A DNA stretch of 64,000 nt from Isosphaeraceae bacterium EP7. Its GTDB lineage: Bacteria > Planctomycetota > Planctomycetia > Isosphaerales > Isosphaeraceae. The notes beneath the pieces were generated by a model. That model was not told the DNA's origin. It made no database searches and saw nothing but the letters and a program-made list of their open reading frames with translations. The stretch's first letter is position 1; each line of letters begins with the position of its first letter. Positions 1 through 64,000 of the stretch are shown one piece after another. The position numbers were made by a program, and so were the translations under genes. The stretch spans positions 2,987,174 through 3,051,173 of the forward strand of contig CP151667.1 in assembly GCA_038400315.1 (NCBI GenBank). Reading direction: 5' to 3'.

Positions 1-96
1 CCGTGATGGGGCGTTGTAAATGGCCACGGCGATTCCGAGGATCAGCAGAATCAAGGCGGCTGGGGACAACAGGAGGTCTTTGAAGAATTTAGCCAT
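1..96 (-). CDS. Partial small membrane protein, N-terminus only
   Basis: Reading the minus strand from an ATG at 96 gives an open frame of 32 codons that continues past the window edge. It begins MAKFFKDLLLSP and continues into a strongly hydrophobic stretch (AALILLILGIAVAIY), so the visible part is a short basic head plus one membrane helix. No clear Shine-Dalgarno sequence precedes it. The overlapping plus-strand frame over this area has no recognisable composition and is probably a shadow. The family cannot be named from the fragment; a small inner-membrane protein is the most that can be said. Confidence 0.4.
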   Translation of the reverse strand, partial: MAKFFKDLLLSPAALILLILGIAVAIYNAPSR

Positions 97-306
97 TGGT
101 GTCCGTTTGGGTGCGGCGACATGGGGGATCCAATATGGCGACGGCAGATCGGGGACGATGTCATCCGGCGGGGTTACGATCTCGCCGTTGCGGAATAGAA
201 AGCCTCTCACGAACCTTGCTTTTTTTCAACACATGAGCATAGAACAAATTAATGGCCATCCTTGGCCAACGGCGGTTTACTTAACAGGTGGGCCGAGCGG
301 TTCTTG

Positions 307-597
307 ATGGCACCCGATGACCTGTTCCACCAAGTCAAGGAGATGCTCGACTCCTGGAAGAAAGAGGCCCTCGACCTGGAGAAGCGAATCCAAGAGCAGA
401 CCCTCACCGAGGGCGCGATTTACGACTTCACCAAATGATGAGAATCCATCAAGAACAGCTTGATTGAAGTCATACCGCTGACTTGGACGCTGTCCCTCGA
501 TCAAGGCGTTGAAGAGCCCGCTGGAGGGGTCTTGATGGAACCCGCCAAGCTTCGGTCAATGTTCAAGAACATGAAAATTAACCGCCTCACCTCATAG
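307..597 (+). pseudogene. Decayed reading frame with two consecutive stops, helical product
   Basis: From an ATG at 307 the frame encodes 43 residues that look like a charged amphipathic helix (DDLFHQVKEMLDSWKKEALD), then meets two adjacent TGA codons at 436-441. The same frame then stays open for about 50 codons until a TAG at 595-597. This is consistent with a broken gene, although the first 43 residues could be expressed alone. No family was recognised; the helical tail recalls the C-terminal coiled regions of recombinases, but that is only an impression. It abuts the truncated end of the radical SAM remnant on the other strand. Confidence 0.3.
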
Positions 598-842
598 GAG
601 CAGCCCCGGTAAGCGTTGATGCTGTAGCGGAACCCGACGTCGGGGCTGTCGTTCTCCGAGACGATCGACCTGGAGCGGTCGGGCAGTTACTCTGTGGGCC
701 GGCGCCTCAGGGCTTCGAGGCCGTCCTCGTCGTGCTCCAGGTGCTCGAGGTCGAGCACGTGGTGCGTGCCGCCGAAGCGGTTGGGCGGGTCGATCTGCGA
801 GCCTCGCCCCCCGGCGAGCGGGCGGTTGGGTTCGAGTGTCAT
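594..842 (-). pseudogene. Truncated, nonsense-interrupted radical SAM protein remnant (PA0069/Rv2578c-like)
   Basis: On the minus strand an ATG at 842 opens a frame of 51 codons ending in TAA (within 688-690). Directly after the stop the same frame continues LPDRSRSIVSENDSPDV, then FRYSINAYRGC. This is the typical lead-in to the cluster-binding CxxxCxxC of the radical SAM family often called PA0069 or Rv2578c, where intact members read RPTEYLPDRSRS. The TAA therefore sits where a tyrosine codon is expected. Homology stops at about 594-597, just after the first cysteine, so the catalytic domain is gone. The gene is dead by nonsense mutation and truncation. It is divergent from mtfA. Family assignment is from memory of the motif. 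Confidence 0.6.
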
Positions 843-993
843 CGACGGCTCCGGCCTGATCCTGTGTTCGCCCGTTCAGGACAACAACTGAACAGGACGA
901 TGGAAACCGGGCGGGACAATTCGGGGCGGCGTGGCCCGGGATTCGCGGATTCTGGCGTGCTCAGGGGTCTCGGCACGGGCAGGGGGGGTGGAC

Positions 994-1788
994 ATGTTCG
1001 GCTACTTCAGGCGACGGCGGCGCGAGACTCTGCGGGCACGGCCGTTCCCGGCGGACTGGGAAGCCATCTTGCGCAAGAATGTCCCGCTCGATGCCCGACT
1101 CGACGAGGCCGACCGCGCCGAGCTGCGCGGGCACATCCAGGTCTTCCTCGCCGAGAAGCATTTCGAGGGGTGCGGGGGCCTGGAGCTGACCGACGAGATC
1201 AAAGTGACCATCGCCGCACAAGCATGCTTGCTCCTGTTGCATCGGGAGACCGACTACTACCGCAAGCTGATCACGGTCCTGGTCTACCCGGCCGCCTACC
1301 AGGCGAAGAGCGTCGAGAACCTGGGCGGGGGCATGGTGCTGGAAGGGGGCGAGGAGGGCCGGCTGGGCGAGGCCTGGGCGGGGGGCGTGGTGGTGCTCTC
1401 CTGGGACGACGTCCGGTCGGGATCGGCCGACCTCCGGGACGGGCACAACGTTGTTCTGCACGAGTTCGCCCACCAGCTCGACCAGGAGGACGGCGTGGCC
1501 GACGGGGCGCCAATCCTGGAGCAGCGGGGCCAGTACGTCGCCTGGGCCAGGGTTCTCGGGACAGAATATGAACAATTGCGGAATTCCAGGGGAAAGAGCG
1601 TGCTGAACAGGTACGGCGCCACCAAGCCGGCCGAGTTCTTCGCCGTCGCAACCGAGTGTTTCTTCGAGAAGCCGATGCAGTTGAAGCGGAAACACCCCGA
1701 GTTGTATGAGGAGTTGAAGGAGTATTATCGCCAGGATCCGGAGAAGAATGCCGCCGCCGAGGAGGCGACCTCGGCCCGCCCGGAGTGA
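994..1788 (+). CDS. mtfA: Zinc-dependent peptidase of the MtfA family (M90)
   Basis: The product is 264 residues, matching the roughly 265 residues of E. coli MtfA. The zinc-binding motif HEFAHQLD starts near residue 156, within LHEFAHQLDQEDG, and an aromatic-rich C-terminal region (EFFAVATECFFEKP) follows as in the family. MtfA is a cytosolic metallopeptidase that in enterobacteria binds the repressor Mlc and affects glucose uptake; whether that role applies here is unknown. The start at 994 is chosen over an upstream one at 931 because it gives the family N-terminus (basic MFGYFRRRRRE) and has a purine-rich ribosome site (agggggg) just before it. It stands alone, convergent with the M61 peptidase gene. 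Confidence 0.9.
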   Translation: MFGYFRRRRRETLRARPFPADWEAILRKNVPLDARLDEADRAELRGHIQVFLAEKHFEGCGGLELTDEIKVTIAAQACLLLLHRETDYYRKLITVLVYPAAYQAKSVENLGGGMVLEGGEEGRLGEAWAGGVVVLSWDDVRSGSADLRDGHNVVLHEFAHQLDQEDGVADGAPILEQRGQYVAWARVLGTEYEQLRNSRGKSVLNRYGATKPAEFFAVATECFFEKPMQLKRKHPELYEELKEYYRQDPEKNAAAEEATSARPE

Positions 1789-1813
1789 GCGCCGGGCGGG
1801 CCTGCATGATCGG

Positions 1814-3673
1814 TTACTTGCCGAGCCAGGCGCGAAGGTGGGCCTTCTGGGCGTCGGTCGCGGCGGGGTCGGGTTCGAGCTTGAACAGGGGCTTGGGCTC
1901 CTGGCCGAAGGTCGCATCCAGGCGCATCAGTTTGCCGCGGCGTGCGATGAGGACCGAAACCTTCTCGGCGGGCCGGTACTGCTCCATCCGCCTGGACCAC
2001 TGCTCGGGCACGACCCGCTCGTCGCCGACGGCCACGATCTCGTCGGCCACGTTGAAGCCGGCTTCGAAGCCGGGGGTGCCTCGCTTGACGGCGGCGACCG
2101 TCAGGCGGCCCCCGTCGGGCTTGGTGTCCAGGCCCAGCCAGGCCTTCTCGGGCTTCTTCGGCTTGTCCTTGTCCTTGGGGTCCTCCCCGGTCGAGAACCG
2201 GAGGCCGTACCACTTCAAGGTTTCTACATAGTCAAGTTCGTCGGTGGTCTCGAGCGCCCTGTGGAAGAAGGAGGAGAGGTCGACGCCGGCGACCTCGGCC
2301 GCGACGGCGCGGAACTGGCCCGGGGTGAAGCCGGTGGCGCCCGAGTAACGCGGATAGGCCAGACGCATCACGTCATCCAGGCTCTTGGATCCATGAGTGA
2401 CGCGGCGGATCTCGGCGTCGAGGAGCAGGCCGACGACGGCCCCCTTGACGTAGTAGCTGATGGCGGTGTTGGGGGTGTTCTCGTCGCGGCGGTAGAACTT
2501 GATCCAGGCGTCGGCCGAGGCCGATTCCAGGGGCTGGACCGCGCGGCCGGGGGTCTCCTGGAGCCGCTGGATGTCCCCCTTGGGCTTGTCGGCGTCGGCA
2601 CCCGTGGGGGCCACGTCGCCGGCCAGGTATTCGTCGTCGGTGCAGAGCCCGGCGCGGCGGAGCAGGAGGTCTCCGTAGTAGCTGGTCAGCCCCTCGGCGA
2701 TCCAGAGGCTCCGGCTGACGGCCTCCTTCTCGTAGTCGAACGGGCCGAGCTCGACGGGCCGCAAGCGCTTGACATTCCAGGTGTGGAAATATTCGTGACT
2801 GACCAGGCGTAGCCAGCCCAGGTAGTCGGCCCGCCGCCTGCCGGCCCAGCGGCTGGCCATCAGGACGGTCGAATTCCGGTGCTCGAGGCCGCCGCCGGTC
2901 TCGGTCAACAGGTTGAAGACGATGTACTTGTCATAGGGGAGCGAGCCCCAGAAATCGCGCTGGGTGCGGACGATGGCCTCGACGTCCTTGGCCGCCTTGG
3001 GTCCGTCCCAGAGGCCGCCCCCCCCTTCGTTGACGATGTAGTGCGGCTTGCCGTCGACCTCGAACTGGTCGACCTCCGGGCTGCCGGCGTAGATCGGCGA
3101 GTCGACCAGGGCATCATAATTGTCCGCGAGGTAGCGGTGGGGGACGTCTCCGGCGACGATGGGGAGGCCGCAGTAGGTCTTGGCCCAGGTGGCGGGGAGG
3201 GTGAGCCTCACCTCGTGCGGGCGGGGGCCGCCGTCGACGGGGGTCAGGAAGGTGGCCGCGCCGTTGAGCAGGGCGAACGAGCCGTCGACCCAGTTGGTCT
3301 GCACGCTCATCTCGCGGCCGTAGACCCGATAGCCAACGACCACGCGGGCCGCGCCTGCGGAATCGATGCGCCAGCGGTTCTTGGCCGTCTTCTCGACGGT
3401 CAAGGCCTTCCCCTCGGGGGTCCGGGCGGTCACGCCTTCGACGTGGCGGGCGTATTCGCGGACGAGGTACGAGCCGGGCGTCCAAACAGGGATCATCAGG
3501 TCAACATGGTCGCGGCCATCGGATGGCACGTCGGCCTCAACCTCGACGTAATGCGTCTGGGGGGCCGGGAATCGGAGCGAATACCGCACCGGCTCGGCGC
3601 CACGCAGGGCGGCCGGCAGGGCGAGCAGGGCCAGCAAGACGAGTCGGAATCGCATGGGCATCTCGCGGTTCAT
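1814..3673 (-). CDS. Exported M61-family (glycyl aminopeptidase-like) metallopeptidase with PDZ domain
   Basis: About 619 residues. An N-terminal hydrophobic stretch (RLVLLALLALPAALRGA) looks like a signal peptide, so the enzyme is probably secreted to the periplasm. The zinc motif HEYFHTWN at about residue 293 followed by VKRLRPVELGPFDY is diagnostic of peptidase family M61. A C-terminal PDZ-like segment near residues 525-600 (AWLGLDTKP...GSPGFEAGFNVADEIVAVG type) fits the M61 architecture of beta-sandwich, catalytic domain and PDZ. Several start codons lie close together (3706, 3673, 3661, 3655); 3673 is a compromise. It ends 26 bases from mtfA, in convergent orientation. Substrate unknown. 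Confidence 0.88.
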   Translation of the reverse strand: MNREMPMRFRLVLLALLALPAALRGAEPVRYSLRFPAPQTHYVEVEADVPSDGRDHVDLMIPVWTPGSYLVREYARHVEGVTARTPEGKALTVEKTAKNRWRIDSAGAARVVVGYRVYGREMSVQTNWVDGSFALLNGAATFLTPVDGGPRPHEVRLTLPATWAKTYCGLPIVAGDVPHRYLADNYDALVDSPIYAGSPEVDQFEVDGKPHYIVNEGGGGLWDGPKAAKDVEAIVRTQRDFWGSLPYDKYIVFNLLTETGGGLEHRNSTVLMASRWAGRRRADYLGWLRLVSHEYFHTWNVKRLRPVELGPFDYEKEAVSRSLWIAEGLTSYYGDLLLRRAGLCTDDEYLAGDVAPTGADADKPKGDIQRLQETPGRAVQPLESASADAWIKFYRRDENTPNTAISYYVKGAVVGLLLDAEIRRVTHGSKSLDDVMRLAYPRYSGATGFTPGQFRAVAAEVAGVDLSSFFHRALETTDELDYVETLKWYGLRFSTGEDPKDKDKPKKPEKAWLGLDTKPDGGRLTVAAVKRGTPGFEAGFNVADEIVAVGDERVVPEQWSRRMEQYRPAEKVSVLIARRGKLMRLDATFGQEPKPLFKLEPDPAATDAQKAHLRAWLGK

Positions 3674-3790
3674 GGCATGAAATCTCGCGAGATTGTACCC
3701 GCGCAATCAAGCCGCCGGAGGGGGCCCGCGATCCGGGCTCCTGGAGCCGAATTATCAAAGATCGAGGCGACCGGATCATCGTGCCTGGGC

Positions 3791-4960
3791 TCAAACCATC
3801 GCGGGCGTCGGCTCGGCGCACCGGCCCCGGCGGGTCCTGCGCAGGTTTTTCAGCAGGTTCGCGTTGCGATTGGCGGCCTGGCGGGCCTGGACGCGGGCCT
3901 TGGGAGTGGTCGGCGAGGGCTGTTCGTCGACCTTGGTGGGTTCGTTCCGCAGCAAGTCCACCAGCCTTGGGTGGGTCGGAACCTCCTTGGTGGTCGTCGG
4001 GGCCTCGGCGATCAGGTCTTCAGCGGACTCGGAATGGGTTCGTACGTCGTCGTCGAACAGGCTCCATTCGAGGGGATCGCTCTCACGGCGGATCCTGTCG
4101 TTGATCGATTCCCTCAAAGCGTTTGCGTCATTCCGCCACGAGTCCCGCGCCTGGGCCTTGCGCGTCTGCATCAGGTCGAGCGCCCATTTCATGCGTCGGA
4201 AGCTGGCTGCCTCGTACCGCCGGAGGAGCTTCATGGCCCGGTCGTCGCCCGCGGTCAGGCCGTTGGCCGCCGCCTCTCGCTCGTTCTCCTCGATCTCGTC
4301 GAGGCCAGCGGCCTTGAGCCCGAGCAGGCGTTCGAGCTGTTCGTCGACCAGCGCCTGACGGTGTTCGAGCGAGCTGATCCCGTCGGCCGGTTCCAGGGGC
4401 GAGAGCAGCTCGCGCACGGCCGAGTCGAGCCCGAGGAGGTCCAGGGCCATCCCCGCCTGCTCGTCGGTCCACTCCCCGGCCGTGTCAAGCGCATGCCCCA
4501 GGGCACGCCATCGTTCGATCATCCAGTCGCAACCCGGGGCGCAGATGCTCAGGCGACCGGCCACCACTTCGGGCCGGCCCGGCAGGGCGAGCGCGACCTC
4601 GGCGATCTCGGCCTTTCGCTCGTCGGCCCAGCAGATGGTGGCGCGGCGGGCCCTGGCCTTGCGGGCCTCGCTTTCCTCGCCCTGGAAATGCGCCATCCGC
4701 ACGCTCTCCACGGCGATGATCTTCAGCAGGCCCCGCTCGAAGTCGTCGCTCGGGTTCAGGGCGCTGTACCACTCCTGGCCGCGCTCATGGACCATCTCCG
4801 TCTGACTTTTGGGCAAGACCACGCCCTCGCCGGCCATCCCATGAACCAGGCTGTTGCGCCGCGACTTCTCCTTCCCCTCGGTCGTCTTCGGCCCCGTGCT
4901 GCGCAACGCATTACGGCGATTGGCGTCGATCCGCTTCTGGCTGACTTCGAGCTTGCCCAT
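3791..4960 (-). CDS. Conserved planctomycete protein with N-terminal TGP-T-EGK motif, unknown function
   Basis: About 389 residues. The N-terminus (SQKRIDANRRNALRSTGPKT, then EGKEKSRRNSLVHG) is a basic motif I recognise from a large uncharacterised family common in planctomycetes and acidobacteria, usually with many paralogues per genome. The rest is mostly charged helix, with a low-complexity basic C-terminus. No catalytic motif was found. The start at 4960 (MGKLEVSQKR) matches the family; an upstream in-frame start at 5038 would run into a dispersed repeat. The gene sits directly downstream of repeat copy 1. The basic motif may bind nucleic acid, but this is inference. Confidence 0.75.
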   Translation of the reverse strand: MGKLEVSQKRIDANRRNALRSTGPKTTEGKEKSRRNSLVHGMAGEGVVLPKSQTEMVHERGQEWYSALNPSDDFERGLLKIIAVESVRMAHFQGEESEARKARARRATICWADERKAEIAEVALALPGRPEVVAGRLSICAPGCDWMIERWRALGHALDTAGEWTDEQAGMALDLLGLDSAVRELLSPLEPADGISSLEHRQALVDEQLERLLGLKAAGLDEIEENEREAAANGLTAGDDRAMKLLRRYEAASFRRMKWALDLMQTRKAQARDSWRNDANALRESINDRIRRESDPLEWSLFDDDVRTHSESAEDLIAEAPTTTKEVPTHPRLVDLLRNEPTKVDEQPSPTTPKARVQARQAANRNANLLKNLRRTRRGRCAEPTPAMV

Positions 4961-4980
4961 GGTGCTGCGTCGCTTCCCGG

Positions 4981-5127
4981 GTGCGTGGTCGATGATGGTT
5001 TCGCCGGCTTCGGCGAGCGGGGCATGGCCGCGCAACATCGCGCGAACGGGTCCCCTATTGGAGATAATCCTGAAATGAGGGCGTTTCCTCCCTCCTTTTT
5101 CGGAATTCTGCGGAAATTCTCCGAGGA
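4981..5127. repeat. Dispersed ~150 bp repeat, copy 1
   Basis: This stretch aligns by eye with 6430-6577 in the same orientation. Shared blocks include cttcggcgagcggggcat versus cctcggcgagcggggcat, acgggtcccct, ttggagat, cctgaaat and ggaattc, in the same order and nearly the same spacing. Read on the minus strand it lies immediately upstream of the TGP-motif gene. No open frame, transposase or clear terminal inverted repeat is seen within it. Confidence 0.65.
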
Positions 5128-5226
5128 ATCCAGGAACCGTCGAGACACGGGCGCCAAGCGATTGCCTAGGGGCCGAAGTCCCCCGGGGTTCTGTCCATGA
5201 TTGGGCAGGGCCACATGGCCCCTCGG

Positions 5227-5604
5227 CTACCCCGAAGGTGAGCGGCCCTTCGAGTCCTTTGGCCGGATGACTGGGCGATCCGTTGAGCCCGTACCGGGGG
5301 GCCGCCCCATCGCATCCAGGAGCCGTTGAAGCGTGTCGAGATACTTGGCCAGGGCCGCTCGCCCCTTCTTGGTCAGTGAGTAGGTCGTCCTCGGGCGACG
5401 CCCGACGAAGGCTTTCTCGGCCAGGACGTATTCGGCTTCTTCGAGCTTCTGGAGTTGCAACCCCAGGCTGCCATCCGCCGCCTCCAGCCTCTTCTTCAAC
5501 GCCGTGAAATCATGGGGCCCTTCGAGTTGGAGTGCGGTCAGCACCCCCAACCGCAGCGGGCCGTGGACGGTGGTATCGAGGCCGTTGAAGTCAATCGGCT
5601 GCAT
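5227..5604 (-). CDS. Winged-helix transcriptional regulator (HTH_34/MarR-PadR type)
   Basis: 125 residues. The sequence HGPLRLGVLTALQLEG, then FTALKKRLEAADGSLGLQLQ and a wing with RRPRTTYSLTKKGRAAL is the classic winged-helix fold of the small regulators annotated as HTH_34 or PadR/MarR-like. It likely binds DNA as a dimer. It follows the membrane-protein gene on the same strand and overlaps it by 14 bases, so the two are co-transcribed and probably translationally coupled. The paired inverted repeats upstream of the operon (6245-6278) are good candidates for its own operator. The last 20 residues are a basic, low-complexity tail. The effector is not evident. Confidence 0.85.
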   Translation of the reverse strand: MQPIDFNGLDTTVHGPLRLGVLTALQLEGPHDFTALKKRLEAADGSLGLQLQKLEEAEYVLAEKAFVGRRPRTTYSLTKKGRAALAKYLDTLQRLLDAMGRPPGTGSTDRPVIRPKDSKGRSPSG

Positions 5605-6217
5605 GGTTCGCGGTCGCCTCCCGCAGCTGAAACCACTGGATCGCGACGGCCGTCAGGTAGCCCAACGCCATCAGGCCATGTGCAACGGGAAGGCAGTATC
5701 GCGGGTCGAGGATCGGCAGGAGCATTCCCGCGAGCAAGGTGGAAATGGCAAGGCCGAGGCAGTAATGATGCTCCCTGCTCTTCAGGGCCGCGCGGACCAG
5801 GATCAATGAGAAGGCGAAGAGGAGGCCGATGCTCGCGGCATACAAGCCGGCCGTTCGCGCCGGTCCCACCGCGGGGCCGGCGAACACCGCCATCGCATAG
5901 CCCCACCCGGCCACCCAGACGACGGCATAAATGCTGATTGAAAGCATCACCTGCGCGATGATTTCAGGGCCGAGGTCGGGGGCGCGGCGAGAGCGCAGGA
6001 ACAACCCCACGGGACCGAGGACCATGATCGTGGCGAACGGGACGACCTGGGCCCGGTCGTCGTCCACGAGCAGGCTGACGGCCGCCGCGACGACCGAGGC
6101 AACCGTGAGCAGGATGCCGAAGGCCAGCATCCCCCCGTCGAAGGAGAGGCGCAGCCCCATCGCCCTCTGCATCACGGCAAGATCACCCCTGATGCGACCG
6201 AGTTCGTCGTCCGACAT
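5591..6217 (-). CDS. Multi-pass membrane protein co-transcribed with winged-helix regulator
   Basis: 208 residues with about five to six hydrophobic helices: after a charged N-terminus (MSDDELGRIRGDLAVMQRA) come helices near residues 27-47, 55-70, 85-105, 115-140 and 155-195. No catalytic or transport signature was recognised. The start at 6217 is supported by a strong ribosome site (ggaggg) a few bases upstream; a longer frame to 6490 would enter repeat copy 2. In many bacteria such pairs of a small winged-helix regulator and a membrane protein form autoregulated two-gene operons. The function remains unknown; membrane sensing partner is a guess. Confidence 0.75.
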   Translation of the reverse strand: MSDDELGRIRGDLAVMQRAMGLRLSFDGGMLAFGILLTVASVVAAAVSLLVDDDRAQVVPFATIMVLGPVGLFLRSRRAPDLGPEIIAQVMLSISIYAVVWVAGWGYAMAVFAGPAVGPARTAGLYAASIGLLFAFSLILVRAALKSREHHYCLGLAISTLLAGMLLPILDPRYCLPVAHGLMALGYLTAVAIQWFQLREATANHAAD

Positions 6218-6244
6218 GACTTTTACCCTCCGCCGATGACCAAC

Positions 6245-6278
6245 GCTCAAATCCCCTGAGCACTCAATAAATTTGAGT
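6245..6278 (-). promoter_or_regulatory. Paired palindromes upstream of the regulator operon, candidate operator
   Basis: Two adjacent inverted repeats occur just upstream of the start at 6217: GCTCA (6245-6249) with TGAGC (6257-6261), and ACTCAA (6262-6267) with TTGAGT (6273-6278). They share the half-site CTCA(A), giving four half-sites in 34 bases. This is the expected arrangement for dimeric winged-helix regulator binding. Operator function is inferred from position and symmetry. Confidence 0.5.
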
Positions 6279-6429
6279 ATCCAGCCTGACGCAGGGAGGT
6301 CAAGCTTATTATCAGCAAAAAGCCGGTGAAACGATCGGGCCCGAACCCGGAGGCATGACGGCGACGCATCGCCGCCGGGTGTCGGGCGAGAAGCGCCAAT
6401 TGGTTCGGGGGCGGGATCGACGGGGAACC

Positions 6430-6577
6430 AGGGGCGTGATTGAGGACTGGGTGCACCGGCCTCGGCGAGCGGGGCATCGCCATACACCATCGCGAGGACG
6501 GGTCCCCTCTTGGAGATCTTCCTGAAATTGGGACTCTTCTCCCGACGATTCTGGAATTCCGGGGAAATTCTTCCGAA
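6430..6577. repeat. Dispersed ~150 bp repeat, copy 2
   Basis: Second copy of the element at 4981-5127, same orientation, with similar spacing of the conserved blocks. It lies within the 549-base non-coding gap between the divergent genes starting at 6217 (minus) and 6767 (plus). The remainder of that gap holds the operator and no convincing gene. Confidence 0.65.
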
Positions 6578-6766
6578 AAGCTGACCTGATCATGAGTCCT
6601 GGGCCAGACTTCATGAGGCAGGCCAATTCCTCCTCCCCCAATCCTGGCTCACCGAGTGCGACGCTCCATGAGCCATCGTCGCTGACGGCCTCATCCTGGC
6701 GGAGCCCGCCGCGACCGCCATCTCGCGATTCGCCGATGCCTCGTGGCCGATACTGGTGCAATCTTC

Positions 6767-7477
6767 ATGATCCAAGACGTCCCGAAATCCACCCGCACCC
6801 TGGTCATTTCCTATCTGGGCGTTCGACGCGCCATCGGTGCCGTCGGCCTGGTCTTGCCGGTTCTGCTCGGACCGGTGGGATTACTGGTCTTCGGCATCGA
6901 GATCCAGGATAATATGAGCAGCTATTATCACACCGCGATGCGCGACGTGTTCGTCGGTGCGATGTGCACGATTGGCATCTTTCTCTTCTGCTATCGCGGG
7001 TACGATTGGATCGAGAGTTGGAGCGCAAACTTCGGATGTCTCTCCGCCCTGGGTGTCGCCCTGTTCCCGCTCGACCCCGGCAGTGATCCGCTGCATCAGC
7101 GATCCGTCGTCGGCTATTTGCACTCACTCAGCGGCGGCGTCTTCTTCCTGACCCTCGCCTTCTATTCCCTGTACCACTTCCCCAGCAGTAAGGCGGAGAA
7201 GCACGAATCCGCCCCCCACGAGGCCGAGCGGAATTTCGTCTACCGCACCAGCGGCGTGGTGATCCTTCTCTCCATGGTCGTGATGGGAGCCTACCTCTTC
7301 CTCATCCCGGACGAATGGAAGCGCCATTGCAACGACTACAATCTCTTATTCTGGATGGAATGGGTCGCCATCTGGGCCTTCGCGGCCGCATGGCTCACCA
7401 AAGGCCGTGCCATCCTCGCCGAGATTGCCGTTGACCTGATGGCATTGCCGAGCCAACTTCTGCGAAAACATGAGTGA
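6767..7477 (+). CDS. Six-helix integral membrane protein (DUF998-like), unknown function
   Basis: About 236 residues from the ATG at 6767. Six hydrophobic segments are visible, with the loop motif NMSSYYHTAMRDVFVG after the first helix, an arginine-tyrosine rich loop (CYRGYDWIE), and HSLSGGVFF before a later helix. This arrangement resembles the DUF998/Frag1-type membrane family, where the SYYHT-like loop is typical, but the match is from memory. No good Shine-Dalgarno is present for either 6767 or an upstream in-frame start at 6743, so the start is uncertain. The gene stands alone in the plus direction. No transport or enzymatic motif supports a functional call. Confidence 0.7.
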   Translation: MIQDVPKSTRTLVISYLGVRRAIGAVGLVLPVLLGPVGLLVFGIEIQDNMSSYYHTAMRDVFVGAMCTIGIFLFCYRGYDWIESWSANFGCLSALGVALFPLDPGSDPLHQRSVVGYLHSLSGGVFFLTLAFYSLYHFPSSKAEKHESAPHEAERNFVYRTSGVVILLSMVVMGAYLFLIPDEWKRHCNDYNLLFWMEWVAIWAFAAAWLTKGRAILAEIAVDLMALPSQLLRKHE

Positions 7478-7649
7478 GGTATCGAGAGGTCTGACAAAGA
7501 GTCAACGGACTCGGGGCTGGGCAGGGGAGGCCGATATGCGATTCATGATATGGTGGTACACGACTCACGTGAATAAATAGATGCATACAACAGGTAAGGA
7601 TTAAATCGCAGACGTATCTCATCTCCCCTCTAACCGAATCGCAACGCCT

Positions 7650-8471
7650 TTATCTGCATCTCCTGTTTACAACGATCGCCCGCAGTTCTTCGATACAAAG
7701 CGTTTTGTCATGCCTGCGATGGATCATTGCATGGCAGTTGGCACACACCGAAGCCATATCTGTAGCTGGATTGATCATAGCCGGCCCATCCATGACAGAA
7801 ATTGGCACAATATGATGTATATGAGTATAGCCAAATCCGACAGCACCGTAGGTATTCTCGAAGTCAAAACCGCAGACGGAACACGTTGTCCCATGGAGAG
7901 CTACTGCTGCCCGGCGCAGTCGACCGTCTCGCTCATATTGGGTCACGAACCTCCGCTTAGCCTGTCCTTCCTCTGCGCTCTCGAAGCCCGCCGCTATCCC
8001 TTGATTCTCGTCGTTAACGTCCTCCAGCCGAGGTGTCCCCGGCAGTAACGTCGCCAGCCCTCGAATCCTCTGATAAGTGGCTTCTTCGATCAGCCTGACA
8101 CCGTCGCGCCAGTAGCTTGATATCCGAGTCTCAGGAATGGTTTCGATGAACCTTCCATCTTGCTTGGCTAGAATACCGGTAGCAAATGGTCGGTAATCGG
8201 TGACCAAAGCAAAGAGATCGCCCTTCTTGCTACGTGTGTCGGACCAGGACTGTCCAATTTCCGCAACAGCAAAATAATGAGGTTCATTGCTGAGTCGCTT
8301 GTTGGCATACGCAGGATTTTTTTGTTTGCCTTTGTAGTAAACAACCTTTGTCTGAGGTTTGAGATATTTGGCGTAGCGGCTTGGAAAATGGTACAGCGAC
8401 CCAGCATGGTCGTCCCACCGAGATTCATCGTTCTCGGTAATTACGGCGTATTCAATCGCAATCTTTTCCAA
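7650..8471 (-). CDS. HNH endonuclease with N-terminal PUA/EVE-like reader domain, possible type IV restriction enzyme
   Basis: 273 residues. The C-terminal domain has the HNH/McrA-type zinc motif: CSVCGFDF (first CxxC), then THIHHIVPIS, then VCANCHAMIH, giving two CxxC pairs around the catalytic HH. The N-terminal half (YHFPSRYAKYLKPQ, VVYYKGK, YFAVAEIG, DYRPFATGI) matches the pattern found in other bacterial HNH proteins whose N-terminal domain resembles PUA/EVE folds that recognise modified bases. A role cutting modified foreign DNA is inferred. The gene is clearly AT-richer than its surroundings and uses different codons, suggesting recent acquisition. No methylase is adjacent, which fits a modification-dependent rather than classical restriction enzyme. 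Confidence 0.8.
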   Translation of the reverse strand: MEKIAIEYAVITENDESRWDDHAGSLYHFPSRYAKYLKPQTKVVYYKGKQKNPAYANKRLSNEPHYFAVAEIGQSWSDTRSKKGDLFALVTDYRPFATGILAKQDGRFIETIPETRISSYWRDGVRLIEEATYQRIRGLATLLPGTPRLEDVNDENQGIAAGFESAEEGQAKRRFVTQYERDGRLRRAAVALHGTTCSVCGFDFENTYGAVGFGYTHIHHIVPISVMDGPAMINPATDMASVCANCHAMIHRRHDKTLCIEELRAIVVNRRCR

Positions 8472-8649
8472 GTATTATTCCTCAACGGCATTACAATCTG
8501 ACATAGCCCGTTTCATGAAGCTGGGACACGGCAGAAGAACGGCGACATGCAATCTTTGGATTGAAGTAGGCAAAATCTCCCCTTCTCTCTATCCGTCACC
8601 CCGGCCGTCTTTCCCCTCCTGGATTGGCCTCTTTTCCAATCTTCAGGGG

Positions 8650-9117
8650 TCAGTGACCGCTTGAGAGTTCCAACCCGTACTTAGGGATCGCCGCGATCAG
8701 CTTGGCGATACTTTCGGGGGTCGGAGGGATCGGAGTCGATTCGCGGCTGGCGAGCTTCTCGCCGATCTCGATGAAGAACTCTTCCAGGCCGGCCGGCGTG
8801 ACCGTGATGATCAGCTTGCCGGGGGTCGTGCCCACGTTCTTGAAATTATGGGGCACGCCGCGTTTGCCGAAGAGGAACTCGCCCGTCGAGCGGCGGATCG
8901 GCTTGCCGGCCACGAGGAACTCGAATTCGCCTTCGACGACGTAAAAGCCTTCGTCCTCGCGGCTGTGGACGTGGGGCGGCGACCCGCTGCCGGGGGGGAC
9001 GTAGGCCTCGAAGACGAAGCAGGCCCCATCTGTCTGGGCGCCGGTGAGGAGGAACGTGTAGCGATCGCCGACCACCGAGTAGATCGGGAGATCATGGCCG
9101 CCCGTAGTTGGCATCAT
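8650..9117 (-). CDS. Single-domain cupin protein
   Basis: 155 residues. The conserved cupin motif 1 is visible as PPHVHSREDEGFYVVEGEFEF (two histidines and a glutamate as probable metal ligands) and motif 2 as GVPHNFKNVG (one histidine). The beta-barrel probably binds a divalent metal. Proteins of this type are often annotated as quercetin dioxygenase-like or general cupin proteins, and the substrate cannot be read from sequence. The first two codons are both ATG, so the start is 9117 or 9114. GC content is back to the genome level, in contrast to the HNH gene next to it. It appears to be a single-gene unit. Confidence 0.87.
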   Translation of the reverse strand: MMPTTGGHDLPIYSVVGDRYTFLLTGAQTDGACFVFEAYVPPGSGSPPHVHSREDEGFYVVEGEFEFLVAGKPIRRSTGEFLFGKRGVPHNFKNVGTTPGKLIITVTPAGLEEFFIEIGEKLASRESTPIPPTPESIAKLIAAIPKYGLELSSGH

Positions 9118-9226
9118 GGCCTCATTGAATTAGTGAGATGCTGATGAACTTGATACCACTTAAAACTTAGCAATCTCCTCATTCCATGGTAAAGTCGAAT
9201 GAAAAAAAGGGGGGGGGGATCGTGCT

Positions 9227-9496
9227 ATGATCATCATTTTACCAAGTGACCTTGAAAATTCGATCGAGGCAGCCGTGCATCGTGGCCGCTTTGCGTCCGT
9301 CGATGAGGCGATGATTCATGCGGCCAAGCTGCTGCTCAGAGAAATCGACCAGCAACCGACTACAGATCCGACCGAGAGCGTGCAGCCTGCAAGTCTCGGC
9401 TTCATCGGTGCCTTGCGCGATGACGCCGATCTGCTCGACCAGGCCGTTAAATACGTCATGCAAGTACGTCGCAAATTGGGGACGTTCTACTCTTGA
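9227..9496 (+). CDS. ParD/CopG-like ribbon-helix-helix protein, orphan antitoxin candidate
   Basis: 89 residues. The N-terminus (IIILPSDLENSIEAAVHRGR, then FASVDEAMIHAAKLLL) has the beta-strand plus two-helix layout of ParD-type ribbon-helix-helix antitoxins, which bind DNA as dimers and neutralise ParE/RelE toxins with their C-terminal tail. Normally a toxin gene overlaps the antitoxin stop codon, but the sequence after 9496 contains no such frame, and the next gene is on the opposite strand. It is therefore an orphan or a stand-alone regulator. A G-rich tract (gggggggggg) just upstream includes the likely ribosome site. It lies in the same AT-richer accessory stretch as the HNH gene. Confidence 0.7.
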   Translation: MIIILPSDLENSIEAAVHRGRFASVDEAMIHAAKLLLREIDQQPTTDPTESVQPASLGFIGALRDDADLLDQAVKYVMQVRRKLGTFYS

Positions 9497-9581
9497 AGTC
9501 CGACTACGGCGAGGGGATAAGGGGAACAGACAGCCTTCGGATTGAAAAGGTAGTCTACCTTTCCGATCATTTTTTCCATCC

Positions 9582-9893
9582 TCAATCAAGGTCCCAGTCT
9601 TGCAAATTACTCCCATGAAAAGGGTTGCTGTAGGTTACGGTTTCAGATCGAATCGGCTTCGTGTAACGAGCGTTAATCAACGGATGCGCAATCCTTCCTT
9701 GGGTCTCTTGGAACAGTTTCCACCAGTTCTCAAGTTCTAACTCCGAAACAAAGCTACCAATAATACAACCTTTTTTGGTTGTCAACGTCCATGACTTTTC
9801 ACTTTGATACTTACGAGCGTACGCCACACCCCGCAATGCGTTCGGGACAGTGATCCCGAGAAACGTCAGCTCTGATGCTATCTGATCGCTCAT
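9582..9893 (-). CDS. Hypothetical protein, unknown family
   Basis: 103 residues from an ATG at 9893, chosen because a GGGAG ribosome site precedes it and because the protein then starts with a plausible MSDQIASELTFLG. The frame is open further upstream to 9989 without a better signal. The sequence is a mixed alpha/beta composition with tryptophans (ENWWKLFQ; LQDWDLD) and no membrane segment or signal peptide. No family was recognised. The gene is AT-richer than the genome average and sits in an accessory stretch, so a mobile or defence-related origin is possible but unproven. Confidence 0.5.
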   Translation of the reverse strand: MSDQIASELTFLGITVPNALRGVAYARKYQSEKSWTLTTKKGCIIGSFVSELELENWWKLFQETQGRIAHPLINARYTKPIRSETVTYSNPFHGSNLQDWDLD

Positions 9894-10012
9894 CTTCGAT
9901 CTCCCATCGGCCAGTGAAGATCCTTGAAAAGACTGCACCGGCGTAGCGACAAGATTGCAAGAACGAAACAATCGAGATTTTATAGGCACTCAAGGGTGTG
10001 GCGTCGAGAGGG

Positions 10013-10429
10013 TTATCGGCGACGCTTCTTCTTGACGGCAACGGGGCTGTCTTCCATGTTCATAGATCGGGTGAAGTCTTCGTCGCGGAAGACCCGGATG
10101 GGGTCGTAACCGAGGACCATGTATTTGACGTCCTTGGCGGGCTCACCCTTGAGGGTCAGGGAGACGGGGAAGGTGTGGCTGCTCTGGTCGGCGGAGTCGG
10201 AGCCGATGGAGAAGGTTTCGAGGGACTTGGCGGCGTTCCACTCGAAGTCGATGGCCTCGACCTTGGGGTCCTTGGTGGCCAGGGAGGCGGGCTTCTCGCC
10301 GGCTTTCCAGGCGTCGAGGGAAGATTGGAGGGCGGCCTTGGCCTGGTCGCTGGTGGGGGGGGCCGGGGGTTCGCCGCAGCCGGCGATGAGCAGGAGGGCG
10401 GCGGCCAGGATGGAGAGTCTCGGGGACAT
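10013..10429 (-). CDS. Small predicted lipoprotein, unknown function
   Basis: 138 residues. The N-terminus MSPRLSILAAALLLIAGC is a lipoprotein signal peptide with the lipobox LIAGC, so the mature protein should be lipid-anchored at the cysteine. The rest has a short helical segment (QAKAALQSSLDAWKAGEKP) and a beta-rich region ending in a very basic tail (VKKKRRR). The fold of such short planctomycete lipoproteins is unknown to me. The start at 10429 is preferred over 10531 because it places the signal peptide at the very N-terminus. It lies downstream of the enolase-superfamily gene on the same strand, separated by 165 bases, and may or may not be co-transcribed. Confidence 0.75.
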   Translation of the reverse strand: MSPRLSILAAALLLIAGCGEPPAPPTSDQAKAALQSSLDAWKAGEKPASLATKDPKVEAIDFEWNAAKSLETFSIGSDSADQSSHTFPVSLTLKGEPAKDVKYMVLGYDPIRVFRDEDFTRSMNMEDSPVAVKKKRRR

Positions 10430-10594
10430 GCGGGGAAGCTCCGAAGGAACGGGGTCGTCGGGGTCGAACGTGGGTCGCCCGACGATGGGCCGAGGGCGCG
10501 ACGCTGCGGCGGCCCGGCCAACTGTCCGCATCCATGATACCTGGCGACGGTTGCGGCGCGGAGTGGCCCTGAGGGATGACGGACCGGCAGGGAA

Positions 10595-11851
10595 TCAGGC
10601 TCGGCCGACTTGCTTGCTTTCGCGGAGGAAGGTGGGGTCGATCTCGACGCCGAAGCCGGGGCCGGTGGGGATCTTGACGATCCCGTTCTCGACCTTGAGG
10701 GAGGCGGTGAGGCTGGAGACGGGGAAGTCGGCGTTGCCCTTGAACTCGGTGAAGGGGACGGGGTTGGGGATGCAGGCGGCGAAGATGGCGGCGTCGAGGT
10801 AGCCGAGGCCGGAGCCGGACATGTGGGGGGTGCAGAGCATGCCCGCGGCGTGGGCCATCCGGGCAACTCGCATGGAGCGGATGAAGCCGCCGTAGTAGTG
10901 GAGGTCGGGCTGGACGATGTCGACGACCCGGTCGCGGATCATCCGGCGGAAGGCGAACTCGCTGGATTCCTGCTCGCCGGCGGCGACGGGGATGGTCAGG
11001 GCGTCGGCCACGAGCTTGGTGCCGTCGTGGTCGTCGTAGCGGCAGGGCTCTTCATAGAAGGCGTAGTTGTGCTGCTCCATGAGCCGGCCGATGCGGATGG
11101 CCTCGGCGGGCGAATAGGAGCTGTTGGAGTCTGCGTAGAGGGTCATCGAGGGGCCGAAGGCCTCGCGCACGAGGGGGATGAGGCGTTCGGAGCGGCCGGG
11201 GGGCGTCTCGGCATTGTCGCGCCTCATCATGCCGCCGAGGCGGAACTTGAGGGCTTTGGCGCCCGACTCCTCGACGAGCTTGCGGAGGTCATCGAGCTCG
11301 GCCTCGGGGGTGTTGCCGCGCGTGCCGCTGGCCCGATAGACGGCGATCTCGGGGCGCTTCACGCCGCCGATGAGGGTGCCGATCGACTTGCCCGAGGCCT
11401 TGCCGAGGAGGTCGAGGACGGCGAACTCGGCGCCGGCGGTGCAGACCCAGAGGGGAAGCCCCTGATATTTATAGTTGTCGTTGTGGCGATAGAGTTCCCA
11501 GAGAAGGCCTTCCAGATCCCGCGCGTCTTTGCCGACGAAGAACGGGGCGATGCGGTTGGTGAAGATGGGATAGAGATGGACCATGTGCATCGAGTTGGGG
11601 ACGGCCAGGCCTTCTGCGCCGTCGGAGGTGCGGACGCGCACGACGAAGTTCCGGCCGTTTCGCAGCAGGTCCATCGCGCTGATCTTGAGCGGGGAGTTGA
11701 GGCCCGCGACGTCGAGGACCGGGGCGTTGGCGATGCGGTCGAGGGCCTCGTTGTCGAGGCGAGGTTCGTCGGCCTTGCCGGTCAGCGGAGAACACGCGAG
11801 CATTCCGGCGGCGAGGCCTGTGCCGAGGAACCGGCGTCGGGGGAGGTCCAT
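10595..11851 (-). CDS. Tat-exported enolase-superfamily enzyme (mandelate racemase/muconate lactonizing type)
   Basis: 418 residues. The N-terminus carries a twin-arginine signal (PRRRFLGTGLAAGMLA), so the folded enzyme is probably exported. The C-terminal barrel has the superfamily metal ligands in order: aspartate in LYADSNSSY, glutamate in YEEPCRYDD and glutamate in AAGEQESSEF. Candidate catalytic bases are the lysine in KALKFRLGG and the histidine in LCTPHMSG. This pattern fits acid-sugar dehydratases and related epimerases; the exact substrate is not evident. The start at 11851 is chosen because it puts the Tat motif at the N-terminus. The gene follows the NtrC-like regulator on the same strand after a gap of 121 bases, so regulation by that system is plausible but inferred. 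Confidence 0.88.
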   Translation of the reverse strand: MDLPRRRFLGTGLAAGMLACSPLTGKADEPRLDNEALDRIANAPVLDVAGLNSPLKISAMDLLRNGRNFVVRVRTSDGAEGLAVPNSMHMVHLYPIFTNRIAPFFVGKDARDLEGLLWELYRHNDNYKYQGLPLWVCTAGAEFAVLDLLGKASGKSIGTLIGGVKRPEIAVYRASGTRGNTPEAELDDLRKLVEESGAKALKFRLGGMMRRDNAETPPGRSERLIPLVREAFGPSMTLYADSNSSYSPAEAIRIGRLMEQHNYAFYEEPCRYDDHDGTKLVADALTIPVAAGEQESSEFAFRRMIRDRVVDIVQPDLHYYGGFIRSMRVARMAHAAGMLCTPHMSGSGLGYLDAAIFAACIPNPVPFTEFKGNADFPVSSLTASLKVENGIVKIPTGPGFGVEIDPTFLRESKQVGRA

Positions 11852-11972
11852 GGTGGAATCCCTTTGGTCGGGTTGGTCGCGGGACGTGGTGGTGTCGATC
11901 CTTGTGATGGTCGTGGGGGAGGCGGCTGTGTGCAAGGCCTTGCCCCTCCGATGGCCGACCGCCCAGGGGGGC

Positions 11973-13325
11973 TTACTGGAGGGAGTAGCGATTCATCTTG
12001 TAGCGCAGGGTGCGGACACTGACTCCGAGGAGTTGCGCCGTGCGCTCGCGGTGGTTGTCGCACTGGGCCAGGGCGGCGAGGATGGCGACCTTCTCGGCCT
12101 CCTGGGCCACGGCGTCGAGGGTGAGCAGGCCGGGCGCCGGCCTCGCGTGCATCTCCTTGGGCAGGTCTCCGGCGTGGATCACGGGGCCTTCGACGGTGAC
12201 GACGAGGCGCTCGATGCAGTTGCGGAGCTGGCGGATGTTGCCGGGCCATGAGTAGTCGCAGAGCACGCGCATGGCGGCGCCTGCGACCTGCTTGGGCTCG
12301 CGGCGATACCTGGCGCAGGCCCGTTGCATGAAGTGATCGAAGAGCAGGGGGATGTCGTCGGACCGCTCGCGGAGGGGGGGAAGGCGGAGGGGGATCACGT
12401 CGAGGCGATAGTAGAGGTCCTCGCGGAGCTTGCCCTCGGCGACCAGCTCGTGGACGTCGCGGTGGGTCGCCGCGACGAGCCGGACGTCGAGCGCGATCAA
12501 CTCCTCGCCGCCGAGCCGTCGGAGCTCTCGTTGCTCCAGGACGCGGAGGAGGTCGACCTGGGTCTTGGGGGCCATCTCGCCGATTTCGTCGAGGAAGAGG
12601 GTGCCGCGCTGGGCCATCTCGAACCAGCCGGCCTTCTGGCGTAGGGCGCCGCTGAAGGCCCCTTTCTCGTAACCGAAGAGCTCGCTCTCGATGAGCGACT
12701 CGGGCATGGCGCCGACGTTGACGGCGACGTAGGGGCCGTCGCGCCGGGGGCTCAGGCCATGGATCGCGCGGGCGATCAGCTCCTTGCCGGTGCCGCTTTC
12801 TCCCTGGATGAGGACCATCAGGTCGGTGTCGGCCACCTGGCGAATGCAGGAGAAGACCTCGCGGATGGCGGCGCTCTGGCCGATCATCTCGGGGAACTCG
12901 CTGGCGGCGGCGAGCTGCACCCTGAGTTGTCGGTTCTCCTCGCGCAGTCGGTGGTGCTCGAAGGCGTTCCGGACGAGATGGCCGAGCATTTCCAGGTCGA
13001 CGGGCTTGGCGAGGTAGTCGTGGGCCCCAAGGCGCATCGCCTCGACGGCGGTCTCGACCGTCCCGTGCGCGGTGATGACGAGGATGAGTGTCTCGGGCCA
13101 GCCGTGCTTGATGTCGCGGACCAGGCCCAGGCCCGAGAGGGGGCCGGGCATCTTCAGGTCGGTGATGACGAGCTGATGGGGCTGGCGCTTGAAGAGGGCC
13201 CAGGCCTCGGACGCATCGGCGGCCGTCGAGACCTCGTACGACTGCTCCTCGAGCGCGAGCCTGAGCCCGGAGCGGATGTTCGGCTCGTCGTCGACGACCA
13301 GGATGCGGAAGGGCGAGTTGCTCAT
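11973..13325 (-). CDS. Sigma-54-dependent response regulator, NtrC type
   Basis: 450 residues. Domains in order: receiver (residues about 8-120, with phospho-acceptor aspartate in LVITDLKMPG), AAA+ sigma-54 activation domain (about 145-370, Walker A GESGTGKE, Walker B LFLDEIGE) and a C-terminal helix-turn-helix (RTAQLLGVSVRTLRYKMNRY). The sigma-54 contact loop reads GAFSGA rather than the usual GAFTGA. Such proteins activate sigma-54 promoters after phosphorylation by a histidine kinase. The partner is the kinase gene directly upstream, whose stop overlaps this start by 4 bases (13322-13325). Target genes are unknown; the enolase-family gene downstream on the same strand is one candidate. Confidence 0.95.
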   Translation of the reverse strand: MSNSPFRILVVDDEPNIRSGLRLALEEQSYEVSTAADASEAWALFKRQPHQLVITDLKMPGPLSGLGLVRDIKHGWPETLILVITAHGTVETAVEAMRLGAHDYLAKPVDLEMLGHLVRNAFEHHRLREENRQLRVQLAAASEFPEMIGQSAAIREVFSCIRQVADTDLMVLIQGESGTGKELIARAIHGLSPRRDGPYVAVNVGAMPESLIESELFGYEKGAFSGALRQKAGWFEMAQRGTLFLDEIGEMAPKTQVDLLRVLEQRELRRLGGEELIALDVRLVAATHRDVHELVAEGKLREDLYYRLDVIPLRLPPLRERSDDIPLLFDHFMQRACARYRREPKQVAGAAMRVLCDYSWPGNIRQLRNCIERLVVTVEGPVIHAGDLPKEMHARPAPGLLTLDAVAQEAEKVAILAALAQCDNHRERTAQLLGVSVRTLRYKMNRYSLQ

Positions 13326-14698
13326 GAATCGGCTTCGGTCCCGGAGGCCGGGTCGAGGGGGACTGCGATGCAGAAGGTGGTGCCGTGCGGGCCGGTCCGA
13401 TATTCGATCCGGCCGCCGTGCTGGCTGACGACCTTCTCGGAGAGGGGCAGGCCCATGCCGGTGCCCCTGTCCTTGGTCGAAGCATAAGGCTTGAACAAGT
13501 CTTGCTGGATCTCGGGCGCGATGCCGGGGCCGGTGTCGGAGACCTCGACGCGGAGTTCTCGGCCGTATGCCGATGCGTCAAGTCGCAATTTCCCGCCGTC
13601 GGGCATGGCCTCCAGGGCGTTGAGCACCAGGTTCAGGACGGCCTGCTTGAACTTGTCGGCGTCCATGCTCACCGGCCCGATCGCGGGATCGGGGAGGCTC
13701 GACGCGACATCGACATTCTGCTGGAGGGCCTGCGGGCCGATCAGCCGCAGGGTGTCCCGCAGGAGGCATGAGATGTCGGTCGGCCGGAGGGTCAGGCGGT
13801 GGAGGCTGGCGAAGTCTCGGAAGCCGTCGAGGACGCCGTTGAGCCGTTGGATCTCGGACTTGACCACGCCCAGCAGCTCGTCGACGGGCTTCGCCGGGCC
13901 GGGGCCTCCGAGCCGCTTCTCCATGAGCTGGACGTGGATGCTCAGCGCCGTCAGGGGGTTCTTGATCTCGTGGTGCAGGCCGGCGGCCAGGGTGCCCAGG
14001 CTGACGAACTTCTCAAGGAGCTGGACCCGTTCTTCCATCAGGACCCGGTCGCTCACGTCGCGCAGGAGGATGATGCAGCCGACGGACTTGCCCGCGGAGT
14101 CCTTCAACACGTGGGCGTCCGCCCTGATGCGTCGGACGCGCCCGTTGCGGTCGACGGCGAAGTCCTGGTCCCAGACCGCCGCGTTGCGGTCGGCGACCCG
14201 GCCTGCCAGCTCGGCCAGCGGCGCGCCTCCCGTGGAGATGCTGGGCAGGAGGCCGCCGATGCAGTCGGACTTGACCCCCAGGAGGCCGACCGCGGCCGAG
14301 TTGATGCCCGTGATGACGTGGTGGCGGTCGGTGGTAATGACCCCTTGATCCATGCTGGCCAGGATCTCGAGCGAGAGGAGCTTCACCTGGAACAGGACGC
14401 GCAGGAGAGCAAGCTGGCGGCGCTGCGTCCAGACCAGGGCCAGCGTGCAGAGGACCAGGAGCGAGGAGGCGACCGCGCGGACGATGATCCGCGAGCCGAT
14501 ATCACGGCGCAAGGATCCGATCACGGCCGGCGTGACCGCCACCGCACCCGACTCCCAGCGGTCGAGCAGGCGATATTCGCTGTAGACCTGGATCACGGCG
14601 GCGAAGTTCAGCGCGAAGGAGAACACGAGCATGGCGAGGACGAGCGTCGCCGACCTGGGGATCCGGATCTGAATTTCGGACGACCTGATGCGGAACAT
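13322..14698 (-). CDS. Membrane sensor histidine kinase, NtrB-like, with PAS domain
   Basis: 458 residues. Two membrane helices (about residues 17-37 and 72-90) flank a short periplasmic loop of about 35 residues. A PAS-like domain follows (about 110-225), then the dimerisation/phosphorylation helix with the H-box AAGLHHEIKNPLTAL (histidine 243) and a HATPase domain with N-box NLVLNALEAM, G1 DTGPGIA and G2 GTGMGLPL. This is the standard class of kinase that phosphorylates NtrC-type regulators. The gene is first in a two-gene operon with the regulator and overlaps it by 4 bases (ATGA). The small periplasmic domain suggests the signal may be sensed in the membrane or by PAS. The signal is unknown. 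Confidence 0.94.
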   Translation of the reverse strand: MFRIRSSEIQIRIPRSATLVLAMLVFSFALNFAAVIQVYSEYRLLDRWESGAVAVTPAVIGSLRRDIGSRIIVRAVASSLLVLCTLALVWTQRRQLALLRVLFQVKLLSLEILASMDQGVITTDRHHVITGINSAAVGLLGVKSDCIGGLLPSISTGGAPLAELAGRVADRNAAVWDQDFAVDRNGRVRRIRADAHVLKDSAGKSVGCIILLRDVSDRVLMEERVQLLEKFVSLGTLAAGLHHEIKNPLTALSIHVQLMEKRLGGPGPAKPVDELLGVVKSEIQRLNGVLDGFRDFASLHRLTLRPTDISCLLRDTLRLIGPQALQQNVDVASSLPDPAIGPVSMDADKFKQAVLNLVLNALEAMPDGGKLRLDASAYGRELRVEVSDTGPGIAPEIQQDLFKPYASTKDRGTGMGLPLSEKVVSQHGGRIEYRTGPHGTTFCIAVPLDPASGTEADS

Positions 14699-15192
14699 CG
14701 CGGCGAAATGCCCCCTCGTACTTTCAGTCTACCCGTGACCTGCCCCCGGGGCACGGAGCGAATGCCCATCGAGGTCAACCGGTGCGACGGGCGGGTACCG
14801 CTCAGACGAAGTCTCTCGGGCGTCGGACCGGCAAGAACCTGCCAACCCTGCAAGTTCTTGCCGGTCCGACGGGCGATCCGCACCGGGCATGGGTCGGGCG
14901 ATCTCAACGAACCCAGATCCCTAAGTCTCGATTTCACTAAGGGTTGCAGACCCTTTGCGCGGCGGCTTTTCGTCGCGGTACGGGACGTGCTTTGCCTGAA
15001 ATTCGAACGTCGTGGCCTCGCGTCCCATCGGGGACCGCGACGAACCGCGGCGGTCATTCCAGTCCGACAGTTCCCGACCTCAGATCCAGACCCGGCCCCG
15101 GCCGGGGTCGGGGTCGGTTGTGGCCCGTCCCCCCCGGGCTTCGATCCGGCGATCGGTCGTTTCATTCGCTCCGCGACGGAGGGGGTAGTTAC
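14699..15192. other. Divergent intergenic region with structured leader
   Basis: 494 bases between the divergent kinase and SulP genes hold no convincing gene. They contain a perfect 18-base-pair hairpin (separate entry) and a smaller one, AAGGGT (14939-14944) with ACCCTT (14950-14955). Both would be part of any long 5' leader of the SulP transcript. Several long frames here are composition artefacts. Confidence 0.5.
14821..14871. repeat. Perfect 18-bp inverted repeat (hairpin) upstream of the SulP gene
   Basis: The left arm at 14821-14838 (CGTCGGACCGGCAAGAAC) is exactly complementary to 14854-14871, with a 15-base loop whose TGC/GCA ends can add three more pairs after one mismatch. No T-run follows on either strand, and neither flanking gene ends here, so a simple terminator is unlikely. 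It could be a leader RNA structure, a binding site or a remnant of a mobile element. Confidence 0.75.
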
Positions 15193-17370
15193 GTGCAAGA
15201 CGATTCGAAAGAAATCGAGAAGCCGGAGAATGGGATCGCCGGGCTGAAGCACTGGCGGCATGACCTTGGGGCGGGGCTGGTGGTCTCGCTGATCTCGGTC
15301 CCATTCTCGCTGGGCATCGCCGTGGCGTCGGGCGCGCCGCCGATCTGCGGGCTGGTTTCGGCGATCATCGCCGGGCTGGTCGTGCCATTCCTTGGCGGCT
15401 CTTACGTGACGATCAGTGGCCCCGCCGCGGGGCTGGCACCGGTGCTGTTCGCCTCGATGATCCTGCTGGGCAGGGGCGACCGCGCGGTCGGCTATCCGCT
15501 CTTGCTGGGTGCCATCTGCCTGACGGGGGTGACGCAGGTGATCCTTGCCAGGATGAAGCTGGCACGGTTCTGCTCGGTGTTCCCGGCGTCGGTGGTCGAG
15601 GGGATGCTCGCGGCGATCGGGCTCTTGATCATCGCCAAGCAACTCCCGCTGATCCTGGGCCGTCACTTCGAGGAGCATGAGTTCTGGGGGATCGTGCGGG
15701 AGGCTCCGTCGCAGTTCTTGCGGATGGACGCGAAGGTCTTCTTCGTGGGGATCTTCTGCCTGATCCTGATCTTCGGGCTCTCTTCGCTGAAGACGCGCTG
15801 GGTGAAGATCGTGCCGCCGCAGGTTATCGCGGCGGTGGTCGGGCTGCTGCTCGGCTGGTCGCTGGGCCTGACCGGGGATCACCTGATCCACATCCCCGAC
15901 CGCCTGTTCGGCTCGCCCCCCTATGATCGTGGGTACATGCTACCGAACTTCCACGAGCTCTTCACGAACCGGACGCTCTGGTGGGCGCTGTTCACGACGG
16001 TCCTGACACTGACCCTGATCGACGGGGTGGAGTCGCTGGCGACGATCGCGGCGATCGACAAGATCGACCCGTTCCGCCGCAAGTCGGACCCGAACAGGAC
16101 GCTCAACGCGATGGGCGTCGCGAACCTGATCTCGGGCCTGGGCGGCGGCCTGACGATCATCCCCGGCGGCGTGAAGAGCACGGCCGCCATCATGGGGGGA
16201 GCGCGCACCCAGTGGGCGAACTTCTACAACGCCGTGTTCCTGGTCCTTTACCTGGTCCTGGGCCGAGGGGTGATCAACATGATCCCCTACAGCGCCCTGG
16301 GCGCCATCGTGCTGTTCACCGGCTACAAGCTGTGCGCCCCGAAGGTCTGGAGACACGTCGCGCACATCGGCACCGAGCAATTGCTGGTGTTCACGACCAC
16401 GGTGCTGGTCACGGTGTCGACCGACCTGCTCTGGGGCATCTTCGCGGGCATCGCGACGAAGTTCCTCCTGGAGGTCGCGATCATGGCGAGGGTGGAGCGC
16501 GGCTACCCGGGCGGCCGCGAGTCGACCGGCATGGTGCTGAGGCGCTGGCTGAGCGAGACGGGAGAGCTGTTCCGCGACCCGGTCATCAAGAGCGTGGCCG
16601 ACGGCCCCACCTATCATCTGTACTTCGGCAGGCCGATGGTCTGCTTCAACTCGCTGCACCTGGACCGCGAGCTGGCCGCGATCCCGGCTGGATCAACATC
16701 GGTCATCATGCATATCACCGACCTGGTGACGCTGATCGACCACACGACGGCCACCACGCTCCTGGAGTTCGTCGACAACTTCAAGCGGTCGGGCCGAGGG
16801 GTCGCCAGCTTCGTCGGCCTCGAAAAGCTGCGGCAACGCTCCGGGTCGGCCAAGGCGATGCGGATCTGCGAGCCGGTCCTGGCGGGCGAGCGGGCCAGGT
16901 CGATGACCGAGCTGGACCGGATCAGCCTGAATCCGGACGGCCTGAACATTTCCGATCCGATCGCCTTCCTCGACCAGATCAGCCTGACCCGCGCCCTGCC
17001 GGATTCGGACGCGATTGGTCTGCATGTCGCCCGGGCGTTGGTCCGCGCCTGGAAGGACGTCGTCCGCAACGCCAGGGCCACGCTCGCCTACTTCCGCACG
17101 ATGGTCTTCGGCCTTCGAGAGGAGGAGAAAATGTCCGATCACGACCTGGTCTGGCTGAGCCTCGGCAACGACGACGAGAATGCGGAGGACACCGAAGAGG
17201 GGCTGTCCTGGATGAGTCTCAGGGTCAGGAAGGATGGCACCGTCCTGAACGAACTCGATGAGCTCAGCCTCTCCCTGCCGCCCCATCACGACGAAGCGAC
17301 GGAATCGCACCTGGACCAACCGGCGTCCCCCCTCGCCCGAGATGGGGGGCAGGTCCTCAGGGCGGTCTGA
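15193..17370 (+). CDS. SulP-family anion transporter with STAS domain and C-terminal extension
   Basis: 725 residues from a GTG at 15193, which is preceded at good spacing by GGAGGGGG; upstream in-frame starts lack this. The membrane domain begins with DLGAGLVVSLISVPFSLGIA and AGLVVPFLGGSYVTISGPAAG, the signature of SulP (sulfate/bicarbonate/other anion) permeases, with about ten to eleven helices up to residue ~430. A STAS-like domain follows (about 465-560, DLVTLIDHTTATTLLEFVD). After it comes an unusual tail of about 150 residues, acidic near its end, with repeated WLSL/WMSL and LDELSLSL motifs. The anion cannot be assigned from sequence. The gene stands alone downstream of a structured leader. 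Confidence 0.92.
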   Translation: MQDDSKEIEKPENGIAGLKHWRHDLGAGLVVSLISVPFSLGIAVASGAPPICGLVSAIIAGLVVPFLGGSYVTISGPAAGLAPVLFASMILLGRGDRAVGYPLLLGAICLTGVTQVILARMKLARFCSVFPASVVEGMLAAIGLLIIAKQLPLILGRHFEEHEFWGIVREAPSQFLRMDAKVFFVGIFCLILIFGLSSLKTRWVKIVPPQVIAAVVGLLLGWSLGLTGDHLIHIPDRLFGSPPYDRGYMLPNFHELFTNRTLWWALFTTVLTLTLIDGVESLATIAAIDKIDPFRRKSDPNRTLNAMGVANLISGLGGGLTIIPGGVKSTAAIMGGARTQWANFYNAVFLVLYLVLGRGVINMIPYSALGAIVLFTGYKLCAPKVWRHVAHIGTEQLLVFTTTVLVTVSTDLLWGIFAGIATKFLLEVAIMARVERGYPGGRESTGMVLRRWLSETGELFRDPVIKSVADGPTYHLYFGRPMVCFNSLHLDRELAAIPAGSTSVIMHITDLVTLIDHTTATTLLEFVDNFKRSGRGVASFVGLEKLRQRSGSAKAMRICEPVLAGERARSMTELDRISLNPDGLNISDPIAFLDQISLTRALPDSDAIGLHVARALVRAWKDVVRNARATLAYFRTMVFGLREEEKMSDHDLVWLSLGNDDENAEDTEEGLSWMSLRVRKDGTVLNELDELSLSLPPHHDEATESHLDQPASPLARDGGQVLRAV

Positions 17371-17385
17371 TCGGTCCGATTGCGG

Positions 17386-17413
17386 GGGCCGCGGCCGATA
17401 GGGGCCGCGGCCC
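17386..17413. terminator. GC-rich hairpin between convergent genes, probable bidirectional terminator
   Basis: The segments 17386-17396 (GGGCCGCGGCC) and 17403-17413 (GGCCGCGGCCC) are exact complements with a six-base loop. The element lies between the stop of the SulP gene (17370) and the stop of the convergent kinase gene (17445). There is no T-run, as is common in high-GC genomes, so terminator function is inferred from position. Confidence 0.55.
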
Positions 17414-17444
17414 ATGCGTCGATTCGAAGCAGCAAGCGGGCCCG

Positions 17445-20400
17445 TTACCCGGCGGGGAATCCGGGGGCAAAGAGGTCGGCGATGCGGTCGGGCCGGCGGA
17501 TGGATTCGGCGGCCATCAGGGCGTCGGCGGCGTTCAGGCGAGCCTGGCCCTGCGAGCCGCCCAGGAGCTCGCCGGTGCGGCGGACCGCGACGGCCTCGGC
17601 GTGCAGGGACATGCCGCAGGCCCGGAAGGAGTCGGCGGCCAGCCCGAGGTCGCGGAGGGCGCCGGCCGGATCGCCCCCCGAGGCGGCCAGGCCGGCCAGG
17701 ATCATCCGGGACTGGGCGTCGGCCCAGGGGTGGCGCTCGCGCGCCAGGCGGCGGGCGCCCCGATCGGCGGATTTCCGCAGCGAGGCGTCCGATCGGGATG
17801 CGGCCAGGGCGCAGCGCGCACGCAGCCCGAGCATGGCGATGCGGATGAACTGGACACGCATCAGGAGCGAGCCGGACAGGGTGGGCCAGTGGGTTTGCAG
17901 GCGGGCCCAGGCGGCGGGCCCGTTGCCCAGGTAGAGGTCGACCTGGGTGAGCGCCCAGACCTGATCATTGTGCTGGACGTGGTAGCCCTCGCCGGTCCAG
18001 AGCGACATGACACGTTCGAGTTCGCCGCGCGCAAGCTCGGGCTCGTCGGCGGCGAGCCGCACGATCGAGAGGGTGTAGGTGCTCAGGTTCATCGCGGCGT
18101 AGAGGTCGCCCCGGTCGCGAGCCTCGGCGATGAGCACGGGGAAGCGGCGGTTCAGCTCGGCCCATTCCCCGAGGTGCGAGAGGGCCCACATCGCATAGGC
18201 GTGCGCCGTGTCAAGCTCCCAGGTGACGCCCGTGCAATGGTCGCGGAAGAGCCCCTCGGCGCGGTCGCAGCCGTCGAGGCCGTCGCGCCAGCGTCCTTCC
18301 AGGTAGCCGGAGACGCCGTGCGCCAGCGCCACCATGCCATTGGCATAAGGCTGGCCCGACTCGGCGGCCAGGGACTCGGCCCGCGACAGGATCTGGGCCG
18401 TTCGCTTGCGTGCGGGGAGTCCGGCGGTGGCGGTCTGGGCGGCCTCGACGGCGAGCGCCCGGGCGATCCGGTCGGGCTCGCCGGCGCGGAGGGCCAGCAG
18501 CAGGCCCCTGGCCTGGAAGTCGGCCCCTCGGATCCAGTCCACATTGCTGAGCCCGATCCCCGCCGACCAGCAGACGTCGATGCGTGTGAGCTGGCCCGGG
18601 GCGATCTGATTGGCGTCGCGAGGCCGGAAGTTGAGCCCGCGGATTCGGAGCATCGCGCGGCGGAGCAGCAGCGACGCGAGGGCCCGGCGCGGGGTACGGG
18701 GCAGGGCCATGCCGATGTCGGCCAGGACGTCGCGGAGTTCCTTCAGGCCCTGCTCGATGTGGCCGCTGATGAGGAATTGCATCGCGGCCTTGCGGCGGAA
18801 TTCGAGCGATTGCGCGACGGTGAGGCCGTCGCATGCGGCCAGGTAGCCGCGTGCCGCGTCGGCGCCCCGGCCGTCGTTGGCGAGGGCGTCGGCGAGGGCG
18901 GCCCTCAGCGGCGAGGGCTGGCCGACCGGTGGCGGGTTCAGGTCGAGGGCGAGGCGGTAGAGGGACGACGCGCGACCGAAGGCGAGCGCCTGGGCGGCCT
19001 GGGCGGCGGCCCTGGCGAAGTGCTCGCCGGCCCTGCGGGGCTCGTCGGCGCCCCGGAAGTGGATGCCCAGGGTCTCGTGGTCGGCGGCCTGCGCGGCCTC
19101 CAGCGTGAGGGCCAGGCGGCGATGCTGCCCCTTCAAGGTGGCCGGGTCCAGGTGGGCCACGACGGTTTCGCGGACGCGATCGTGATAGGTCTCGACCCAC
19201 TCGCCGTCGGACTGGCCGCGAGCCCCGCGAACCAGGCGGCCCACGCGCAGGGAGGTGAGCGTGGCACGCTCGTCGCCCTCGCCCCCAAGGCACTCCCAGG
19301 CGAGCGCGGGGCGCATGGGGCCGCCGGCGACGGCGATGACTTCCAGTAGGCTCTTTGCCTCGGCGGGGAGCCGCGCGATGCGCGTCCAGAGCACCTCGTC
19401 GAGCGTAATTGGTCCGTCGGCCGGGGCGGACTCGCCGGCCGCGGCGGAGCGGGCCAGCTCGGCGACGAACAGGGGGCTGCCGCCCGACTCCATGGCGACC
19501 GCCCCGGCGCGTTCGTCCAGGTGCGTGCCGCCCGCGGCGAGAAGCTGGCGGGCGAGGGATTGCGCCTCGTCGGCGGAGAGAGGCCCCAGGGCGAGTGTCC
19601 GGGCCGCGAGGCCGGAAGCGGCGGGGATTTCCAGGGCTGAACGCAGGAACGAATTCTCGCCCACCTCTTCGTTGCGGTAGCAGGCGATGAGCAGCAGGAC
19701 GGGGGGGTCGGGGGGCCGGAAGATCTCGGCCAGGACGTTCAGGCTGTCGGGGTCGCCCCACTGGAGATCGTCGATGGACAGGACCAGGGTGGTGCGATCG
19801 CCCAACCGCGCGAGCAGCTCGCGCAAGGCTGAATAAGCCCGACGGCGGAGTTCCTGGGGGTCGGGCACCTCGGCCGTCCGGCGTGGGCTGGTCGCCACGG
19901 CGTCCACCCGGCGCAGGACCGGGAAGACCTGGGCCAGGGGGCCGACGTCGCGGGGCAGCAGCGCCGCCACCTCATGCGCGGGCAGGCGACGCAGGTGGCG
20001 GGCGAGCGAGTCGATCAGGCCGTCGAGCGCCTTGTAGGGGACTGCCTCGCGCTCATAGCATCGGCCGGTCAGGACGACCGCGCCATCGTGGCCCCGAACC
20101 TCCAACCCATCGACGAACCGGCGTACGAGCGCGCTCTTGCCCAGGCCCGAGCGGCCCTGGATGAAGACGACCTCGGTGCGGCCGGCGGCCACGCGGGCGA
20201 GGGCCTCGGCCAGCTCGGCCAGGTACGATTCCCGGCCGACGAACGGATTCTCGCCGGGCTGGCCCGGGCTCGGGGTGAAGTCGGCGCGGATGACGGCCTC
20301 GGGCACGCCGAGGCGGGCGAGCACGTCGGGGCCGGTCGGCCGATCGGCGGGGTCCCGCCGCAGCAGGTCGACGCAGAGGGTCTCCAGGTCGTCCGGCAGG

Positions 20401-21596
20401 CCCGGCGAGAGCACGCCCGGTGGCGGGGGCTCGTCGGTCTGCTTGTCCATCAGGATCTTGAGCGGATGGCCGGAAAATGGCCGCATGCCGGTGAGAGCCT
20501 CGTAGAGCATGACGCCGACACTGTACCAGTCGCAGGGCGGGGCAACGCGCCCGTTGGCGGCCTGCTCGGGGGCCATGTAAGCCGCGGTGCCCACGACCTC
20601 GGCGGCCGAGCTCGCGTCGCGGACTTCGTCGGAGGACGTCACCAGGCCGAAGTCCATCAGCACCAGGCGCCCCTGGCGCGTGACCAGCACGTTGGACGGC
20701 TTGATATCGCGATGCAGCTTGCCCACGCCATGGAGCGCGACGAGCCCCTCGGCCAGTTGCCGCAGCACGCCCCGCAGCCGAGCCTGGCCGGCCGGGCTGA
20801 GCGCGTCATCGATGGTCGCTGGGTCGGCGGACTGCGGGTTCGGCCCGTCGCGCACATAGTCCAGGAAATTGATCCCGTCGACCAGCTCCATGACGATGAA
20901 CCAGGCCTGGCCGTCGGAGATCAGCTCGTGGAGCGTGACGAGATTGGTGTGCGAGACGTCGAGCAGGGCGCGGAATTCCTGCTTGAAGCGGGCGATCGCA
21001 TGCGGGTCCGTCTCGCGCATCGTCTTGATGGCGACGAGCACCCCCCGGCGATGGTCGCGGGCCCGATAGACGACGCCCATCCCCCCACGGCCCAGCACGC
21101 CGAGGATCTCGTAACCTTCGAGGGCCGGATAGATCGAGGATGGTGCGATTCGGGGAGCTGGCGAGGAGGGCGCGACCGACGGCGGCGCCACGTTGGTCGC
21201 GGGATCATTCGCATCCATCGACGGCGGGGCGACGTTGGTCTTGAGATCGGCGTCCATCGAGGGGGGCGAGACGTTCGTCCTCGAATCGTCGAGGTCCGGG
21301 TCGGTTTCAGCCTGCTCGTCGAGGAGGCCGCCGAGTTGATCGGCCAGGTCGGGGAAGCGGGCGAGGTATTCGTCGGGGCTGGGCGTGTCGCCTCGCGCCT
21401 TGCGGAGAGTCCTCTCGTTGTCGATGAGATCGACGACCCAGGCGGGGTTGTTCACGAGGATCGGGTGTCGGTCGAGGTAGTCTTCGACGGGCAGGGGAAT
21501 GCCGGAATGGGACCGAAGTCGCTGATCGGCCAGCAGGGTTTCGATGAGCGACGTCTCGTCGTCTTGCTGGCCCGGAAGGGCGGGGGGCTCGGTCAT
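17445..21596 (-). CDS. Giant Ser/Thr protein kinase fused to AAA/NACHT-like ATPase and TPR region
   Basis: 1383 residues from the ATG at 21596. An N-terminal region (LPVEDYLDRHP, YLARFPDL) of the type common in planctomycete kinases is followed by three short repeats of the form TNV-PPS-D (about residues 106-140). The kinase domain starts near residue 162 (GRGGMGVVYRARD), with HRDIKPSN near 295 and DFGL near 313, so it looks catalytically competent. A P-loop at about 478-487 (QGRSGLGKSA) begins an AAA ATPase module with Walker B LVLSIDDLQWGD. The C-terminal half is helical and TPR-like. The layout matches eukaryotic-like signalling kinases that link phosphorylation to an ATPase scaffold. The substrate is unknown, and it is a single-gene unit. 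Confidence 0.93.
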   Translation of the reverse strand: MTEPPALPGQQDDETSLIETLLADQRLRSHSGIPLPVEDYLDRHPILVNNPAWVVDLIDNERTLRKARGDTPSPDEYLARFPDLADQLGGLLDEQAETDPDLDDSRTNVSPPSMDADLKTNVAPPSMDANDPATNVAPPSVAPSSPAPRIAPSSIYPALEGYEILGVLGRGGMGVVYRARDHRRGVLVAIKTMRETDPHAIARFKQEFRALLDVSHTNLVTLHELISDGQAWFIVMELVDGINFLDYVRDGPNPQSADPATIDDALSPAGQARLRGVLRQLAEGLVALHGVGKLHRDIKPSNVLVTRQGRLVLMDFGLVTSSDEVRDASSAAEVVGTAAYMAPEQAANGRVAPPCDWYSVGVMLYEALTGMRPFSGHPLKILMDKQTDEPPPPGVLSPGLPDDLETLCVDLLRRDPADRPTGPDVLARLGVPEAVIRADFTPSPGQPGENPFVGRESYLAELAEALARVAAGRTEVVFIQGRSGLGKSALVRRFVDGLEVRGHDGAVVLTGRCYEREAVPYKALDGLIDSLARHLRRLPAHEVAALLPRDVGPLAQVFPVLRRVDAVATSPRRTAEVPDPQELRRRAYSALRELLARLGDRTTLVLSIDDLQWGDPDSLNVLAEIFRPPDPPVLLLIACYRNEEVGENSFLRSALEIPAASGLAARTLALGPLSADEAQSLARQLLAAGGTHLDERAGAVAMESGGSPLFVAELARSAAAGESAPADGPITLDEVLWTRIARLPAEAKSLLEVIAVAGGPMRPALAWECLGGEGDERATLTSLRVGRLVRGARGQSDGEWVETYHDRVRETVVAHLDPATLKGQHRRLALTLEAAQAADHETLGIHFRGADEPRRAGEHFARAAAQAAQALAFGRASSLYRLALDLNPPPVGQPSPLRAALADALANDGRGADAARGYLAACDGLTVAQSLEFRRKAAMQFLISGHIEQGLKELRDVLADIGMALPRTPRRALASLLLRRAMLRIRGLNFRPRDANQIAPGQLTRIDVCWSAGIGLSNVDWIRGADFQARGLLLALRAGEPDRIARALAVEAAQTATAGLPARKRTAQILSRAESLAAESGQPYANGMVALAHGVSGYLEGRWRDGLDGCDRAEGLFRDHCTGVTWELDTAHAYAMWALSHLGEWAELNRRFPVLIAEARDRGDLYAAMNLSTYTLSIVRLAADEPELARGELERVMSLWTGEGYHVQHNDQVWALTQVDLYLGNGPAAWARLQTHWPTLSGSLLMRVQFIRIAMLGLRARCALAASRSDASLRKSADRGARRLARERHPWADAQSRMILAGLAASGGDPAGALRDLGLAADSFRACGMSLHAEAVAVRRTGELLGGSQGQARLNAADALMAAESIRRPDRIADLFAPGFPAG

Positions 21597-21762
21597 TGTC
21601 GACGTGCTCACCGAGCGAACTCGACTGCGTTGCGGAGCCCGCACATGCTGATGATGGCCTGGAACGCGCGTGGGGGCAAGTCCTCCGCAAGCTTAGCGCG
21701 GGCAATTGGAGGCCAACCGAGGACGATGCTGGACCAAGGCGAGTGCTGACACCTGCATCCGA

Positions 21763-22257
21763 TCACGTCTCCGCCTGAGAGTACAGGTGCGGGGTTTCCA
21801 AGTCGTCGAGGCGAATCTCCCCGAGGTCATCGGCGATCGAAACGCGGATTTTCCAGCCGCCACGAGGTGCGGAAATCACAAGCTCAGTGATTCCAGGAGT
21901 TTCCCAATGAGCAGCGCCTGCGTAGATGCTCTCGATCCATAATTTGCGTCCGAGGCACGCAGGGTCATTGGTTTCCCAATGCACTGTTGAGATCGGCCCG
22001 ATGGTAAGGCGTGCCTTCGCGACGTAAAGCTCGGATGCTTCTGGCCGCTCGACCTTGCCTAGCTCCCAGCAGTCACGCTCGATGGTAATTCGCATCGTTT
22101 TCCCGCGAATGATCGCCGATTCCACCGAGAAGCGTCCATCGTGCAAGTAACTCGATAAGAACTGAATGTCGTGGACGAAATTCGATCCTCCACGCACTCG
22201 GAAATGCAGCGGGCGGACTTTCTCGCGGTGAAAGAGGGCCGAGTAGTCGGGCAGCAT
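21763..22257 (-). CDS. Hypothetical protein, beta-rich, unknown family
   Basis: 164 residues from an ATG at 22257, preceded by GGAGG about 10 bases upstream; the frame extends to 22287. The sequence is beta-strand rich (LHFRVRGGSNFVHDIQFLSS; WKIRVSIADDLGEIRLDD) with no signal peptide or membrane helix. Recurrent phrases such as VHDIQFLSSYLHDGRF recall small cytoplasmic proteins found beside toxins or as stand-alone proteins in many planctomycetes, but no family could be named. It lies 158 bases downstream of the PfkB gene on the same strand and could be read through from that operon. No regulation is visible. Confidence 0.6.
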   Translation of the reverse strand: MLPDYSALFHREKVRPLHFRVRGGSNFVHDIQFLSSYLHDGRFSVESAIIRGKTMRITIERDCWELGKVERPEASELYVAKARLTIGPISTVHWETNDPACLGRKLWIESIYAGAAHWETPGITELVISAPRGGWKIRVSIADDLGEIRLDDLETPHLYSQAET

Positions 22258-22415
22258 CGGCTCAGTTCCTCCACGGCCTCGAAACATCCCATGCTCGCAA
22301 CATGCGGATCGTCAGGGAGATCTGACATCGGCAACCGGTGAGATGCAGGCCTAAGAGACAAATCATCAGGATGTGAGGGGCTCTTCTCAAGGACGTTCTC
22401 CGGCCGCATCCCGGA

Positions 22416-23435
22416 TCACGCGAATCTCAACAGGCCGGCGATCTGTGCCACCGAGGCGGTTCCGGTGGTCCCTAGCTGGTGGATGACCAGCGAAGCGGCG
22501 GCCATGGCGAGCTGCATGGCTTCTCGGGGGGTGGCCCCCGCGGCGAGGGCGGCGGCGAGGTTGGCCGTGACGGAATCCCCGGCTCCGACGATGTCGATCT
22601 CGCCCCGGACGGGGTGGGAGGGGACGGCCTCGGCGGGGCGGTCGGGCTGGGCCCCGACCATCCCCTGATCGGCGAGGGTCACGAAGACGGGGCGGTTGTT
22701 GCGGGCGGCGAGGGTGGCGGCCTGGTCTCGAGCGGCCTCGACGTCGGTGGCGACCCCTCCGGTCATGTGGGCCAGCTCGGCGGCGTTCATCTTGAAGGTG
22801 ACGGGGGGGAAGTGGCCCAGGCCCTGGCGGCTGTCGGCCAGGACGACCAGGCCGGGACGCTCGAGCTGGGCGGCGTGCGCGGCGGCGGCCACGGGGGGGG
22901 TGACGACTCCGGTGGCGGGCAGGTCGACCTGTTCGAGGAGGAGGATGACGTCGACCTGGCGGGCGAGGATCGCAACCCGGCGGGCGAGGTCGGCCTGGAG
23001 GTCGGGAGGCGTGGGCGTCCAGTTCTTGGAGTCGAGGCGGCTCAGCTCGACGGGGGGCTTGCCGGGCTCGATGATGAGCGGCTTGCAGTAGACGGGGGTC
23101 CGGCGCGCGGTGGTGGTGATGAAGTGGTCGAGGCGGACCCCGGGCTGTTGTTCCAGGGCCCGGCGCAGCTCGTAGCCCTCGCCGTCGTCCCCGCAGTAGC
23201 CGACGGCGTGGATCTGGCCGATGCCGAGGGCGACGAGATTGTTGAGGATGGTGCCTGCGGCGCCCGGCTGGCTGCGGACCTCGACGACGTTGTGCACCGG
23301 CAGGCCGGTCTCGATCGAGGTCTCGGCCCTGGCGGGGTCGATGTGGAGGTAGCGATCGAGGAAGAAGTCGCCCACCACGGCGACCCGCAGGGCCGGGTAG
23401 CGGCCGGTCAAGTCAGCGAATCGTTGCGCGTTCAT
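22416..23435 (-). CDS. PfkB-family sugar kinase, RfaE/HldE kinase-domain-like
   Basis: 339 residues. The fold starts with LRVAVVGDFFLDRYLHID, like the heptose-7-phosphate kinase domain of RfaE/HldE. It contains the ribokinase signature DIVGAGDSVTANLAAALAAG with the catalytic aspartate in GAGDS and a glycine-rich N-terminal motif (RSQPGAAGTILNNL). A kinase acting on a sugar phosphate is likely. Its start overlaps the stop of the upstream gene by 4 bases, and the operon also contains a SIS isomerase and a HAD phosphatase, the classes used to make activated heptose. No nucleotidyltransferase domain is fused, unlike E. coli HldE. The substrate is inferred from context. Confidence 0.87.
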   Translation of the reverse strand: MNAQRFADLTGRYPALRVAVVGDFFLDRYLHIDPARAETSIETGLPVHNVVEVRSQPGAAGTILNNLVALGIGQIHAVGYCGDDGEGYELRRALEQQPGVRLDHFITTTARRTPVYCKPLIIEPGKPPVELSRLDSKNWTPTPPDLQADLARRVAILARQVDVILLLEQVDLPATGVVTPPVAAAAHAAQLERPGLVVLADSRQGLGHFPPVTFKMNAAELAHMTGGVATDVEAARDQAATLAARNNRPVFVTLADQGMVGAQPDRPAEAVPSHPVRGEIDIVGAGDSVTANLAAALAAGATPREAMQLAMAAASLVIHQLGTTGTASVAQIAGLLRFA

Positions 23436-24631
23436 TGGTCGGCCAGCCGGCGATAGAGGTGGTGGATGAAGGCCAGGTTGTCGGACTGGACGTAGTTGAG
23501 CGCACCGCCCATGCGCGAATAGCTCTTGCAGAAGCGGAGATAATACGCGGGATTGGTCTTGGGGGGCTCGCCCTGGGTCCAGTCCCAGCCGCCTCCGTCC
23601 TGGAGGTCGACCACGTAGAAGGAGTGGTCGCGGACGACCGGCTTCTCCTCCTGGAGGCGGAGGTTATTGACGCAGCTAAGGGCCTTCTCGAAGACCTGAG
23701 GGCCCATGATGGCCGAGCCGACGGAGAGGACCACGCCACCGTCGAGGGCTTGCATCGCGCCGGTGAAGAGTCGGAAATCGAGCCCGCCGGCGCGGCCGAT
23801 GGCCGAGCCGCTGAAGACGGGGTGGTTGGCGATGATGTCGTAGCCGATGCCCGGGTGCACGGTCATCGCGATGCCGTGACGATACGCTTGCGCAAGGATC
23901 GAGGCATGCTTCCAGCGATGCTCGATCGCGTTGCGGCCCGAGGGCCAGCCCTGCGCGGTCATGCTGGTCAGGAGATCGGCGCGGGCCGCGGTGAGGGGGT
24001 GCGACGGCTGGTCGGCGATGAGGTCGGACAGGTCGGTTGCGGAGGGCAAGTTCACGCCGTCTTCGTGGATCAGGCGGCCGAGGGACTGGCCATATCCGAA
24101 GTTTTCGAGGGCGCCCGCCATGAGGGCCAGGTGGATGGCGTTGGAGGTTTCTTGCCAGGTGCCGAAGAGGCCGTTGGCCACGCCATGCTCGACGCTCTCG
24201 GTGGAGGCGCCCAGCCAGGCATATTCCCAGTCGTGGATGGTCCCGGCGCCATTCGTGGCCAGGTGCGTCAGCCAGCCGCCGGCCATCAGCCGTTCCAGGA
24301 TGGGGGCCGCGCCGTTGCGCAGAAGATGGGCGCCATAGATGAGAGAGACCGTCGCGCCCCGTTGCTTCGCGGCCTTGATCGCGGCGGCGCAAGCGTCGAC
24401 CTGGGCCTCGACCGCGGCGGTGCAGGGGGCGGGGGTCGAGTCGGGATCGACGAGGATGGCGTCGACGCGGGTCAGACTCCGGCGCTCGGCGAGTGGGTAA
24501 GTCTTCAGCCTGGTGAGATCGAACGGGGTGACGGACAAGGGCGGGGCTCCAGGTTCGTACTTGGCTCGGATCCTCTTCCCGCGTGGCTTGAGCTTGCGGG
24601 GAGAGTCACGGGCGAGGTCGGCCCTCTTCAT
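23432..24631 (-). CDS. Deoxyhypusine-synthase-like conserved protein in sugar-phosphate operon
   Basis: About 399 residues. The core (TVSLIYGAHLLRNGAAPILE, then ATNGAGTIHDWEYAWLG and ESVEHGVANGLFGTWQET) matches a widespread uncharacterised bacterial family with the motif NGAxxIHDxE that I associate with the deoxyhypusine synthase fold (Rossmann-like, NAD-binding). Bacteria of this type do not make deoxyhypusine, so the enzyme probably does another NAD-dependent reaction. The gene is third of four in the operon and overlaps the PfkB gene by 4 bases. The start is uncertain: 24631 (MKRADLARDSPRK) or 24652. The N-terminal 30 residues are basic and poorly structured. Confidence 0.75.
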   Translation of the reverse strand: MKRADLARDSPRKLKPRGKRIRAKYEPGAPPLSVTPFDLTRLKTYPLAERRSLTRVDAILVDPDSTPAPCTAAVEAQVDACAAAIKAAKQRGATVSLIYGAHLLRNGAAPILERLMAGGWLTHLATNGAGTIHDWEYAWLGASTESVEHGVANGLFGTWQETSNAIHLALMAGALENFGYGQSLGRLIHEDGVNLPSATDLSDLIADQPSHPLTAARADLLTSMTAQGWPSGRNAIEHRWKHASILAQAYRHGIAMTVHPGIGYDIIANHPVFSGSAIGRAGGLDFRLFTGAMQALDGGVVLSVGSAIMGPQVFEKALSCVNNLRLQEEKPVVRDHSFYVVDLQDGGGWDWTQGEPPKTNPAYYLRFCKSYSRMGGALNYVQSDNLAFIHHLYRRLADQ

Positions 24632-24743
24632 GCTTGTGCGGCTCGGACGCATGGCACCCGACAGAAATCACGTTCTCGCCTCATCCCGCCCTGCTCGAGG
24701 TGCAATCCCATCAATGAAACACGGCGGCGATCGCCGGCATGCC

Positions 24744-24795
24744 GGAAAAGGGGGACAGGCCCCGGCGCTTCGCTGCGGAGCCAGTCCCCTTTTCC
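24744..24795. repeat. REP-like palindrome in the operon gap
   Basis: The sequence from 24744 (GGAAAAGGGGGACAGGC) is nearly complementary to the end at 24780-24795 (GCCAGTCCCCTTTTCC), with one bulge and one mismatch around a 19-base centre rich in cggcgc. This looks like the dispersed palindromes with GGGGACAGGC and GCCAGTCCCC ends that I recall from several planctomycete genomes, sometimes tied to REP-associated (Y1) transposases. It sits in the 310-base gap between the HAD gene (ends 24942) and the deoxyhypusine-synthase-like gene (starts 24631). Only one copy is seen in this window. Confidence 0.6.
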
Positions 24796-24941
24796 TCAAC
24801 CGCACCGAGCTAGCCGGAACCGCTCTAAAAACCCCGAGAGTGGCCAGGAGCAAGGGCGAGTCCGGGCGATCCGGGTCACTGGCGAACCCGTCGATCTCAT
24901 GCGACACAACGGCTTCGCTCCGTGAGACAATCACTCACCCG

Positions 24942-25778
24942 TCAGCGACCCATGAGATGGTCGACGAGCGGGATGGCATCGCGGAAGTCTGGGATGACGG
25001 CGTCTGCTCCCACGCCGAGGAGGCGTTCTCGCTTCCAGGGGTCGACGTTTCCCGACCCGTTGTTGGCCTCGTCGCTGGCGACGGCGACGGCGAATCCGCC
25101 GACCTGCTTGGTGTTCTCGATCTCGACGTAGCCGTCGCCGAAGGCGAGGAGCTGACGGCCGGGGATGCCATGCTCGGCGAGGATCCGGTCGATGATGATC
25201 TTCTTGGAGAAGGTCTTGAAGTCGTCCTGGGCCCCGTAAATATGGGGGCCGAAGAACTCGGTGATGCCCAGGAGCTTGGCCTCGTCCTTGACGGCCTGCT
25301 CGTCGGTGCCGCTGGCAAGGTAGAGGGTCAGGCCCAGGCTGCGGAGGTGTTCGAGCAGCGGTCGGGCTCCGTGGACGAGGTAGGTCTCGGGGTCCACGGA
25401 CCCGGCGGCCATGCCGGAGGTGCGGGCGCCGATGTGGTCGCCCAGACGCCTCAGGTAATCATGCTTGTACCAGAGGGGCTCTTGCGGGCTCCCCCCGCGT
25501 TCCTTGATGCGGTCGGCCAGCTGCATCATCTGATAGATGGTCTGCTTGCCGTTGAGCCGCATGATGTCGTCGAGGACGAGGGCGCGGGCCTGCTCGATGC
25601 TCTCGCCGTCGATGCGGGGGAGGGCCTCGACGAACATGGGGACCATGACCTCGGGCCACCCCTGACGGATCAGAGAGAGGGTGCCGTCGAAGTCGAACAG
25701 GACGTGGCTGATCTCGGGGCGGGGCTCGGCCGGGGCGGGCAGCTCGACGCTGGCCCAGCGGGGTGAGTTGGCGCTCAT
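24942..25778 (-). CDS. HAD-superfamily phosphatase
   Basis: 278 residues. HAD motif I is FDFDGTLS (about residues 28-35), with motif II LYLASGTDE (serine/threonine), a conserved lysine further on (KTFSKKIIIDR) and motif IV FGDGYVEIE. A helical cap lies between motifs I and II, as in phosphoglycolate phosphatase and related enzymes. It probably removes a phosphate from a sugar phosphate. The start overlaps the stop of the SIS gene by 4 bases, so it is translationally coupled with it. By position it could fill the GmhB-like step of a heptose-type pathway, but GmhB itself is shorter and capless, so identity is not implied. Confidence 0.88.
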   Translation of the reverse strand: MSANSPRWASVELPAPAEPRPEISHVLFDFDGTLSLIRQGWPEVMVPMFVEALPRIDGESIEQARALVLDDIMRLNGKQTIYQMMQLADRIKERGGSPQEPLWYKHDYLRRLGDHIGARTSGMAAGSVDPETYLVHGARPLLEHLRSLGLTLYLASGTDEQAVKDEAKLLGITEFFGPHIYGAQDDFKTFSKKIIIDRILAEHGIPGRQLLAFGDGYVEIENTKQVGGFAVAVASDEANNGSGNVDPWKRERLLGVGADAVIPDFRDAIPLVDHLMGR

Positions 25779-26362
25779 GAACGGGCCCCTTCGGCGTGCG
25801 CCGCTTCCATGAAGGCGTAGGCGAGCATGTGGCAGACGGTCATCTGGGCGTCCTCGACGCGGCCATAATGGCCGTCGGGGATCACCAGGACGTGCTCGGC
25901 GACTTCCGCCAGGGCCCCGCGCTTCTCGCCCACCAGGGCGACGGTGGCCAGGCCGTTGTCGCGGGCCCAGCGCATCGCTTTGACCAGGTTGGGCGAGTTT
26001 CCGCTGACGCTCATGCAGAGGGCCAGGTCGCCCTTGTTGCCGTAATTCTGGAGCTGGCGGAGGAAGACGTCTTCATAGGCATAATCATTGCCCAGGGCGG
26101 TCATCCAGGCGGTGTTGTCGTTCAGCGAGAGGATGCGGAACCGCCGGTGGGTGACGTCTGACGCCCCCTTGCCCACGTCGGTGACGAAGTGCGACGCGTT
26201 GGCCGCGCTGCCGCCGTTGCCGAAGACGAAGACCTGCGTGTCGGCGTCGAGGGCCGCCTTGAGCAGGCCGACGATGTCCTCGACCTGGGAGAGGGGCAGG
26301 GCGGAGAGCAATTCCTGCTGGCGGTCGCGGTACGCCGTCAGCCAGCCACCGAGGTTCGACAT
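25775..26362 (-). CDS. SIS-domain sugar-phosphate isomerase, GmhA-like
   Basis: 195 residues. The SIS fold signature is clear: VFVFGNGGSAANASHFVTDV and then LCMSVSGNSPNLVKAM, as in phosphoheptose isomerase GmhA and similar enzymes. LGNDYAYEDVFLRQL also resembles the GmhA group. GmhA converts sedoheptulose 7-phosphate to heptose 7-phosphate. The product here may be that or a related sugar phosphate. It is the first gene of a four-gene operon (SIS, HAD, deoxyhypusine-synthase-like, PfkB), with 4-base overlaps at the first and last junctions. The next upstream gene, the SDR, is divergent. Confidence 0.85.
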   Translation of the reverse strand: MSNLGGWLTAYRDRQQELLSALPLSQVEDIVGLLKAALDADTQVFVFGNGGSAANASHFVTDVGKGASDVTHRRFRILSLNDNTAWMTALGNDYAYEDVFLRQLQNYGNKGDLALCMSVSGNSPNLVKAMRWARDNGLATVALVGEKRGALAEVAEHVLVIPDGHYGRVEDAQMTVCHMLAYAFMEAAHAEGARS

Positions 26363-26600
26363 GGGTCGATTCCGATCCGGGAGAGACGAAGACCTGGCCG
26401 ACGTCGGCCAGGGGGACGCCGATCGACGCTCGGGGGGTCCCGCGCCGCGGCGATCGGCCTAGAGTTTACCCGAAACGAGTCGCGGACGCGTGGGGCGACA
26501 AGTCGGGCCGATACTTACCGGAAGGTGCGTACTTCCCCCGCCGAAAGCCCGCCCTATGATAGCCCCGTCAAGCCAAGTTCACCGAATGGGAGCCGCTCCG

Positions 26601-27350
26601 ATGCCGAAGCTTGCCGGGAAAGTCGCGGTTGTCACGGGCGCATCCAAGGGGATCGGCGCCTCGATCGCCAAGCATCTGGCCGCAGAAGGTGCCTCGGTGG
26701 TTGTGAACTACTCCTCCAGCAAGGAGGGGGCGGACCGGGTCGTCGCCGTGATCGAGAAGGCCGGCGGGAAGGCGATCGCCGTGGGGGCCAACGTCTCCAA
26801 GAAGGCGGAGATCGACGCGCTCTTCGCGGCGACGACCAAGGCCTATGGGCGGCTTGACGTGCTGGTGAACAATGCCGGCATCTTCGAGTTCTCGCCGCTG
26901 GAGACGATCACCGAGGAGCACTTCCACAAGCAGTTCAACCTGAACGTGCTGGGGCTGGTCCTGGTCACGCAGAAGGCCGCCGAACTATTCGGCCCCGAGG
27001 GGGGGAGCGTCATCAACATCAGCTCGGTCGTCGGGACGTCGCCGAGGCCGGGCGTGTCGATCTACAGCGCGACGAAGGGCGCGGTCGACGCGATTACCAA
27101 GTCGCTCTCGAAGGAGCTTGGCGCGAAGAAGATCCGCGTGAACTCGCTCAGCCCGGGGATGGTCGAGACGGAAGGGGTCCACGCGGCCGGCTTCCTGGGG
27201 ACGGACTTCCACACGCAGGCGATCGAGCAGACCCCGCTCGGCCGGATCGGCCAGCCGGAGGATATCGGCAAGGTCGCCGTGTTCCTGGCCTCCGACGACT
27301 CGGGCTGGGTCACGGGCGTGACTCTGACGGCCAGCGGCGGGTCGGACTGA
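26601..27350 (+). CDS. SDR-family oxidoreductase (FabG/glucose-dehydrogenase-like)
   Basis: 249 residues, the usual SDR length. The cofactor motif TGASKGIG (near residue 13), NNAG and the catalytic YSATKGAVDAI (tyrosine and lysine; serine upstream in INISSVVG) are all present, so it should be an active NAD(P)-dependent classical SDR. Similar proteins are labelled 3-oxoacyl-ACP reductase or glucose 1-dehydrogenase; the exact substrate is not known. The start is 26601, with GGGAG about nine bases upstream; an alternative at 26586 would add five residues. It is divergent from the sugar-phosphate operon and convergent with the transsulfuration operon. Confidence 0.92.
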   Translation: MPKLAGKVAVVTGASKGIGASIAKHLAAEGASVVVNYSSSKEGADRVVAVIEKAGGKAIAVGANVSKKAEIDALFAATTKAYGRLDVLVNNAGIFEFSPLETITEEHFHKQFNLNVLGLVLVTQKAAELFGPEGGSVINISSVVGTSPRPGVSIYSATKGAVDAITKSLSKELGAKKIRVNSLSPGMVETEGVHAAGFLGTDFHTQAIEQTPLGRIGQPEDIGKVAVFLASDDSGWVTGVTLTASGGSD

Positions 27351-27374
27351 GCATTCCGACGTCCCTCGGGGGCT

Positions 27375-28529
27375 TCAGGACAGGCCCCGTTCCAGGTCGG
27401 CGCGAAGGTCGTTGACGTCCTCGACGCCGACGCTGAGGCGGACCAGGCCGTCGTCGACGCCCCTGGCGGCGCGGATCTCGGCCGGGATGCTGGCATGGGT
27501 CATCGTCGCCGGGTGGCCGATGAGGGATTCGACGCCGCCGAGGCTCTCGGCCAGGCTGAAGAGCTTGGTCGAAGCGAGCAGATGCTTCGCGGCCTCGGCG
27601 CCGCCGTGGAGGCGGAGGCTGATCATGCCACCGAAGTCGCTCATCTGGCGGCGCGCGACGGCGTGGTTGGGGTGGTCGGGAAGGCCTGGATAATAGACGC
27701 GGGCGACCTTGGGGTGCTTCGAGAGCCAGTCCGCCAGCGACCGGGCGTTGGCGCAGTGCCTCTCCATGCGGAGGGCCAGGGTCTTGATCCCGCGCAGGGT
27801 CAGCCAGGCGTCGAAGGGGCCGGGGACCGCGCCTGCGGCGTTCTGATAGAAGGCGATCGGCTCGAGCAGGTCAATCGGGCCGATGACCGCGCCGCCGATG
27901 ACGTCGGAGTGGCCGCCCAGATACTTCGTCGTGCTGTGGACGACGAGGTCGGCGCCGTGCTCCAGGGGACGCTGGAGGTAGGGCGACGCGAACGTATTGT
28001 CGACCGCCAGGAGGGCGCCCCGGCCGTGGGCAAGCTCGGCGAGCGCGGCGATGTCAAGGACCTGGAGCAGGGGGTTGGTGGGCGTCTCGATCCAGACGAG
28101 CTTCGTCTTCGGGCCGATGATCTGGCCGAAGCCTTCCGGGCTGGCATCCTCGGTGTAGCGAGGGATGAGCCCCCAGGGGCGGAAGACTCGCTCCAGCAGG
28201 CGAAAGGTGCCGCCGTACAGGTCGGCGGCGGCGGCGATCTCGTCGCCGGGCCTCAAGGTCGAGAGGACGGCCGTGGTCGCGGCCAGCCCCGAGGCGAAGG
28301 TGAGCCCCCGCGCGCCCCCTTCCAGGGAGGCCAGGCAGGTTTCCAGGGCGGTGCGGGTCGGGTTGCCGCTGCGCGAGTAGTCGTAACCCTTGTGCTGCCC
28401 AGGGGCGTCCTGGGTATAGGTGGACGTCGCGTAGATGGGCACGATCGTCGCGCCGGTGGTGGGGTCGGGCCCCTGGCCGGCGTGGATGGCGCGCGTCGAG
28501 AAGCCGGCCTCGCTGAGATCATCGCCCAT
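27375..28529 (-). CDS. metB: PLP-dependent transsulfuration enzyme (cystathionine gamma-synthase/lyase)
   Basis: 384 residues, the typical length. Signatures: FSTRAIHAGQGPDPTTGA at the N-terminus, YDYSRSGNPTRTALE, and the cofactor lysine in HSTTKYLGGHSDVIGGAV. This is the Cys/Met metabolism PLP family. Sequence alone does not separate gamma-synthase (metB) from gamma-lyase (cystathionase). The gene lies 32 bases downstream of the cystathionine beta-synthase gene, so a reverse-transsulfuration role (homocysteine to cysteine through cystathionine) is a good inference, and gamma-lyase activity may be the main one. The start at 28529 removes a long spurious N-terminal extension. The gene ends convergent to the SDR. 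Confidence 0.9.
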   Translation of the reverse strand: MGDDLSEAGFSTRAIHAGQGPDPTTGATIVPIYATSTYTQDAPGQHKGYDYSRSGNPTRTALETCLASLEGGARGLTFASGLAATTAVLSTLRPGDEIAAAADLYGGTFRLLERVFRPWGLIPRYTEDASPEGFGQIIGPKTKLVWIETPTNPLLQVLDIAALAELAHGRGALLAVDNTFASPYLQRPLEHGADLVVHSTTKYLGGHSDVIGGAVIGPIDLLEPIAFYQNAAGAVPGPFDAWLTLRGIKTLALRMERHCANARSLADWLSKHPKVARVYYPGLPDHPNHAVARRQMSDFGGMISLRLHGGAEAAKHLLASTKLFSLAESLGGVESLIGHPATMTHASIPAEIRAARGVDDGLVRLSVGVEDVNDLRADLERGLS

Positions 28530-28561
28530 GACTGAATCAACTCCAGGGGCGTCGCGCGGCG

Positions 28562-29983
28562 TCAGGCCTCGCGACGTCGGTTCCAGTACTGGATCAGGTC
28601 GATCCGGGTGACGATGTCGACGACCGACTCGCCGGCGATGGCCAGGACGCCCGAGTTGCCCGCGAGCAGCAGGCGGTAGGCCTCGTCGAGCTGGACGTTG
28701 ACGTCGACCATGGGCAGGGGCCTGGCCATCACGTCGCCCACCCGCACGCTCGGGAGGTCGGAATGGTCGTGCAGCAGTCGGGCCAGGGTCACTTCCTGGA
28801 TGCTGCCCACCGACTTGCCGTCTCGCATGACGGGAAGCTGCGAGATCCCGCGCTCCTGCATCAGCTCGGCGGCGCGCCCGGCGGTCGCGTCGTCGGCCAC
28901 GATGACGAGATCCCTGGGGCCCCTGGAACGCAGCAGGTCGCCGACGGTCTCGGCGACCGGGCCGGCCTCGTCGAGCTTGTTCTCGGCGAGCCAGGCGTCG
29001 TCGAAGAACTTGCTCAGGTAATTGCGCCCGGTGTCCGGGCAGAGCACCACCACCACGTCGTCGGCCGTCAGCCGCCTGGCGTACCTTAGGGCGGCGCCGA
29101 CAGCGGTGCCGGATGATCCGCCGACGAGCAGGCCCTCCTGGCGGGCCATCGCCCGGGCGGTGCGGAAGCTCTCGGCGTCGCCGACGCGGACCCACTCGTC
29201 GACGACCTGGCCGTTGAGGGTCTTGGGGACGAAGTCTTCGCCGATCCCCTCGACCTTCCAGGGCTTGGGGACGTCGCCCGAGAGGATCGACCCTTCGGGG
29301 TCGGCGCCGATGACCTTGACGTCGGGGTTGCGTTCCTTGAGGTAGCGGCCGACTCCCGAGATCGTCCCCCCTGTGCCGGCCCCCGAGACGAAGACGGTGA
29401 CGGCGCCGCCGGTCTGCTCCCAGATCTCAGGGCCGGTGGTCCGGTAATGGACCTCGGGGTTGGCCAGGTTGGTGAACTGGTTGGGCCGCCAGGCGCCCGG
29501 GATCTCGCGGGCGAGGCGGTCGGCCACGCCGTTGTAGCTCTCGGGGGCGTCCGGCGGGACCGACGTGGGGGTGATGACGATCTCGGCGCCATAGGCCTTC
29601 AGCAGGCGTACCTTCTCGCCGCTCATCTTGTCGGGCAGGACGAAGATGCAGCGGTAGCCGCGGACGGCGGCGGCCAGGGCCAGGCCCACGCCGGTGTTGC
29701 CCGCGGTGGCCTCGATGATCGTGCCGCCGGGCTTCAGCCAGCCGTGGCGCTCGGCCTCGTCGACCATGGCCACGCCCACGCGGTCCTTGATGCTGCCGCC
29801 GGGGTTGACGCTCTCAAGCTTGACCAGCACGCGGGCGGGCACCCCCTCGGCCAGGCACCTGAGCGGGATGAGCGGCGTGCGGCCGATGGCCTCCAGGATG
29901 GTCGGGGTGACGCCCGGGAGCGTCCTGCGGAGGGGCTCGGGCACGTGAGCCTGGCCCGGTCGATTCGCAGTGCTGCTTTCCAT
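28562..29983 (-). CDS. Cystathionine beta-synthase with C-terminal CBS-domain pair
   Basis: 473 residues. The catalytic PLP domain (residues about 25-330) has the cofactor lysine in NPGGSIKDRV and the substrate loop EATAGNTGVGLA, like cysteine synthase and CBS enzymes. A Bateman module of two CBS motifs fills the C-terminus (about 350-470, with VIVADDATAGRAAELMQ and VDVNVQLDEAYRLLLAGN). This architecture matches bacterial cystathionine beta-synthase, where the CBS pair may bind adenosyl ligands. No heme-binding N-terminus is seen. A strong ribosome site (GGAGGCAGGG) precedes the start. It is first in an operon with the gamma-synthase/lyase gene. Confidence 0.9.
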   Translation of the reverse strand: MESSTANRPGQAHVPEPLRRTLPGVTPTILEAIGRTPLIPLRCLAEGVPARVLVKLESVNPGGSIKDRVGVAMVDEAERHGWLKPGGTIIEATAGNTGVGLALAAAVRGYRCIFVLPDKMSGEKVRLLKAYGAEIVITPTSVPPDAPESYNGVADRLAREIPGAWRPNQFTNLANPEVHYRTTGPEIWEQTGGAVTVFVSGAGTGGTISGVGRYLKERNPDVKVIGADPEGSILSGDVPKPWKVEGIGEDFVPKTLNGQVVDEWVRVGDAESFRTARAMARQEGLLVGGSSGTAVGAALRYARRLTADDVVVVLCPDTGRNYLSKFFDDAWLAENKLDEAGPVAETVGDLLRSRGPRDLVIVADDATAGRAAELMQERGISQLPVMRDGKSVGSIQEVTLARLLHDHSDLPSVRVGDVMARPLPMVDVNVQLDEAYRLLLAGNSGVLAIAGESVVDIVTRIDLIQYWNRRREA

Positions 29984-30465
29984 CCCTGCCTCCTCGCGTG
30001 CCTCCCGGCGACCGGCCTGGAGACCCGCACCGAGATTGACTCGATGGAAACATCCTTCATCCCCGAGAACTATCGGCTTTCCCCGCCGCGGTCAAGGCGT
30101 CACGCCCGCCGCCCTGAAATTGGGCCCTGCAACTCGCCCAGGGATCCCAGCCGGCTCATCTCCCGACTTCTCGGGCACGGCCGCCTCTCGTTGGGCGAAG
30201 AAATCGGCCTCTTTTCCCGCCGAATTGACAGCACCCCAAACATGACCCAAGCTTCTCTCGTCGCAACCAACCGCCGAGGCGAAGGGCCGAGACGGGCTGG
30301 GACGCGACGATGGCCGGCGGCGGGCGATGCAGCCCGTGTGCCCGCTCCGCGAGTCGGGTCGCGGATCATTCAACCCGGCAAATCCACGTTCAGACGGATA
30401 CGGAAATGGGACTGACGGGCTTGAACCCGGCGGCCGAAATCCGCCCACAACCAGGAGCGACCGCG
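29984..30465. other. Non-coding region upstream of pilin genes
   Basis: 482 bases between the divergent transsulfuration operon and the first pilin gene. It must contain both promoters, but no clear -35/-10 or sigma-54 pattern could be picked out by eye. The last 35 bases (GGCCGAAATCCGCCC, then CCAGGAGCGACC) reappear in front of the third pilin and in part before the second. Confidence 0.4.
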
Positions 30466-30642
30466 ATGAGCAAGTTCTTCAAGCGACTGATGACCGAACA
30501 AGACGGCGCCACCATGGTCGAGTACGCCCTGATGATCGCACTCATCGGCGCCGCGGCCGTCGCGGCCATCACCACGCTCTCCACCGCCATCAGCGGCAAG
30601 TTCACCTCGGTCGGCACCGCGGTCACCTCCGCCGGCAGCTGA
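30466..30642 (+). CDS. flp: Flp-type pilin, copy 1
   Basis: 58 residues. The pattern is that of class IVb Flp pilins: short basic leader (MSKFFKRLMTEQDG) ending in glycine, then ATMVEYALMIALIGAAAV with glutamate at +5 and tyrosine at +6 of the mature chain, followed by a hydrophobic helix. The prepilin peptidase encoded downstream should cut after glycine 14. A GGAG ribosome site lies upstream. It is the first of three tandem pilin genes and is nearly identical in DNA to copy 2 (four differences in 177 bases). It is probably the most highly expressed component of the Tad pilus. Confidence 0.93.
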   Translation: MSKFFKRLMTEQDGATMVEYALMIALIGAAAVAAITTLSTAISGKFTSVGTAVTSAGS

Positions 30643-30658
30643 GCCTCGCGTCGGCGGA

Positions 30659-30699
30659 AGGCCCGATCGACGGGCCTGATCCGCCGGGCTTCGGCGGAT
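30659..30699 (+). terminator. Tandem hairpins after pilin copy 1
   Basis: AGGCCCG (30659-30665) pairs with CGGGCCT (30671-30677), and ATCCGCC (30679-30685) with GGCGGAT (30693-30699). No T-run follows. Related hairpin sequences follow copies 2 and 3, so the 3' region was duplicated with the genes. They may act as partial terminators or as mRNA-stabilising structures. Confidence 0.45.
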
Positions 30700-30788
30700 G
30701 ACACCTCGCCATAAAAACCCAATGATCAACGCGTATCTCAATTAGCGCCCGTTGCGACCATTTCCGCCAGGATCCAGGAGCGACCGCG

Positions 30789-30965
30789 ATGAGCAAGTTC
30801 TTCAAGCGACTGATGACCGAACAAGACGGCGCCACCATGGTCGAGTACGCCCTGATGATCGCACTCATCGGCGCCGCGGCCGTCGCGGCCATCACCACGC
30901 TCTCCACCGCCATCAGCGGCAAGTTCACCGACGTGGGCACCGCGGTCACCTCCGCCGGCAGCTGA
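30789..30965 (+). CDS. flp: Flp-type pilin, copy 2
   Basis: 58 residues, identical to copy 1 except for a change from FTSVG to FTDVG. All pilin features (leader glycine 14, glutamate at +5, hydrophobic helix) are the same, and the same GAGCGACCGCG sequence precedes the ATG. The near-identity at DNA level over the whole gene indicates a recent tandem duplication or ongoing gene conversion. It lies between copies 1 and 3 with about 150 bases on each side. Confidence 0.92.
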   Translation: MSKFFKRLMTEQDGATMVEYALMIALIGAAAVAAITTLSTAISGKFTDVGTAVTSAGS

Positions 30966-31114
30966 GGCTCGCGGAGCCGGCAATCCCGGTTGTCGGGCCT
31001 GTTCCGCCGAGCGAGACGGATGACGCAACTCGAACTCTGGATCGATGTGTGCGTCGATCAACCCCCGTGAAGCTCCCCGTGGCCGAAATCCGCCCGCAAC
31101 CAGGACCGACAACG

Positions 31115-31306
31115 ATGAGCATGTTTTTCAGGCGACTGATGACCGAACAAGACGGCGCCACCATGGTCGAGTACGCCCTGATGATCGCACTCATCGGCGC
31201 CGCGGCCGTCGCGGCCATCAGGATTCTCTCCACGTCCATCAGCGGCCAGTACACCGATGTGGGCTCGTCCGTGAATTTCGCCGGGTCGGCCTCCGTCATC
31301 GACTGA
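31115..31306 (+). CDS. flp: Flp-type pilin, copy 3 (divergent C-terminus)
   Basis: 63 residues. The central block (LMTEQDGATMVEYALMIALI) is identical to copies 1 and 2, down to an about 85-base stretch of identical DNA, but the C-terminus differs (RILSTSISGQYTDVG, then SVNFAGSASVID). The leader starts MSMFFRR. Such a variant may be a minor pilin that caps or modifies the filament, or a second adhesive subunit; this is inference. The upstream 25 bases resemble those of copy 1. Confidence 0.9.
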   Translation: MSMFFRRLMTEQDGATMVEYALMIALIGAAAVAAIRILSTSISGQYTDVGSSVNFAGSASVID

Positions 31307-31321
31307 TCGACCCGGCCAGGA

Positions 31322-31374
31322 CAGGCCCGCACGCCGGGCCTGCGCCGCGAGGCATCGGCCTTGCGGCCTTTTTT
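31322..31374 (+). terminator. Hairpin and T-run after the third pilin gene
   Basis: A perfect 8-base-pair hairpin CAGGCCCG (31322-31329) with CGGGCCTG (31335-31342) is followed by a small GGCC-TTGC-GGCC hairpin and six Ts (31369-31374). It lies 18 bases before the prepilin peptidase gene, where partial termination would let pilins be made in large excess over the assembly machinery. Confidence 0.55.
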
Positions 31375-31391
31375 CATGAGGGACCGGAGCA

Positions 31392-32009
31392 ATGCCCGGA
31401 CCGGAACAACTCCCGCTCGTCGTCGCCGCAGCCATCACCCTGGTGGCCGCGGCGACCGACTTGCGCCAATTCAAGGTCTACAACTGGCTCACCTTCCCGG
31501 CCTTGCTGGGCGGCCTGCTCGCCTCGACCTGGTTCGGCGGGCTGGCCGGGCTGGGCCAGAGCATGGCGGGCGCGACGGTCGGATTCTGCGCGCTCGTCGT
31601 GTTCTTCGCCGCGGGGGGCGTCGGCGCGGGGGATGTCAAGCTGCTGACGGCCCTGGGCGCCTGGCTGGGTCCCCGGCTCACGCTCGAAGTCTGCCTCGCC
31701 TCGGCGCTGGCCGCGGGGCTCTACGCGCTCGTCCTGGTGGTGCGAAGGGGGGGGACCATGATGGCTTTCATCGAGATCTGCGAGCTGGGGCGCGGGATGC
31801 TCAGGCCCGGGGAGTGGGCCCGGCCCGCGGCTTCGATCGAGGCCGAGACCAGCCGCGATGATCGCCGGCACAGGCTCGTCCCGTTCGCGGCCATGACCTG
31901 CGTCGGCTTCTTCGCCGCGCTGGCCTGGCACCGGGCCGAGCTGGACGGGGTCCGGCCGACCGCCGCGATGCAGGGCCCCTCGGTCGCCTCGACGGGAGGC
32001 CCGCGATGA
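31392..32009 (+). CDS. cpaA: Prepilin peptidase of the A24 family (CpaA/TadV)
   Basis: 205 residues with about six membrane helices. The two aspartates of the aspartic protease are visible in TLVAAATDLRQFKVYN and in the GxGD motif GVGAGDVKLLTALG, as in TadV/CpaA. It should remove the leader of the three Flp pilins and the TadE-like proteins. The C-terminal third is longer than in minimal A24 enzymes and includes an extra helix. It starts the assembly block of the Tad locus, and its stop overlaps the start of cpaB by 4 bases, so translation is coupled. Confidence 0.9.
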   Translation: MPGPEQLPLVVAAAITLVAAATDLRQFKVYNWLTFPALLGGLLASTWFGGLAGLGQSMAGATVGFCALVVFFAAGGVGAGDVKLLTALGAWLGPRLTLEVCLASALAAGLYALVLVVRRGGTMMAFIEICELGRGMLRPGEWARPAASIEAETSRDDRRHRLVPFAAMTCVGFFAALAWHRAELDGVRPTAAMQGPSVASTGGPR

Positions 32010-32932
32010 GCCCGCGAACAATCCTCGTGGTGGTGCTGGCGCTGGCCTGCGGCCTCTGCGCCGCGGCGGGCATCCAGCTCATGAGGTCGGGCGAGCCCGG
32101 CGGGAAGGTCGAGACGTTCCCGGTCCTTTACGCCGCCGCGGACATCCAGCGGGGCGAGACGATCAAGAAGGCGTCGCTGTCCGTCCGCAGGGTCCCCAAG
32201 GAGCAAGTCCCCGAGGGGTGCCTGACGAAGGAGGCCGACGCCGTCGAGCGCGTGGCCCATTTCCCGATGCTCAAGGGGGACGTCCTGAGCGACCTGAAGC
32301 TGGCCCCCAAGGGCTCGGGCTCGGGGATGGCCGCCCTGATCCGGCCGGGGATGCGTGCCTTCACGATCCAGACGGCCAGCCTATCGTCGTCGATGGCCGG
32401 GTTCTTGCTGCCCGGCAACAAGGTGGACGTGCTCCTGACCGTCGCCAGCCAGGGGGCCGCCGACGACCCGTCGGGCGGCGGTTCGGCGACCACGATCCTC
32501 CAGAATATCGAGATCCTCGCGGTCCACACGAGCGTGGATGCGCCCTCGGCCAACAAGATGGACCCCGACCAGGCCCGGTCGGTCACGCTGCTGGTCACGC
32601 CCAAGCAGGCCGCCCGCCTGGACCTGGGGCAGAACAAGGGGACGCTGCACCTGACGATGCGGAACCCGCTGGACGAGGGGATGGTCGACGAGCCGCCGGC
32701 GACCTCGACCGACCTGCCTCTGCACAGGCCGGCCCCGCCTCCGCCCGTGGAGGTGGCCGCCGCGCCGATCCCGGCACCGCCACCACCGCCGCCGCCCGAG
32801 CCGGTCCACAGAGACTGGGTGATGACCACGAGAACGCTGCGCGGGACGAGTGTCGGCCAGGACCGGGTCACCGTCCGGACGCCCCTCACGCCTCGGCGGT
32901 CGCGCACCCAGGTCGCCTCGGATTCCCCCTGA
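32006..32932 (+). CDS. cpaB: Flp pilus assembly protein CpaB/RcpC
   Basis: 308 residues. An N-terminal membrane anchor (TILVVVLALACGLCAAAG) is followed by an SAF-type domain (YAAADIQRGETIKKASLS) and the conserved central beta domain (RAFTIQTASLSSSMAGFLLP, then GNKVDVLLTV) typical of CpaB/RcpC. It works in the periplasm near the secretin. The C-terminal part contains a proline-rich linker (PAPPPPVEVAAAP) and a basic tail that differ from alphaproteobacterial CpaB. It overlaps cpaA by 4 bases and precedes the CpaE gene by 64 bases. Confidence 0.9.
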   Translation: MSPRTILVVVLALACGLCAAAGIQLMRSGEPGGKVETFPVLYAAADIQRGETIKKASLSVRRVPKEQVPEGCLTKEADAVERVAHFPMLKGDVLSDLKLAPKGSGSGMAALIRPGMRAFTIQTASLSSSMAGFLLPGNKVDVLLTVASQGAADDPSGGGSATTILQNIEILAVHTSVDAPSANKMDPDQARSVTLLVTPKQAARLDLGQNKGTLHLTMRNPLDEGMVDEPPATSTDLPLHRPAPPPPVEVAAAPIPAPPPPPPPEPVHRDWVMTTRTLRGTSVGQDRVTVRTPLTPRRSRTQVASDSP

Positions 32933-32996
32933 TTCTCGACCGCGAGACGCCTCACCGAACCGCCCCGAGGCCGGACCCCAAGGACCAGGCTGCACG

Positions 32997-34112
32997 ATGA
33001 CGGCCTTTATCGTGACCGACCACGAGCCGACCGGCTCACGCATCCGCGACGTGCTGAACTTCGGCGGGGTCGAGTGCCCGTCGTCGCACATCGTCACGAT
33101 CGACGACGCGACGCTGCGACTGGGCCGCGAGACGAAGGTCGACCTGATCGTGGCGGCGCTGCCGGCCGACCGCGAGCGGGCCATCGGCATGCTGCCCGGG
33201 CTGGCGCGCACGGCCTCGGGCAGGCTGCTCGCCGTCGGCCCGACGACTGACGCGAAGCTGGTGCTGCACGCCCTGCGCGCGGGGGCCTCGGATTACGTGG
33301 ACGCGGGCGATCTGGAGACGGAGTTGGAGGCCGCCATCAAGCGAATGGCCGCCGACGCCGCCGCCCCGTCCGAACCCGGCCGCCTGATCGTATTTCTGTC
33401 CCCCAACGGCGGAAGCGGGTCGAGCACGCTGGCGGCGAGCCTCGCCGTGGTCCTGGCCAAGGCGCACGGCCATGTCGGGCTACTGGACCTCAAGCTGGAG
33501 ACCGGCGACCTGGCCTCCCTGCTCGACGTCCGGCCGACATTCACCCTGGCCGACCTCTGCCAGAACGCGTCGAGGCTGGACAGGGTGATGTTCGAGCGCT
33601 CGCTCGTCAAGCACGAGTCGGGCGTGCATGTGCTGGCCCCTCCGCAGAAGCTGGCCGACGTGGCGAGCGTGCGGATCGACGGCGTGGGCCTGGCCGTGGC
33701 GCTGGCCCGCGCGAGCTTCCCCTACGTCGTCGCCGACCTCGACCACTCGTTCCGCGAGGAGCAGCTCCTGCTGCTGCGCCAGGCCGACGTGGTCCTCATC
33801 GTCCTGAGGCTCGACTTCACCTCGCTGCGCAACGTCCGCCGCACGCTGGAGCATATGGACGCGCTGGGCCTGACCCGCGAGAAGGTCCGGCTGGTGGTCA
33901 ATCGCTACGGCCAGCCTCAGGAGGTGCCCTACGCCAAGGCCGAGGAGGCGATCGGCATGAAGATCGGCTCCTACATCCCTGAGGACGCCAAGGCGGTCAA
34001 CCGGGCGAACAACCAGGGGGTGCCCGTGGTGATCTCGGCGCCCACGGCCAAAGTTTCCCGCGGAATCATCCAGCTCGCACGGGACGTCGATGGGCCGGCC
34101 AGGAAAGCGTGA
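32997..34112 (+). CDS. cpaE: Tad pilus ATPase-like protein CpaE/TadZ with atypical P-loop
   Basis: 371 residues. The N-terminal half resembles a receiver-like domain (residues about 1-115, VLHALRAGASDYVDAGD). The second half is a MinD/ParA-like domain starting with FLSPNGGSGSSTLAASLAVV. The P-loop lacks the usual lysine of GKT, as often in CpaE/TadZ proteins, which localise the pilus machine to a pole. The later segments (DLDHSFREEQLLLLRQADVV; VRLVVNRYGQ) match the family. The start at 32997 matches the receiver-like N-terminus. It lies between cpaB and tadA in the standard Tad gene order. Confidence 0.88.
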   Translation: MTAFIVTDHEPTGSRIRDVLNFGGVECPSSHIVTIDDATLRLGRETKVDLIVAALPADRERAIGMLPGLARTASGRLLAVGPTTDAKLVLHALRAGASDYVDAGDLETELEAAIKRMAADAAAPSEPGRLIVFLSPNGGSGSSTLAASLAVVLAKAHGHVGLLDLKLETGDLASLLDVRPTFTLADLCQNASRLDRVMFERSLVKHESGVHVLAPPQKLADVASVRIDGVGLAVALARASFPYVVADLDHSFREEQLLLLRQADVVLIVLRLDFTSLRNVRRTLEHMDALGLTREKVRLVVNRYGQPQEVPYAKAEEAIGMKIGSYIPEDAKAVNRANNQGVPVVISAPTAKVSRGIIQLARDVDGPARKA

Positions 34113-34169
34113 CCTAGGCTCATCGGGGGGACGCACGCCCGAGAGCCCCCGGCCCCGGAGACGCGACCC

Positions 34170-35519
34170 ATGATGAGCCAGATTGCCACCGACTCGCTCG
34201 CGACCACGATGGCGGCGGGCGACGACCGGATGCTGCGGATCAAGCAGACCCTGCACCAGAAGCTCATCTCGGAGCTTGACCTCTCCGCGATCGCGTCGAT
34301 GAGCCAGGAAGAGCTGCGCGAGGAGGTCCGGCGGGGGGCCGAGCACCTCTGCCGCCAGAGCAACGACCTGCTGAGCTTCGCCGAGCGCGAGCGGCTCATC
34401 GGCGAGGTGCTCGACGAGACCTTCGGCATCGGCCCGCTCGAGCCCTTGATGCGCGACCCGACCATCTCGGACATCCTGGTCAACGGGCCGAAGTGCGTCT
34501 ACGTCGAGCGCCGGGGGCGGCTCACCCGCTCCGACGTCGTCTTCAACGACGAGAAGCACCTCATCGAGATCGTCCGGCGCATCGTCAGCCGGGTCGGCCG
34601 TCGCATCGACGAGACGTCGCCCCTGTGCGACGCACGCATGGCCGACGGCTCGCGCGTCAACGCGGTCATCCCACCCCTGGCCCTGGACGGCACCCTGCTG
34701 TCGATCCGCCGATCGAGCAAGACGCCGCTCCAGTTCAAGGACCTGGTGGAGAAGAAGGCGATCACCAGCGAGATGGTCGACTTCCTGTCGGCCGCCACGC
34801 GGGCCCGCGTCAACATGATCGTCTCGGGGGGGACGGGATCGGGCAAGACGACCCTGATGAATGCGCTCTCGTCGTTCATCCCCGACGACGAGCGGGTGGC
34901 GACCATCGAGGACGCCGCCGAGCTGAAGCTCCAGCAGTCGCACGTCGTCCGGATGGAGACCAGGCCCGCCAACCTCGAGGGCAACGGCGCGATCCTCACG
35001 CGCGACCTGGTCAAGAACGCGCTACGCATGCGGCCCGACCGGATCATCGTCGGCGAGTGCCGCGGCGGCGAGACGCTGGACATGCTCCAGGCGATGAACA
35101 CCGGCCACGACGGCAGCATGACGACGATCCACGCCAACGACACCCGCGACGCCGTCGGCCGCATTGAGATGATGGTGGGCATGGCCGGATTCGACCTGCC
35201 CATCTGGATCATCCGCCGGCAGATCGCCTCGGCCGTGCAGATCATCGTCCAGGCGGCCAGGCTCACGGGCGGGGCGCGCAAGATCATCAAGATCTCGGAG
35301 ATCACCGGCATGGAGGAGGACGTCGTCAGCATGCAGGACCTGTTCGTCTTCAAGCAGACGGGGGTCGACGAAGACCGGGTCGCGCAAGGCTACTTCTACT
35401 GCACGGGCATCCGGCCGAAGTGCCTGGAGATGTTCGAGGCGTGCGGCGTGAAGCTCCCGGGCGACATGTTCGAGCGGCGCATCTTGTCGGGCCAGGCCAA
35501 GGGAGACATGCCGCGATGA
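34170..35519 (+). CDS. tadA: Tad secretion ATPase TadA/CpaF
   Basis: 449 residues. The secretion NTPase signatures are all present: N-terminal domain with FGIGPLEPLMRDPTISDILV, Walker A SGGTGSGKTTLMNAL, Asp box TIEDAAELKL, Walker B-type RPDRIIVGECRGGETLDML and the His-box TTIHAND. It is the hexameric motor that powers assembly of Flp pili at the inner membrane. The family length is about 420-480, so this is complete. The start codon follows a GGAGACGC sequence. Its stop overlaps the start of tadB by 4 bases. Confidence 0.96.
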   Translation: MMSQIATDSLATTMAAGDDRMLRIKQTLHQKLISELDLSAIASMSQEELREEVRRGAEHLCRQSNDLLSFAERERLIGEVLDETFGIGPLEPLMRDPTISDILVNGPKCVYVERRGRLTRSDVVFNDEKHLIEIVRRIVSRVGRRIDETSPLCDARMADGSRVNAVIPPLALDGTLLSIRRSSKTPLQFKDLVEKKAITSEMVDFLSAATRARVNMIVSGGTGSGKTTLMNALSSFIPDDERVATIEDAAELKLQQSHVVRMETRPANLEGNGAILTRDLVKNALRMRPDRIIVGECRGGETLDMLQAMNTGHDGSMTTIHANDTRDAVGRIEMMVGMAGFDLPIWIIRRQIASAVQIIVQAARLTGGARKIIKISEITGMEEDVVSMQDLFVFKQTGVDEDRVAQGYFYCTGIRPKCLEMFEACGVKLPGDMFERRILSGQAKGDMPR

Positions 35520-36478
35520 ACCCGGGGATGGTCACGGGCTTGGCCGCGGCGACGGCCATCCTGGGCGTGCTGGCCGCCTATCAGGTCGCCACCGACCTCT
35601 TCCTGCGCGACCGCTCTCGCGTCAACGATCGCGTCGACGAGGAGTTCCTCCGCAAGCGGAAAGACCAGGCGAAGCGATCGCCCCTGTTCAAGAACCTGGA
35701 GCAGGTGACCGCCGGGCTGGGCCACGACGAGGAGGCACCCACGGCCCGCCAGCGGTTCACCTCGATGGTCGATCAGTCGGGGGTGGACGTCACCCCCGGC
35801 CGGCTGCTGGCCATTTCCGCCGCCGTCGCGGTGGGCCTGGGCCTGCTGGGCCTGGTCGCGCGGGGCAACCCGTTCGACGCCTCGGTGGCCGCCTTCGTCG
35901 GCGGCTGGCTGCCGATCCGGGTCGTCAAAGGGAAGCGAGACGCGCGGATCGAGAAGCTCCGGTCGCAGCTACCCGAGGCCTTCGACCTGATGGCGCGCGT
36001 CGTCCGCGCGGGGCAGACCCTGGGGCAGGCGATGCTGGCCGTGGCCGAGGAGTTCCCCCAGCCGATCTCCACCGAATTCTCCTTCTGCTACGAGCAGCAG
36101 AACATGGGGCTCTCCCCCGAGGCCACCTTCCGCGACCTCAACCGCCGCACCGGCATCATCGAGCTGAAGATCTTCGTCATGGCCGTGCTCGTCCAGCAGC
36201 AGACCGGCGGCAACCTGGCCGAGCTCCTCATCAAGCTGGCCGGCGTGGTGCGCGAGCGCTACATGATCCGCGGGACCATCCAGACGCTGACCTCCGAGGG
36301 GCGGATGCAGGGCTGGATCCTGGCCGGGCTCCCCCCGTGCATGTTCCTCCTGATCCTGGCCGTCAACCCGAAATATGGGGGCGTGATGTTCGATCACCCC
36401 AACATCCTGCTGGGCACCTTCGGCTTCGAGATGGTGGGCGTCCTCTGGATCCGCAAGATCGTGAACTTCGACTTCTGA
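35516..36478 (+). CDS. tadB: Tad inner-membrane platform protein TadB
   Basis: 320 residues from 35516. It contains a type II secretion F-domain (residues about 150-280; FDLMARVVRAGQTLGQAMLAV, then FCYEQQNMGLSPEATFRDL) with membrane helices at the N-terminus, before the domain and at the C-terminus (PPCMFLLILAVNPKYGG). TadB and TadC together form the platform for the TadA motor. The gene starts within the end of tadA (4-base overlap) and is followed by tadC after 16 bases. Confidence 0.93.
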   Translation: MNPGMVTGLAAATAILGVLAAYQVATDLFLRDRSRVNDRVDEEFLRKRKDQAKRSPLFKNLEQVTAGLGHDEEAPTARQRFTSMVDQSGVDVTPGRLLAISAAVAVGLGLLGLVARGNPFDASVAAFVGGWLPIRVVKGKRDARIEKLRSQLPEAFDLMARVVRAGQTLGQAMLAVAEEFPQPISTEFSFCYEQQNMGLSPEATFRDLNRRTGIIELKIFVMAVLVQQQTGGNLAELLIKLAGVVRERYMIRGTIQTLTSEGRMQGWILAGLPPCMFLLILAVNPKYGGVMFDHPNILLGTFGFEMVGVLWIRKIVNFDF

Positions 36479-36494
36479 GGGGGCACGCGCCGTC

Positions 36495-37427
36495 ATGTCT
36501 CGAGAACTGATGCTGATGATGATGGCCGGCGGCGTGATCACCATGCTGGCGCTCATCGTCGGCCTGCTGGCCACCGGCCGCAAGGGCAAGCTGGACCGGC
36601 GGATCGACGCGATGTCGGGGCGGGAACGGCCCGAGGCGAGGCCCGAGACGGTCGCCTCGATGGCGAGGTCGGCGTTGCCCAAGATGGGCAAGGTGATCGT
36701 GCCCGACGACGAGGCCGAGCGGACCAGGCTGCGGGCCCGGATGGTGCACGCGGGGCTCTACCAGCGGCAGGCGATGCACGCGTTCCTGGGCGTGAAGCTC
36801 GTCCTGCTCGTCCTGGCGACGGTCGTCGGCGGCGGCCTGACGCTGGCCAACGTCATCCCCACGACCCGGGCCTTGCCGCTGTCCATCCTGCTGTTCCTGG
36901 TGGGGATGTTCGGGCCTGGCGCCTGGCTCAACCGCCGCAAGGCCCAGCGTCAGCAGGCGCTGAGGCGAGCCCTCCCCGACGCGATCGACGTGCTGATCAT
37001 CTGCCTGGAGGGGGGCCTGAGCTTCCAGGCCTCGCTCAAGAAGATCGCCGACGAGCTGAGGTCGGCGCACCCGGTGCTCGGCAGCGAGTTGCGCATCGTC
37101 GACCGCGAGATCCAGCTCGGCCGCGGCCCCGGCGAGGCCCTGACCAACTTCGCCCGGCGCAGCGACATGGAGGAGATCCTCAGCCTGGCGTCGGTCATCG
37201 GCCAGTCGGAGCGGTTCGGGGCCAGCCTGGTCAAGAGCATGCGCAACCACTCGGAGAGCCTGAGGCACAAGCGCAAGCAGGCGGCCGAGGAGAGGGCCCA
37301 GAAGGCGGCGACCCTGATCATGATCCCCACACTGCTGTTCATCTTCCCGGCCGTCTTCGTGATCCTGCTCGCCCCGGCCGCCTTCCAGGTCTCGGCCATG
37401 TTCGAGTCCACCCCCGGGGGGAAGTGA
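36495..37427 (+). CDS. tadC: Tad inner-membrane platform protein TadC
   Basis: 310 residues. The F-domain is visible (residues about 155-280; ALPDAIDVLIICLEGGLSFQ, then LGRGPGEALTNFARRSDMEE) with N-terminal helices (MLALIVGLLATG; LVLLVLATVVGGG) and a C-terminal one (MIPTLLFIFPAVFVILLAP). It is the second platform protein, paired with TadB. The stop lies 12 bases from the convergent TadG-like gene, so the plus-strand Tad block ends here. Confidence 0.93.
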   Translation: MSRELMLMMMAGGVITMLALIVGLLATGRKGKLDRRIDAMSGRERPEARPETVASMARSALPKMGKVIVPDDEAERTRLRARMVHAGLYQRQAMHAFLGVKLVLLVLATVVGGGLTLANVIPTTRALPLSILLFLVGMFGPGAWLNRRKAQRQQALRRALPDAIDVLIICLEGGLSFQASLKKIADELRSAHPVLGSELRIVDREIQLGRGPGEALTNFARRSDMEEILSLASVIGQSERFGASLVKSMRNHSESLRHKRKQAAEERAQKAATLIMIPTLLFIFPAVFVILLAPAAFQVSAMFESTPGGK

Positions 37428-37439
37428 CCCGGGCGGGGC

Positions 37440-38678
37440 TCACTCCATCAGGTACGGGGCGGAGGTGCTCGAGCTGGACGCGGACGTGTTGATCGCGATG
37501 TTCGCATTATTGGAGAGGTACAGCGACTTGACGATGAACTGCGAGCCGTACTGCGAGCCCGTCGCCCCGCCGGCGATCGTCAGCGCGGCGTTGGGGGCGT
37601 AAAGCGTGCCGGACATCTTCACGTTGGAGCCGTTGGCGATGTTGTTCAGGTTCGACGTGTTGCCGCGGTCCTGGAAGTAGACGATCCCCTTGGTGGCACC
37701 CGTCGTGGGCGCGGTGAGATTGACGGTCGTCCCCCCCTGGAGGCTGATCGCTCCGCCGCCCGAATCGATGTAGATCGTCACGCCGGTGCCGTTGAGCGTG
37801 ACGCCATTGGCCACGTTGAATCCGCCGTTCTTCATGTAATAGACGCCCGGATTCATGGTGATCGTCATGCCCCCGCCCAGCGTCAGGCCGCCGGTGTAGA
37901 CGCCCGGATTCATGGTGGCGGTGCCGTAGGGGGGATTGGGGGCGCTTCGCGGGTCGAGGCCCGCGGTGGTGGGCGTGGCCAATGACGCGTAGGGATCGGC
38001 GGCCGCCGCCTGGCCGGTCGTCGGCGCCTTGGAAAAGAACGTGGTCGGGGTGGCCCAGTTGGGGATGCCCACGCCACCGACGACGCTCAGGCCCCCGTTG
38101 TTAGTGGCATACGCGCCGTTCGATGCATTGACGGCGCCCGGGCTGCTGGAGTTGACCTGGATGGAGCCGTTGGCGGTGAGCTTGGCCCCGCCGGTCAGGG
38201 TCAACGCCCCGGCGGCCGAGGGATCGGTCAGCAGGATCGATGGCGGGGCGGTGTTGTCGACGCGGCCCAAGGCCCGGGCGGAGACCGGTATGGTGCCGCT
38301 GCTTATGACGGAGCTGAAGTAGCGCGGCTGATAGTAGGTCACGAGTGCCTGGACGCGGCCGGCCTGGCCCCCGTATCCGAACGTGAGGACGACCGAGGTG
38401 GTCGTGCCGTCGTTGGCATAGCCGTTGTCGGCGGCGATCGACAGGGCGGCGGCCCGCGCCAGTCCGCGCGGATCAAGGCCCGCGTCGGTCGCGTAGTTCT
38501 TGGCCAGGGCGCAGGCGGCCGCATGCGCGGTCGCGTCGGCCACCGCCTGGGCCTGGCGGCGCTGGCTCATCAGCATCCCGCCGTCGATGACCAGGGCCAT
38601 GGTCAGCACGATCGGCAGCAGGCAGAGCGCCACGAAGACGGCCACGGCCCCGCGGCGCCGGGGTGGGTGCTTCATCAT
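37440..38678 (-). CDS. tadG: TadG-like protein with low-complexity beta-rich C-terminus
   Basis: 412 residues. The N-terminus RRRGAVAVFVALCLLPIVLT, followed by MALVIDGGMLMSQRRQAQAVADATAHAAACALA, is the membrane segment and motif of TadG-type proteins. Beyond residue ~150 the protein is rich in Gly, Asn, Ser and Thr, with repeating phrases such as TATMNPGVYTGGLTLGGGMT and TITMNPGVYYMKNGGFNVAN that look like a parallel beta-helix or adhesin-like region. The predicted topology is an inner-membrane anchor with a large extracytoplasmic part. It closes the minus-strand Tad block, behind two TadE-like genes. Confidence 0.82.
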   Translation of the reverse strand: MMKHPPRRRGAVAVFVALCLLPIVLTMALVIDGGMLMSQRRQAQAVADATAHAAACALAKNYATDAGLDPRGLARAAALSIAADNGYANDGTTTSVVLTFGYGGQAGRVQALVTYYQPRYFSSVISSGTIPVSARALGRVDNTAPPSILLTDPSAAGALTLTGGAKLTANGSIQVNSSSPGAVNASNGAYATNNGGLSVVGGVGIPNWATPTTFFSKAPTTGQAAAADPYASLATPTTAGLDPRSAPNPPYGTATMNPGVYTGGLTLGGGMTITMNPGVYYMKNGGFNVANGVTLNGTGVTIYIDSGGGAISLQGGTTVNLTAPTTGATKGIVYFQDRGNTSNLNNIANGSNVKMSGTLYAPNAALTIAGGATGSQYGSQFIVKSLYLSNNANIAINTSASSSSTSAPYLME

Positions 38679-38692
38679 CGGATCGGGGCCTT

Positions 38693-39112
38693 CTAGTAGG
38701 TAATCGGCTGGGTCGCCGAGCTACTGAAGGTCAGCGGCGCGAGGACCAGCTCGGGGGTCCATTGATAGCTCAGCTTGAAGGTCAGCGTCGGCGGCGTCGA
38801 CGCCTTATCCCAGGTGAGGGTAGCCGTGAGCTTGATCGGATCCAACGCCGCCATCCGGGGCGTGACGGCGCCGGCCACCACGTCGGCCGCCGTCGGCTCC
38901 GCCTTCGACTGCTCCGTCTGGTACTTGCTCGTCCCTCGCACCGATGCCCAGCGTGCCCCTTCGCGAGCCAGCCAGGCGATTTGCTGGTAGCGGAAGATGC
39001 CCAGGCCGACCACGATCGTGCCCATGACGAGCGTGATCGTCACCGAATAGACGATCGCCGCCTCGGCCATCACGGCCCCGCGGCGCCTCCGTCGTCCGTC
39101 CTTCGTTTTCAT
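38693..39112 (-). CDS. TadE-like pseudopilin
   Basis: 139 residues. A basic head (KTKDGRRRRRG) is followed by AVMAEAAIVYSVTITLVMGTI, with glutamate at the expected +5 position after glycine, as in TadE/TadF pseudopilins that are cut by the prepilin peptidase. The rest is a beta-rich extracytoplasmic domain with few cysteines. It is 14 bases upstream of the TadG-like gene and follows a second TadE-like gene on the same strand. Confidence 0.83.
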   Translation of the reverse strand: MKTKDGRRRRRGAVMAEAAIVYSVTITLVMGTIVVGLGIFRYQQIAWLAREGARWASVRGTSKYQTEQSKAEPTAADVVAGAVTPRMAALDPIKLTATLTWDKASTPPTLTFKLSYQWTPELVLAPLTFSSSATQPITY

Positions 39113-39133
39113 CTTGCCCTCTGCATCGGGTCG

Positions 39134-39538
39134 TCACGGCGGGTTGGGCATCATCACGACCTTGCGGCTCAGCGTGGTCGAGGTCGGAATCCCCGGGAAG
39201 CTCGACAAGGAAGAGAAGTGGTAGGTGACGGTGACTTGCACATAAGCATTGCCCGCCACGTTCGTCCCGCTGGCCACGTCGACCGTCGGCTGGGGAATCA
39301 GGTCGGTGGCGCCGGCCAGGGCCGCATGCTGCACGCTCGACACCGCGGCCGACGGCGTCATGGCGTAATAGACCGCCCCGGCGCGGGCGCAATCGCTGAG
39401 GGTCGTCAGCGCGTAGAAGACCCGCGAATAGTCGGCGGTGATCAGGCAGAGCAGGCAGAGGACCGGCAGGACCAACGCCAGCTCAATGGCCGCCGCGCCC
39501 CGACGCCTCACCCGCCCCCGCATCGCGTCGTGAGTCAT
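39134..39538 (-). CDS. TadE-like pseudopilin, second copy
   Basis: 134 residues from an ATG at 39538; a longer frame to 39598 adds only basic low-complexity residues. It has RRRGAAAIELALVLPVLCLL, again with glutamate at +5 after glycine, and then RVFYALTTLSDCARAGAVYY, the typical TadE motif. With the next gene it forms the TadE/TadF pair found in Tad loci. It lies 21 bases before the other pseudopilin gene, with 99 bases from the TadD-like gene upstream. Confidence 0.83.
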   Translation of the reverse strand: MTHDAMRGRVRRRGAAAIELALVLPVLCLLCLITADYSRVFYALTTLSDCARAGAVYYAMTPSAAVSSVQHAALAGATDLIPQPTVDVASGTNVAGNAYVQVTVTYHFSSLSSFPGIPTSTTLSRKVVMMPNPP

Positions 39539-39637
39539 GCCATGTCCCGCCGTATCGCCCCTTCTCCGGGCGCGACAGCGCATCGGCACCCGACTCAAGG
39601 CTAGGTCACGGCTGGCGGGCTGGGAAATGCCGGCCGA

Positions 39638-40441
39638 CTATTGCCCGGGGAGTTCGGGCAGCTCGACCGAGGCGGGGCGGACCTCGGCGTCGAGATGGCC
39701 CGGCGCGGCGGCGAGGGTCCTGACCGGGTCGGGACGGGCCCCGGTGCGTGCGGCCAGGATGGCGTCCAGGCCAACCCGGGCTTCAGAGGATTTGGGCTTG
39801 GCCGCAAGGGCCGCGGCGTAGGCTTTCTCGGCCTCGGGCATGTGGCCTTCCATCGCCAGGATCAGGCCGAGGTTGGCCTGCGCATCGGCGGTGTCGCAGC
39901 CGGCGCGACGGAACTCGGCCAGGGCCGCGTCGGCGTCGCCCTGCCGGGCCAGCACCAGGCCCAGGTTGTTGTGGCTCCGCGAGTGGGCCGGCTCCAGCTT
40001 GATCGCCTTGCGGAAGCAGGACTCGGACTCGGCCCAGCGGCGCTGGAGGTAGTAGCCGTAGCCCTGGTCGCACAGCAGATTGGGGTTCTTGGGGTCGAGC
40101 TTCACCGCCCGTGCGAACTGCTTCGACGACTCGTCGAACTTGCCGGCCATGCCTACCAGCACCGCCAGCCGCGCGTGGGCGTCGGCCCGTTTGGGATCGC
40201 TCTCGATGGCCTTGCGGTAGGCCGCCTCGGCCTCGGTCGGATTGCCCGACTCCTCGAGCGACCGGCCCATGGCCACCTGCATGTCGGCGGCCTGCCGGTG
40301 CGTCACCTTCGACGCCCGGCCGGTGTCCAGCAGGCCGGAAGAGGCATGCGCGGGGGCCTTCCGGCCGTTGTGAGAGCAGCCGACGAGCAGGAGGACCAGG
40401 GAGACAACGGCGGTCGGATGGGCCAGGCGGCGCGAATTCAT
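39638..40441 (-). CDS. tadD: TPR lipoprotein, TadD-like
   Basis: 267 residues. The N-terminus TAVVSLVLLLVGCSHNG is a lipoprotein signal with the lipobox LVGC. Residues about 50-220 contain four to five tetratricopeptide repeats (for example AEAAYRKAIESDPKRADAHA and SCFRKAIKLEPAHSRSHNNL). This matches TadD, the TPR lipoprotein needed for Tad pilus assembly, probably as a pilotin for the secretin. The C-terminus carries a short extra tail. The gene lies between the CpaD-like gene and the TadE-like gene on the minus strand. Confidence 0.85.
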   Translation of the reverse strand: MNSRRLAHPTAVVSLVLLLVGCSHNGRKAPAHASSGLLDTGRASKVTHRQAADMQVAMGRSLEESGNPTEAEAAYRKAIESDPKRADAHARLAVLVGMAGKFDESSKQFARAVKLDPKNPNLLCDQGYGYYLQRRWAESESCFRKAIKLEPAHSRSHNNLGLVLARQGDADAALAEFRRAGCDTADAQANLGLILAMEGHMPEAEKAYAAALAAKPKSSEARVGLDAILAARTGARPDPVRTLAAAPGHLDAEVRPASVELPELPGQ

Positions 40442-40463
40442 CGGCGGGCTCCTGAGCGGGGCG

Positions 40464-41219
40464 TCATCGGGAGGTGACGCCCGAAGGGCTGTTCACGCCG
40501 TTGCTGTCGATGGGGATCGGAGGCCCGAAGTCCTTCGTCCGATCCAGCGCATTGGCCCCGATGATCTGGGCGTCGATCCCCGAGATGCCCCTCGACATCG
40601 GCTGGCCCACGAGCACCCGTTCAATGGGGGCCGGGTAGGGGCTCGATGCCAGGGCCGCCAGCACCGACGCACGCCGGGCCTCGGCCAGCCCGGGGTTCTC
40701 GGGCGTGCGCTCGATGATCAGCGGGAAGGGGCTGGCGGCCAACTGCGCCGCGAGCTTGAAGACCTGGTCGCGGCCCCGGGCGTTTAGCTCGACGGTATCG
40801 TCGACGAAGTCGTACCGGAACAGGGTCAGGCGGGCCGCCGCGCCATTGGCGACCATGGCCCGGCCGTGGTCGTGCAGGGCCGAGCCCAGCGGGCGGGGCT
40901 CGTAATTCTCGGGGTAGCCGCCGAGCTTCCCCTGATAGCGTCTCCAGTGCCACCAGCGCCGCTTGTGGGCCACGAACTTCGGGCTGTGTCGCTCGGTGGC
41001 CACAGGATCGAGGGGATCGGGCCTCCAGCTGGGCAAGACGCCCGTCGGCGGCACCTCGATGACCGACGGCCGGGGCATCAGCGGGGCGGCGACGGCCACG
41101 GGCTCGGGGGATAACTCGGGCAGGGGATCGGGAAGGCCTTGCGCCCGTGCGGTCGTGGCCGAGAGGCCCAGGCCCAGCATCAGGCCGGCGGCCTGGCGCC
41201 GGCGGTTCGTCTTGGACAT
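40464..41219 (-). CDS. Secreted protein of the Tad locus, CpaD/OmpA-like
   Basis: 251 residues from an ATG at 41219 with an AGAGG ribosome site; a GTG at 41261 overlapping the secretin stop (GTGA) is the alternative. A signal peptide is visible (RRRQAAGLMLGLGLSATTARA). The C-terminal half (ELNARGRDQVFKLAAQLAAS, then RRASVLAALASSPYPAPIER and VLVGQPMSRGISGIDAQII) has the residue pattern of CpaD/OmpA-type periplasmic proteins, where a helix-strand unit handles peptidoglycan or the outer membrane. Identity with CpaD is not certain. It follows the secretin gene directly, as cpaD does in related loci. Confidence 0.65.
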   Translation of the reverse strand: MSKTNRRRQAAGLMLGLGLSATTARAQGLPDPLPELSPEPVAVAAPLMPRPSVIEVPPTGVLPSWRPDPLDPVATERHSPKFVAHKRRWWHWRRYQGKLGGYPENYEPRPLGSALHDHGRAMVANGAAARLTLFRYDFVDDTVELNARGRDQVFKLAAQLAASPFPLIIERTPENPGLAEARRASVLAALASSPYPAPIERVLVGQPMSRGISGIDAQIIGANALDRTKDFGPPIPIDSNGVNSPSGVTSR

Positions 41220-41257
41220 CGCCAATCCTCTGGCCGCGCCGGCGGCGTTGGGGGTCG

Positions 41258-43138
41258 TCACTTGGAAAAGCCCGAGGGGCCGATCAGGTGCCGCTTCTCG
41301 ACGAGCGAGCTTCGCACCAGGTGCAGAGGGTCGTCGTACGAGGTGCTCGACCGGCCGTCGATGCCGGTGCGTCCCTCGATCCGATTGAGGAAGAAGAACT
41401 CCAGGTCGTTGGGTTCCGACACCTCATCACCGGGAACGGGCGGGACCTGCCCGGGGGGCATCGGCTCGATGATGTAGGGGGTCACCAGCACGATCAGCTC
41501 CTTCTCCACGCGATTGCTGCTCGTGTTGCTGAAGAAGGTGCCGATGTAGGGAAGGTCGCCCAACAGGGGGATCTTCTGGGTGTTGCCGGCCAGGTCGAGC
41601 TGCATCAGGCCGGCGATCGCTAGCGTGTCGCCCTGCCGCAACTCGACGGTCGTGTGCGACTTGCGAACATTCAGGCCCGGCACCGGGCTGCCACCGGGCA
41701 CCAGCGTGGTGGCCAGCGTGGTGTCGACCGTGCTGACCTCGGGGTCGACCGTCAGCCGGACGGTGTCGCCGTCGACGATGATGGGCAGGAACGCGAGCCG
41801 AACGCCGAACTCCTTGAACTGGGTCGTCGAGGCCCCGCCGCCGCCCGGCGCCCCCGCCCCGACCCCCGAGAACGAAGGGACGGGGAACTCGCCGCCGGCC
41901 AGGAAGTTCGCCTGATGGCCATTGAGGGCCACCAGGTTCGGCTCGGCCAAAATCTTGACCAGGCTGTTCCTCCGCAGGGCCGTCAGGATCACGTTGAACT
42001 GGCCGTGGGAGAACGTGCCGAAGGCGGTCGCCTGCGAGCCCAGGGCCAGGTTGGCGAGGGGCCGCCCGGCGGTCGTTGCCTGCTGGAACGTGCTGGCGCC
42101 AATCTGCCCGGGGGTCAACGCGTTGCCGGCGATCTGGGTGCCCAGCAGCGTGCTGAATTGCGGGATGATCCCCAGCAAGTCGGCACCGATCTGGCGGAAC
42201 CCGGTCCGGTTCAGCTCGGCCACGCGCACCTTCAGCAGGACCTGCTGAGAGGAGGGGACGCGGATCAGGTTGATAACCTGGGGCTGGTTCGTGACGATCT
42301 GCCCGACCGTATAAGTGGCTGCCAGGCCGGCCTGGCCCGAAGCTCCCCCACCTTGCGCGGCCGGCGTATTGAGCAACGCGCCCCCCGACAGGCCGGACGG
42401 GATAGGCTCCACCGGCAGAGGAGGGACGGCCACTCCCTCCGGATTCGGCGCCAGAACTTTCTCGTCCTTGTTGGCCACCTGACCGGGGATTTGCACCTGG
42501 CGGACCGACTTGAAGAAGGTCTCGATCGTCGCGATGATCCGGCCCACCTGCGTCGCGTCGCGGGCCTGCCCCTCGACGACAATCTTCTCGCGTAGTTGAA
42601 GCAAGTTCAGGCTCGCGTCGGGGAAGCTCTGGCGGAGCATGGCCCGCAGCGGGTCGAGGTCAGCGACAACCCTGACCTCGAAGTCGTAGGAACGACCCGT
42701 GCTGTCGGTGACCGTCAGGTCGGTCGAGCCCAACGACTTGCCGATCAGCCGCAGCTGCCTCGGCCCGACCTGGAAGAAGTCGACCACGCTCGGGTCGCCA
42801 ACGGCCAGGAACGGCGCCGGCTTGTCTTCCTGGGCCAGGTCATCCTTGAACGTGAGAAACCGACCCTGGCCCAGCTTCACCTCGATGGCCGACCCCGACC
42901 TGGGGGAAAGCTCGACGCCCTCGATCGGCGAAGGAGAAGACGAAGGACGCGAGATCGGAGTCGGCTCGATCAGGGGCGAGGGGAGGGGAGGCGGGGTCGG
43001 GGACGGCATGATGAGCCCGTCGCCCGCAACCTGTCCGGCAGCCGGCCCCACGCCGAGGCACAGGGCCCAGATCGCCGCGAGAACGCGTGCGAAATGGACG
43101 AGCCCGATGCCAGTCGGCAAGTCGCGGCATTCCGGCAT
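41258..43138 (-). CDS. cpaC: Tad secretin (CpaC/RcpA), outer-membrane channel
   Basis: 626 residues. A signal peptide-like start (VLAAIWALCLGVGPAAGQVA) is followed by a proline-rich spacer, a pilus-assembly N-domain (about 80-160), a BON-like region (about 165-215) and the secretin domain (about 310-570; for example KILAEPNLVALNGHQANFLA, then LRQGDTLAIAGLMQ and EKELIVLVTPYIIEP). This fits CpaC/RcpA, the outer-membrane pore for the Flp pilus. The C-terminal 60 residues match the usual extension. The gene is the first one in the minus block for the Tad locus, after the sialidase-like gene, and is not in the plus operon as in many other species. Confidence 0.93.
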   Translation of the reverse strand: MPECRDLPTGIGLVHFARVLAAIWALCLGVGPAAGQVAGDGLIMPSPTPPPLPSPLIEPTPISRPSSSPSPIEGVELSPRSGSAIEVKLGQGRFLTFKDDLAQEDKPAPFLAVGDPSVVDFFQVGPRQLRLIGKSLGSTDLTVTDSTGRSYDFEVRVVADLDPLRAMLRQSFPDASLNLLQLREKIVVEGQARDATQVGRIIATIETFFKSVRQVQIPGQVANKDEKVLAPNPEGVAVPPLPVEPIPSGLSGGALLNTPAAQGGGASGQAGLAATYTVGQIVTNQPQVINLIRVPSSQQVLLKVRVAELNRTGFRQIGADLLGIIPQFSTLLGTQIAGNALTPGQIGASTFQQATTAGRPLANLALGSQATAFGTFSHGQFNVILTALRRNSLVKILAEPNLVALNGHQANFLAGGEFPVPSFSGVGAGAPGGGGASTTQFKEFGVRLAFLPIIVDGDTVRLTVDPEVSTVDTTLATTLVPGGSPVPGLNVRKSHTTVELRQGDTLAIAGLMQLDLAGNTQKIPLLGDLPYIGTFFSNTSSNRVEKELIVLVTPYIIEPMPPGQVPPVPGDEVSEPNDLEFFFLNRIEGRTGIDGRSSTSYDDPLHLVRSSLVEKRHLIGPSGFSK

Positions 43139-43269
43139 GAACTCGCCCCCGCGTCCATAAATCGAGACAACCCCTACAATCCTATCGGCCGAGTCTCGCC
43201 AGATCTGGAGCCGAAGGGCGGGGCAAATCCGATTGCGCGGACATTAAGGGCTTCGGATTCATCCGGGCG

Positions 43270-44364
43270 TCAACGCCCTTCGAGGAGCCAGGCCTCGCTG
43301 AACGTGGCATGGTTGACCACAGTCCGCTTCTCCGAGGTGTAGACGAGATGGATCAGGCCGTCGCTGGCCTGGAGCACGATCGGGTAGCCGAAGTCTCCCG
43401 GCCCTTCCACGAGATTCCGTCGAACCGGATAGGTCTTATCGCCGTCGGACGAGACGGCCGCGGCCAGCGGTGTTCGTTTGGTCATGCTGTCGTTAAACAC
43501 GAGGAGCAGCCGGCCTGACTTCAACTTGAGGAAGTCAACCGCCGCGTTCGGGTTCGGGAACACCGAGTCGGTCCCCTCCGCCCACGTCCTGCCGCCATCG
43601 AGCGACTCGGACCTGACGATGTAGCCGATCGTCTTGGGGCCGTAATCGCCGCCCCGGCGGCAATAAGCGACCAGGTGGTCGGCGGAGAGCTGCACCACGG
43701 CGGGCTGGATGTTCCCCTTCTTCGACCGGATCGGTCCCGAGAGGGTCCAGGCCCGAGTCTTGGGGCTGTAGCGGAAAAACAGCGAGACACTCTCGGGGCC
43801 CACCGACTCGGGGTCGGCCCCCGTCTCTCGGTAGACCGGAAGCAGGTAGTCGCCGTCGTCGAGCACGATCGGGCGGTTACGCACCATCATCCCCTCGTCG
43901 AGCGAGAGCACCGAGGAGTCGGACCAGGTCTTCGCACCGTCGGCCGAGACTTTCACCTGGATACGCGAGGTCGACCACGTCTCGCCGTACCGGACGACGT
44001 AAAACAGCCAGACCAGGCCATCGGGCGCCTGCCAGATCACACCGTTGCCCACGGATCGGAATGGGTCGTGCGCGACGACCACCGGCTCCGACCATTTCGT
44101 CTGGCCCTTGACCAGCCGGGATCCGAAAACGTTCGTGTCCGTGGCATACTCGCCAGCTCCGCCATAGTAAACTAGATACAAGTCACCGTTGGACAGCTCG
44201 GTCAGGCAGGCCGGATGCTTGTAAGGCCCGGTCGGGACTTCGGGGCCGAAGACGCGTTCGATCTTCGGGCCCGCCGCCCCAGCCCGTTGCGCTGCCGCGG
44301 CGGGAACCGGCTCGGGCGAGGCCGCGAGGGTCAACAGGGCACACACCAGCGTCGTTGCAATCAT
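43270..44364 (-). CDS. Exported sialidase-fold (BNR-repeat) protein
   Basis: 364 residues. An N-terminal signal peptide (MIATTLVCALLTLAASPEP) precedes a six-bladed beta-propeller with Asp-box-like repeats (SADGAKTWSDS, SLDGGRTWAEG, SSDGDKTYPV), as in the exo-alpha-sialidase superfamily. Many planctomycete members of this family lack proven sialidase activity, and the catalytic set (arginine triad, tyrosine) cannot be verified by eye, so only the fold is asserted. The gene lies 131 bases upstream of the secretin gene on the same strand, and may or may not be co-transcribed. Confidence 0.83.
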   Translation of the reverse strand: MIATTLVCALLTLAASPEPVPAAAAQRAGAAGPKIERVFGPEVPTGPYKHPACLTELSNGDLYLVYYGGAGEYATDTNVFGSRLVKGQTKWSEPVVVAHDPFRSVGNGVIWQAPDGLVWLFYVVRYGETWSTSRIQVKVSADGAKTWSDSSVLSLDEGMMVRNRPIVLDDGDYLLPVYRETGADPESVGPESVSLFFRYSPKTRAWTLSGPIRSKKGNIQPAVVQLSADHLVAYCRRGGDYGPKTIGYIVRSESLDGGRTWAEGTDSVFPNPNAAVDFLKLKSGRLLLVFNDSMTKRTPLAAAVSSDGDKTYPVRRNLVEGPGDFGYPIVLQASDGLIHLVYTSEKRTVVNHATFSEAWLLEGR

Positions 44365-44560
44365 CGGAGCACCTCGGAGCTGAGATGTTGTCGGTCATCG
44401 ATCCACCGGGCGGGGGGCGAATGCCCGGCCGGATTCGTCGCCATGGTGGCGAGAAGTGCGGCGCCGGGTTGCAAGGGCGGCCCCGGCACCGGACCATAGC
44501 AGCACACAGGCGTGGACGGGGCAATTCAATGGGATCGCTCACTCCAGCGGAGACTTGACC

Positions 44561-44932
44561 ATGGCCGATCAAACCCGCCCCTCGTTCGACCGGGCGGATC
44601 TCATGGAACGGCTGGATAGCGACATCGAGCTCATCTCCGAGCTCGTCCAGATCTTCCTGGAAGATGCTCCTCAACTCGTCGAGGAGCTGGGCGCCGCCCT
44701 CGCTCGCGGCGACACCGCCCAGGTCCACCGGTCGGCCCACAGCCTCAAAGGGTCCGCGAGTAACTTCTCCGCCGGACCCGTCGTCGAGTCGGCCTTACGG
44801 CTGGAGCTGATGGGTAAGTCGGGCAATCTCGCCGACGCGCCGAGCGAGTTCAGGGCCCTGGAGGCCAACCTCCTGGACCTTGAGCGAGACCTCAAGGTGC
44901 TGGTGACCGAGGGCAATCGTGAGGCGAGCTGA
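44561..44932 (+). CDS. Histidine phosphotransfer (Hpt) domain protein
   Basis: 123 residues. A single Hpt domain with the phospho-accepting histidine in VHRSAHSLKGSASNFSA (histidine 60) and the typical helical bundle (DSDIELISELVQIFLEDAPQ). Such proteins shuttle phosphate between hybrid kinases and response regulators. No hybrid kinase is adjacent, so its partners are elsewhere or include the kinase at 13-15 kb, which lacks a receiver; this is open. It is divergent from the sialidase-like gene and convergent with the FtsK-type ATPase gene. Confidence 0.9.
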   Translation: MADQTRPSFDRADLMERLDSDIELISELVQIFLEDAPQLVEELGAALARGDTAQVHRSAHSLKGSASNFSAGPVVESALRLELMGKSGNLADAPSEFRALEANLLDLERDLKVLVTEGNREAS

Positions 44933-44959
44933 CCCCCCGACCGGCGCCCGTTCGGGGTC
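44930..44959. terminator. Hairpin between convergent genes
   Basis: The sequence TGACCCCCCGA (44930-44940) pairs with TCGGGGTCA (44952-44960 approximately), with a two-base bulge and an 11-base loop. It includes the stop codon of the Hpt gene and lies just before the stop of the convergent ATPase gene. Terminator function is inferred. Confidence 0.4.
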
Positions 44960-44965
44960 AATCCG

Positions 44966-47900
44966 TCATTCGGCGCGTTCGGCCAGCGCCCTTCGATAGT
45001 CGGCCAGGAACTCGGCGGTGGGGAGCCCGAAGGGACGGAACTTCTCCAGACGGCCCTGCTCCTCTTCGTGCAGGTAGGCCCGGTTCGTCCCCAGGCGGCT
45101 GGCGGCCGGCCCGTCGACGAGATTGCTCGAATCCGCGGGGCTCATCTGGAAGAGCACCCTCGAGGAGAACTCGCGCATCGCGGGGCGGTCGAACGACCGG
45201 TTAGCGTTGTTCAGCGAGTCGGCCCAGGCCAGGACGTGAATCCCCAGCGGCGGCCCCTCGCGCAGGAGCGTGGCCAGCCGCTCGGCGGGGCTGACCACCT
45301 TCTCGGCGCCGTAGCTGCCAAACCCGCCGTAGCTGTCCTCGGCCCGCCGCAAGTCGCGGAACCGCTGGAGGTCGTGGATCAGGACGAAGACCGCCTGGGC
45401 CTCGGCCGATGCGTCTCCCTGACGCCGCTCCAACTCTTCGCCCAACGCATTGAAGGCCGTGCCGACGTCGCGCGTGCCGACCATGTCAACCCGATGGGGC
45501 AGCCCCTCGGTCATCGACGCCAGCACGCCCGCGGTCGACGCATCGACGGGCGTGCCGTCGATCAGGATGAACCTCACCTGGCTGGGCGGAAGCTGCGCGG
45601 CGAGGCTCAGCAAGCACGACGCCATCACGGCCGTGGCCATCTCGTCCTGCTGGCCGATCAGGAGGAGGTTGGCACCCCCCTGGCGGCGGAACGTCGCGGC
45701 CGTCGGGTCCTTGATCGCGATCGCGTCGCCCAGCCAGGCATGCGGCACCTTGGGAGGTTCGGGCCAGCGCCCGGGGGTCGGCTCCAGCCAGCGGGCCAGC
45801 AGCGGATTCTGCTCGATCCGGGCCGGGATGTTCCCCTCGAAGACCAGCGGCGGCCGGCGCGGGACGGCCGAGGGCCGCTCGCGGTCGAGCCGCTTGACCT
45901 CGTCCAGGTAGACGTCCCGGCGCTCGTCGGAGAGCCAGACCACCTGGAAGATGTGGTTCCCCTCGATCATCCCGTTGGCATCGTTGTAGATCGCCTCGCC
46001 GGGGCGGGACAGCAGCCGGGCGGCCGAGTTGTCCTCGCTCAGGATCAGATGGGCGTCCGCCTCGCTGCACTGCAAGGCGATGCGCACGGCCATCTGGCCC
46101 AGGGTGCTGCGGGCCAGCGAATAGGCACCGCTCAGGGTCTGCGAGCCCAGGTGGACGTGAATGCCGAAGGCACGGCCCTGGCGCACCAGTCGGTCGAGCA
46201 GCAAGGCCGCCTCCTGGCCGAGCTTATCGTCCTCGACGAAGAACTCCTGGAACTCGTCGACGATCAGGAGAAGACGGGGCATCGGCCGGTCGGGCACCGC
46301 CTTGCGGTAGGCGGCCAGATCCTGCGCGCCGGCGTCGCGGAATTGGTCCCCGCGCTGCTTCAGCTCCTCGTCCAGCCGCTGGAGGACGCTCAGGCCGAAC
46401 TCGCGCTCGCTCTCGATGGCGACCACCCGGGCATGCGGCAGGCCGTGCACCGCGTAGGTCTTGAACTCGACCCCCTTCTTGAAGTCGATCAGGAACATCT
46501 CGACCTGGTCGGGCGAATAACGCAGCGCCAGGTTCGTGATCAACGCATGAAGCAGTGTGCTCTTGCCCGAACCCGTACGCCCGGCGATCAGGACGTGCTG
46601 CGCCGTGCCCCGGCCCAGGGTCAGGTGCTGGAGCCTGGTGGCCCCTGCGCGGCCCAACGGCACGTCGATCCCCTTGGCGCTGTCGGACATCCAGTAATCG
46701 GCCGGGTCGGGCGCGATCACGTGGAAGGGGACCTCGACGCGCCCCGCCTCCTTGGCGCGGGCGCCGGCCGACTGAACCATCGCCGTGAACACCTCGGCCG
46801 GCGGCGGGGCGTCGAGCGTCAGCGGATACAGGCCGCCGAAGGGGCTCCCCCTCCAGGTGAATTTCCCCTCGCGCCAGGCCAGCACGGTGGCGTACGCCTC
46901 CAGGTCCTTCAGCGCGAAGCCCTGCGGCAGCGGCAGCCGCTCGTCCACCGAGATCAGGGTCGTCACCCCGCAGCGTGCCCCCCCCGCGGCGACGCTCAGC
47001 AGCCGCCGCGCCGCCTGGTCGCTGAACCCCGCGGGGAAGTTGGCCACCACCAGCACGCGGAACGGCTCGGCCACCTCGCCGGCGTGTTCGTTGTAGTCGC
47101 GGATCGACGTGTACTCGTTGCGCAAGTACTTCTGGATCACGTTCTCCATGTGCTCGGTCAGGTCGACCAGCCGCTGCTCGATGTGGCGCTCCTCGGTCCA
47201 GATCCTGCTGGTGACCATCGACTCGTCGAAGTCGACTAGGTGCATGAACGCGGCGAAGTTGCGGCCCAGGCCCACCGGGTCGATGATGGTGAACTTCACC
47301 TTGCTCGCCGGCAGCGAGGTTAGCCGCCTGAGCATCGCCGCCTGGATCGCATCGACCGCCCGGTTGCGCCCCTCGCCGTAGGCCCTAAGCAGCAGGGAGC
47401 CTTCCTCGGGGAACGGGATGAGGGCCGGGGTCGAGAACGCCGAGGGGCCCATGACACGCAGGGCCTCGTCGTGCGAGATCGCGTCGGGAACCTCCGCCGG
47501 GTCCACCGCGAGCGACCCGAACCGCATCGTCGCGGGCACCAGCGTGTTGGGCCTCCACTCGTCCGCGGGGCGGCGGGCCCAGTCGAAGAAGAGCCGGCCC
47601 GCCACGGAGTCGATCGCGGCGATCTCGGCGTCGACCCGGCCCAGGCCGTCGCGCCATCGGTCGGCCATCTCGGCCCACTCCGCCTCGTGGCGAGCTCGGT
47701 TCGCCACGATCCGCCGCTCGTGCTCGCGGTCCAGGCGCCGGCCATCCTTCTCGTAGCCCAGATCAGCCTCGTCGCGGAGCCTGGCGGCGTCGATCTCGAT
47801 CCTTCCCAGGCCATCCAGGCGTTGAGACTCGGCGTCGGCGATCAGCGGCTTGAGCATCGCATCGGCCGCCTTCAGCTCCGAATCTCGCCTGAACGTGACC

Positions 47901-48943
47901 TGCGCCAGCTTCGCGTCGTGAGCCTCGTCGCCCGCCCGCTGCTCGGCCTCGTGGCGGCTCTTCGCCGCGGCCAGGTCCCGCTTCGCCTCGTCTTCATGGC
48001 GCAGCTTGACGGCCGGGAACAGCCCGGCCAGTAGCCCGATCGTCGACGAGAGCTTCGCATGCGGACCGGAGACCTTCCGCCTGGCCAGCCCGACCAGCCA
48101 GGGTCGCAGGCCCACCCCCAGGGCCAACCCGACCGCCGCGCCCGCCGCCGCGCCGATCGTTTCGGCCGCGAACCACCCGGCCCCCGCAAGGGCGGCGATC
48201 AGCGCCGCGACCGCCCACGGATACGTCTTCCAGGCCAGCAGCTTCGGCAGGAGGAGCCCTTCCAACCGCTCCAGGTCGGCGGTCGCCTCGGCCACCAGGC
48301 CCCTCACACGGGCGAACAACTCCGAGGCCGTCTCCCCCTCGGGTGCCGCGGCGGGGGCGTCAACGGCCGTGCCCGGGAGACCCGAGAAACGCCCGGTGCG
48401 AGAGAGCGTCTCCAGGGCATCCTGCTCGATCGGCCCATAGGCTTCCTTCTCGTCGGCCTGGTCCTTTCCCGCCTGGTCGAGCCGCTTCCGGATCCCATCG
48501 CGGCTCGCCTCGGCCACGGCGCCGGCCTGCCATCGTGCATCGTCGCGGGTCTTGACCGCCTCGTCCCGGTCGCGGCTGAAGATCGACCTGGCACGTCGCG
48601 TCGCCTGCTCATACGCCGCCTGCGCTGCCGCCTGCGCTGCCTCGGACTTGCGGATGAGCGAGGCCCGCCTGTCCCCGGTCTCGCGTTCGAGCACCTCGAT
48701 TTGCTTCTCGTAACGCCGCCGGAGCCCGTCGCGCACCCCCTCATATTCCTGCGTCGCCGACAGCTTCTCGTCCTCGAACCTCCGCTCGACCCGAACCTCG
48801 GCCGCCGCCCGTTCCTTCGAGAGTCTCCCAAGCAGCTCCAAGGCCTCGCGCTGGCGGTCGACCAGGTCGCGGCCGTCCCGGGGCGTCGCGGATGCGTCCG
48901 ATCCGGCGGCCGACGGCGTGCGTCCCAAGGTGCTGCTCGCCAT
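44966..48943 (-). CDS. Membrane FtsK/SpoIIIE-type ATPase, type VII secretion (EssC/EccC)-like
   Basis: 1325 residues. Order of parts: coiled coil (about 24-180), linker, two to three membrane helices (about 240-286), a second long coiled coil (about 315-445), then three FtsK/SpoIIIE-like modules. The first (about 515-690) has no P-loop. The second (about 755-1010) is intact with Walker A AGRTGSGKST (787-796) and Walker B LLLIVDEFQE (891-900). The third (about 1065-1300) has IGQQDEMATAVMAS where a P-loop would be. Three consecutive modules are the hallmark of EssC/EccC, the motor of type VII secretion, rather than of FtsK, which has one. The gene ends the operon that begins with a WXG100-like gene at 50228. 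The two coiled coils flanking the membrane segment are unlike EssC, which has FHA or ubiquitin-like parts there. Confidence 0.85.
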   Translation of the reverse strand: MASSTLGRTPSAAGSDASATPRDGRDLVDRQREALELLGRLSKERAAAEVRVERRFEDEKLSATQEYEGVRDGLRRRYEKQIEVLERETGDRRASLIRKSEAAQAAAQAAYEQATRRARSIFSRDRDEAVKTRDDARWQAGAVAEASRDGIRKRLDQAGKDQADEKEAYGPIEQDALETLSRTGRFSGLPGTAVDAPAAAPEGETASELFARVRGLVAEATADLERLEGLLLPKLLAWKTYPWAVAALIAALAGAGWFAAETIGAAAGAAVGLALGVGLRPWLVGLARRKVSGPHAKLSSTIGLLAGLFPAVKLRHEDEAKRDLAAAKSRHEAEQRAGDEAHDAKLAQVTFRRDSELKAADAMLKPLIADAESQRLDGLGRIEIDAARLRDEADLGYEKDGRRLDREHERRIVANRARHEAEWAEMADRWRDGLGRVDAEIAAIDSVAGRLFFDWARRPADEWRPNTLVPATMRFGSLAVDPAEVPDAISHDEALRVMGPSAFSTPALIPFPEEGSLLLRAYGEGRNRAVDAIQAAMLRRLTSLPASKVKFTIIDPVGLGRNFAAFMHLVDFDESMVTSRIWTEERHIEQRLVDLTEHMENVIQKYLRNEYTSIRDYNEHAGEVAEPFRVLVVANFPAGFSDQAARRLLSVAAGGARCGVTTLISVDERLPLPQGFALKDLEAYATVLAWREGKFTWRGSPFGGLYPLTLDAPPPAEVFTAMVQSAGARAKEAGRVEVPFHVIAPDPADYWMSDSAKGIDVPLGRAGATRLQHLTLGRGTAQHVLIAGRTGSGKSTLLHALITNLALRYSPDQVEMFLIDFKKGVEFKTYAVHGLPHARVVAIESEREFGLSVLQRLDEELKQRGDQFRDAGAQDLAAYRKAVPDRPMPRLLLIVDEFQEFFVEDDKLGQEAALLLDRLVRQGRAFGIHVHLGSQTLSGAYSLARSTLGQMAVRIALQCSEADAHLILSEDNSAARLLSRPGEAIYNDANGMIEGNHIFQVVWLSDERRDVYLDEVKRLDRERPSAVPRRPPLVFEGNIPARIEQNPLLARWLEPTPGRWPEPPKVPHAWLGDAIAIKDPTAATFRRQGGANLLLIGQQDEMATAVMASCLLSLAAQLPPSQVRFILIDGTPVDASTAGVLASMTEGLPHRVDMVGTRDVGTAFNALGEELERRQGDASAEAQAVFVLIHDLQRFRDLRRAEDSYGGFGSYGAEKVVSPAERLATLLREGPPLGIHVLAWADSLNNANRSFDRPAMREFSSRVLFQMSPADSSNLVDGPAASRLGTNRAYLHEEEQGRLEKFRPFGLPTAEFLADYRRALAERAE

Positions 48944-49142
48944 GGCTCGGTCGTCCTTTCAGGTGGGGCAGGGGCGGGGACCCGGGGCCCGTCACGTGAC
49001 CGGGCTCTCGCATGGTGCGTTCGATACTCAGGAATGACGGCGGCGACACGGCCGAGTGGCCCCTGTCCTGTTCCCGTCATTGTAAACAACGCGACGTGGA
49101 CGAAGCGGCGAATCGAGCACGCGGAACCCGAATCGCCGCAGC

Positions 49143-49370
49143 TCAGTCCAACGAGGCCGCGTCGCCGCACTCGCGCTTCATCCTGGCCAGGATCTCGCCC
49201 AGCTGGTCCATCGCCCGAATGGTCGTCTCAGTCTGAATCTCGAGCGGCGCGATCTGCCGCTGCTCGAAGTCACGCCTGACCTGGTCGGACCAGCCTTCCT
49301 TGGCCGTCTCCCATTGAGCATTCAGGGTCTTCATCGCATACCGCAACCTGCTCGCGCCGGCGCTGCTCAT
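49143..49370 (-). CDS. Small WXG100-like helical protein, candidate secreted partner
   Basis: 75 residues, almost all helical. The middle reads EGWSDQVRRDFEQRQIAP, with a tryptophan, an aspartate two residues on and a phenylalanine eight residues on (W-x-D-5x-F). This is the spacing of the WxG...F hairpin of WXG100 proteins, with Asp in place of Gly, and the same pattern occurs in the gene at 49956-50228. The protein is a little short for WXG100 (about 100 residues). Its start overlaps the stop of the coiled-coil gene by 4 bases (49367-49370), so it is translationally coupled. It precedes the ATPase gene by 199 bases. Secretion is inferred from context. Confidence 0.75.
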   Translation of the reverse strand: MSSAGASRLRYAMKTLNAQWETAKEGWSDQVRRDFEQRQIAPLEIQTETTIRAMDQLGEILARMKRECGDAASLD

Positions 49371-49906
49371 GGCGTGGTCCCCCCCGGTTCCGGCGCCATC
49401 GGGGGCGCCGTGGGCATCATCGGCGGAGCGATCGCCGCGTAGGCATCGATGGCCGTCATCATCCGGTCGAGCATCGCCACGCCGTTCTGCACGCGGCCGT
49501 TGACCGTGTCGTCCAGGCCCCGGCCGTGGGACTGGTATTCGGCCACGGCCTGCTGGAAAGTCGCCACCCAGCGCTTGACCAGCTCCAGCTTCTCCTCGGC
49601 CTCGCGCAGCCGACGGGTCGCCATCCGCACGATCTCCTGCTGCTCGGTGTCGTTGACCGAGTCCATCGACATCTTCATCAGCTTTTTGCGGTGCAGCTCG
49701 GTCCGCGCCATCGAGAGCTCGCCGGCGCGACGCTTGATCTGCTCCTGCCAGTACATCCTCTGGCGATTGACCAGCCAGTCCGTCGCCCGGGTGATCTCCA
49801 TCTGCGTGGCGCCGATCGCCTGGCGAGCCTCCTCGGCGAAGAGCGCCAGCGCCTCGCGCGCCAGCCTGATCGACTCGATCGACTGCACATTCGCCGACTG
49901 GCTCAT
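49367..49906 (-). CDS. Coiled-coil protein of the WXG100/FtsK operon with Pro-rich tail
   Basis: 179 residues from an ATG at 49906 (a longer frame reaches 49936). It is predicted to be nearly all coiled coil from residues about 5 to 150 (for example IKRRAGELSMARTELHRKK; RLREAEEKLELVKRWVATFQ), followed by a Pro/Met-rich flexible tail (MMPTAPPMAPEPGG). No signal peptide or membrane helix. No family was recognised. In type VII loci long helical proteins of this kind often act as substrates or adaptor proteins. It lies 49 bases downstream of the WXG100-like gene and overlaps the 75-residue gene by 4 bases. Confidence 0.75.
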   Translation of the reverse strand: MSQSANVQSIESIRLAREALALFAEEARQAIGATQMEITRATDWLVNRQRMYWQEQIKRRAGELSMARTELHRKKLMKMSMDSVNDTEQQEIVRMATRRLREAEEKLELVKRWVATFQQAVAEYQSHGRGLDDTVNGRVQNGVAMLDRMMTAIDAYAAIAPPMMPTAPPMAPEPGGTTP

Positions 49907-49955
49907 GGCGGTCCGTCCCCCCCCGTCCGTTGGCACCGGCCCACGCCCGTTCGCA

Positions 49956-50228
49956 TCAACGCTGCTGCAAGTACTCGTCGATGCGGTCGGCCTTGCGCAT
50001 CAGGAACGGGATATGCTGGTTGGAAACCTCGAGGAATCGCGCGATGGCCTGGATGGTCGCGTCGAACTCCTCGGCGAACTTCTCATGCTCCTTGTCGCGC
50101 CAGGTCTGGCTCAGGCCCTGGAACTGGCCGCGGAGGGTCCCCATCTGGGTCCCCACCTCGTCGCCGAATCGCTTCAGGCTCTGGGCGAACCGGCGCATCT
50201 CGGCCGGATCGACGACTGCTTGAGACAT
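49956..50228 (-). CDS. WXG100-like protein (ESAT-6/EsxA superfamily)
   Basis: 90 residues, helix-turn-helix. The turn reads LSQTWRDKEHEKFAEEFDAT: tryptophan 43, aspartate at +2, phenylalanine at +8. Classical WXG100 proteins have W-x-G and a phenylalanine or tyrosine at about +8, so the match is good apart from Asp for Gly. The first helix (DPAEMRRFAQSLKRFGDEV) and the second (IQAIARFLEVSNQHIPFLMR) have the heptad character of the family, and length is right. It is the first gene of a four-gene operon ending in the EssC-like ATPase, and so a likely exported substrate. The preceding glgX gene ends in a hairpin, so the operon should have its own promoter at 50229-50321. Confidence 0.82.
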   Translation of the reverse strand: MSQAVVDPAEMRRFAQSLKRFGDEVGTQMGTLRGQFQGLSQTWRDKEHEKFAEEFDATIQAIARFLEVSNQHIPFLMRKADRIDEYLQQR

Positions 50229-50321
50229 GTCCGTCGCCCCCTTCGGATCGGGTCGTGCTGCGAATCGGCCCGGAATTCCAGCCTAACCGCCTGCCTACGT
50301 TGAGTAAAGCGCCCGACGACC

Positions 50322-50343
50322 CCGCCGGGCGCGCGCCCGGCGG
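50322..50343 (-). terminator. Perfect 10-bp hairpin after glgX
   Basis: CCGCCGGGCG (50322-50331) and CGCCCGGCGG (50334-50343) are exact complements with a two-base loop, starting 2 bases from the glgX stop on the minus strand. It has no T-run, but position and strength make it a good terminator candidate separating glgX from the WXG100 operon. Confidence 0.55.
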
Positions 50344-50345
50344 CC

Positions 50346-52493
50346 TCAGTGCTCCTCGGAAACCAGGATGAGCATCGACCTCGCCTCGACCCGGTAGGGG
50401 TGCAGCACCTCGATGCGCGGGCCCTGGTCCAGCCCGACCGCGTCGTCGGGCGACGGCAGCGACGTGTCCACCGCACGACGCCAGGCCCGGCCCGACGGCG
50501 AGGCCGGCACCTTGTACGTCACCGGCTCCGAGTCCGAGTTGAACACGACGTAGATGTCGCGGTCGACCACCCCGGGGCGGTCGCAGCGCCGGCCGTCGAG
50601 GATCATCGCCAGGCCTCGGCTCTCCGGGCCGAAATTGGGCCGGCAGGGCTCAGTCCCGTGCCAGGTCACCTCCGGCGGCGACTGCCCGCTCATGAACGTC
50701 TTACGCCTCAGCACCGGGTGCCGCTTGCGCAGGGCGATCATCTCGCGGGTGAAGCGCAGGAAGTCGGCGTTCTCCTCGACCAGGCCCCAGTCCAGCCAGC
50801 TGATCGCGTTGTCCTGGCACCAGGCGTTGTTGTTCCCCTCCTGGGTGCGCAGCAGCTCGTCGCCCCCCAGCAGCATCGGCACGCCCTGCGAGACCATCAG
50901 CGTGGCCATCAGGTTGCGCACCTGCCTGCGGCGGATCGCCAGGACCTCGGGGGCGTTCGTCGGCCCCTCGACGCCGCAATTCCAGCTCATGTTGGCGTCC
51001 GCCCCGTCGCGGTTCCCCTCGCCGTTGGCCTCGTTGTGCTTGGCGTTGTAGGAGACCAAGTCGTTCAGCGTGAACCCATCGTGGCAAGTCACGAAGTTGA
51101 TCGAGTGCAGCGGGCCGCCGCCGTGGTGCAGGTCGTCGGAGCCGCAGAGCCGGGTGGCCAGTGCCGAGGTCTGGCCCGGCTCGCCGGTCCAGAATCGGCG
51201 GACGTCGTCGCGATACCGCCCGTTCCAGACCCCCCAGCGAGACCCGCCGGGGAAGCTCCCCACCTGGTACAGGCCGGCGGCGTCCCAGGGCTCGGCGATC
51301 ATCTGCGTGTCGGCCAGCAGCGAGTCCTCGGAGATCATCTCGATCACTGGCGGCTCGAGCAGCACATTCCCCTTGTTGTCGCGCCCCAGCACGCTCGCCA
51401 GATCGAACCGGAACCCGTCGACACCCGCCTCCACCACCAGGCTGCGCAGGCACGACAGGATGAGGCCGCGGACCACCGGGTGATTGCTGTTGACGGTGTT
51501 GCCGCAGCCGCTGAAATTCATGTAACGACCGTGGTCGTCCATCATGTAATACAGCAGGTTATCCAGGCCCCTGAAGCTGTACGTCGGCCCGTGCTCGCCC
51601 CCCTCGCCGGTGTGGTTGAAGACCACGTCGAGCACCACCTCGATCCCCTGATCGTGGAACGCGCGCACCATCCACCGGAACTCATCCCAGGCGCCCACCC
51701 CCTCGGGCTGGCTCGAATAGGCCGCCTTGGGCGCCGCGTAAGCGATCGGGTTGTAGCCCCAGTAGTCGCGCAGCCGCCTGCCCGTCATCGGGTTGAAGAA
51801 CGGGCACGCGTCCTCGTCGAACTCGTCGATCGGCAGCAGCTCGACCGCCGTGATCCCCAGTTCCTTCAGGTAGCCGAGCTTCTCCGTCAGCCCCGCGAAC
51901 GTCCCCGGATTCCGGACGGCCGACGACGGGTCGATGGTGTACCCGCGCACGTGCATCTCATACAGGATCGTGTCCTCGCGCGCAACCCGAGGCCCGATCG
52001 CCGACTCCTCGTCGCCCATGTGCCGGTTCAGTAGGCTCCGACGCGACGAGTGGACGTTCTTGCCCCAGGGTCGCCCGCACGACAGGGCCCTCGACGCCGG
52101 GTCGATCAGCACGTTCGCGGGGTTGAACCGGTGCCCGAGGCCCTTCGGGCCGTCCACCCGGTAGCCGTAGCAGAACTCGTCGGGCAGCCCTTTGACCCGC
52201 ACATGCCAGTGCTCGCCCGTCCGGTTCAGCTCCGGATCCAGGAGAATCTCGGCGGCGATCTCCGGGCTGCAAGGCTCCGAGACCACCAGCGTCACGCTCG
52301 TCCCCTCGCGGCAGACCAGGGCGAAGTTCACCCCCTCCTGCGTGTTCGTCGCCCCCAGCGGCAGCGGCCGCCCCCGGCTGACCCGCAAGGGTTGATCATG
52401 GAACAAGTGCTGGACGACCACATGCCCGTTCTCCACCTCGGTCGGCGGCGCAGAACCTCCTTGAGCGGCGGGCGGGGCGATTTGTGCCGACAT
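50346..52493 (-). CDS. glgX: Glycogen debranching enzyme GlgX (GH13)
   Basis: 715 residues, the usual length. A CBM48-like N-terminal domain (LPLGATNTQEGVNFALVC) leads to the GH13 barrel, with catalytic-region motifs VLDVVFNHTGEG, DGFRFDLASVLG (nucleophile Asp) and IAEPWDAAGLYQVG (acid Glu), then FVTCHDGFTLNDLVSYN. It hydrolyses alpha-1,6 branches of glycogen or phosphorylase limit dextrin in the cytoplasm. The start at 52493 is chosen because the longer frame to 52517 adds only a few residues without a better ribosome site. It is a single-gene unit, with no other glycogen gene next to it. Confidence 0.95.
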   Translation of the reverse strand: MSAQIAPPAAQGGSAPPTEVENGHVVVQHLFHDQPLRVSRGRPLPLGATNTQEGVNFALVCREGTSVTLVVSEPCSPEIAAEILLDPELNRTGEHWHVRVKGLPDEFCYGYRVDGPKGLGHRFNPANVLIDPASRALSCGRPWGKNVHSSRRSLLNRHMGDEESAIGPRVAREDTILYEMHVRGYTIDPSSAVRNPGTFAGLTEKLGYLKELGITAVELLPIDEFDEDACPFFNPMTGRRLRDYWGYNPIAYAAPKAAYSSQPEGVGAWDEFRWMVRAFHDQGIEVVLDVVFNHTGEGGEHGPTYSFRGLDNLLYYMMDDHGRYMNFSGCGNTVNSNHPVVRGLILSCLRSLVVEAGVDGFRFDLASVLGRDNKGNVLLEPPVIEMISEDSLLADTQMIAEPWDAAGLYQVGSFPGGSRWGVWNGRYRDDVRRFWTGEPGQTSALATRLCGSDDLHHGGGPLHSINFVTCHDGFTLNDLVSYNAKHNEANGEGNRDGADANMSWNCGVEGPTNAPEVLAIRRRQVRNLMATLMVSQGVPMLLGGDELLRTQEGNNNAWCQDNAISWLDWGLVEENADFLRFTREMIALRKRHPVLRRKTFMSGQSPPEVTWHGTEPCRPNFGPESRGLAMILDGRRCDRPGVVDRDIYVVFNSDSEPVTYKVPASPSGRAWRRAVDTSLPSPDDAVGLDQGPRIEVLHPYRVEARSMLILVSEEH

Positions 52494-52820
52494 GAAGACC
52501 TCGACAATTAAAACCAAACTCGCGGCCGACGCGGCCGGTGAATCCGGCCTCGACGATCAACTTCCCCAGGTTACCCGGCCCGCCCGAGGAGGGGCGGCGG
52601 CATGCGTCCATCATCGGTCCCTTCGGCCACCCGCACCACCGGGACAAAACCACACCAAGACCGACTGACCAACGCTTGACTCGATTCGTCCGCAAGCCCC
52701 TCGTCTGCCGAATCGACTAACGCAGGCAAATTGATTCACGCACCCACGTCGCGACGATTCCCGTTTTCGCGAGCCCGCGCCACGATATTCCCCGACCGGC
52801 GACCGCCTGCCCAGCAACGC
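52494..52820. other. Non-coding region between the RHH gene terminator and glgX
   Basis: About 330 bases with no convincing frame on either strand. It should contain the glgX promoter, which lies on the minus strand, but no clear -35/-10 pair was picked out by eye. Confidence 0.35.
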
Positions 52821-52858
52821 AAAAACCCGACTCTCCCCTGGAACTGGGGAGAGCCGGG
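52821..52858 (-). terminator. Intrinsic terminator on the minus strand
   Basis: CCCGACTCTCCCC (52826-52838) pairs with GGGGAGAGCCGGG (52846-52858) with one mismatch and a seven-base loop, and five As (52821-52825) give a U-run on the minus strand after the hairpin. It lies about 90 bases downstream of the small RHH gene on that strand and fits an intrinsic terminator well. Confidence 0.7.
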
Positions 52859-52949
52859 CGGGTTGGGCGTGACGGGGCTGCTGGGCGTGGCTCATGGGTG
52901 TGTGGGGATTCATCGCCCCGTCACTTTGTCTCGTCGGGAGGGGGCCAGG

Positions 52950-53129
52950 TCAGGCTCCCGCCATCCCTACGTTGCAATCCCTCGGCTCGTGACTCTCGGG
53001 CTCGACGGCGTCGACAAGCAGCGACGCCACCAGCAGCTCGACCGACACGTTGATCCGACGGGCCTGGGTTTTCAGCTTCCGATACAACGAGCTCGACATC
53101 CGCACCGCAAGTTCCGGATCGGTAATCAT
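52950..53129 (-). CDS. Small ribbon-helix-helix-like protein
   Basis: 59 residues from an ATG at 53129, which has a GGGAAGGGA ribosome site upstream; the frame is open to 53195. The N-terminus (ELAVRMSSSLYRKLKTQARR, then VSVELLVASLLVDAVEPES) fits a strand followed by two helices, as in Arc/MetJ-type ribbon-helix-helix DNA-binding proteins. It has no adjacent toxin gene and is followed by an intrinsic terminator, so it seems to be a single-gene regulator. The exact family is not identified. Confidence 0.65.
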   Translation of the reverse strand: MITDPELAVRMSSSLYRKLKTQARRINVSVELLVASLLVDAVEPESHEPRDCNVGMAGA

Positions 53130-53382
53130 CGGTTGAGTCCCTTCCCCTTTGATGAGACGAGGCGAATCGCGTCGAGTCGGATCCGGCGGCCTCATATCAG
53201 CAACCTAAGTCGCCGACCTGCCGGGGAGCGGGCCTTTTTCCGGCAATTTTTCGCCGCGTTTGGCGACACCTGAACTTGCCGTGCAAAACCCTACAATCGA
53301 TCGACAAAGCAATCCGCATGCCGACATCAAAAGACTCGCCGAACGTCCCTCCCTGGCCGATCTCGATTCACCCACGGACGAC

Positions 53383-54963
53383 TCATCCTTCGGCCGGCTT
53401 CACCTCGATCTTGGGGAATAGCGGGGCCGGTTTACCCCCCACCAGCTCGGCCGTCACACGCAGCGAGCCGATCGCCGGCCGCACCAGCGCATCGGCATAG
53501 CCCACGCCCTCCCAGGGGGCCGCCCCTTCGAAGTCGAACGCCTTGTAGAAGGTCGAGGCCGTCCCGGGCAGGAACGGCTTGAGCAGGATCGCGATCACCC
53601 GAAGCGCCTCGGCCAGGTTCAACAGCACGACCTTACACGCCTCGGGGTCGGTCTTGATCAGCTTGAACGGCTCGGTCGTCTGCACGTACCGGTTCGCCGC
53701 GTCCAGCACCTCGAGCCAGGTCTTCTGCAGCGCCGTGCTGTACTGGAACCCCTCGACTAGCTCACGCAGCTCGCCCACCAGCGCCGGCAGGTTGAGCCCC
53801 GCCTGCCAGTCGGTCGTGTCCACCGCATCGGCCCCGTCCAGTGTCCCGTTGAAGTACCTCATGCACATCGAGAGCGTCCGGCTGTACAGGTTCCCCAGGT
53901 TGTTGGCCAGGTCGGAGTTGTAAAGCTCGGCGAACCGCTCGTCGCTGAAGTTGCCGTCGCCGCCGAACGGGCATTCACGCAGGAAGTAGTACCGGAACGC
54001 GTCGGCCCCGTGGGCCTTGTAGACCTGCATCGGGTCGATCGCCGTGCCGGCCGACTTGCTGATCTTCGCCCCCTTGTTGTAGACGAACCCGTGGGCGAAC
54101 ACCTTCCGAGGCAGCGGCAGCCCCGCCGACATCAGCATCGCCGGCCAGAGTGCGCAGTGAAACCGCGTGATGTCCTTGCCGATCACGTGCACGTCCGCCG
54201 GCCAGATCCGCTCGAACCGCTCCTGGTCCGTGCCGTACCCGATCGCCGTGATGTAGTTCAGGAGCGCGTCGAACCAGACATAAATCGTCTGCTCCGGGTC
54301 GAACGGAACCCGGATCCCCCAGCTGAACCCTTTCCGGGTGATCGAGACGTCCTGCAAGCCCCCATGAACCAGACTGAGCACCTCGTTGCGCTTCCCCTCG
54401 GGCTGGATGAAGTCGGGGTTGGCGGCATAGTGCGCCTGCAACCGCTCGCCGAACGCCGAGAGCCGGAAGAAGTAATTCTCCTCCTCGACCTTGCGCAACG
54501 TGAGGTGGGGATGGTCGGGGCACTTCCCGCCATTCTCGCTGATTTCCTTCTCGGTCTTGAACGACTCGCAGCCGTCGCAATAGAGCCCCGTGTACGACTT
54601 GCTGTAGATGTCCCCGGCGTCATAGACCGCCTGGATGAACTTCCGGCAGCCGACGTGATGTCGCTCCTCGGACGTCTGGATGAAGTCGTCGAACGAGACC
54701 TCCAGCGCCCTCCAGACTTCCTTGAACTGCCCGGCCATGTCGTCGACATAAGGCTTGGGCTCAACCCCCAGCTCCGCGGCGCGCTGGAGCACCTTGATGG
54801 TGTTCTCGTCATTTCCCATCAAGAAGTGGACGTTCATCCCCTCCATCCGGCGAAACCGGGCCTGCACGTCCGCCCCGATCTTCTCGAACGCGGTGCCGAT
54901 GTGCGGCCTGCTGTTCGGATAATCAATCGCCGTGGTCAGATAGAACGTCGTCTCGTCGCGCAT
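53383..54963 (-). CDS. metG: Methionyl-tRNA synthetase
   Basis: 526 residues from an ATG at 54963. The class I signatures are clear: PHIG in YPNSRPHIGTAFEKIGAD for HIGH and KISKSAGT for KMSKS, with an intervening cysteine pair domain (YCDGCESFKTEKE...GGKCPDHP). The anticodon-binding helical domain follows, with a normal family end; there is no appended tRNA-binding (EMAP) domain, as in many bacteria. It charges tRNA-Met, an essential step. The gene stands alone between the RHH gene and a divergent outer-membrane protein gene. The start is chosen because it gives the family N-terminus MRDETTFYLTTAIDYPN. Confidence 0.95.
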   Translation of the reverse strand: MRDETTFYLTTAIDYPNSRPHIGTAFEKIGADVQARFRRMEGMNVHFLMGNDENTIKVLQRAAELGVEPKPYVDDMAGQFKEVWRALEVSFDDFIQTSEERHHVGCRKFIQAVYDAGDIYSKSYTGLYCDGCESFKTEKEISENGGKCPDHPHLTLRKVEEENYFFRLSAFGERLQAHYAANPDFIQPEGKRNEVLSLVHGGLQDVSITRKGFSWGIRVPFDPEQTIYVWFDALLNYITAIGYGTDQERFERIWPADVHVIGKDITRFHCALWPAMLMSAGLPLPRKVFAHGFVYNKGAKISKSAGTAIDPMQVYKAHGADAFRYYFLRECPFGGDGNFSDERFAELYNSDLANNLGNLYSRTLSMCMRYFNGTLDGADAVDTTDWQAGLNLPALVGELRELVEGFQYSTALQKTWLEVLDAANRYVQTTEPFKLIKTDPEACKVVLLNLAEALRVIAILLKPFLPGTASTFYKAFDFEGAAPWEGVGYADALVRPAIGSLRVTAELVGGKPAPLFPKIEVKPAEG

Positions 54964-55216
54964 CACTGTTCCCCGGCCCCGAAAGGCCATTCCGCGCAGA
55001 GTCCTGCGCCCATCGCTGGCTCTCAACCCACCAGACACACAGCCCATCGCCGCCGTTCACCTATCCTACGAAATCCGCCCCGGCGGCGAGAAGCCAATCG
55101 CCCCCGGACGCAAGCCAGGCGGGCCGGGGTCGGCAGGCTTGCACGTTGACTCGGGCGAACTCGACGGCCAACATCATGCGTTGCATTCATGACTTCGGCG
55201 CCTCGGAGATTCACCG

Positions 55217-56476
55217 ATGCGACTCCTGCCGGCTCGGCCACTTGCCGTCGCCCTGGTCCTCCTCCTCCCGAAATCCGGCCCCGCCCAGGTCCCTCCCGCG
55301 GCACCCCCTGGCGCCGGGATCTTGCAGTTCGACCCAATCGGCCCGATCGATGAGGCACGGATCGCCGGCCTCGCGGAGGGGAGCAACCCCAGGGTCATGA
55401 CCTGGCCACGGGCCATGACACTGGCATTGATCCGGACACGCGACGCGAAACCGCCGCGGTTCGAGTCGCTCGACCTGGACCGGATGAATGAACTGGCCAA
55501 GGCCCTCGGAACCGACGACTTCGCACGCTTCAAGGCCGACTTCCTCTCGACCAAGGCGTTCTCCGACCCGTCCGCCGACCTGATGAACCTTCAGGCCCGC
55601 ATCCTGGTGATTGACAACACCCGTCGGAAGGTCGACTTTTTCAATCATCTGGAGAGAGTGATCACCGAACTCGCCCGGGTCGATGCGTCGGGATTGAGGC
55701 AAAGCGATCTCGACCGATTCGACACCACGCTCATCGAAGCCCGACGGGACCTCGACCGGGAGATCAACCGTTACCGAGACGGCCTGGATGCCTTGAAGGT
55801 CTCGCTCGGCCTGTCGGCGCACGCCCCCTTGATCGTCGACACGTCGCCCCTCGCGGGGTTCCGCGAGGTCTTTGCGGCCACCGACCGATGGTTCCAGGAC
55901 CCTCGCCGCAACATCAACGATCTGGACCGGTTCGCGGAACGGCTCCCTTCGATCGGCGAAATCTCGATCGAAGGCCAATCGATCCTTGGCGTGATCGAGA
56001 GGGAGCCCGATCGGCTGGAGAAAATGCTGTCGTTAGCGACCCGGATCGCATTGAAGAATCGGCGCGAGGGCGAAGATTCCGATGCGCTCGAACTGCGGAT
56101 TCGCCGGCAACTCCGCCACCTGGCCGAGATCCGGGCCGACTACGAGGGAAAACGTCGCATATCGGTGCGATTAGCCAGGCAGTTGGACGCCGCCCAAGAA
56201 CAGTTGATCGCGCCGCCGGGCGGAGAGGATGGCCAGACGACGTTGAAAATGGCCGGAATCACGCAGCAGATCGCGGAGAATCGAGACCGGCTCGTCCTCC
56301 TTTGGACCGCGTTCCGCGCCGAACGCCTGGCCCTCTACCGAGACCTGGGCCTCTTCCCCTTCGAGGATTGGTCCGCGTTCTACGGTCAATTCACCGCCCA
56401 TCCCAACATCCCCGCCACACCGCCCCCAGTTCAGCCCGAAGACCCGACCCCGCGGGCGAACCCCGTGGACAATTGA
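55217..56476 (+). CDS. Divergent TolC-like outer-membrane efflux-type protein
   Basis: 419 residues with a signal peptide (LLPARPLAVALVLLLPKSGPAQ). The rest is mostly long amphipathic helices. Phrases such as NRYRDGLDALKVSLGLSAHA and AERLALYRDLGLFPFEDW resemble the helical hairpins of the TolC family (e.g. 'FKVRLGLP' type motifs), so an outer-membrane factor in an efflux pump is a reasonable guess. The family match is weak and was made by eye; no adjacent pump genes exist. The gene is divergent from metG and precedes a small plus-strand operon with a toxin remnant. Confidence 0.55.
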   Translation: MRLLPARPLAVALVLLLPKSGPAQVPPAAPPGAGILQFDPIGPIDEARIAGLAEGSNPRVMTWPRAMTLALIRTRDAKPPRFESLDLDRMNELAKALGTDDFARFKADFLSTKAFSDPSADLMNLQARILVIDNTRRKVDFFNHLERVITELARVDASGLRQSDLDRFDTTLIEARRDLDREINRYRDGLDALKVSLGLSAHAPLIVDTSPLAGFREVFAATDRWFQDPRRNINDLDRFAERLPSIGEISIEGQSILGVIEREPDRLEKMLSLATRIALKNRREGEDSDALELRIRRQLRHLAEIRADYEGKRRISVRLARQLDAAQEQLIAPPGGEDGQTTLKMAGITQQIAENRDRLVLLWTAFRAERLALYRDLGLFPFEDWSAFYGQFTAHPNIPATPPPVQPEDPTPRANPVDN

Positions 56477-56613
56477 TTTCGCCGAAGACGGATCCTGCCG
56501 ACATCCTTTTGCCGCCCCCCGCATTCAGGCGAGCACCCTTCCGGCTTACCTGGACGGCGGTACAATAACGTCGTCGACGCGGGCATTTCACGTCGCGATA
56601 TAGGAGCGGCCTC

Positions 56614-57030
56614 ATGATGTCCCTCGCCCGGGCCTACACCCTCCGTCAGATCCGAAGTCACGCCGACGACGCGGCCTGGTTCGCCTCAGAGCCTCGGGCG
56701 GATCGAGCCAGCATCGTCGAGGAGTTCGTCCGCCGCAGCAATGAACTCTTCGACCACGTCTCCGCCTGGGACACCCACTGGCACGGCCAAGTCTTCCGCG
56801 ACGAGATCCCATTCACCCCTGAAGGCGAAGAGGAGGTTGCCCACCTCTCTCGTCTCTGGCTCGCCGCTTGCGCCCGCACCCTGGAGATGGCCGAGGACCA
56901 GAGTGGAAAGACAATCGAAGGACTCGACCGCCTCCGCCTCAATGCGGACGACGCCCGAGGCGCCTTGATGGATGCCGGCGAGTCTTCGGTGACGGGGAGA
57001 AACTGTCCCGAATGGAATCGGAAGCGATGA
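56614..57030 (+). CDS. Small helical hypothetical protein
   Basis: 138 residues, mostly helical, with a GGAG ribosome site before tandem ATG codons. It lacks a signal peptide and membrane helix. The pattern (for example VEEFVRRSNELFDHVSAWDT and LSRLWLAACARTLEMAED) resembles small proteins that I have seen next to RelE-like genes in planctomycetes, so it may be linked with the broken toxin gene downstream, but no family can be named. Its stop overlaps the start of a 23-residue frame at 57027-57098 (ATGA). Confidence 0.65.
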   Translation: MMSLARAYTLRQIRSHADDAAWFASEPRADRASIVEEFVRRSNELFDHVSAWDTHWHGQVFRDEIPFTPEGEEEVAHLSRLWLAACARTLEMAEDQSGKTIEGLDRLRLNADDARGALMDAGESSVTGRNCPEWNRKR

Positions 57031-57098
57031 CAACCTATCGCCGGGGCGAGACCGACCCCATGGAGGGCGTGGGCATTGACGAACCGCAGGACCCGTGA
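57027..57098 (+). CDS. Very small frame coupled to the gene upstream
   Basis: 23 residues (MTTYRRGETDPMEGVGIDEP, then QDP), starting within the stop codon of the upstream gene (ATGA overlap) and ending inside the toxin remnant that starts at 57076. Such tight overlaps suggest translational coupling. It could be a residual antitoxin-like or spacer peptide; it may not be a real gene. Confidence 0.3.
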   Translation: MTTYRRGETDPMEGVGIDEPQDP

Positions 57099-57312
57099 GT
57101 TCCGTGCTCAGTTCGCGGATATCCCCGACCCCATCCCGGTTCTCGCCCGTGCCGCCTTCGCCAAATTCATGGCCAATCCGATACACCCAGGCCTGAATAA
57201 CGAACGGCTCGCCAAGGTGAAACCCTCAACGACAGGCGACCTTTTCCACTACGGAGAAGAGTCGGAAACCGACGCAAAAAACATTAATAAGCCGCGATAT
57301 ATTAGTTTATAA
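57076..57312 (+). pseudogene. Truncated RelE-like toxin remnant
   Basis: Starting at a TTG, the frame reads RRTREFRAQFADIPDPIPVL, then ARAAFAKFMANPIHPGLNNE and RLAKVK. This matches the N-terminal half of RelE/ParE-like plasmid-stabilisation toxins, which read similarly (FR..Y..LP..V...A...F..F..NP.HPSL). After about residue 50 the homology is lost (PSTTGDLFHYGEE...), and the sequence becomes AT-rich, with the stop at 57312. The catalytic C-terminal strands are missing, so the protein is probably inactive. The loss of homology coincides with the boundary of an AT-rich segment, suggesting an insertion or deletion there. Confidence 0.5.
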
Positions 57313-57340
57313 TCTAAATTATTTAACCAATACAAAATTT

Positions 57341-57685
57341 CTACAGTTCCGAGCCAGGATTCATCTCATAAATACTGAATCGAATTATCACCTCTAATTG
57401 CGACGCAACTTCCGATGCTATTTCTAGCAATTTTCTGCCCGACGTTGGCATCGGAAAACGAGCAACAACATCGATCACGAGCTGACGTCCTTTGGCAGAA
57501 GGATAGACATCCCAAATCTGGCCACTCTCGATAAACTCGAAGTAAAAGTTCAATTTGGCCTGCAATGCGGAGAGGTGGGCATGCACATCGATCCAATCCC
57601 ATGAGTCGGCAATAGTCAGGACTACAGATTCAGTACTAATCTCAACACCAATGGCATCGACTATGTTTTGGTTTTGAAGAGACAT
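57341..57685 (-). CDS. DUF6572-like protein on AT-rich DNA
   Basis: 114 residues. The pattern is IVDAIGVEISTESVVLTIAD, then WDWIDVHAHLSALQAKLNFY and FEFIESGQIWDVYPSAKGRQ, which matches from memory the small DUF6572 proteins of other bacteria (for example VLTISDHLDW...HLLLLQEKIN). The function is unknown; some small proteins with this kind of fold serve as immunity proteins in polymorphic toxin loci, but that is speculative here. A GGAGG ribosome site lies 12 bases before the start. The DNA is much poorer in GC than the rest of the window, so the gene was probably gained recently. It is convergent with the toxin remnant. Confidence 0.68.
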   Translation of the reverse strand: MSLQNQNIVDAIGVEISTESVVLTIADSWDWIDVHAHLSALQAKLNFYFEFIESGQIWDVYPSAKGRQLVIDVVARFPMPTSGRKLLEIASEVASQLEVIIRFSIYEMNPGSEL

Positions 57686-57743
57686 ATATTATCGTATTCC
57701 TCCAACCCGCCAAGAACCCAAATCGTGTCGCCAGGTGTGGAAT

Positions 57744-57785
57744 GATCCTTCTCGCCCCGCCGGACTTCAGCGGGGCGAGGGGATC
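57744..57785 (-). terminator. Strong hairpin downstream of the isomerase gene
   Basis: CTCGCCCCGC (57751-57760) and GCGGGGCGAG (57770-57779) are exact complements with a nine-base loop, and GATCC (57744-57748) and GGATC (57781-57785) extend the stem outside two unpaired bases. It starts about 15 bases after the stop of the hydroxypyruvate-isomerase-like gene on the minus strand and is likely its terminator. Confidence 0.6.
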
Positions 57786-57799
57786 GTCTCGACCTCGAA

Positions 57800-58729
57800 T
57801 CAGACGTCACAAAGCGTCACCGCCTGCTCCAAGCCCGCCAGCGTATTCCGGGTCGGGATGAACTCCTGGCCGACGAAGCCGTCGTAGCCGATTTCCAGCA
57901 GGGCGTGCATCAGGGCCGGGTAGCTGATTTCCTGCTTCTCATCCAGCTCGCCGCGGCCGGGGTTGCCGGCGGTGTGGATGTGGCCGATGACGTCCTTGTG
58001 CTGGTGCAGGCGGCGGATCAGGTCTCCGTTCATGATCTGAACGTGGTAGAAGTCGAACAGGAGCTTCAGGTTGGGCGAGCCCACCCGGTTGATGATGTCG
58101 ACGCAGTATTCGGTGTCGTTGCCCTGGTAGCCGGGATGGCCCTTCATCGGGTGGTCGGTGGCCCGGGTGTTGAGCATCTCAAGGCAGAGCGTCACGTTCT
58201 TGGCGGCGGCGTAGGGGACGATTTCCTTGTAGGCCTCGACGCAGTTGGCCGCCCCCTGCTCGCGGGAGATGCCGTCGGCCATGCCGGTGAACGTGATCAC
58301 GTTCTTGCATCCGAACGCCGAGCAGGCGTCGATTGCTTCCTTGGTCGCCTTCATGACCTTGTCGCGGTGCTTCGGGTTGTTGAAGCCCTGGGTGAAGGGG
58401 GGCTCGGGCGCCATGTCGATGGTGCCGATGGCGCAGGTCAGGCCGTGCTCTTTCAGCACGGGGAAGTACTTGGGGTCGATCAGCTCGATGCTGCCGCAGC
58501 CCAGGTCCTTGGCCACCTTGCACATCTCCGGCACGTCCCAGGTCTCGGCGTAGCACCAGTGCACCAATGATTGCTTGATGCGCCCGTTGCGCGGCTTCTT
58601 GGTCTCGGCGGCCGACGCGGCCTGCGTGGCCAGGCTGCCCAGCAGGGTGGCCCCGGCGGCGGCCCCCAGCATCTGGCGGCGGCTTGTGCCTTGTCGGTCG
58701 TCGCGGGGCAGGGGGCTGATCTCGCTCAT
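57800..58729 (-). CDS. Tat-exported sugar-phosphate isomerase/epimerase, hydroxypyruvate-isomerase-like
   Basis: 309 residues from an ATG at 58729. A Tat-like signal (TSRRQMLGAAAGATLLGSLA) is present, so the enzyme is probably exported. The TIM-barrel contains the AP-endonuclease-2/xylose-isomerase-like metal ligands: glutamate in CLEMLNTRATD, aspartate in LLFDFYHVQIMNGD, histidine in GHIHTAGNPGRGE and glutamate near the end in FVGQEFIPTR. This fits the hydroxypyruvate isomerase group, which is abundant in planctomycetes. The exact substrate is unknown. It is divergent from the aldehyde dehydrogenase gene. Confidence 0.86.
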   Translation of the reverse strand: MSEISPLPRDDRQGTSRRQMLGAAAGATLLGSLATQAASAAETKKPRNGRIKQSLVHWCYAETWDVPEMCKVAKDLGCGSIELIDPKYFPVLKEHGLTCAIGTIDMAPEPPFTQGFNNPKHRDKVMKATKEAIDACSAFGCKNVITFTGMADGISREQGAANCVEAYKEIVPYAAAKNVTLCLEMLNTRATDHPMKGHPGYQGNDTEYCVDIINRVGSPNLKLLFDFYHVQIMNGDLIRRLHQHKDVIGHIHTAGNPGRGELDEKQEISYPALMHALLEIGYDGFVGQEFIPTRNTLAGLEQAVTLCDV

Positions 58730-58990
58730 CGGGAAGGTTCCTTCGGTTTGGCTGGCGCCGGTGATGTTCACGGGCGGGCCGTCGACCCCTCGACGCCACG
58801 TCGCCCGCCCGCTCGCCCGGGCCGATCCCGATAGCCTAGCCGCACCGGGCCCGCACGCCAGTCCCCCGGAGACGGAATCGGGCCGGCTCGCGCGTTCGGT
58901 TGTCGAGCCGCCGGCCCGCCGGTATCGTGGAGCCGTGCGAGGCCCGCGTCACCCGCGAGCCCCTTCGTCCCGTCGCAGGAGTTCCGCCCC

Positions 58991-60457
58991 ATGCCCGCCG
59001 CCACCGCCGCAGACGTCGTGACCAAGCAGATGTACATCGACGGCCGCTGGTGCGACGCGCGCGACGGCAAGACCCTCGACGTCGTCAACCCCGCAGACGA
59101 GTCGGTCGTCGGCCGGGTCGCCTACGGCGGCAAGGCCGAGGCCTGGACCGCCATCGACGCCGCCGCCAAAGCCTTGCCCGACTGGCGTGCACGCACCCCC
59201 TATGACCGCGCCAAGATCCTGAAGGCCACCGCCGACCTGCTCCGCCAGCGGCTCGACGCCATTGCCCGGATCCTCACCACCGAGCAGGGCAAGCCCCTGC
59301 CCGAGGCCAAGGGCGAGGTCAACCACACCGCCGACACCTTCGAGTGGTTCGCCGAGGAGGGTAAGCGCGCCTACGGCCGGATCATCCCAACCTCCAACCC
59401 CGCCAAGCGCCTGTCCGTCATCCGCCACCCCGTGGGCGTCGTCGGCACCATCACCCCCTGGAACTTCCCCGTCACCCTGGCCGCCCGCAAGATCGCCGCG
59501 TCGATGGCGGCCGGCTGCACCGTCGTCAGCCGCCCGGCCGACCAGACCCCGCTCACCCTCGTCGCGCTCTTCGAGTGCCTGGTCGAGGCGGGCGTCCCCG
59601 CGGGCGTGGCCAACCTCGTCATCGGCGAGGCCAAGCCGGTCGCCGACGCCTACTTCGAGCACACGGCCGTCCGCAAGATCAGCTTCACCGGCAGCACCGC
59701 CGTGGGCAAGGAATTGCTCCGCCGCTCGGCCGACCAGGTCAAGCGCCTCAGCCTGGAGCTCGGCGGCCACGCCCCCCTGATCGTCTTCCCCGACGCCGAC
59801 GTCGCGCAGGTCGCCCAGGCCGCCGTGCTCGGCAAGTTCCGCAACAACGGCCAGGTCTGCATCGCCCCCTCGCGATTCTACATCCACGAGGACATCCGCG
59901 ACGAGTTCACCGAGATCGCCGTCGAGCTGACCCGCAAGCTGAAGCTGGGCAACGGCCTGGAAGACGGCGTCCAGGTCGGCCCGATGATCGAGCCACGCGC
60001 CCTGGAGAAGACCGCCGGACTCATCGAAGACGCCCGGTCCAAGGGCGCCGACCTCCTCTCCGGTGGCGCCCGTTCCAACCGCTTCGACCGCGGCTACTTC
60101 TTCGAGCCCACCGTCCTCAGGGGCATCACCCCCTCGATGCGCATCCTCACCGAGGAGCCCTTCGCCCCGGTCATGCCGATCCTCGACTTCTCCAAGCTCG
60201 ACGACGTGATCGCCCAGGCCAACAACACCCCCTACGGCCTGGCCGCCTACGTCTTCACCAACGACCTGACCGTCGCCGCCCGCATGGCCGAAGGCCTGGA
60301 AGCCGGCATCATCGGCATCAACGACCCCGTCCCGGCCACCCCCCAGGCCCCCTTCGGTGGCATGAAGGAATCGGGAGTCGGCCGAGAAATGGGCATCGAG
60401 GGCCTCGACGCCTACCTCGAGACCAAGTTCATCTCCACCGGCCTGCGGACCAGCTGA
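58991..60457 (+). CDS. NAD(P)-dependent aldehyde dehydrogenase, succinate-semialdehyde type
   Basis: 488 residues. All family motifs are seen: GTITPWNFPVTLAARKIAA, FTGSTAVGKELLRRS, the general base glutamate in LSLELGGHAPLIVF, and the catalytic cysteine in NNGQVCIAPSRFYI. The overall pattern, including the end (PFGGMKESGVGREMGIEGLD), fits the succinate-semialdehyde/GabD group. The cofactor-site lysine usually seen as KPA is here in SRPADQTP, so the lysine is replaced by arginine. The aldehyde substrate is not evident. A large hairpin follows the gene. Confidence 0.92.
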   Translation: MPAATAADVVTKQMYIDGRWCDARDGKTLDVVNPADESVVGRVAYGGKAEAWTAIDAAAKALPDWRARTPYDRAKILKATADLLRQRLDAIARILTTEQGKPLPEAKGEVNHTADTFEWFAEEGKRAYGRIIPTSNPAKRLSVIRHPVGVVGTITPWNFPVTLAARKIAASMAAGCTVVSRPADQTPLTLVALFECLVEAGVPAGVANLVIGEAKPVADAYFEHTAVRKISFTGSTAVGKELLRRSADQVKRLSLELGGHAPLIVFPDADVAQVAQAAVLGKFRNNGQVCIAPSRFYIHEDIRDEFTEIAVELTRKLKLGNGLEDGVQVGPMIEPRALEKTAGLIEDARSKGADLLSGGARSNRFDRGYFFEPTVLRGITPSMRILTEEPFAPVMPILDFSKLDDVIAQANNTPYGLAAYVFTNDLTVAARMAEGLEAGIIGINDPVPATPQAPFGGMKESGVGREMGIEGLDAYLETKFISTGLRTS

Positions 60458-60484
60458 GTCCATCTCCCTCGGTCGGAAATCGAA

Positions 60485-60559
60485 GAGGCCCCGCCCGGGC
60501 GCGAGGGTGATGATAGGTCAGCCTCGACCTCATCACCCCCGCGCCCGATGAGGGGCCTC
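60485..60559. terminator. Very large hairpin between convergent genes, bidirectional terminator
   Basis: The arm at 60485-60513 (GAGGCCCCGCCCGGGCGCGA, then GGGTGATGA) is nearly the exact complement of the arm at 60530-60559, with a few mismatches near the base and a loop of about 16 bases. It lies between the aldehyde dehydrogenase stop (60457) and the rhodanese stop (60595). It is the longest stem in the window. Confidence 0.65.
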
Positions 60560-60594
60560 CGGTTCAAACTCGATCGCCGATGGCGACCGGGCGG

Positions 60595-61518
60595 TTACTT
60601 GCCGGCCAGTTTGCCGGGCTCGGCGCCGGCGACGACGGAGTCGGGCTCGGACTTGGCCCAGTCGGCGAAGCCGGGGACGTAGTGACGGCTGGGGATGTTC
60701 AGGCGTCCCAACGCGAAGGAGACCAGGGCCGAGCGATTGCCCCCCTGGGAGTAGACGATCACCGGGCGGTCGGACGAGATGCCGGCCTCGGAGACTTTCG
60801 CCTTCAGGCCGGCCTCGTCGAGGAACCGGCCGTCGGCGTCGACCAGCGAGTAGGCGTCGAGGTCGATCGCGCCCGGGATGTGGCCCGCGGGAGCGGTGCT
60901 GTTCTGGGCCTTCTTCTCGCCCCGGTACTCCTCGGCAGACCGGGAGTCGAGCAGCTGGGCCTCGCCTTTCGACAGGGCCTGACGCAGCTCGGACCGATCG
61001 ATGATTTTCGATGCCTGGAAGTTCGGCCGGTGTTCGTAGGGGTCGATGGCAGCCTGCTCAGTGCTCACCGGTCGCTTCTCGCGCTCCCAGAGGGGGAAGC
61101 CGCCGTTGACCAGGCCGACCCTGGGCACGCCGGCATAGGAAAGCGACCACCAGATGCGCGACGAGTCGTGCTGGCGGTTGGCGTCATAGATGTAGATGGA
61201 CTTCGTCTCGCTGTTGATCCCGAGCGCCGCCAGCGCCTTGCCCCAGGCCGCCTGGTCCTTGATCGTCGCCGGCTTGCTGAGCGCCGAGACGGCCTTGAAG
61301 TCGACCCAGACGGCGCCGGGGATGTGCCCCTTGTCGTAGTCGGCCCGAGATCGGGCGTCGAGCAGGCGAATGCTCGGGTCCTTCAGCTTCTCCTCGAGCT
61401 TCGCCTGGCCGATCAGATGCGGCCGGTCGTGCTTCGGTGCATCGGCCGCGAAGGCCTGCGTCGAGGTCGCCACCAGGGCCAGGGCGGACAGACCGCTGCG
61501 GAAGGTGCGGAGGCTCAT
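60595..61518 (-). CDS. Exported double-rhodanese protein lacking active-site cysteines
   Basis: 307 residues from an ATG at 61518. The signal peptide (SGLSALALVATSTQAFA) targets it to the periplasm. Two rhodanese domains follow: residues about 35-165 (IRLLDARSRADYDKGHIPGA) and about 180-295 (QLLDSRSAEEYRGEKKAQNS, GHIPGAIDLDAYSL). The active site of a sulfurtransferase is CxxGxR-like; here the second domain has VYSQGGNRSAL, with serine at the cysteine position, and the first reads IYDANRQHDSSRIW, also without cysteine. Sulfur transfer by the usual persulfide is therefore unlikely; a binding or regulatory role is possible. It is convergent with the aldehyde dehydrogenase. Confidence 0.85.
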   Translation of the reverse strand: MSLRTFRSGLSALALVATSTQAFAADAPKHDRPHLIGQAKLEEKLKDPSIRLLDARSRADYDKGHIPGAVWVDFKAVSALSKPATIKDQAAWGKALAALGINSETKSIYIYDANRQHDSSRIWWSLSYAGVPRVGLVNGGFPLWEREKRPVSTEQAAIDPYEHRPNFQASKIIDRSELRQALSKGEAQLLDSRSAEEYRGEKKAQNSTAPAGHIPGAIDLDAYSLVDADGRFLDEAGLKAKVSEAGISSDRPVIVYSQGGNRSALVSFALGRLNIPSRHYVPGFADWAKSEPDSVVAGAEPGKLAGK

Positions 61519-62244
61519 CGAATTCTCTCCCGGGGACGCATCGTCCCCGTCGTTCATGGATGGAATTGAACAGGTGAATTCGCACGCGGCGACGGCGCCC
61601 CGAGGGCCTGCCATGTCCCCGGTCGCGAGGCGTGGCGGCACAAGTTCGGGGCGGGGCAGGGCCCGGCCGATCGTGCTTCAACTGGAATTTGGTTGGGCCG
61701 CGATTCACCGGTCGGGGCGACGGGTCGCGGCAGGGCTTCGCCCGACGTCAACGTCGGTTCGGGCGACTCACCCGGGGAGGGATCGCATCAACAACAGCAA
61801 AAACGATGAGCGTGGCTCATGTCGGCACCCGGTCATGGAACGGCGTCTCGATCGCCCGGACTTCTCGGGCCTGCATCGCGTCGTTCGAGCCTATCATCGA
61901 CCCGACGCGGGCTCCGGTCAAGCGAAATTTATCATGTCGATCGAAATTATAGAGAATGGAATTTGAGACCACGGAGGCGTGCCACACAGCACGGCGCTGC
62001 GCAGCCGGCCCCCGATGTCCCGCGTCATGCCAGCTTCCAGAGCGTCACCAGGGTCCAGTCGTCCCTGGAGTTCTCCTGAAACCTACGGGGTTTGGCGGAC
62101 CGATCAGGACCCTGCGGGTTGCAAAATCACATCGTCGCCCACCGTAGAGTGGCCCGCCCATTCCTCATCTCGTAGTTTGATCCATGAACACAATTCCGCC
62201 TGATCCGATCCCGGTCGATCCGTCCCGCAACCCGGGGGCCGCCG
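61519..62244. other. Long non-coding region
   Basis: About 726 bases between the rhodanese gene (minus) and a plus-strand gene pair. Short frames here have no recognisable composition. A perfect 6-base-pair palindrome with a two-base loop (CGACGT at 61743-61748, ACGTCG at 61751-61756) is present. The promoters for both flanking units must be here; none can be singled out. Confidence 0.35.
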
Positions 62245-62649
62245 ATGTCCGTGACCCTGACTGTCCGCGATGAGACGCCGGCCGGGGGCGTTACGAATGA
62301 GTGGTCGCTCGAGTTCCTGAGCGAGACGATCACCGTTCGCGAGCTGATCCGCGAACGCGTCTATCAGGAAGTGCAGGACTACAACGTCCGGCAGGGCACC
62401 GGCGGGCCCTACCGCGGCCTGGTGCAGCCCGAAGGCTACGAGGTCGCCCTGAACGGCCCTCGATCGACGGCCAAGGCCCGGCCGATCGACTGGCACAAGC
62501 AATTCGAGAAGGCCCTGGAAGCCTTCGAAACGAATCGGGTGCTCATCCTGATCGACGACCGCCAGGCCGAGTCGCTCGAACAGACCTTCGCGATCGGCCC
62601 CGGCGTCGCCGTGACCTTCCTCCGGCTGACTCTGCTGGTGGGGGGCTGA
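62245..62649 (+). CDS. Small protein paired with DUF4132 gene
   Basis: 134 residues starting MSVTLTVRDETPAGGVTNEW, without signal peptide or membrane helix. It contains a short extended part (IERVYQEVQDYN-like) and a central charged helix (HKQFEKALEAFETNRVLILI). The same kind of small gene often precedes DUF4132 genes in other bacteria, as I recall, so the two probably act together; nothing is known about the role. It lies 10 bases upstream of the DUF4132 gene and is in the same operon. Confidence 0.7.
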   Translation: MSVTLTVRDETPAGGVTNEWSLEFLSETITVRELIRERVYQEVQDYNVRQGTGGPYRGLVQPEGYEVALNGPRSTAKARPIDWHKQFEKALEAFETNRVLILIDDRQAESLEQTFAIGPGVAVTFLRLTLLVGG

Positions 62650-62659
62650 CGCGATCCCC

Positions 62660-64000
62660 ATGCTCTATCGCGACGTCATCCCCGCCGAATCCGGCCGAGA
62701 CCTGGAGCGGGAATTCCAGGCCCTGGAAACGTTCCGCGCCGAAATCCTGGCGATGGAGCGACCGGACGCCCTCATCAAGCCCGCCAAGTTGGCCTCCGGC
62801 GCGGAGATCCTCGCGGGCGAGCCCGACTTCCAGATCGGCATCATCCTAGCCTCGTTGACCTTGTGGGCCGAGGATCGGATCAGCCCATGGAGCATTGATG
62901 GGTCACTTGTGGGGAAACTGCGGTCCCAGATCCTCAAGCGCGATCTCCCCTATCAAGGCCGAGACCTCCGGGCGCTGGCCGCGGCGATCGACATCCTGAC
63001 CGCTCGCCATAAGGGGGTCGACCTGCTCGCCTTGTCCGCCCTCGAGCGATGCGCGCAGGACGCTGCCCTGCCCGAAGAGGCGATCGAACGGCTGAAGAAG
63101 GTCCAGCATCGGCTGCGGCACGGGCGACCGACCCCGTCCGATCTGAAGGCCGCCGCGCGAATCGGCAAGCTCGTCGGCGCCGTCGTGGAGTTCTCGCTCG
63201 ATCCGGGCGAGGCCTGGTCCGATGCGGCCCTCGGCGATCTCGAGGCGATGGAGCCGGCCCAGCGGGAGCGCTGGTCGGCGCTGCTCGCCGCTTGCCAGGC
63301 GGCCGACGGGGCCAAGATGACGGCCGCCCGGCTGAGCGCGATGAAATCGCTGGTCGAGGCCGTCGGCCGCGGCGAGTTCAAGGCCCACTTGCTCCGCTGG
63401 CTACCGCTGGTCGACAGGCCGCGGACACAGCCGAAGGTCCGCGTTAGCGATTGGATGCCGGACGAGAACGACCTGATCGAGCCGCACCATGCCGAGCTCC
63501 TCAAGTGCCTGGCCGTGTGCGCCGGCCTGGAGGCCGACCGCGAGCTGGCCCGGGCGCTGGCGGCGCTGGTCCTGAGCGCCTATCGCAAGATCCCGGGGAA
63601 GGGGCCGAGGCTCGTCTCGCTGGGCAATGCGGCGGTCGGGGCGCTGGGGATGATGCCCGGCATGGATGCCGTCGGGCAGCTCGCCCTGCTCAAGGTGAAG
63701 GTCAAGTTCATCCCGGCGCAGAAGGAGATCGAGAAGGCCCTGACCGCCGCGGCCACCCGCGAGGGCCTGCCGCGCGAGGAGATCGACGAGCTGGCCGTGC
63801 CCGCCTACGGCATGCACGAGGTCGGCCTCCGCCGCGAGGTCCTGGGCGAGTACGTGGCCGAATTGATCGTCGACGGGCCCGACGCCGCACTCCGCTGGAG
63901 CAAGGCCGCCGACGGCAAGCCGATCAAGACCGTGCCGGCCGCGGCCAAGAAGGGCCACGCCGACGAGGTGAAGGAGTTGCAGGCGGCCGTCAAGGACGTC
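62660..64000 (+). CDS. DUF4132-type large protein, partial at the window end
   Basis: 447 codons are open to the window end, so the protein is truncated by the boundary only. The segment around residues 320-445 (AVGALGMMPGMDAVGQLALL, then KVKVKFIPAQKEIEKALT and EIDELAVPAYGMHEVGLRRE, then RWSKAADGKPIKTVPAAAKK) matches the conserved region of DUF4132 proteins, which include MolR-related and WGR-DUF4132 proteins in bacteria. Function in the family is not established. The first half is helical, HEAT-like. It shares an operon with the 134-residue gene upstream. Confidence 0.78.
   Translation, partial: MLYRDVIPAESGRDLEREFQALETFRAEILAMERPDALIKPAKLASGAEILAGEPDFQIGIILASLTLWAEDRISPWSIDGSLVGKLRSQILKRDLPYQGRDLRALAAAIDILTARHKGVDLLALSALERCAQDAALPEEAIERLKKVQHRLRHGRPTPSDLKAAARIGKLVGAVVEFSLDPGEAWSDAALGDLEAMEPAQRERWSALLAACQAADGAKMTAARLSAMKSLVEAVGRGEFKAHLLRWLPLVDRPRTQPKVRVSDWMPDENDLIEPHHAELLKCLAVCAGLEADRELARALAALVLSAYRKIPGKGPRLVSLGNAAVGALGMMPGMDAVGQLALLKVKVKFIPAQKEIEKALTAAATREGLPREEIDELAVPAYGMHEVGLRREVLGEYVAELIVDGPDAALRWSKAADGKPIKTVPAAAKKGHADEVKELQAAVKDV

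Follow-up and report, generated by a model that had tools for sequence, protein, structure and literature searches.

The question raised by this locus is whether four adjacent planctomycete genes make up a type VII secretion machine stripped to an ATPase and a few small helical proteins. To our knowledge, type VII secretion has been studied almost only in Actinomycetota and Bacillota. The machines of these two phyla contain several membrane parts. We analyzed a window of 64,000 nucleotides from Isosphaeraceae bacterium EP7 (contig CP151667.1), whose 7.2 Mb genome is 99.9% complete. The original prediction, made from the letters of the window, described a minimal type VII-like operon on the minus strand. 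The four open reading frames were verified at 90, 179, 75, and 1325 residues and are called W1, CC, W2, and ATPase here (Table 1). For CC, the ATG at 49906 was taken as the start, not the GTG at 49936. The predicted 4-base overlap was located between CC and W2 (49367–49370). The hairpin predicted to separate the unit from glgX, here a glgX-like ORF upstream, is a perfect 11-bp inverted repeat with zero spacer, and its RNA fold shows a modest gain over shuffles (z -1.95).

Table 1. Features of the unit, in positions of the window (residue numbers for the ATPase layout).
Feature	Position	Strand	Description
W1 (gene 1)	49956..50228	minus	90-aa WXG100 protein; W-x-D instead of W-x-G; C-terminus DEYLQQR
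CC (gene 2)	49367..49906	minus	179-aa protein, predicted helical hairpin (helices 10-80 and 87-159); proposed substrate carrier hairpin
W2 (gene 3)	49143..49370	minus	75-aa short WXG100-like protein; W-x-D; C-terminal Cys common among relatives
ATPase (gene 4)	44966..48943	minus	1325-aa EccC/EssC-type membrane ATPase
ATPase layout			coiled coils around putative membrane hairpin (~240-285), then degenerate NBD1, active NBD2 (774-1000), degenerate NBD3
Perfect 22-base palindrome	50322..50343		between glgX-like ORF and W1

The two small proteins had been read as WXG100-like. W1 scores 31.9 bits against Pfam WXG100 (PF06013; cut-off 27.3), so this reading holds for W1, which is the sole match above the cut-off in the whole genome. 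The NCBIfam WXG100 model TIGR03930 matches W1 as well, with a score under the model's own cut-off. W2 gave no match in a Pfam scan. In a profile–profile comparison it pairs with W1 at a probability of 86.7%, with the W-x-D turn aligned; judged by sequence, W2 is a short, divergent relative of W1. Both proteins carry W-x-D with a phenylalanine at +8, as first noted (W43/D45/F51 in W1; W27/D29/F35 in W2). W-x-D is present in 71 of 72 W1 copies, the remaining copy being a fragment, and in 45/45 W2 relatives. The locus as first described is beyond chance: the motif is invariant in these relatives, and the gene order is kept (see below). The strict W-x-G motif of WXG100 proteins and the T7SS-substrate motif YxxxD/E each occur in 0/72 W1 copies. 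Across the same copies, W1 is nearly always 89–91 aa long and most copies end in [DE]YLxQR. When 940 genomes were surveyed for proteins with W-x-G, WXG100 proteins turned up nearly exclusively in Actinobacteria and Firmicutes, plus a few in Chloroflexi (PMC3935865); by requiring W-x-G, this survey would presumably have missed the W-x-D variant. Separately, W2 of the window and its relatives frequently have a single conserved cysteine near the C-terminus, of the type R-x-C.

The ATPase matches Pfam PF01580 (9.6e-38) and belongs to the FtsK/HerA superfamily. The unit could thus encode a DNA or nucleoprotein translocase of this group, with the WXG100-like proteins as accessory factors that are not exported. 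Parts of the ATPase model do align structurally with FtsK (Z 24.5 over 253 residues), and PADLOC matches to SspH and mad8 lie over the ATPase module. However, sequence and whole-protein fold both favor EccC/EssC over FtsK by a wide margin. Profile scores are 117.7 bits for EccCa (6.4e-34), 96.5 for EssC, and 35.9 for FtsK. The best sequence match in the PDB is EccC (4nh0, 2e-35; FtsK, 5e-10), and the predicted fold is closest to the same EccC structure (3.5e-30), followed by EssC (8e-19) and FtsK (4e-11). By these scores the ATPase does not side with the DNA translocases, which would have counted against an EssC type. A WXG100 partner that is strictly co-inherited and degenerate flanking modules also argue against a translocase, which we consider improbable.

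Three FtsK/SpoIIIE-type modules had been predicted in this protein. For the fold this stands, as a model of residues 450–1325 (pLDDT 84) contains three RecA-like modules. For catalysis it does not: in 49/49 relatives the middle module, NBD2, carries both Walker A (G-x4-GK[ST]) and Walker B, and the flanking modules lack them. Two membrane-like segments are present in the N-terminal half of most relatives above 1200 aa (56/71). The ATPase of the window has one segment above threshold (242–260) and, by eye, a second, weaker stretch after it. A Pfam scan of this protein found no FHA domain.

The reported absence of EccB and EsaA-like parts was searched across the whole genome and holds there. EccB gave a chance-level match (E 0.55), and neither EsaA nor YukC/EssB gave any. 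In each of the YukC/EssB and EsaA searches one control genome exceeded the cut-off, which B. subtilis would be expected to do. A gene for a ubiquitin-fold, YukD/EccD-N-like protein lies far from the unit (G000:C1:696475-696705; locus L157, 8311-8733, plus strand). It was considered as a fifth part and rejected as a core component, with a presence in 5/24 unit-bearing genomes vs 13/175 others (Fisher p 0.048). This gene adjoins one for a putative membrane protein, and is found in 18 of 199 genomes of the phylum, mostly without the ATPase unit.

Conservation of the neighborhood was examined in 199 Planctomycetota genomes, sampled evenly. The ATPase is present in 24 of them and W1 in exactly the same 24, spanning nine families. 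CC is present in 23, all with the ATPase, and W2 in the same 23; the genome lacking both (G107) has a completeness of 86% and a short ATPase of atypical kind. Profiles of W1, CC, and W2 gave no match outside the ATPase-bearing genomes of this sample. With profiles built from relatives, the order W1-CC-W2-ATPase was found in 61 of the 77 loci with enough upstream sequence. No other family is linked to the unit in more than 9 of ~104 loci. ATPases that at first appeared to lack partners had them elsewhere in the same genome, wherever the genome was searchable. In G105 the four genes lie at ~0.23, 0.71, 1.94, and 2.66 Mb of one contig; in G024 the unit genes are at three places, and in G087 they are on four contigs. 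The genes still co-occur in these dispersed genomes, and their shared presence is therefore independent of linkage. This is strong evidence that the four genes are one functional unit.

The few components, the two ATPase modules out of three without catalytic motifs, and the failure to find other T7SS membrane parts are what a degenerate type VII remnant that had lost secretion would show. Yet the NBD2 catalytic motifs are intact in every relative compared, W1 keeps its length and fixed C-terminus, and the four genes are retained even where they are scattered over the chromosome. Such co-occurrence is unexpected of a relic, and we regard this explanation as highly improbable.

The 179-residue coiled-coil protein of the original prediction exists as a gene and proves to belong to the core of the unit. 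Neither Pfam nor NCBIfam gave a significant family match for CC. An AlphaFold2 prediction using 52 relatives gave one long helical hairpin with a mean pLDDT of 92. A known PDB fold was sought and not obtained, as Foldseek returned nothing at E <= 0.001. VIA Z scores of ~10–11 to assorted coiled coils are no more than long helices would give. CC was also considered as a WXG100 homolog and rejected at a profile–profile probability of just 14.7%; an iterated search did pull in CC, which profile drift may explain.

CC proteins mostly end soon after the hairpin, with a tail of <=52 aa in 69 of 73. Three planctomycete contigs (L068, L089, L132) encode CC with an Imm33-like C-terminal domain. In an Anaerolineae MAG (L137), a CC domain (E 1e-30) is fused to a C-terminal domain common to a Rhodococcus plasmid protein (2.7e-20); the end of this domain resembles ParB-type motifs by eye and has no Pfam match. 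The same MAG locus (1791-5850) encodes an ATPase without a membrane segment. Between its W2 and ATPase genes are two adjacent proteins that combine coiled coil, WD40-like repeats, and a membrane-like segment, which looks as though the ATPase had shed its membrane part as separate genes.

A distinct planctomycete branch had been put forward for this unit. A purely planctomycete branch is contradicted by related units on proteobacterial, actinobacterial, and deinococcal plasmids, and the class was already noted in 2012 (PMC3482391). On these plasmids, W1 matches sit beside a related ATPase in Caballeronia (E 1e-25), Helicobacter (4e-18), Rhodococcus (8e-12), and Deinococcus (9e-10). In the plasmid units, unlike the planctomycete unit, the place of CC is taken by a toxin-type or long helical protein, the ATPases are mostly shorter, and some units include additional genes of the vWA, PP2C, kinase, or Ter type. 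In the Helicobacter plasmid the order is W1, a 340-aa protein with WHH/colicin-DNase nuclease domains at its C-terminal end, an SMI1/KNR4 protein, a 77-aa protein, and the ATPase. A nuclease toxin and an immunity gene thus occupy the CC slot. The CC profile scores ~14–18 bits against the N-termini of the plasmid toxin-type proteins in 3 of 4 plasmids, Helicobacter being the exception (best decoy, 7.6). At the sequence level, this only suggests that CC is homologous to these N-termini. Since relatives have toxin-type proteins or forms with C-terminal domains in the CC slot, we infer that CC holds the slot of the helical targeting region of a substrate and would be the carrier part of a type VII substrate.

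These plasmid forms could also mean that the unit serves conflict or defense, in the manner of polymorphic toxin systems. It would then be a delivery chassis for a contact-dependent toxin that planctomycetes have lost or encode elsewhere. The toxin and immunity genes between W1 and ATPase in Helicobacter fit such a role, as do the Imm33-like and ParB-like domains on CC. However, the unit of the window has no toxin or immunity genes and no such family is linked to it in relatives, most CC tails are short (<=52 aa, as given above), and the length and C-terminus of W1 are strongly conserved. Each positive genome has exactly one CC, which leaves no further toxins with a CC domain. We therefore rate a toxin-delivery role as unlikely.

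Overall, the unit looks like a pared-down relative of Gram-positive type VII secretion systems, and its four core components probably make up a type VII-like unit for protein export. In such a unit, the ATPase would be anchored in the cytoplasmic membrane through its putative membrane hairpin and would probably work as a hexamer. ATP hydrolysis by the middle module alone may drive transport across the cytoplasmic membrane, with the degenerate flanking modules acting as scaffold and receptor. CC would associate with W1, and probably also with W2, as its WXG100-type partners, and together they would make up a composite helical cargo. The fixed W1 C-terminus is a candidate docking signal on the ATPase; this is proposed because of the analogy to a signal-sequence peptide bound to EccC modules 2–3 (title of PDB 4n1a). 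Most Planctomycetota have a CC free of any toxin domain; there, what is exported would be the hairpin complex as such, which would also have to pass the outer membrane. In relatives, the hairpin in the CC slot may be fused to, or replaced by, a toxin. Several points count against this reading: there is one W1 and one CC per positive genome, with no substrate family or repertoire visible, W1 lacks YxxxD/E, the unit has no recognized membrane partner proteins, and for CC there is neither a significant PDB fold match nor more than weak homology to the plasmid toxin N-termini. A more specific reading is possible, and we put it forward tentatively. The unit may be a distinct type VII subtype of outer-membraned bacteria, in which the ATPase is the only membrane protein and exports a non-toxic W1/CC/W2 cargo built from three helical hairpins, and the toxin-bearing plasmid forms would mark CC as a modular carrier.

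How the unit relates to described systems depends on the breadth of the definition. ESX systems have been defined as an FtsK/SpoIIIE ATPase plus a WXG100 substrate (PMC4010439). In this broad sense an EccC/EssC-type ATPase and an adjacent WXG100 gene are both here at the level of the genes. T7SSa (ESX) and T7SSb (Ess/Yuk) likewise combine these two in one cluster. Unlike them, the planctomycete unit has no EccB, YukC/EssB, or EsaA that we could find in the genome and no FHA match, its small proteins have WXD for WXG and W1 has no YxxxD/E, and its ATPase has three modules vs four NTPase domains (PMC11217815). In the Gram-positive T7SSc–T7SSj (Garrett et al. 2024, PMC11217815), four NTPase domains are again present, and most of these systems include a YukD-like TsxB. 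They resemble the planctomycete unit in their reduced or altered sets around an ATPase (TsxC) and a WXG100 protein (TsxA); the latter differs in its three modules, the lack of a linked YukD, and the presence of CC and W2 instead.

The closest description is of solo-WXG systems with a three-module YueA-like ATPase, for which Planctomycetes are named (Zhang et al. 2012, PMC3482391, Table 1 footnote 6). These share with our unit a WXG protein and an ATPase with three HerA/FtsK domains, the middle one alone active. This kind of system is thus already known, noted in that one footnote and barely described. The footnote itself names no CC, W2, W-x-D motif, or co-inheritance. It calls the class mobile. 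The unit is patchy in Planctomycetota (24/199) and its relatives in other phyla are on plasmids, whereas the planctomycete copies examined are on large genomic contigs, with the genes scattered in some genomes. Our literature search, with subscription papers and preprints outside its scope, found no other account of the planctomycete unit. This analysis adds CC and W2 (genes 2 and 3), the presence pattern common to the four genes, W-x-D combined with a fixed C-terminus, and the suggested role of CC as carrier. If the export reading is true, a four-gene unit with one recognizable membrane protein, kept as a set in nine families of Planctomycetota even where its genes are apart, would point to the smallest working core of the machine. 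It would also show how a type VII machine operates in outer-membraned cells. The link between the bare CC hairpin and the toxin-bearing forms of relatives also opens the origin of type VII toxin substrates to testing.

Several genes border the unit or its relatives. Directly downstream of the ATPase in the window, and outside the unit, a convergent ORF (44561-44932, plus strand) reads like an Hpt (histidine phosphotransfer) protein. The Rhodococcus plasmid (L167) has the order ATPase, a hairpin plus ParB-like protein, a 73-aa protein, and W1, and its unit adjoins two TerD-family genes and a DUF475 gene. On pSBC2-5 (L165), the genes on either side of the Caballeronia unit are of the vWA, PP2C, Ser/Thr kinase, DUF1887 CARF, and AAA-domain kinds and resemble a TerY-type phosphorylation set.
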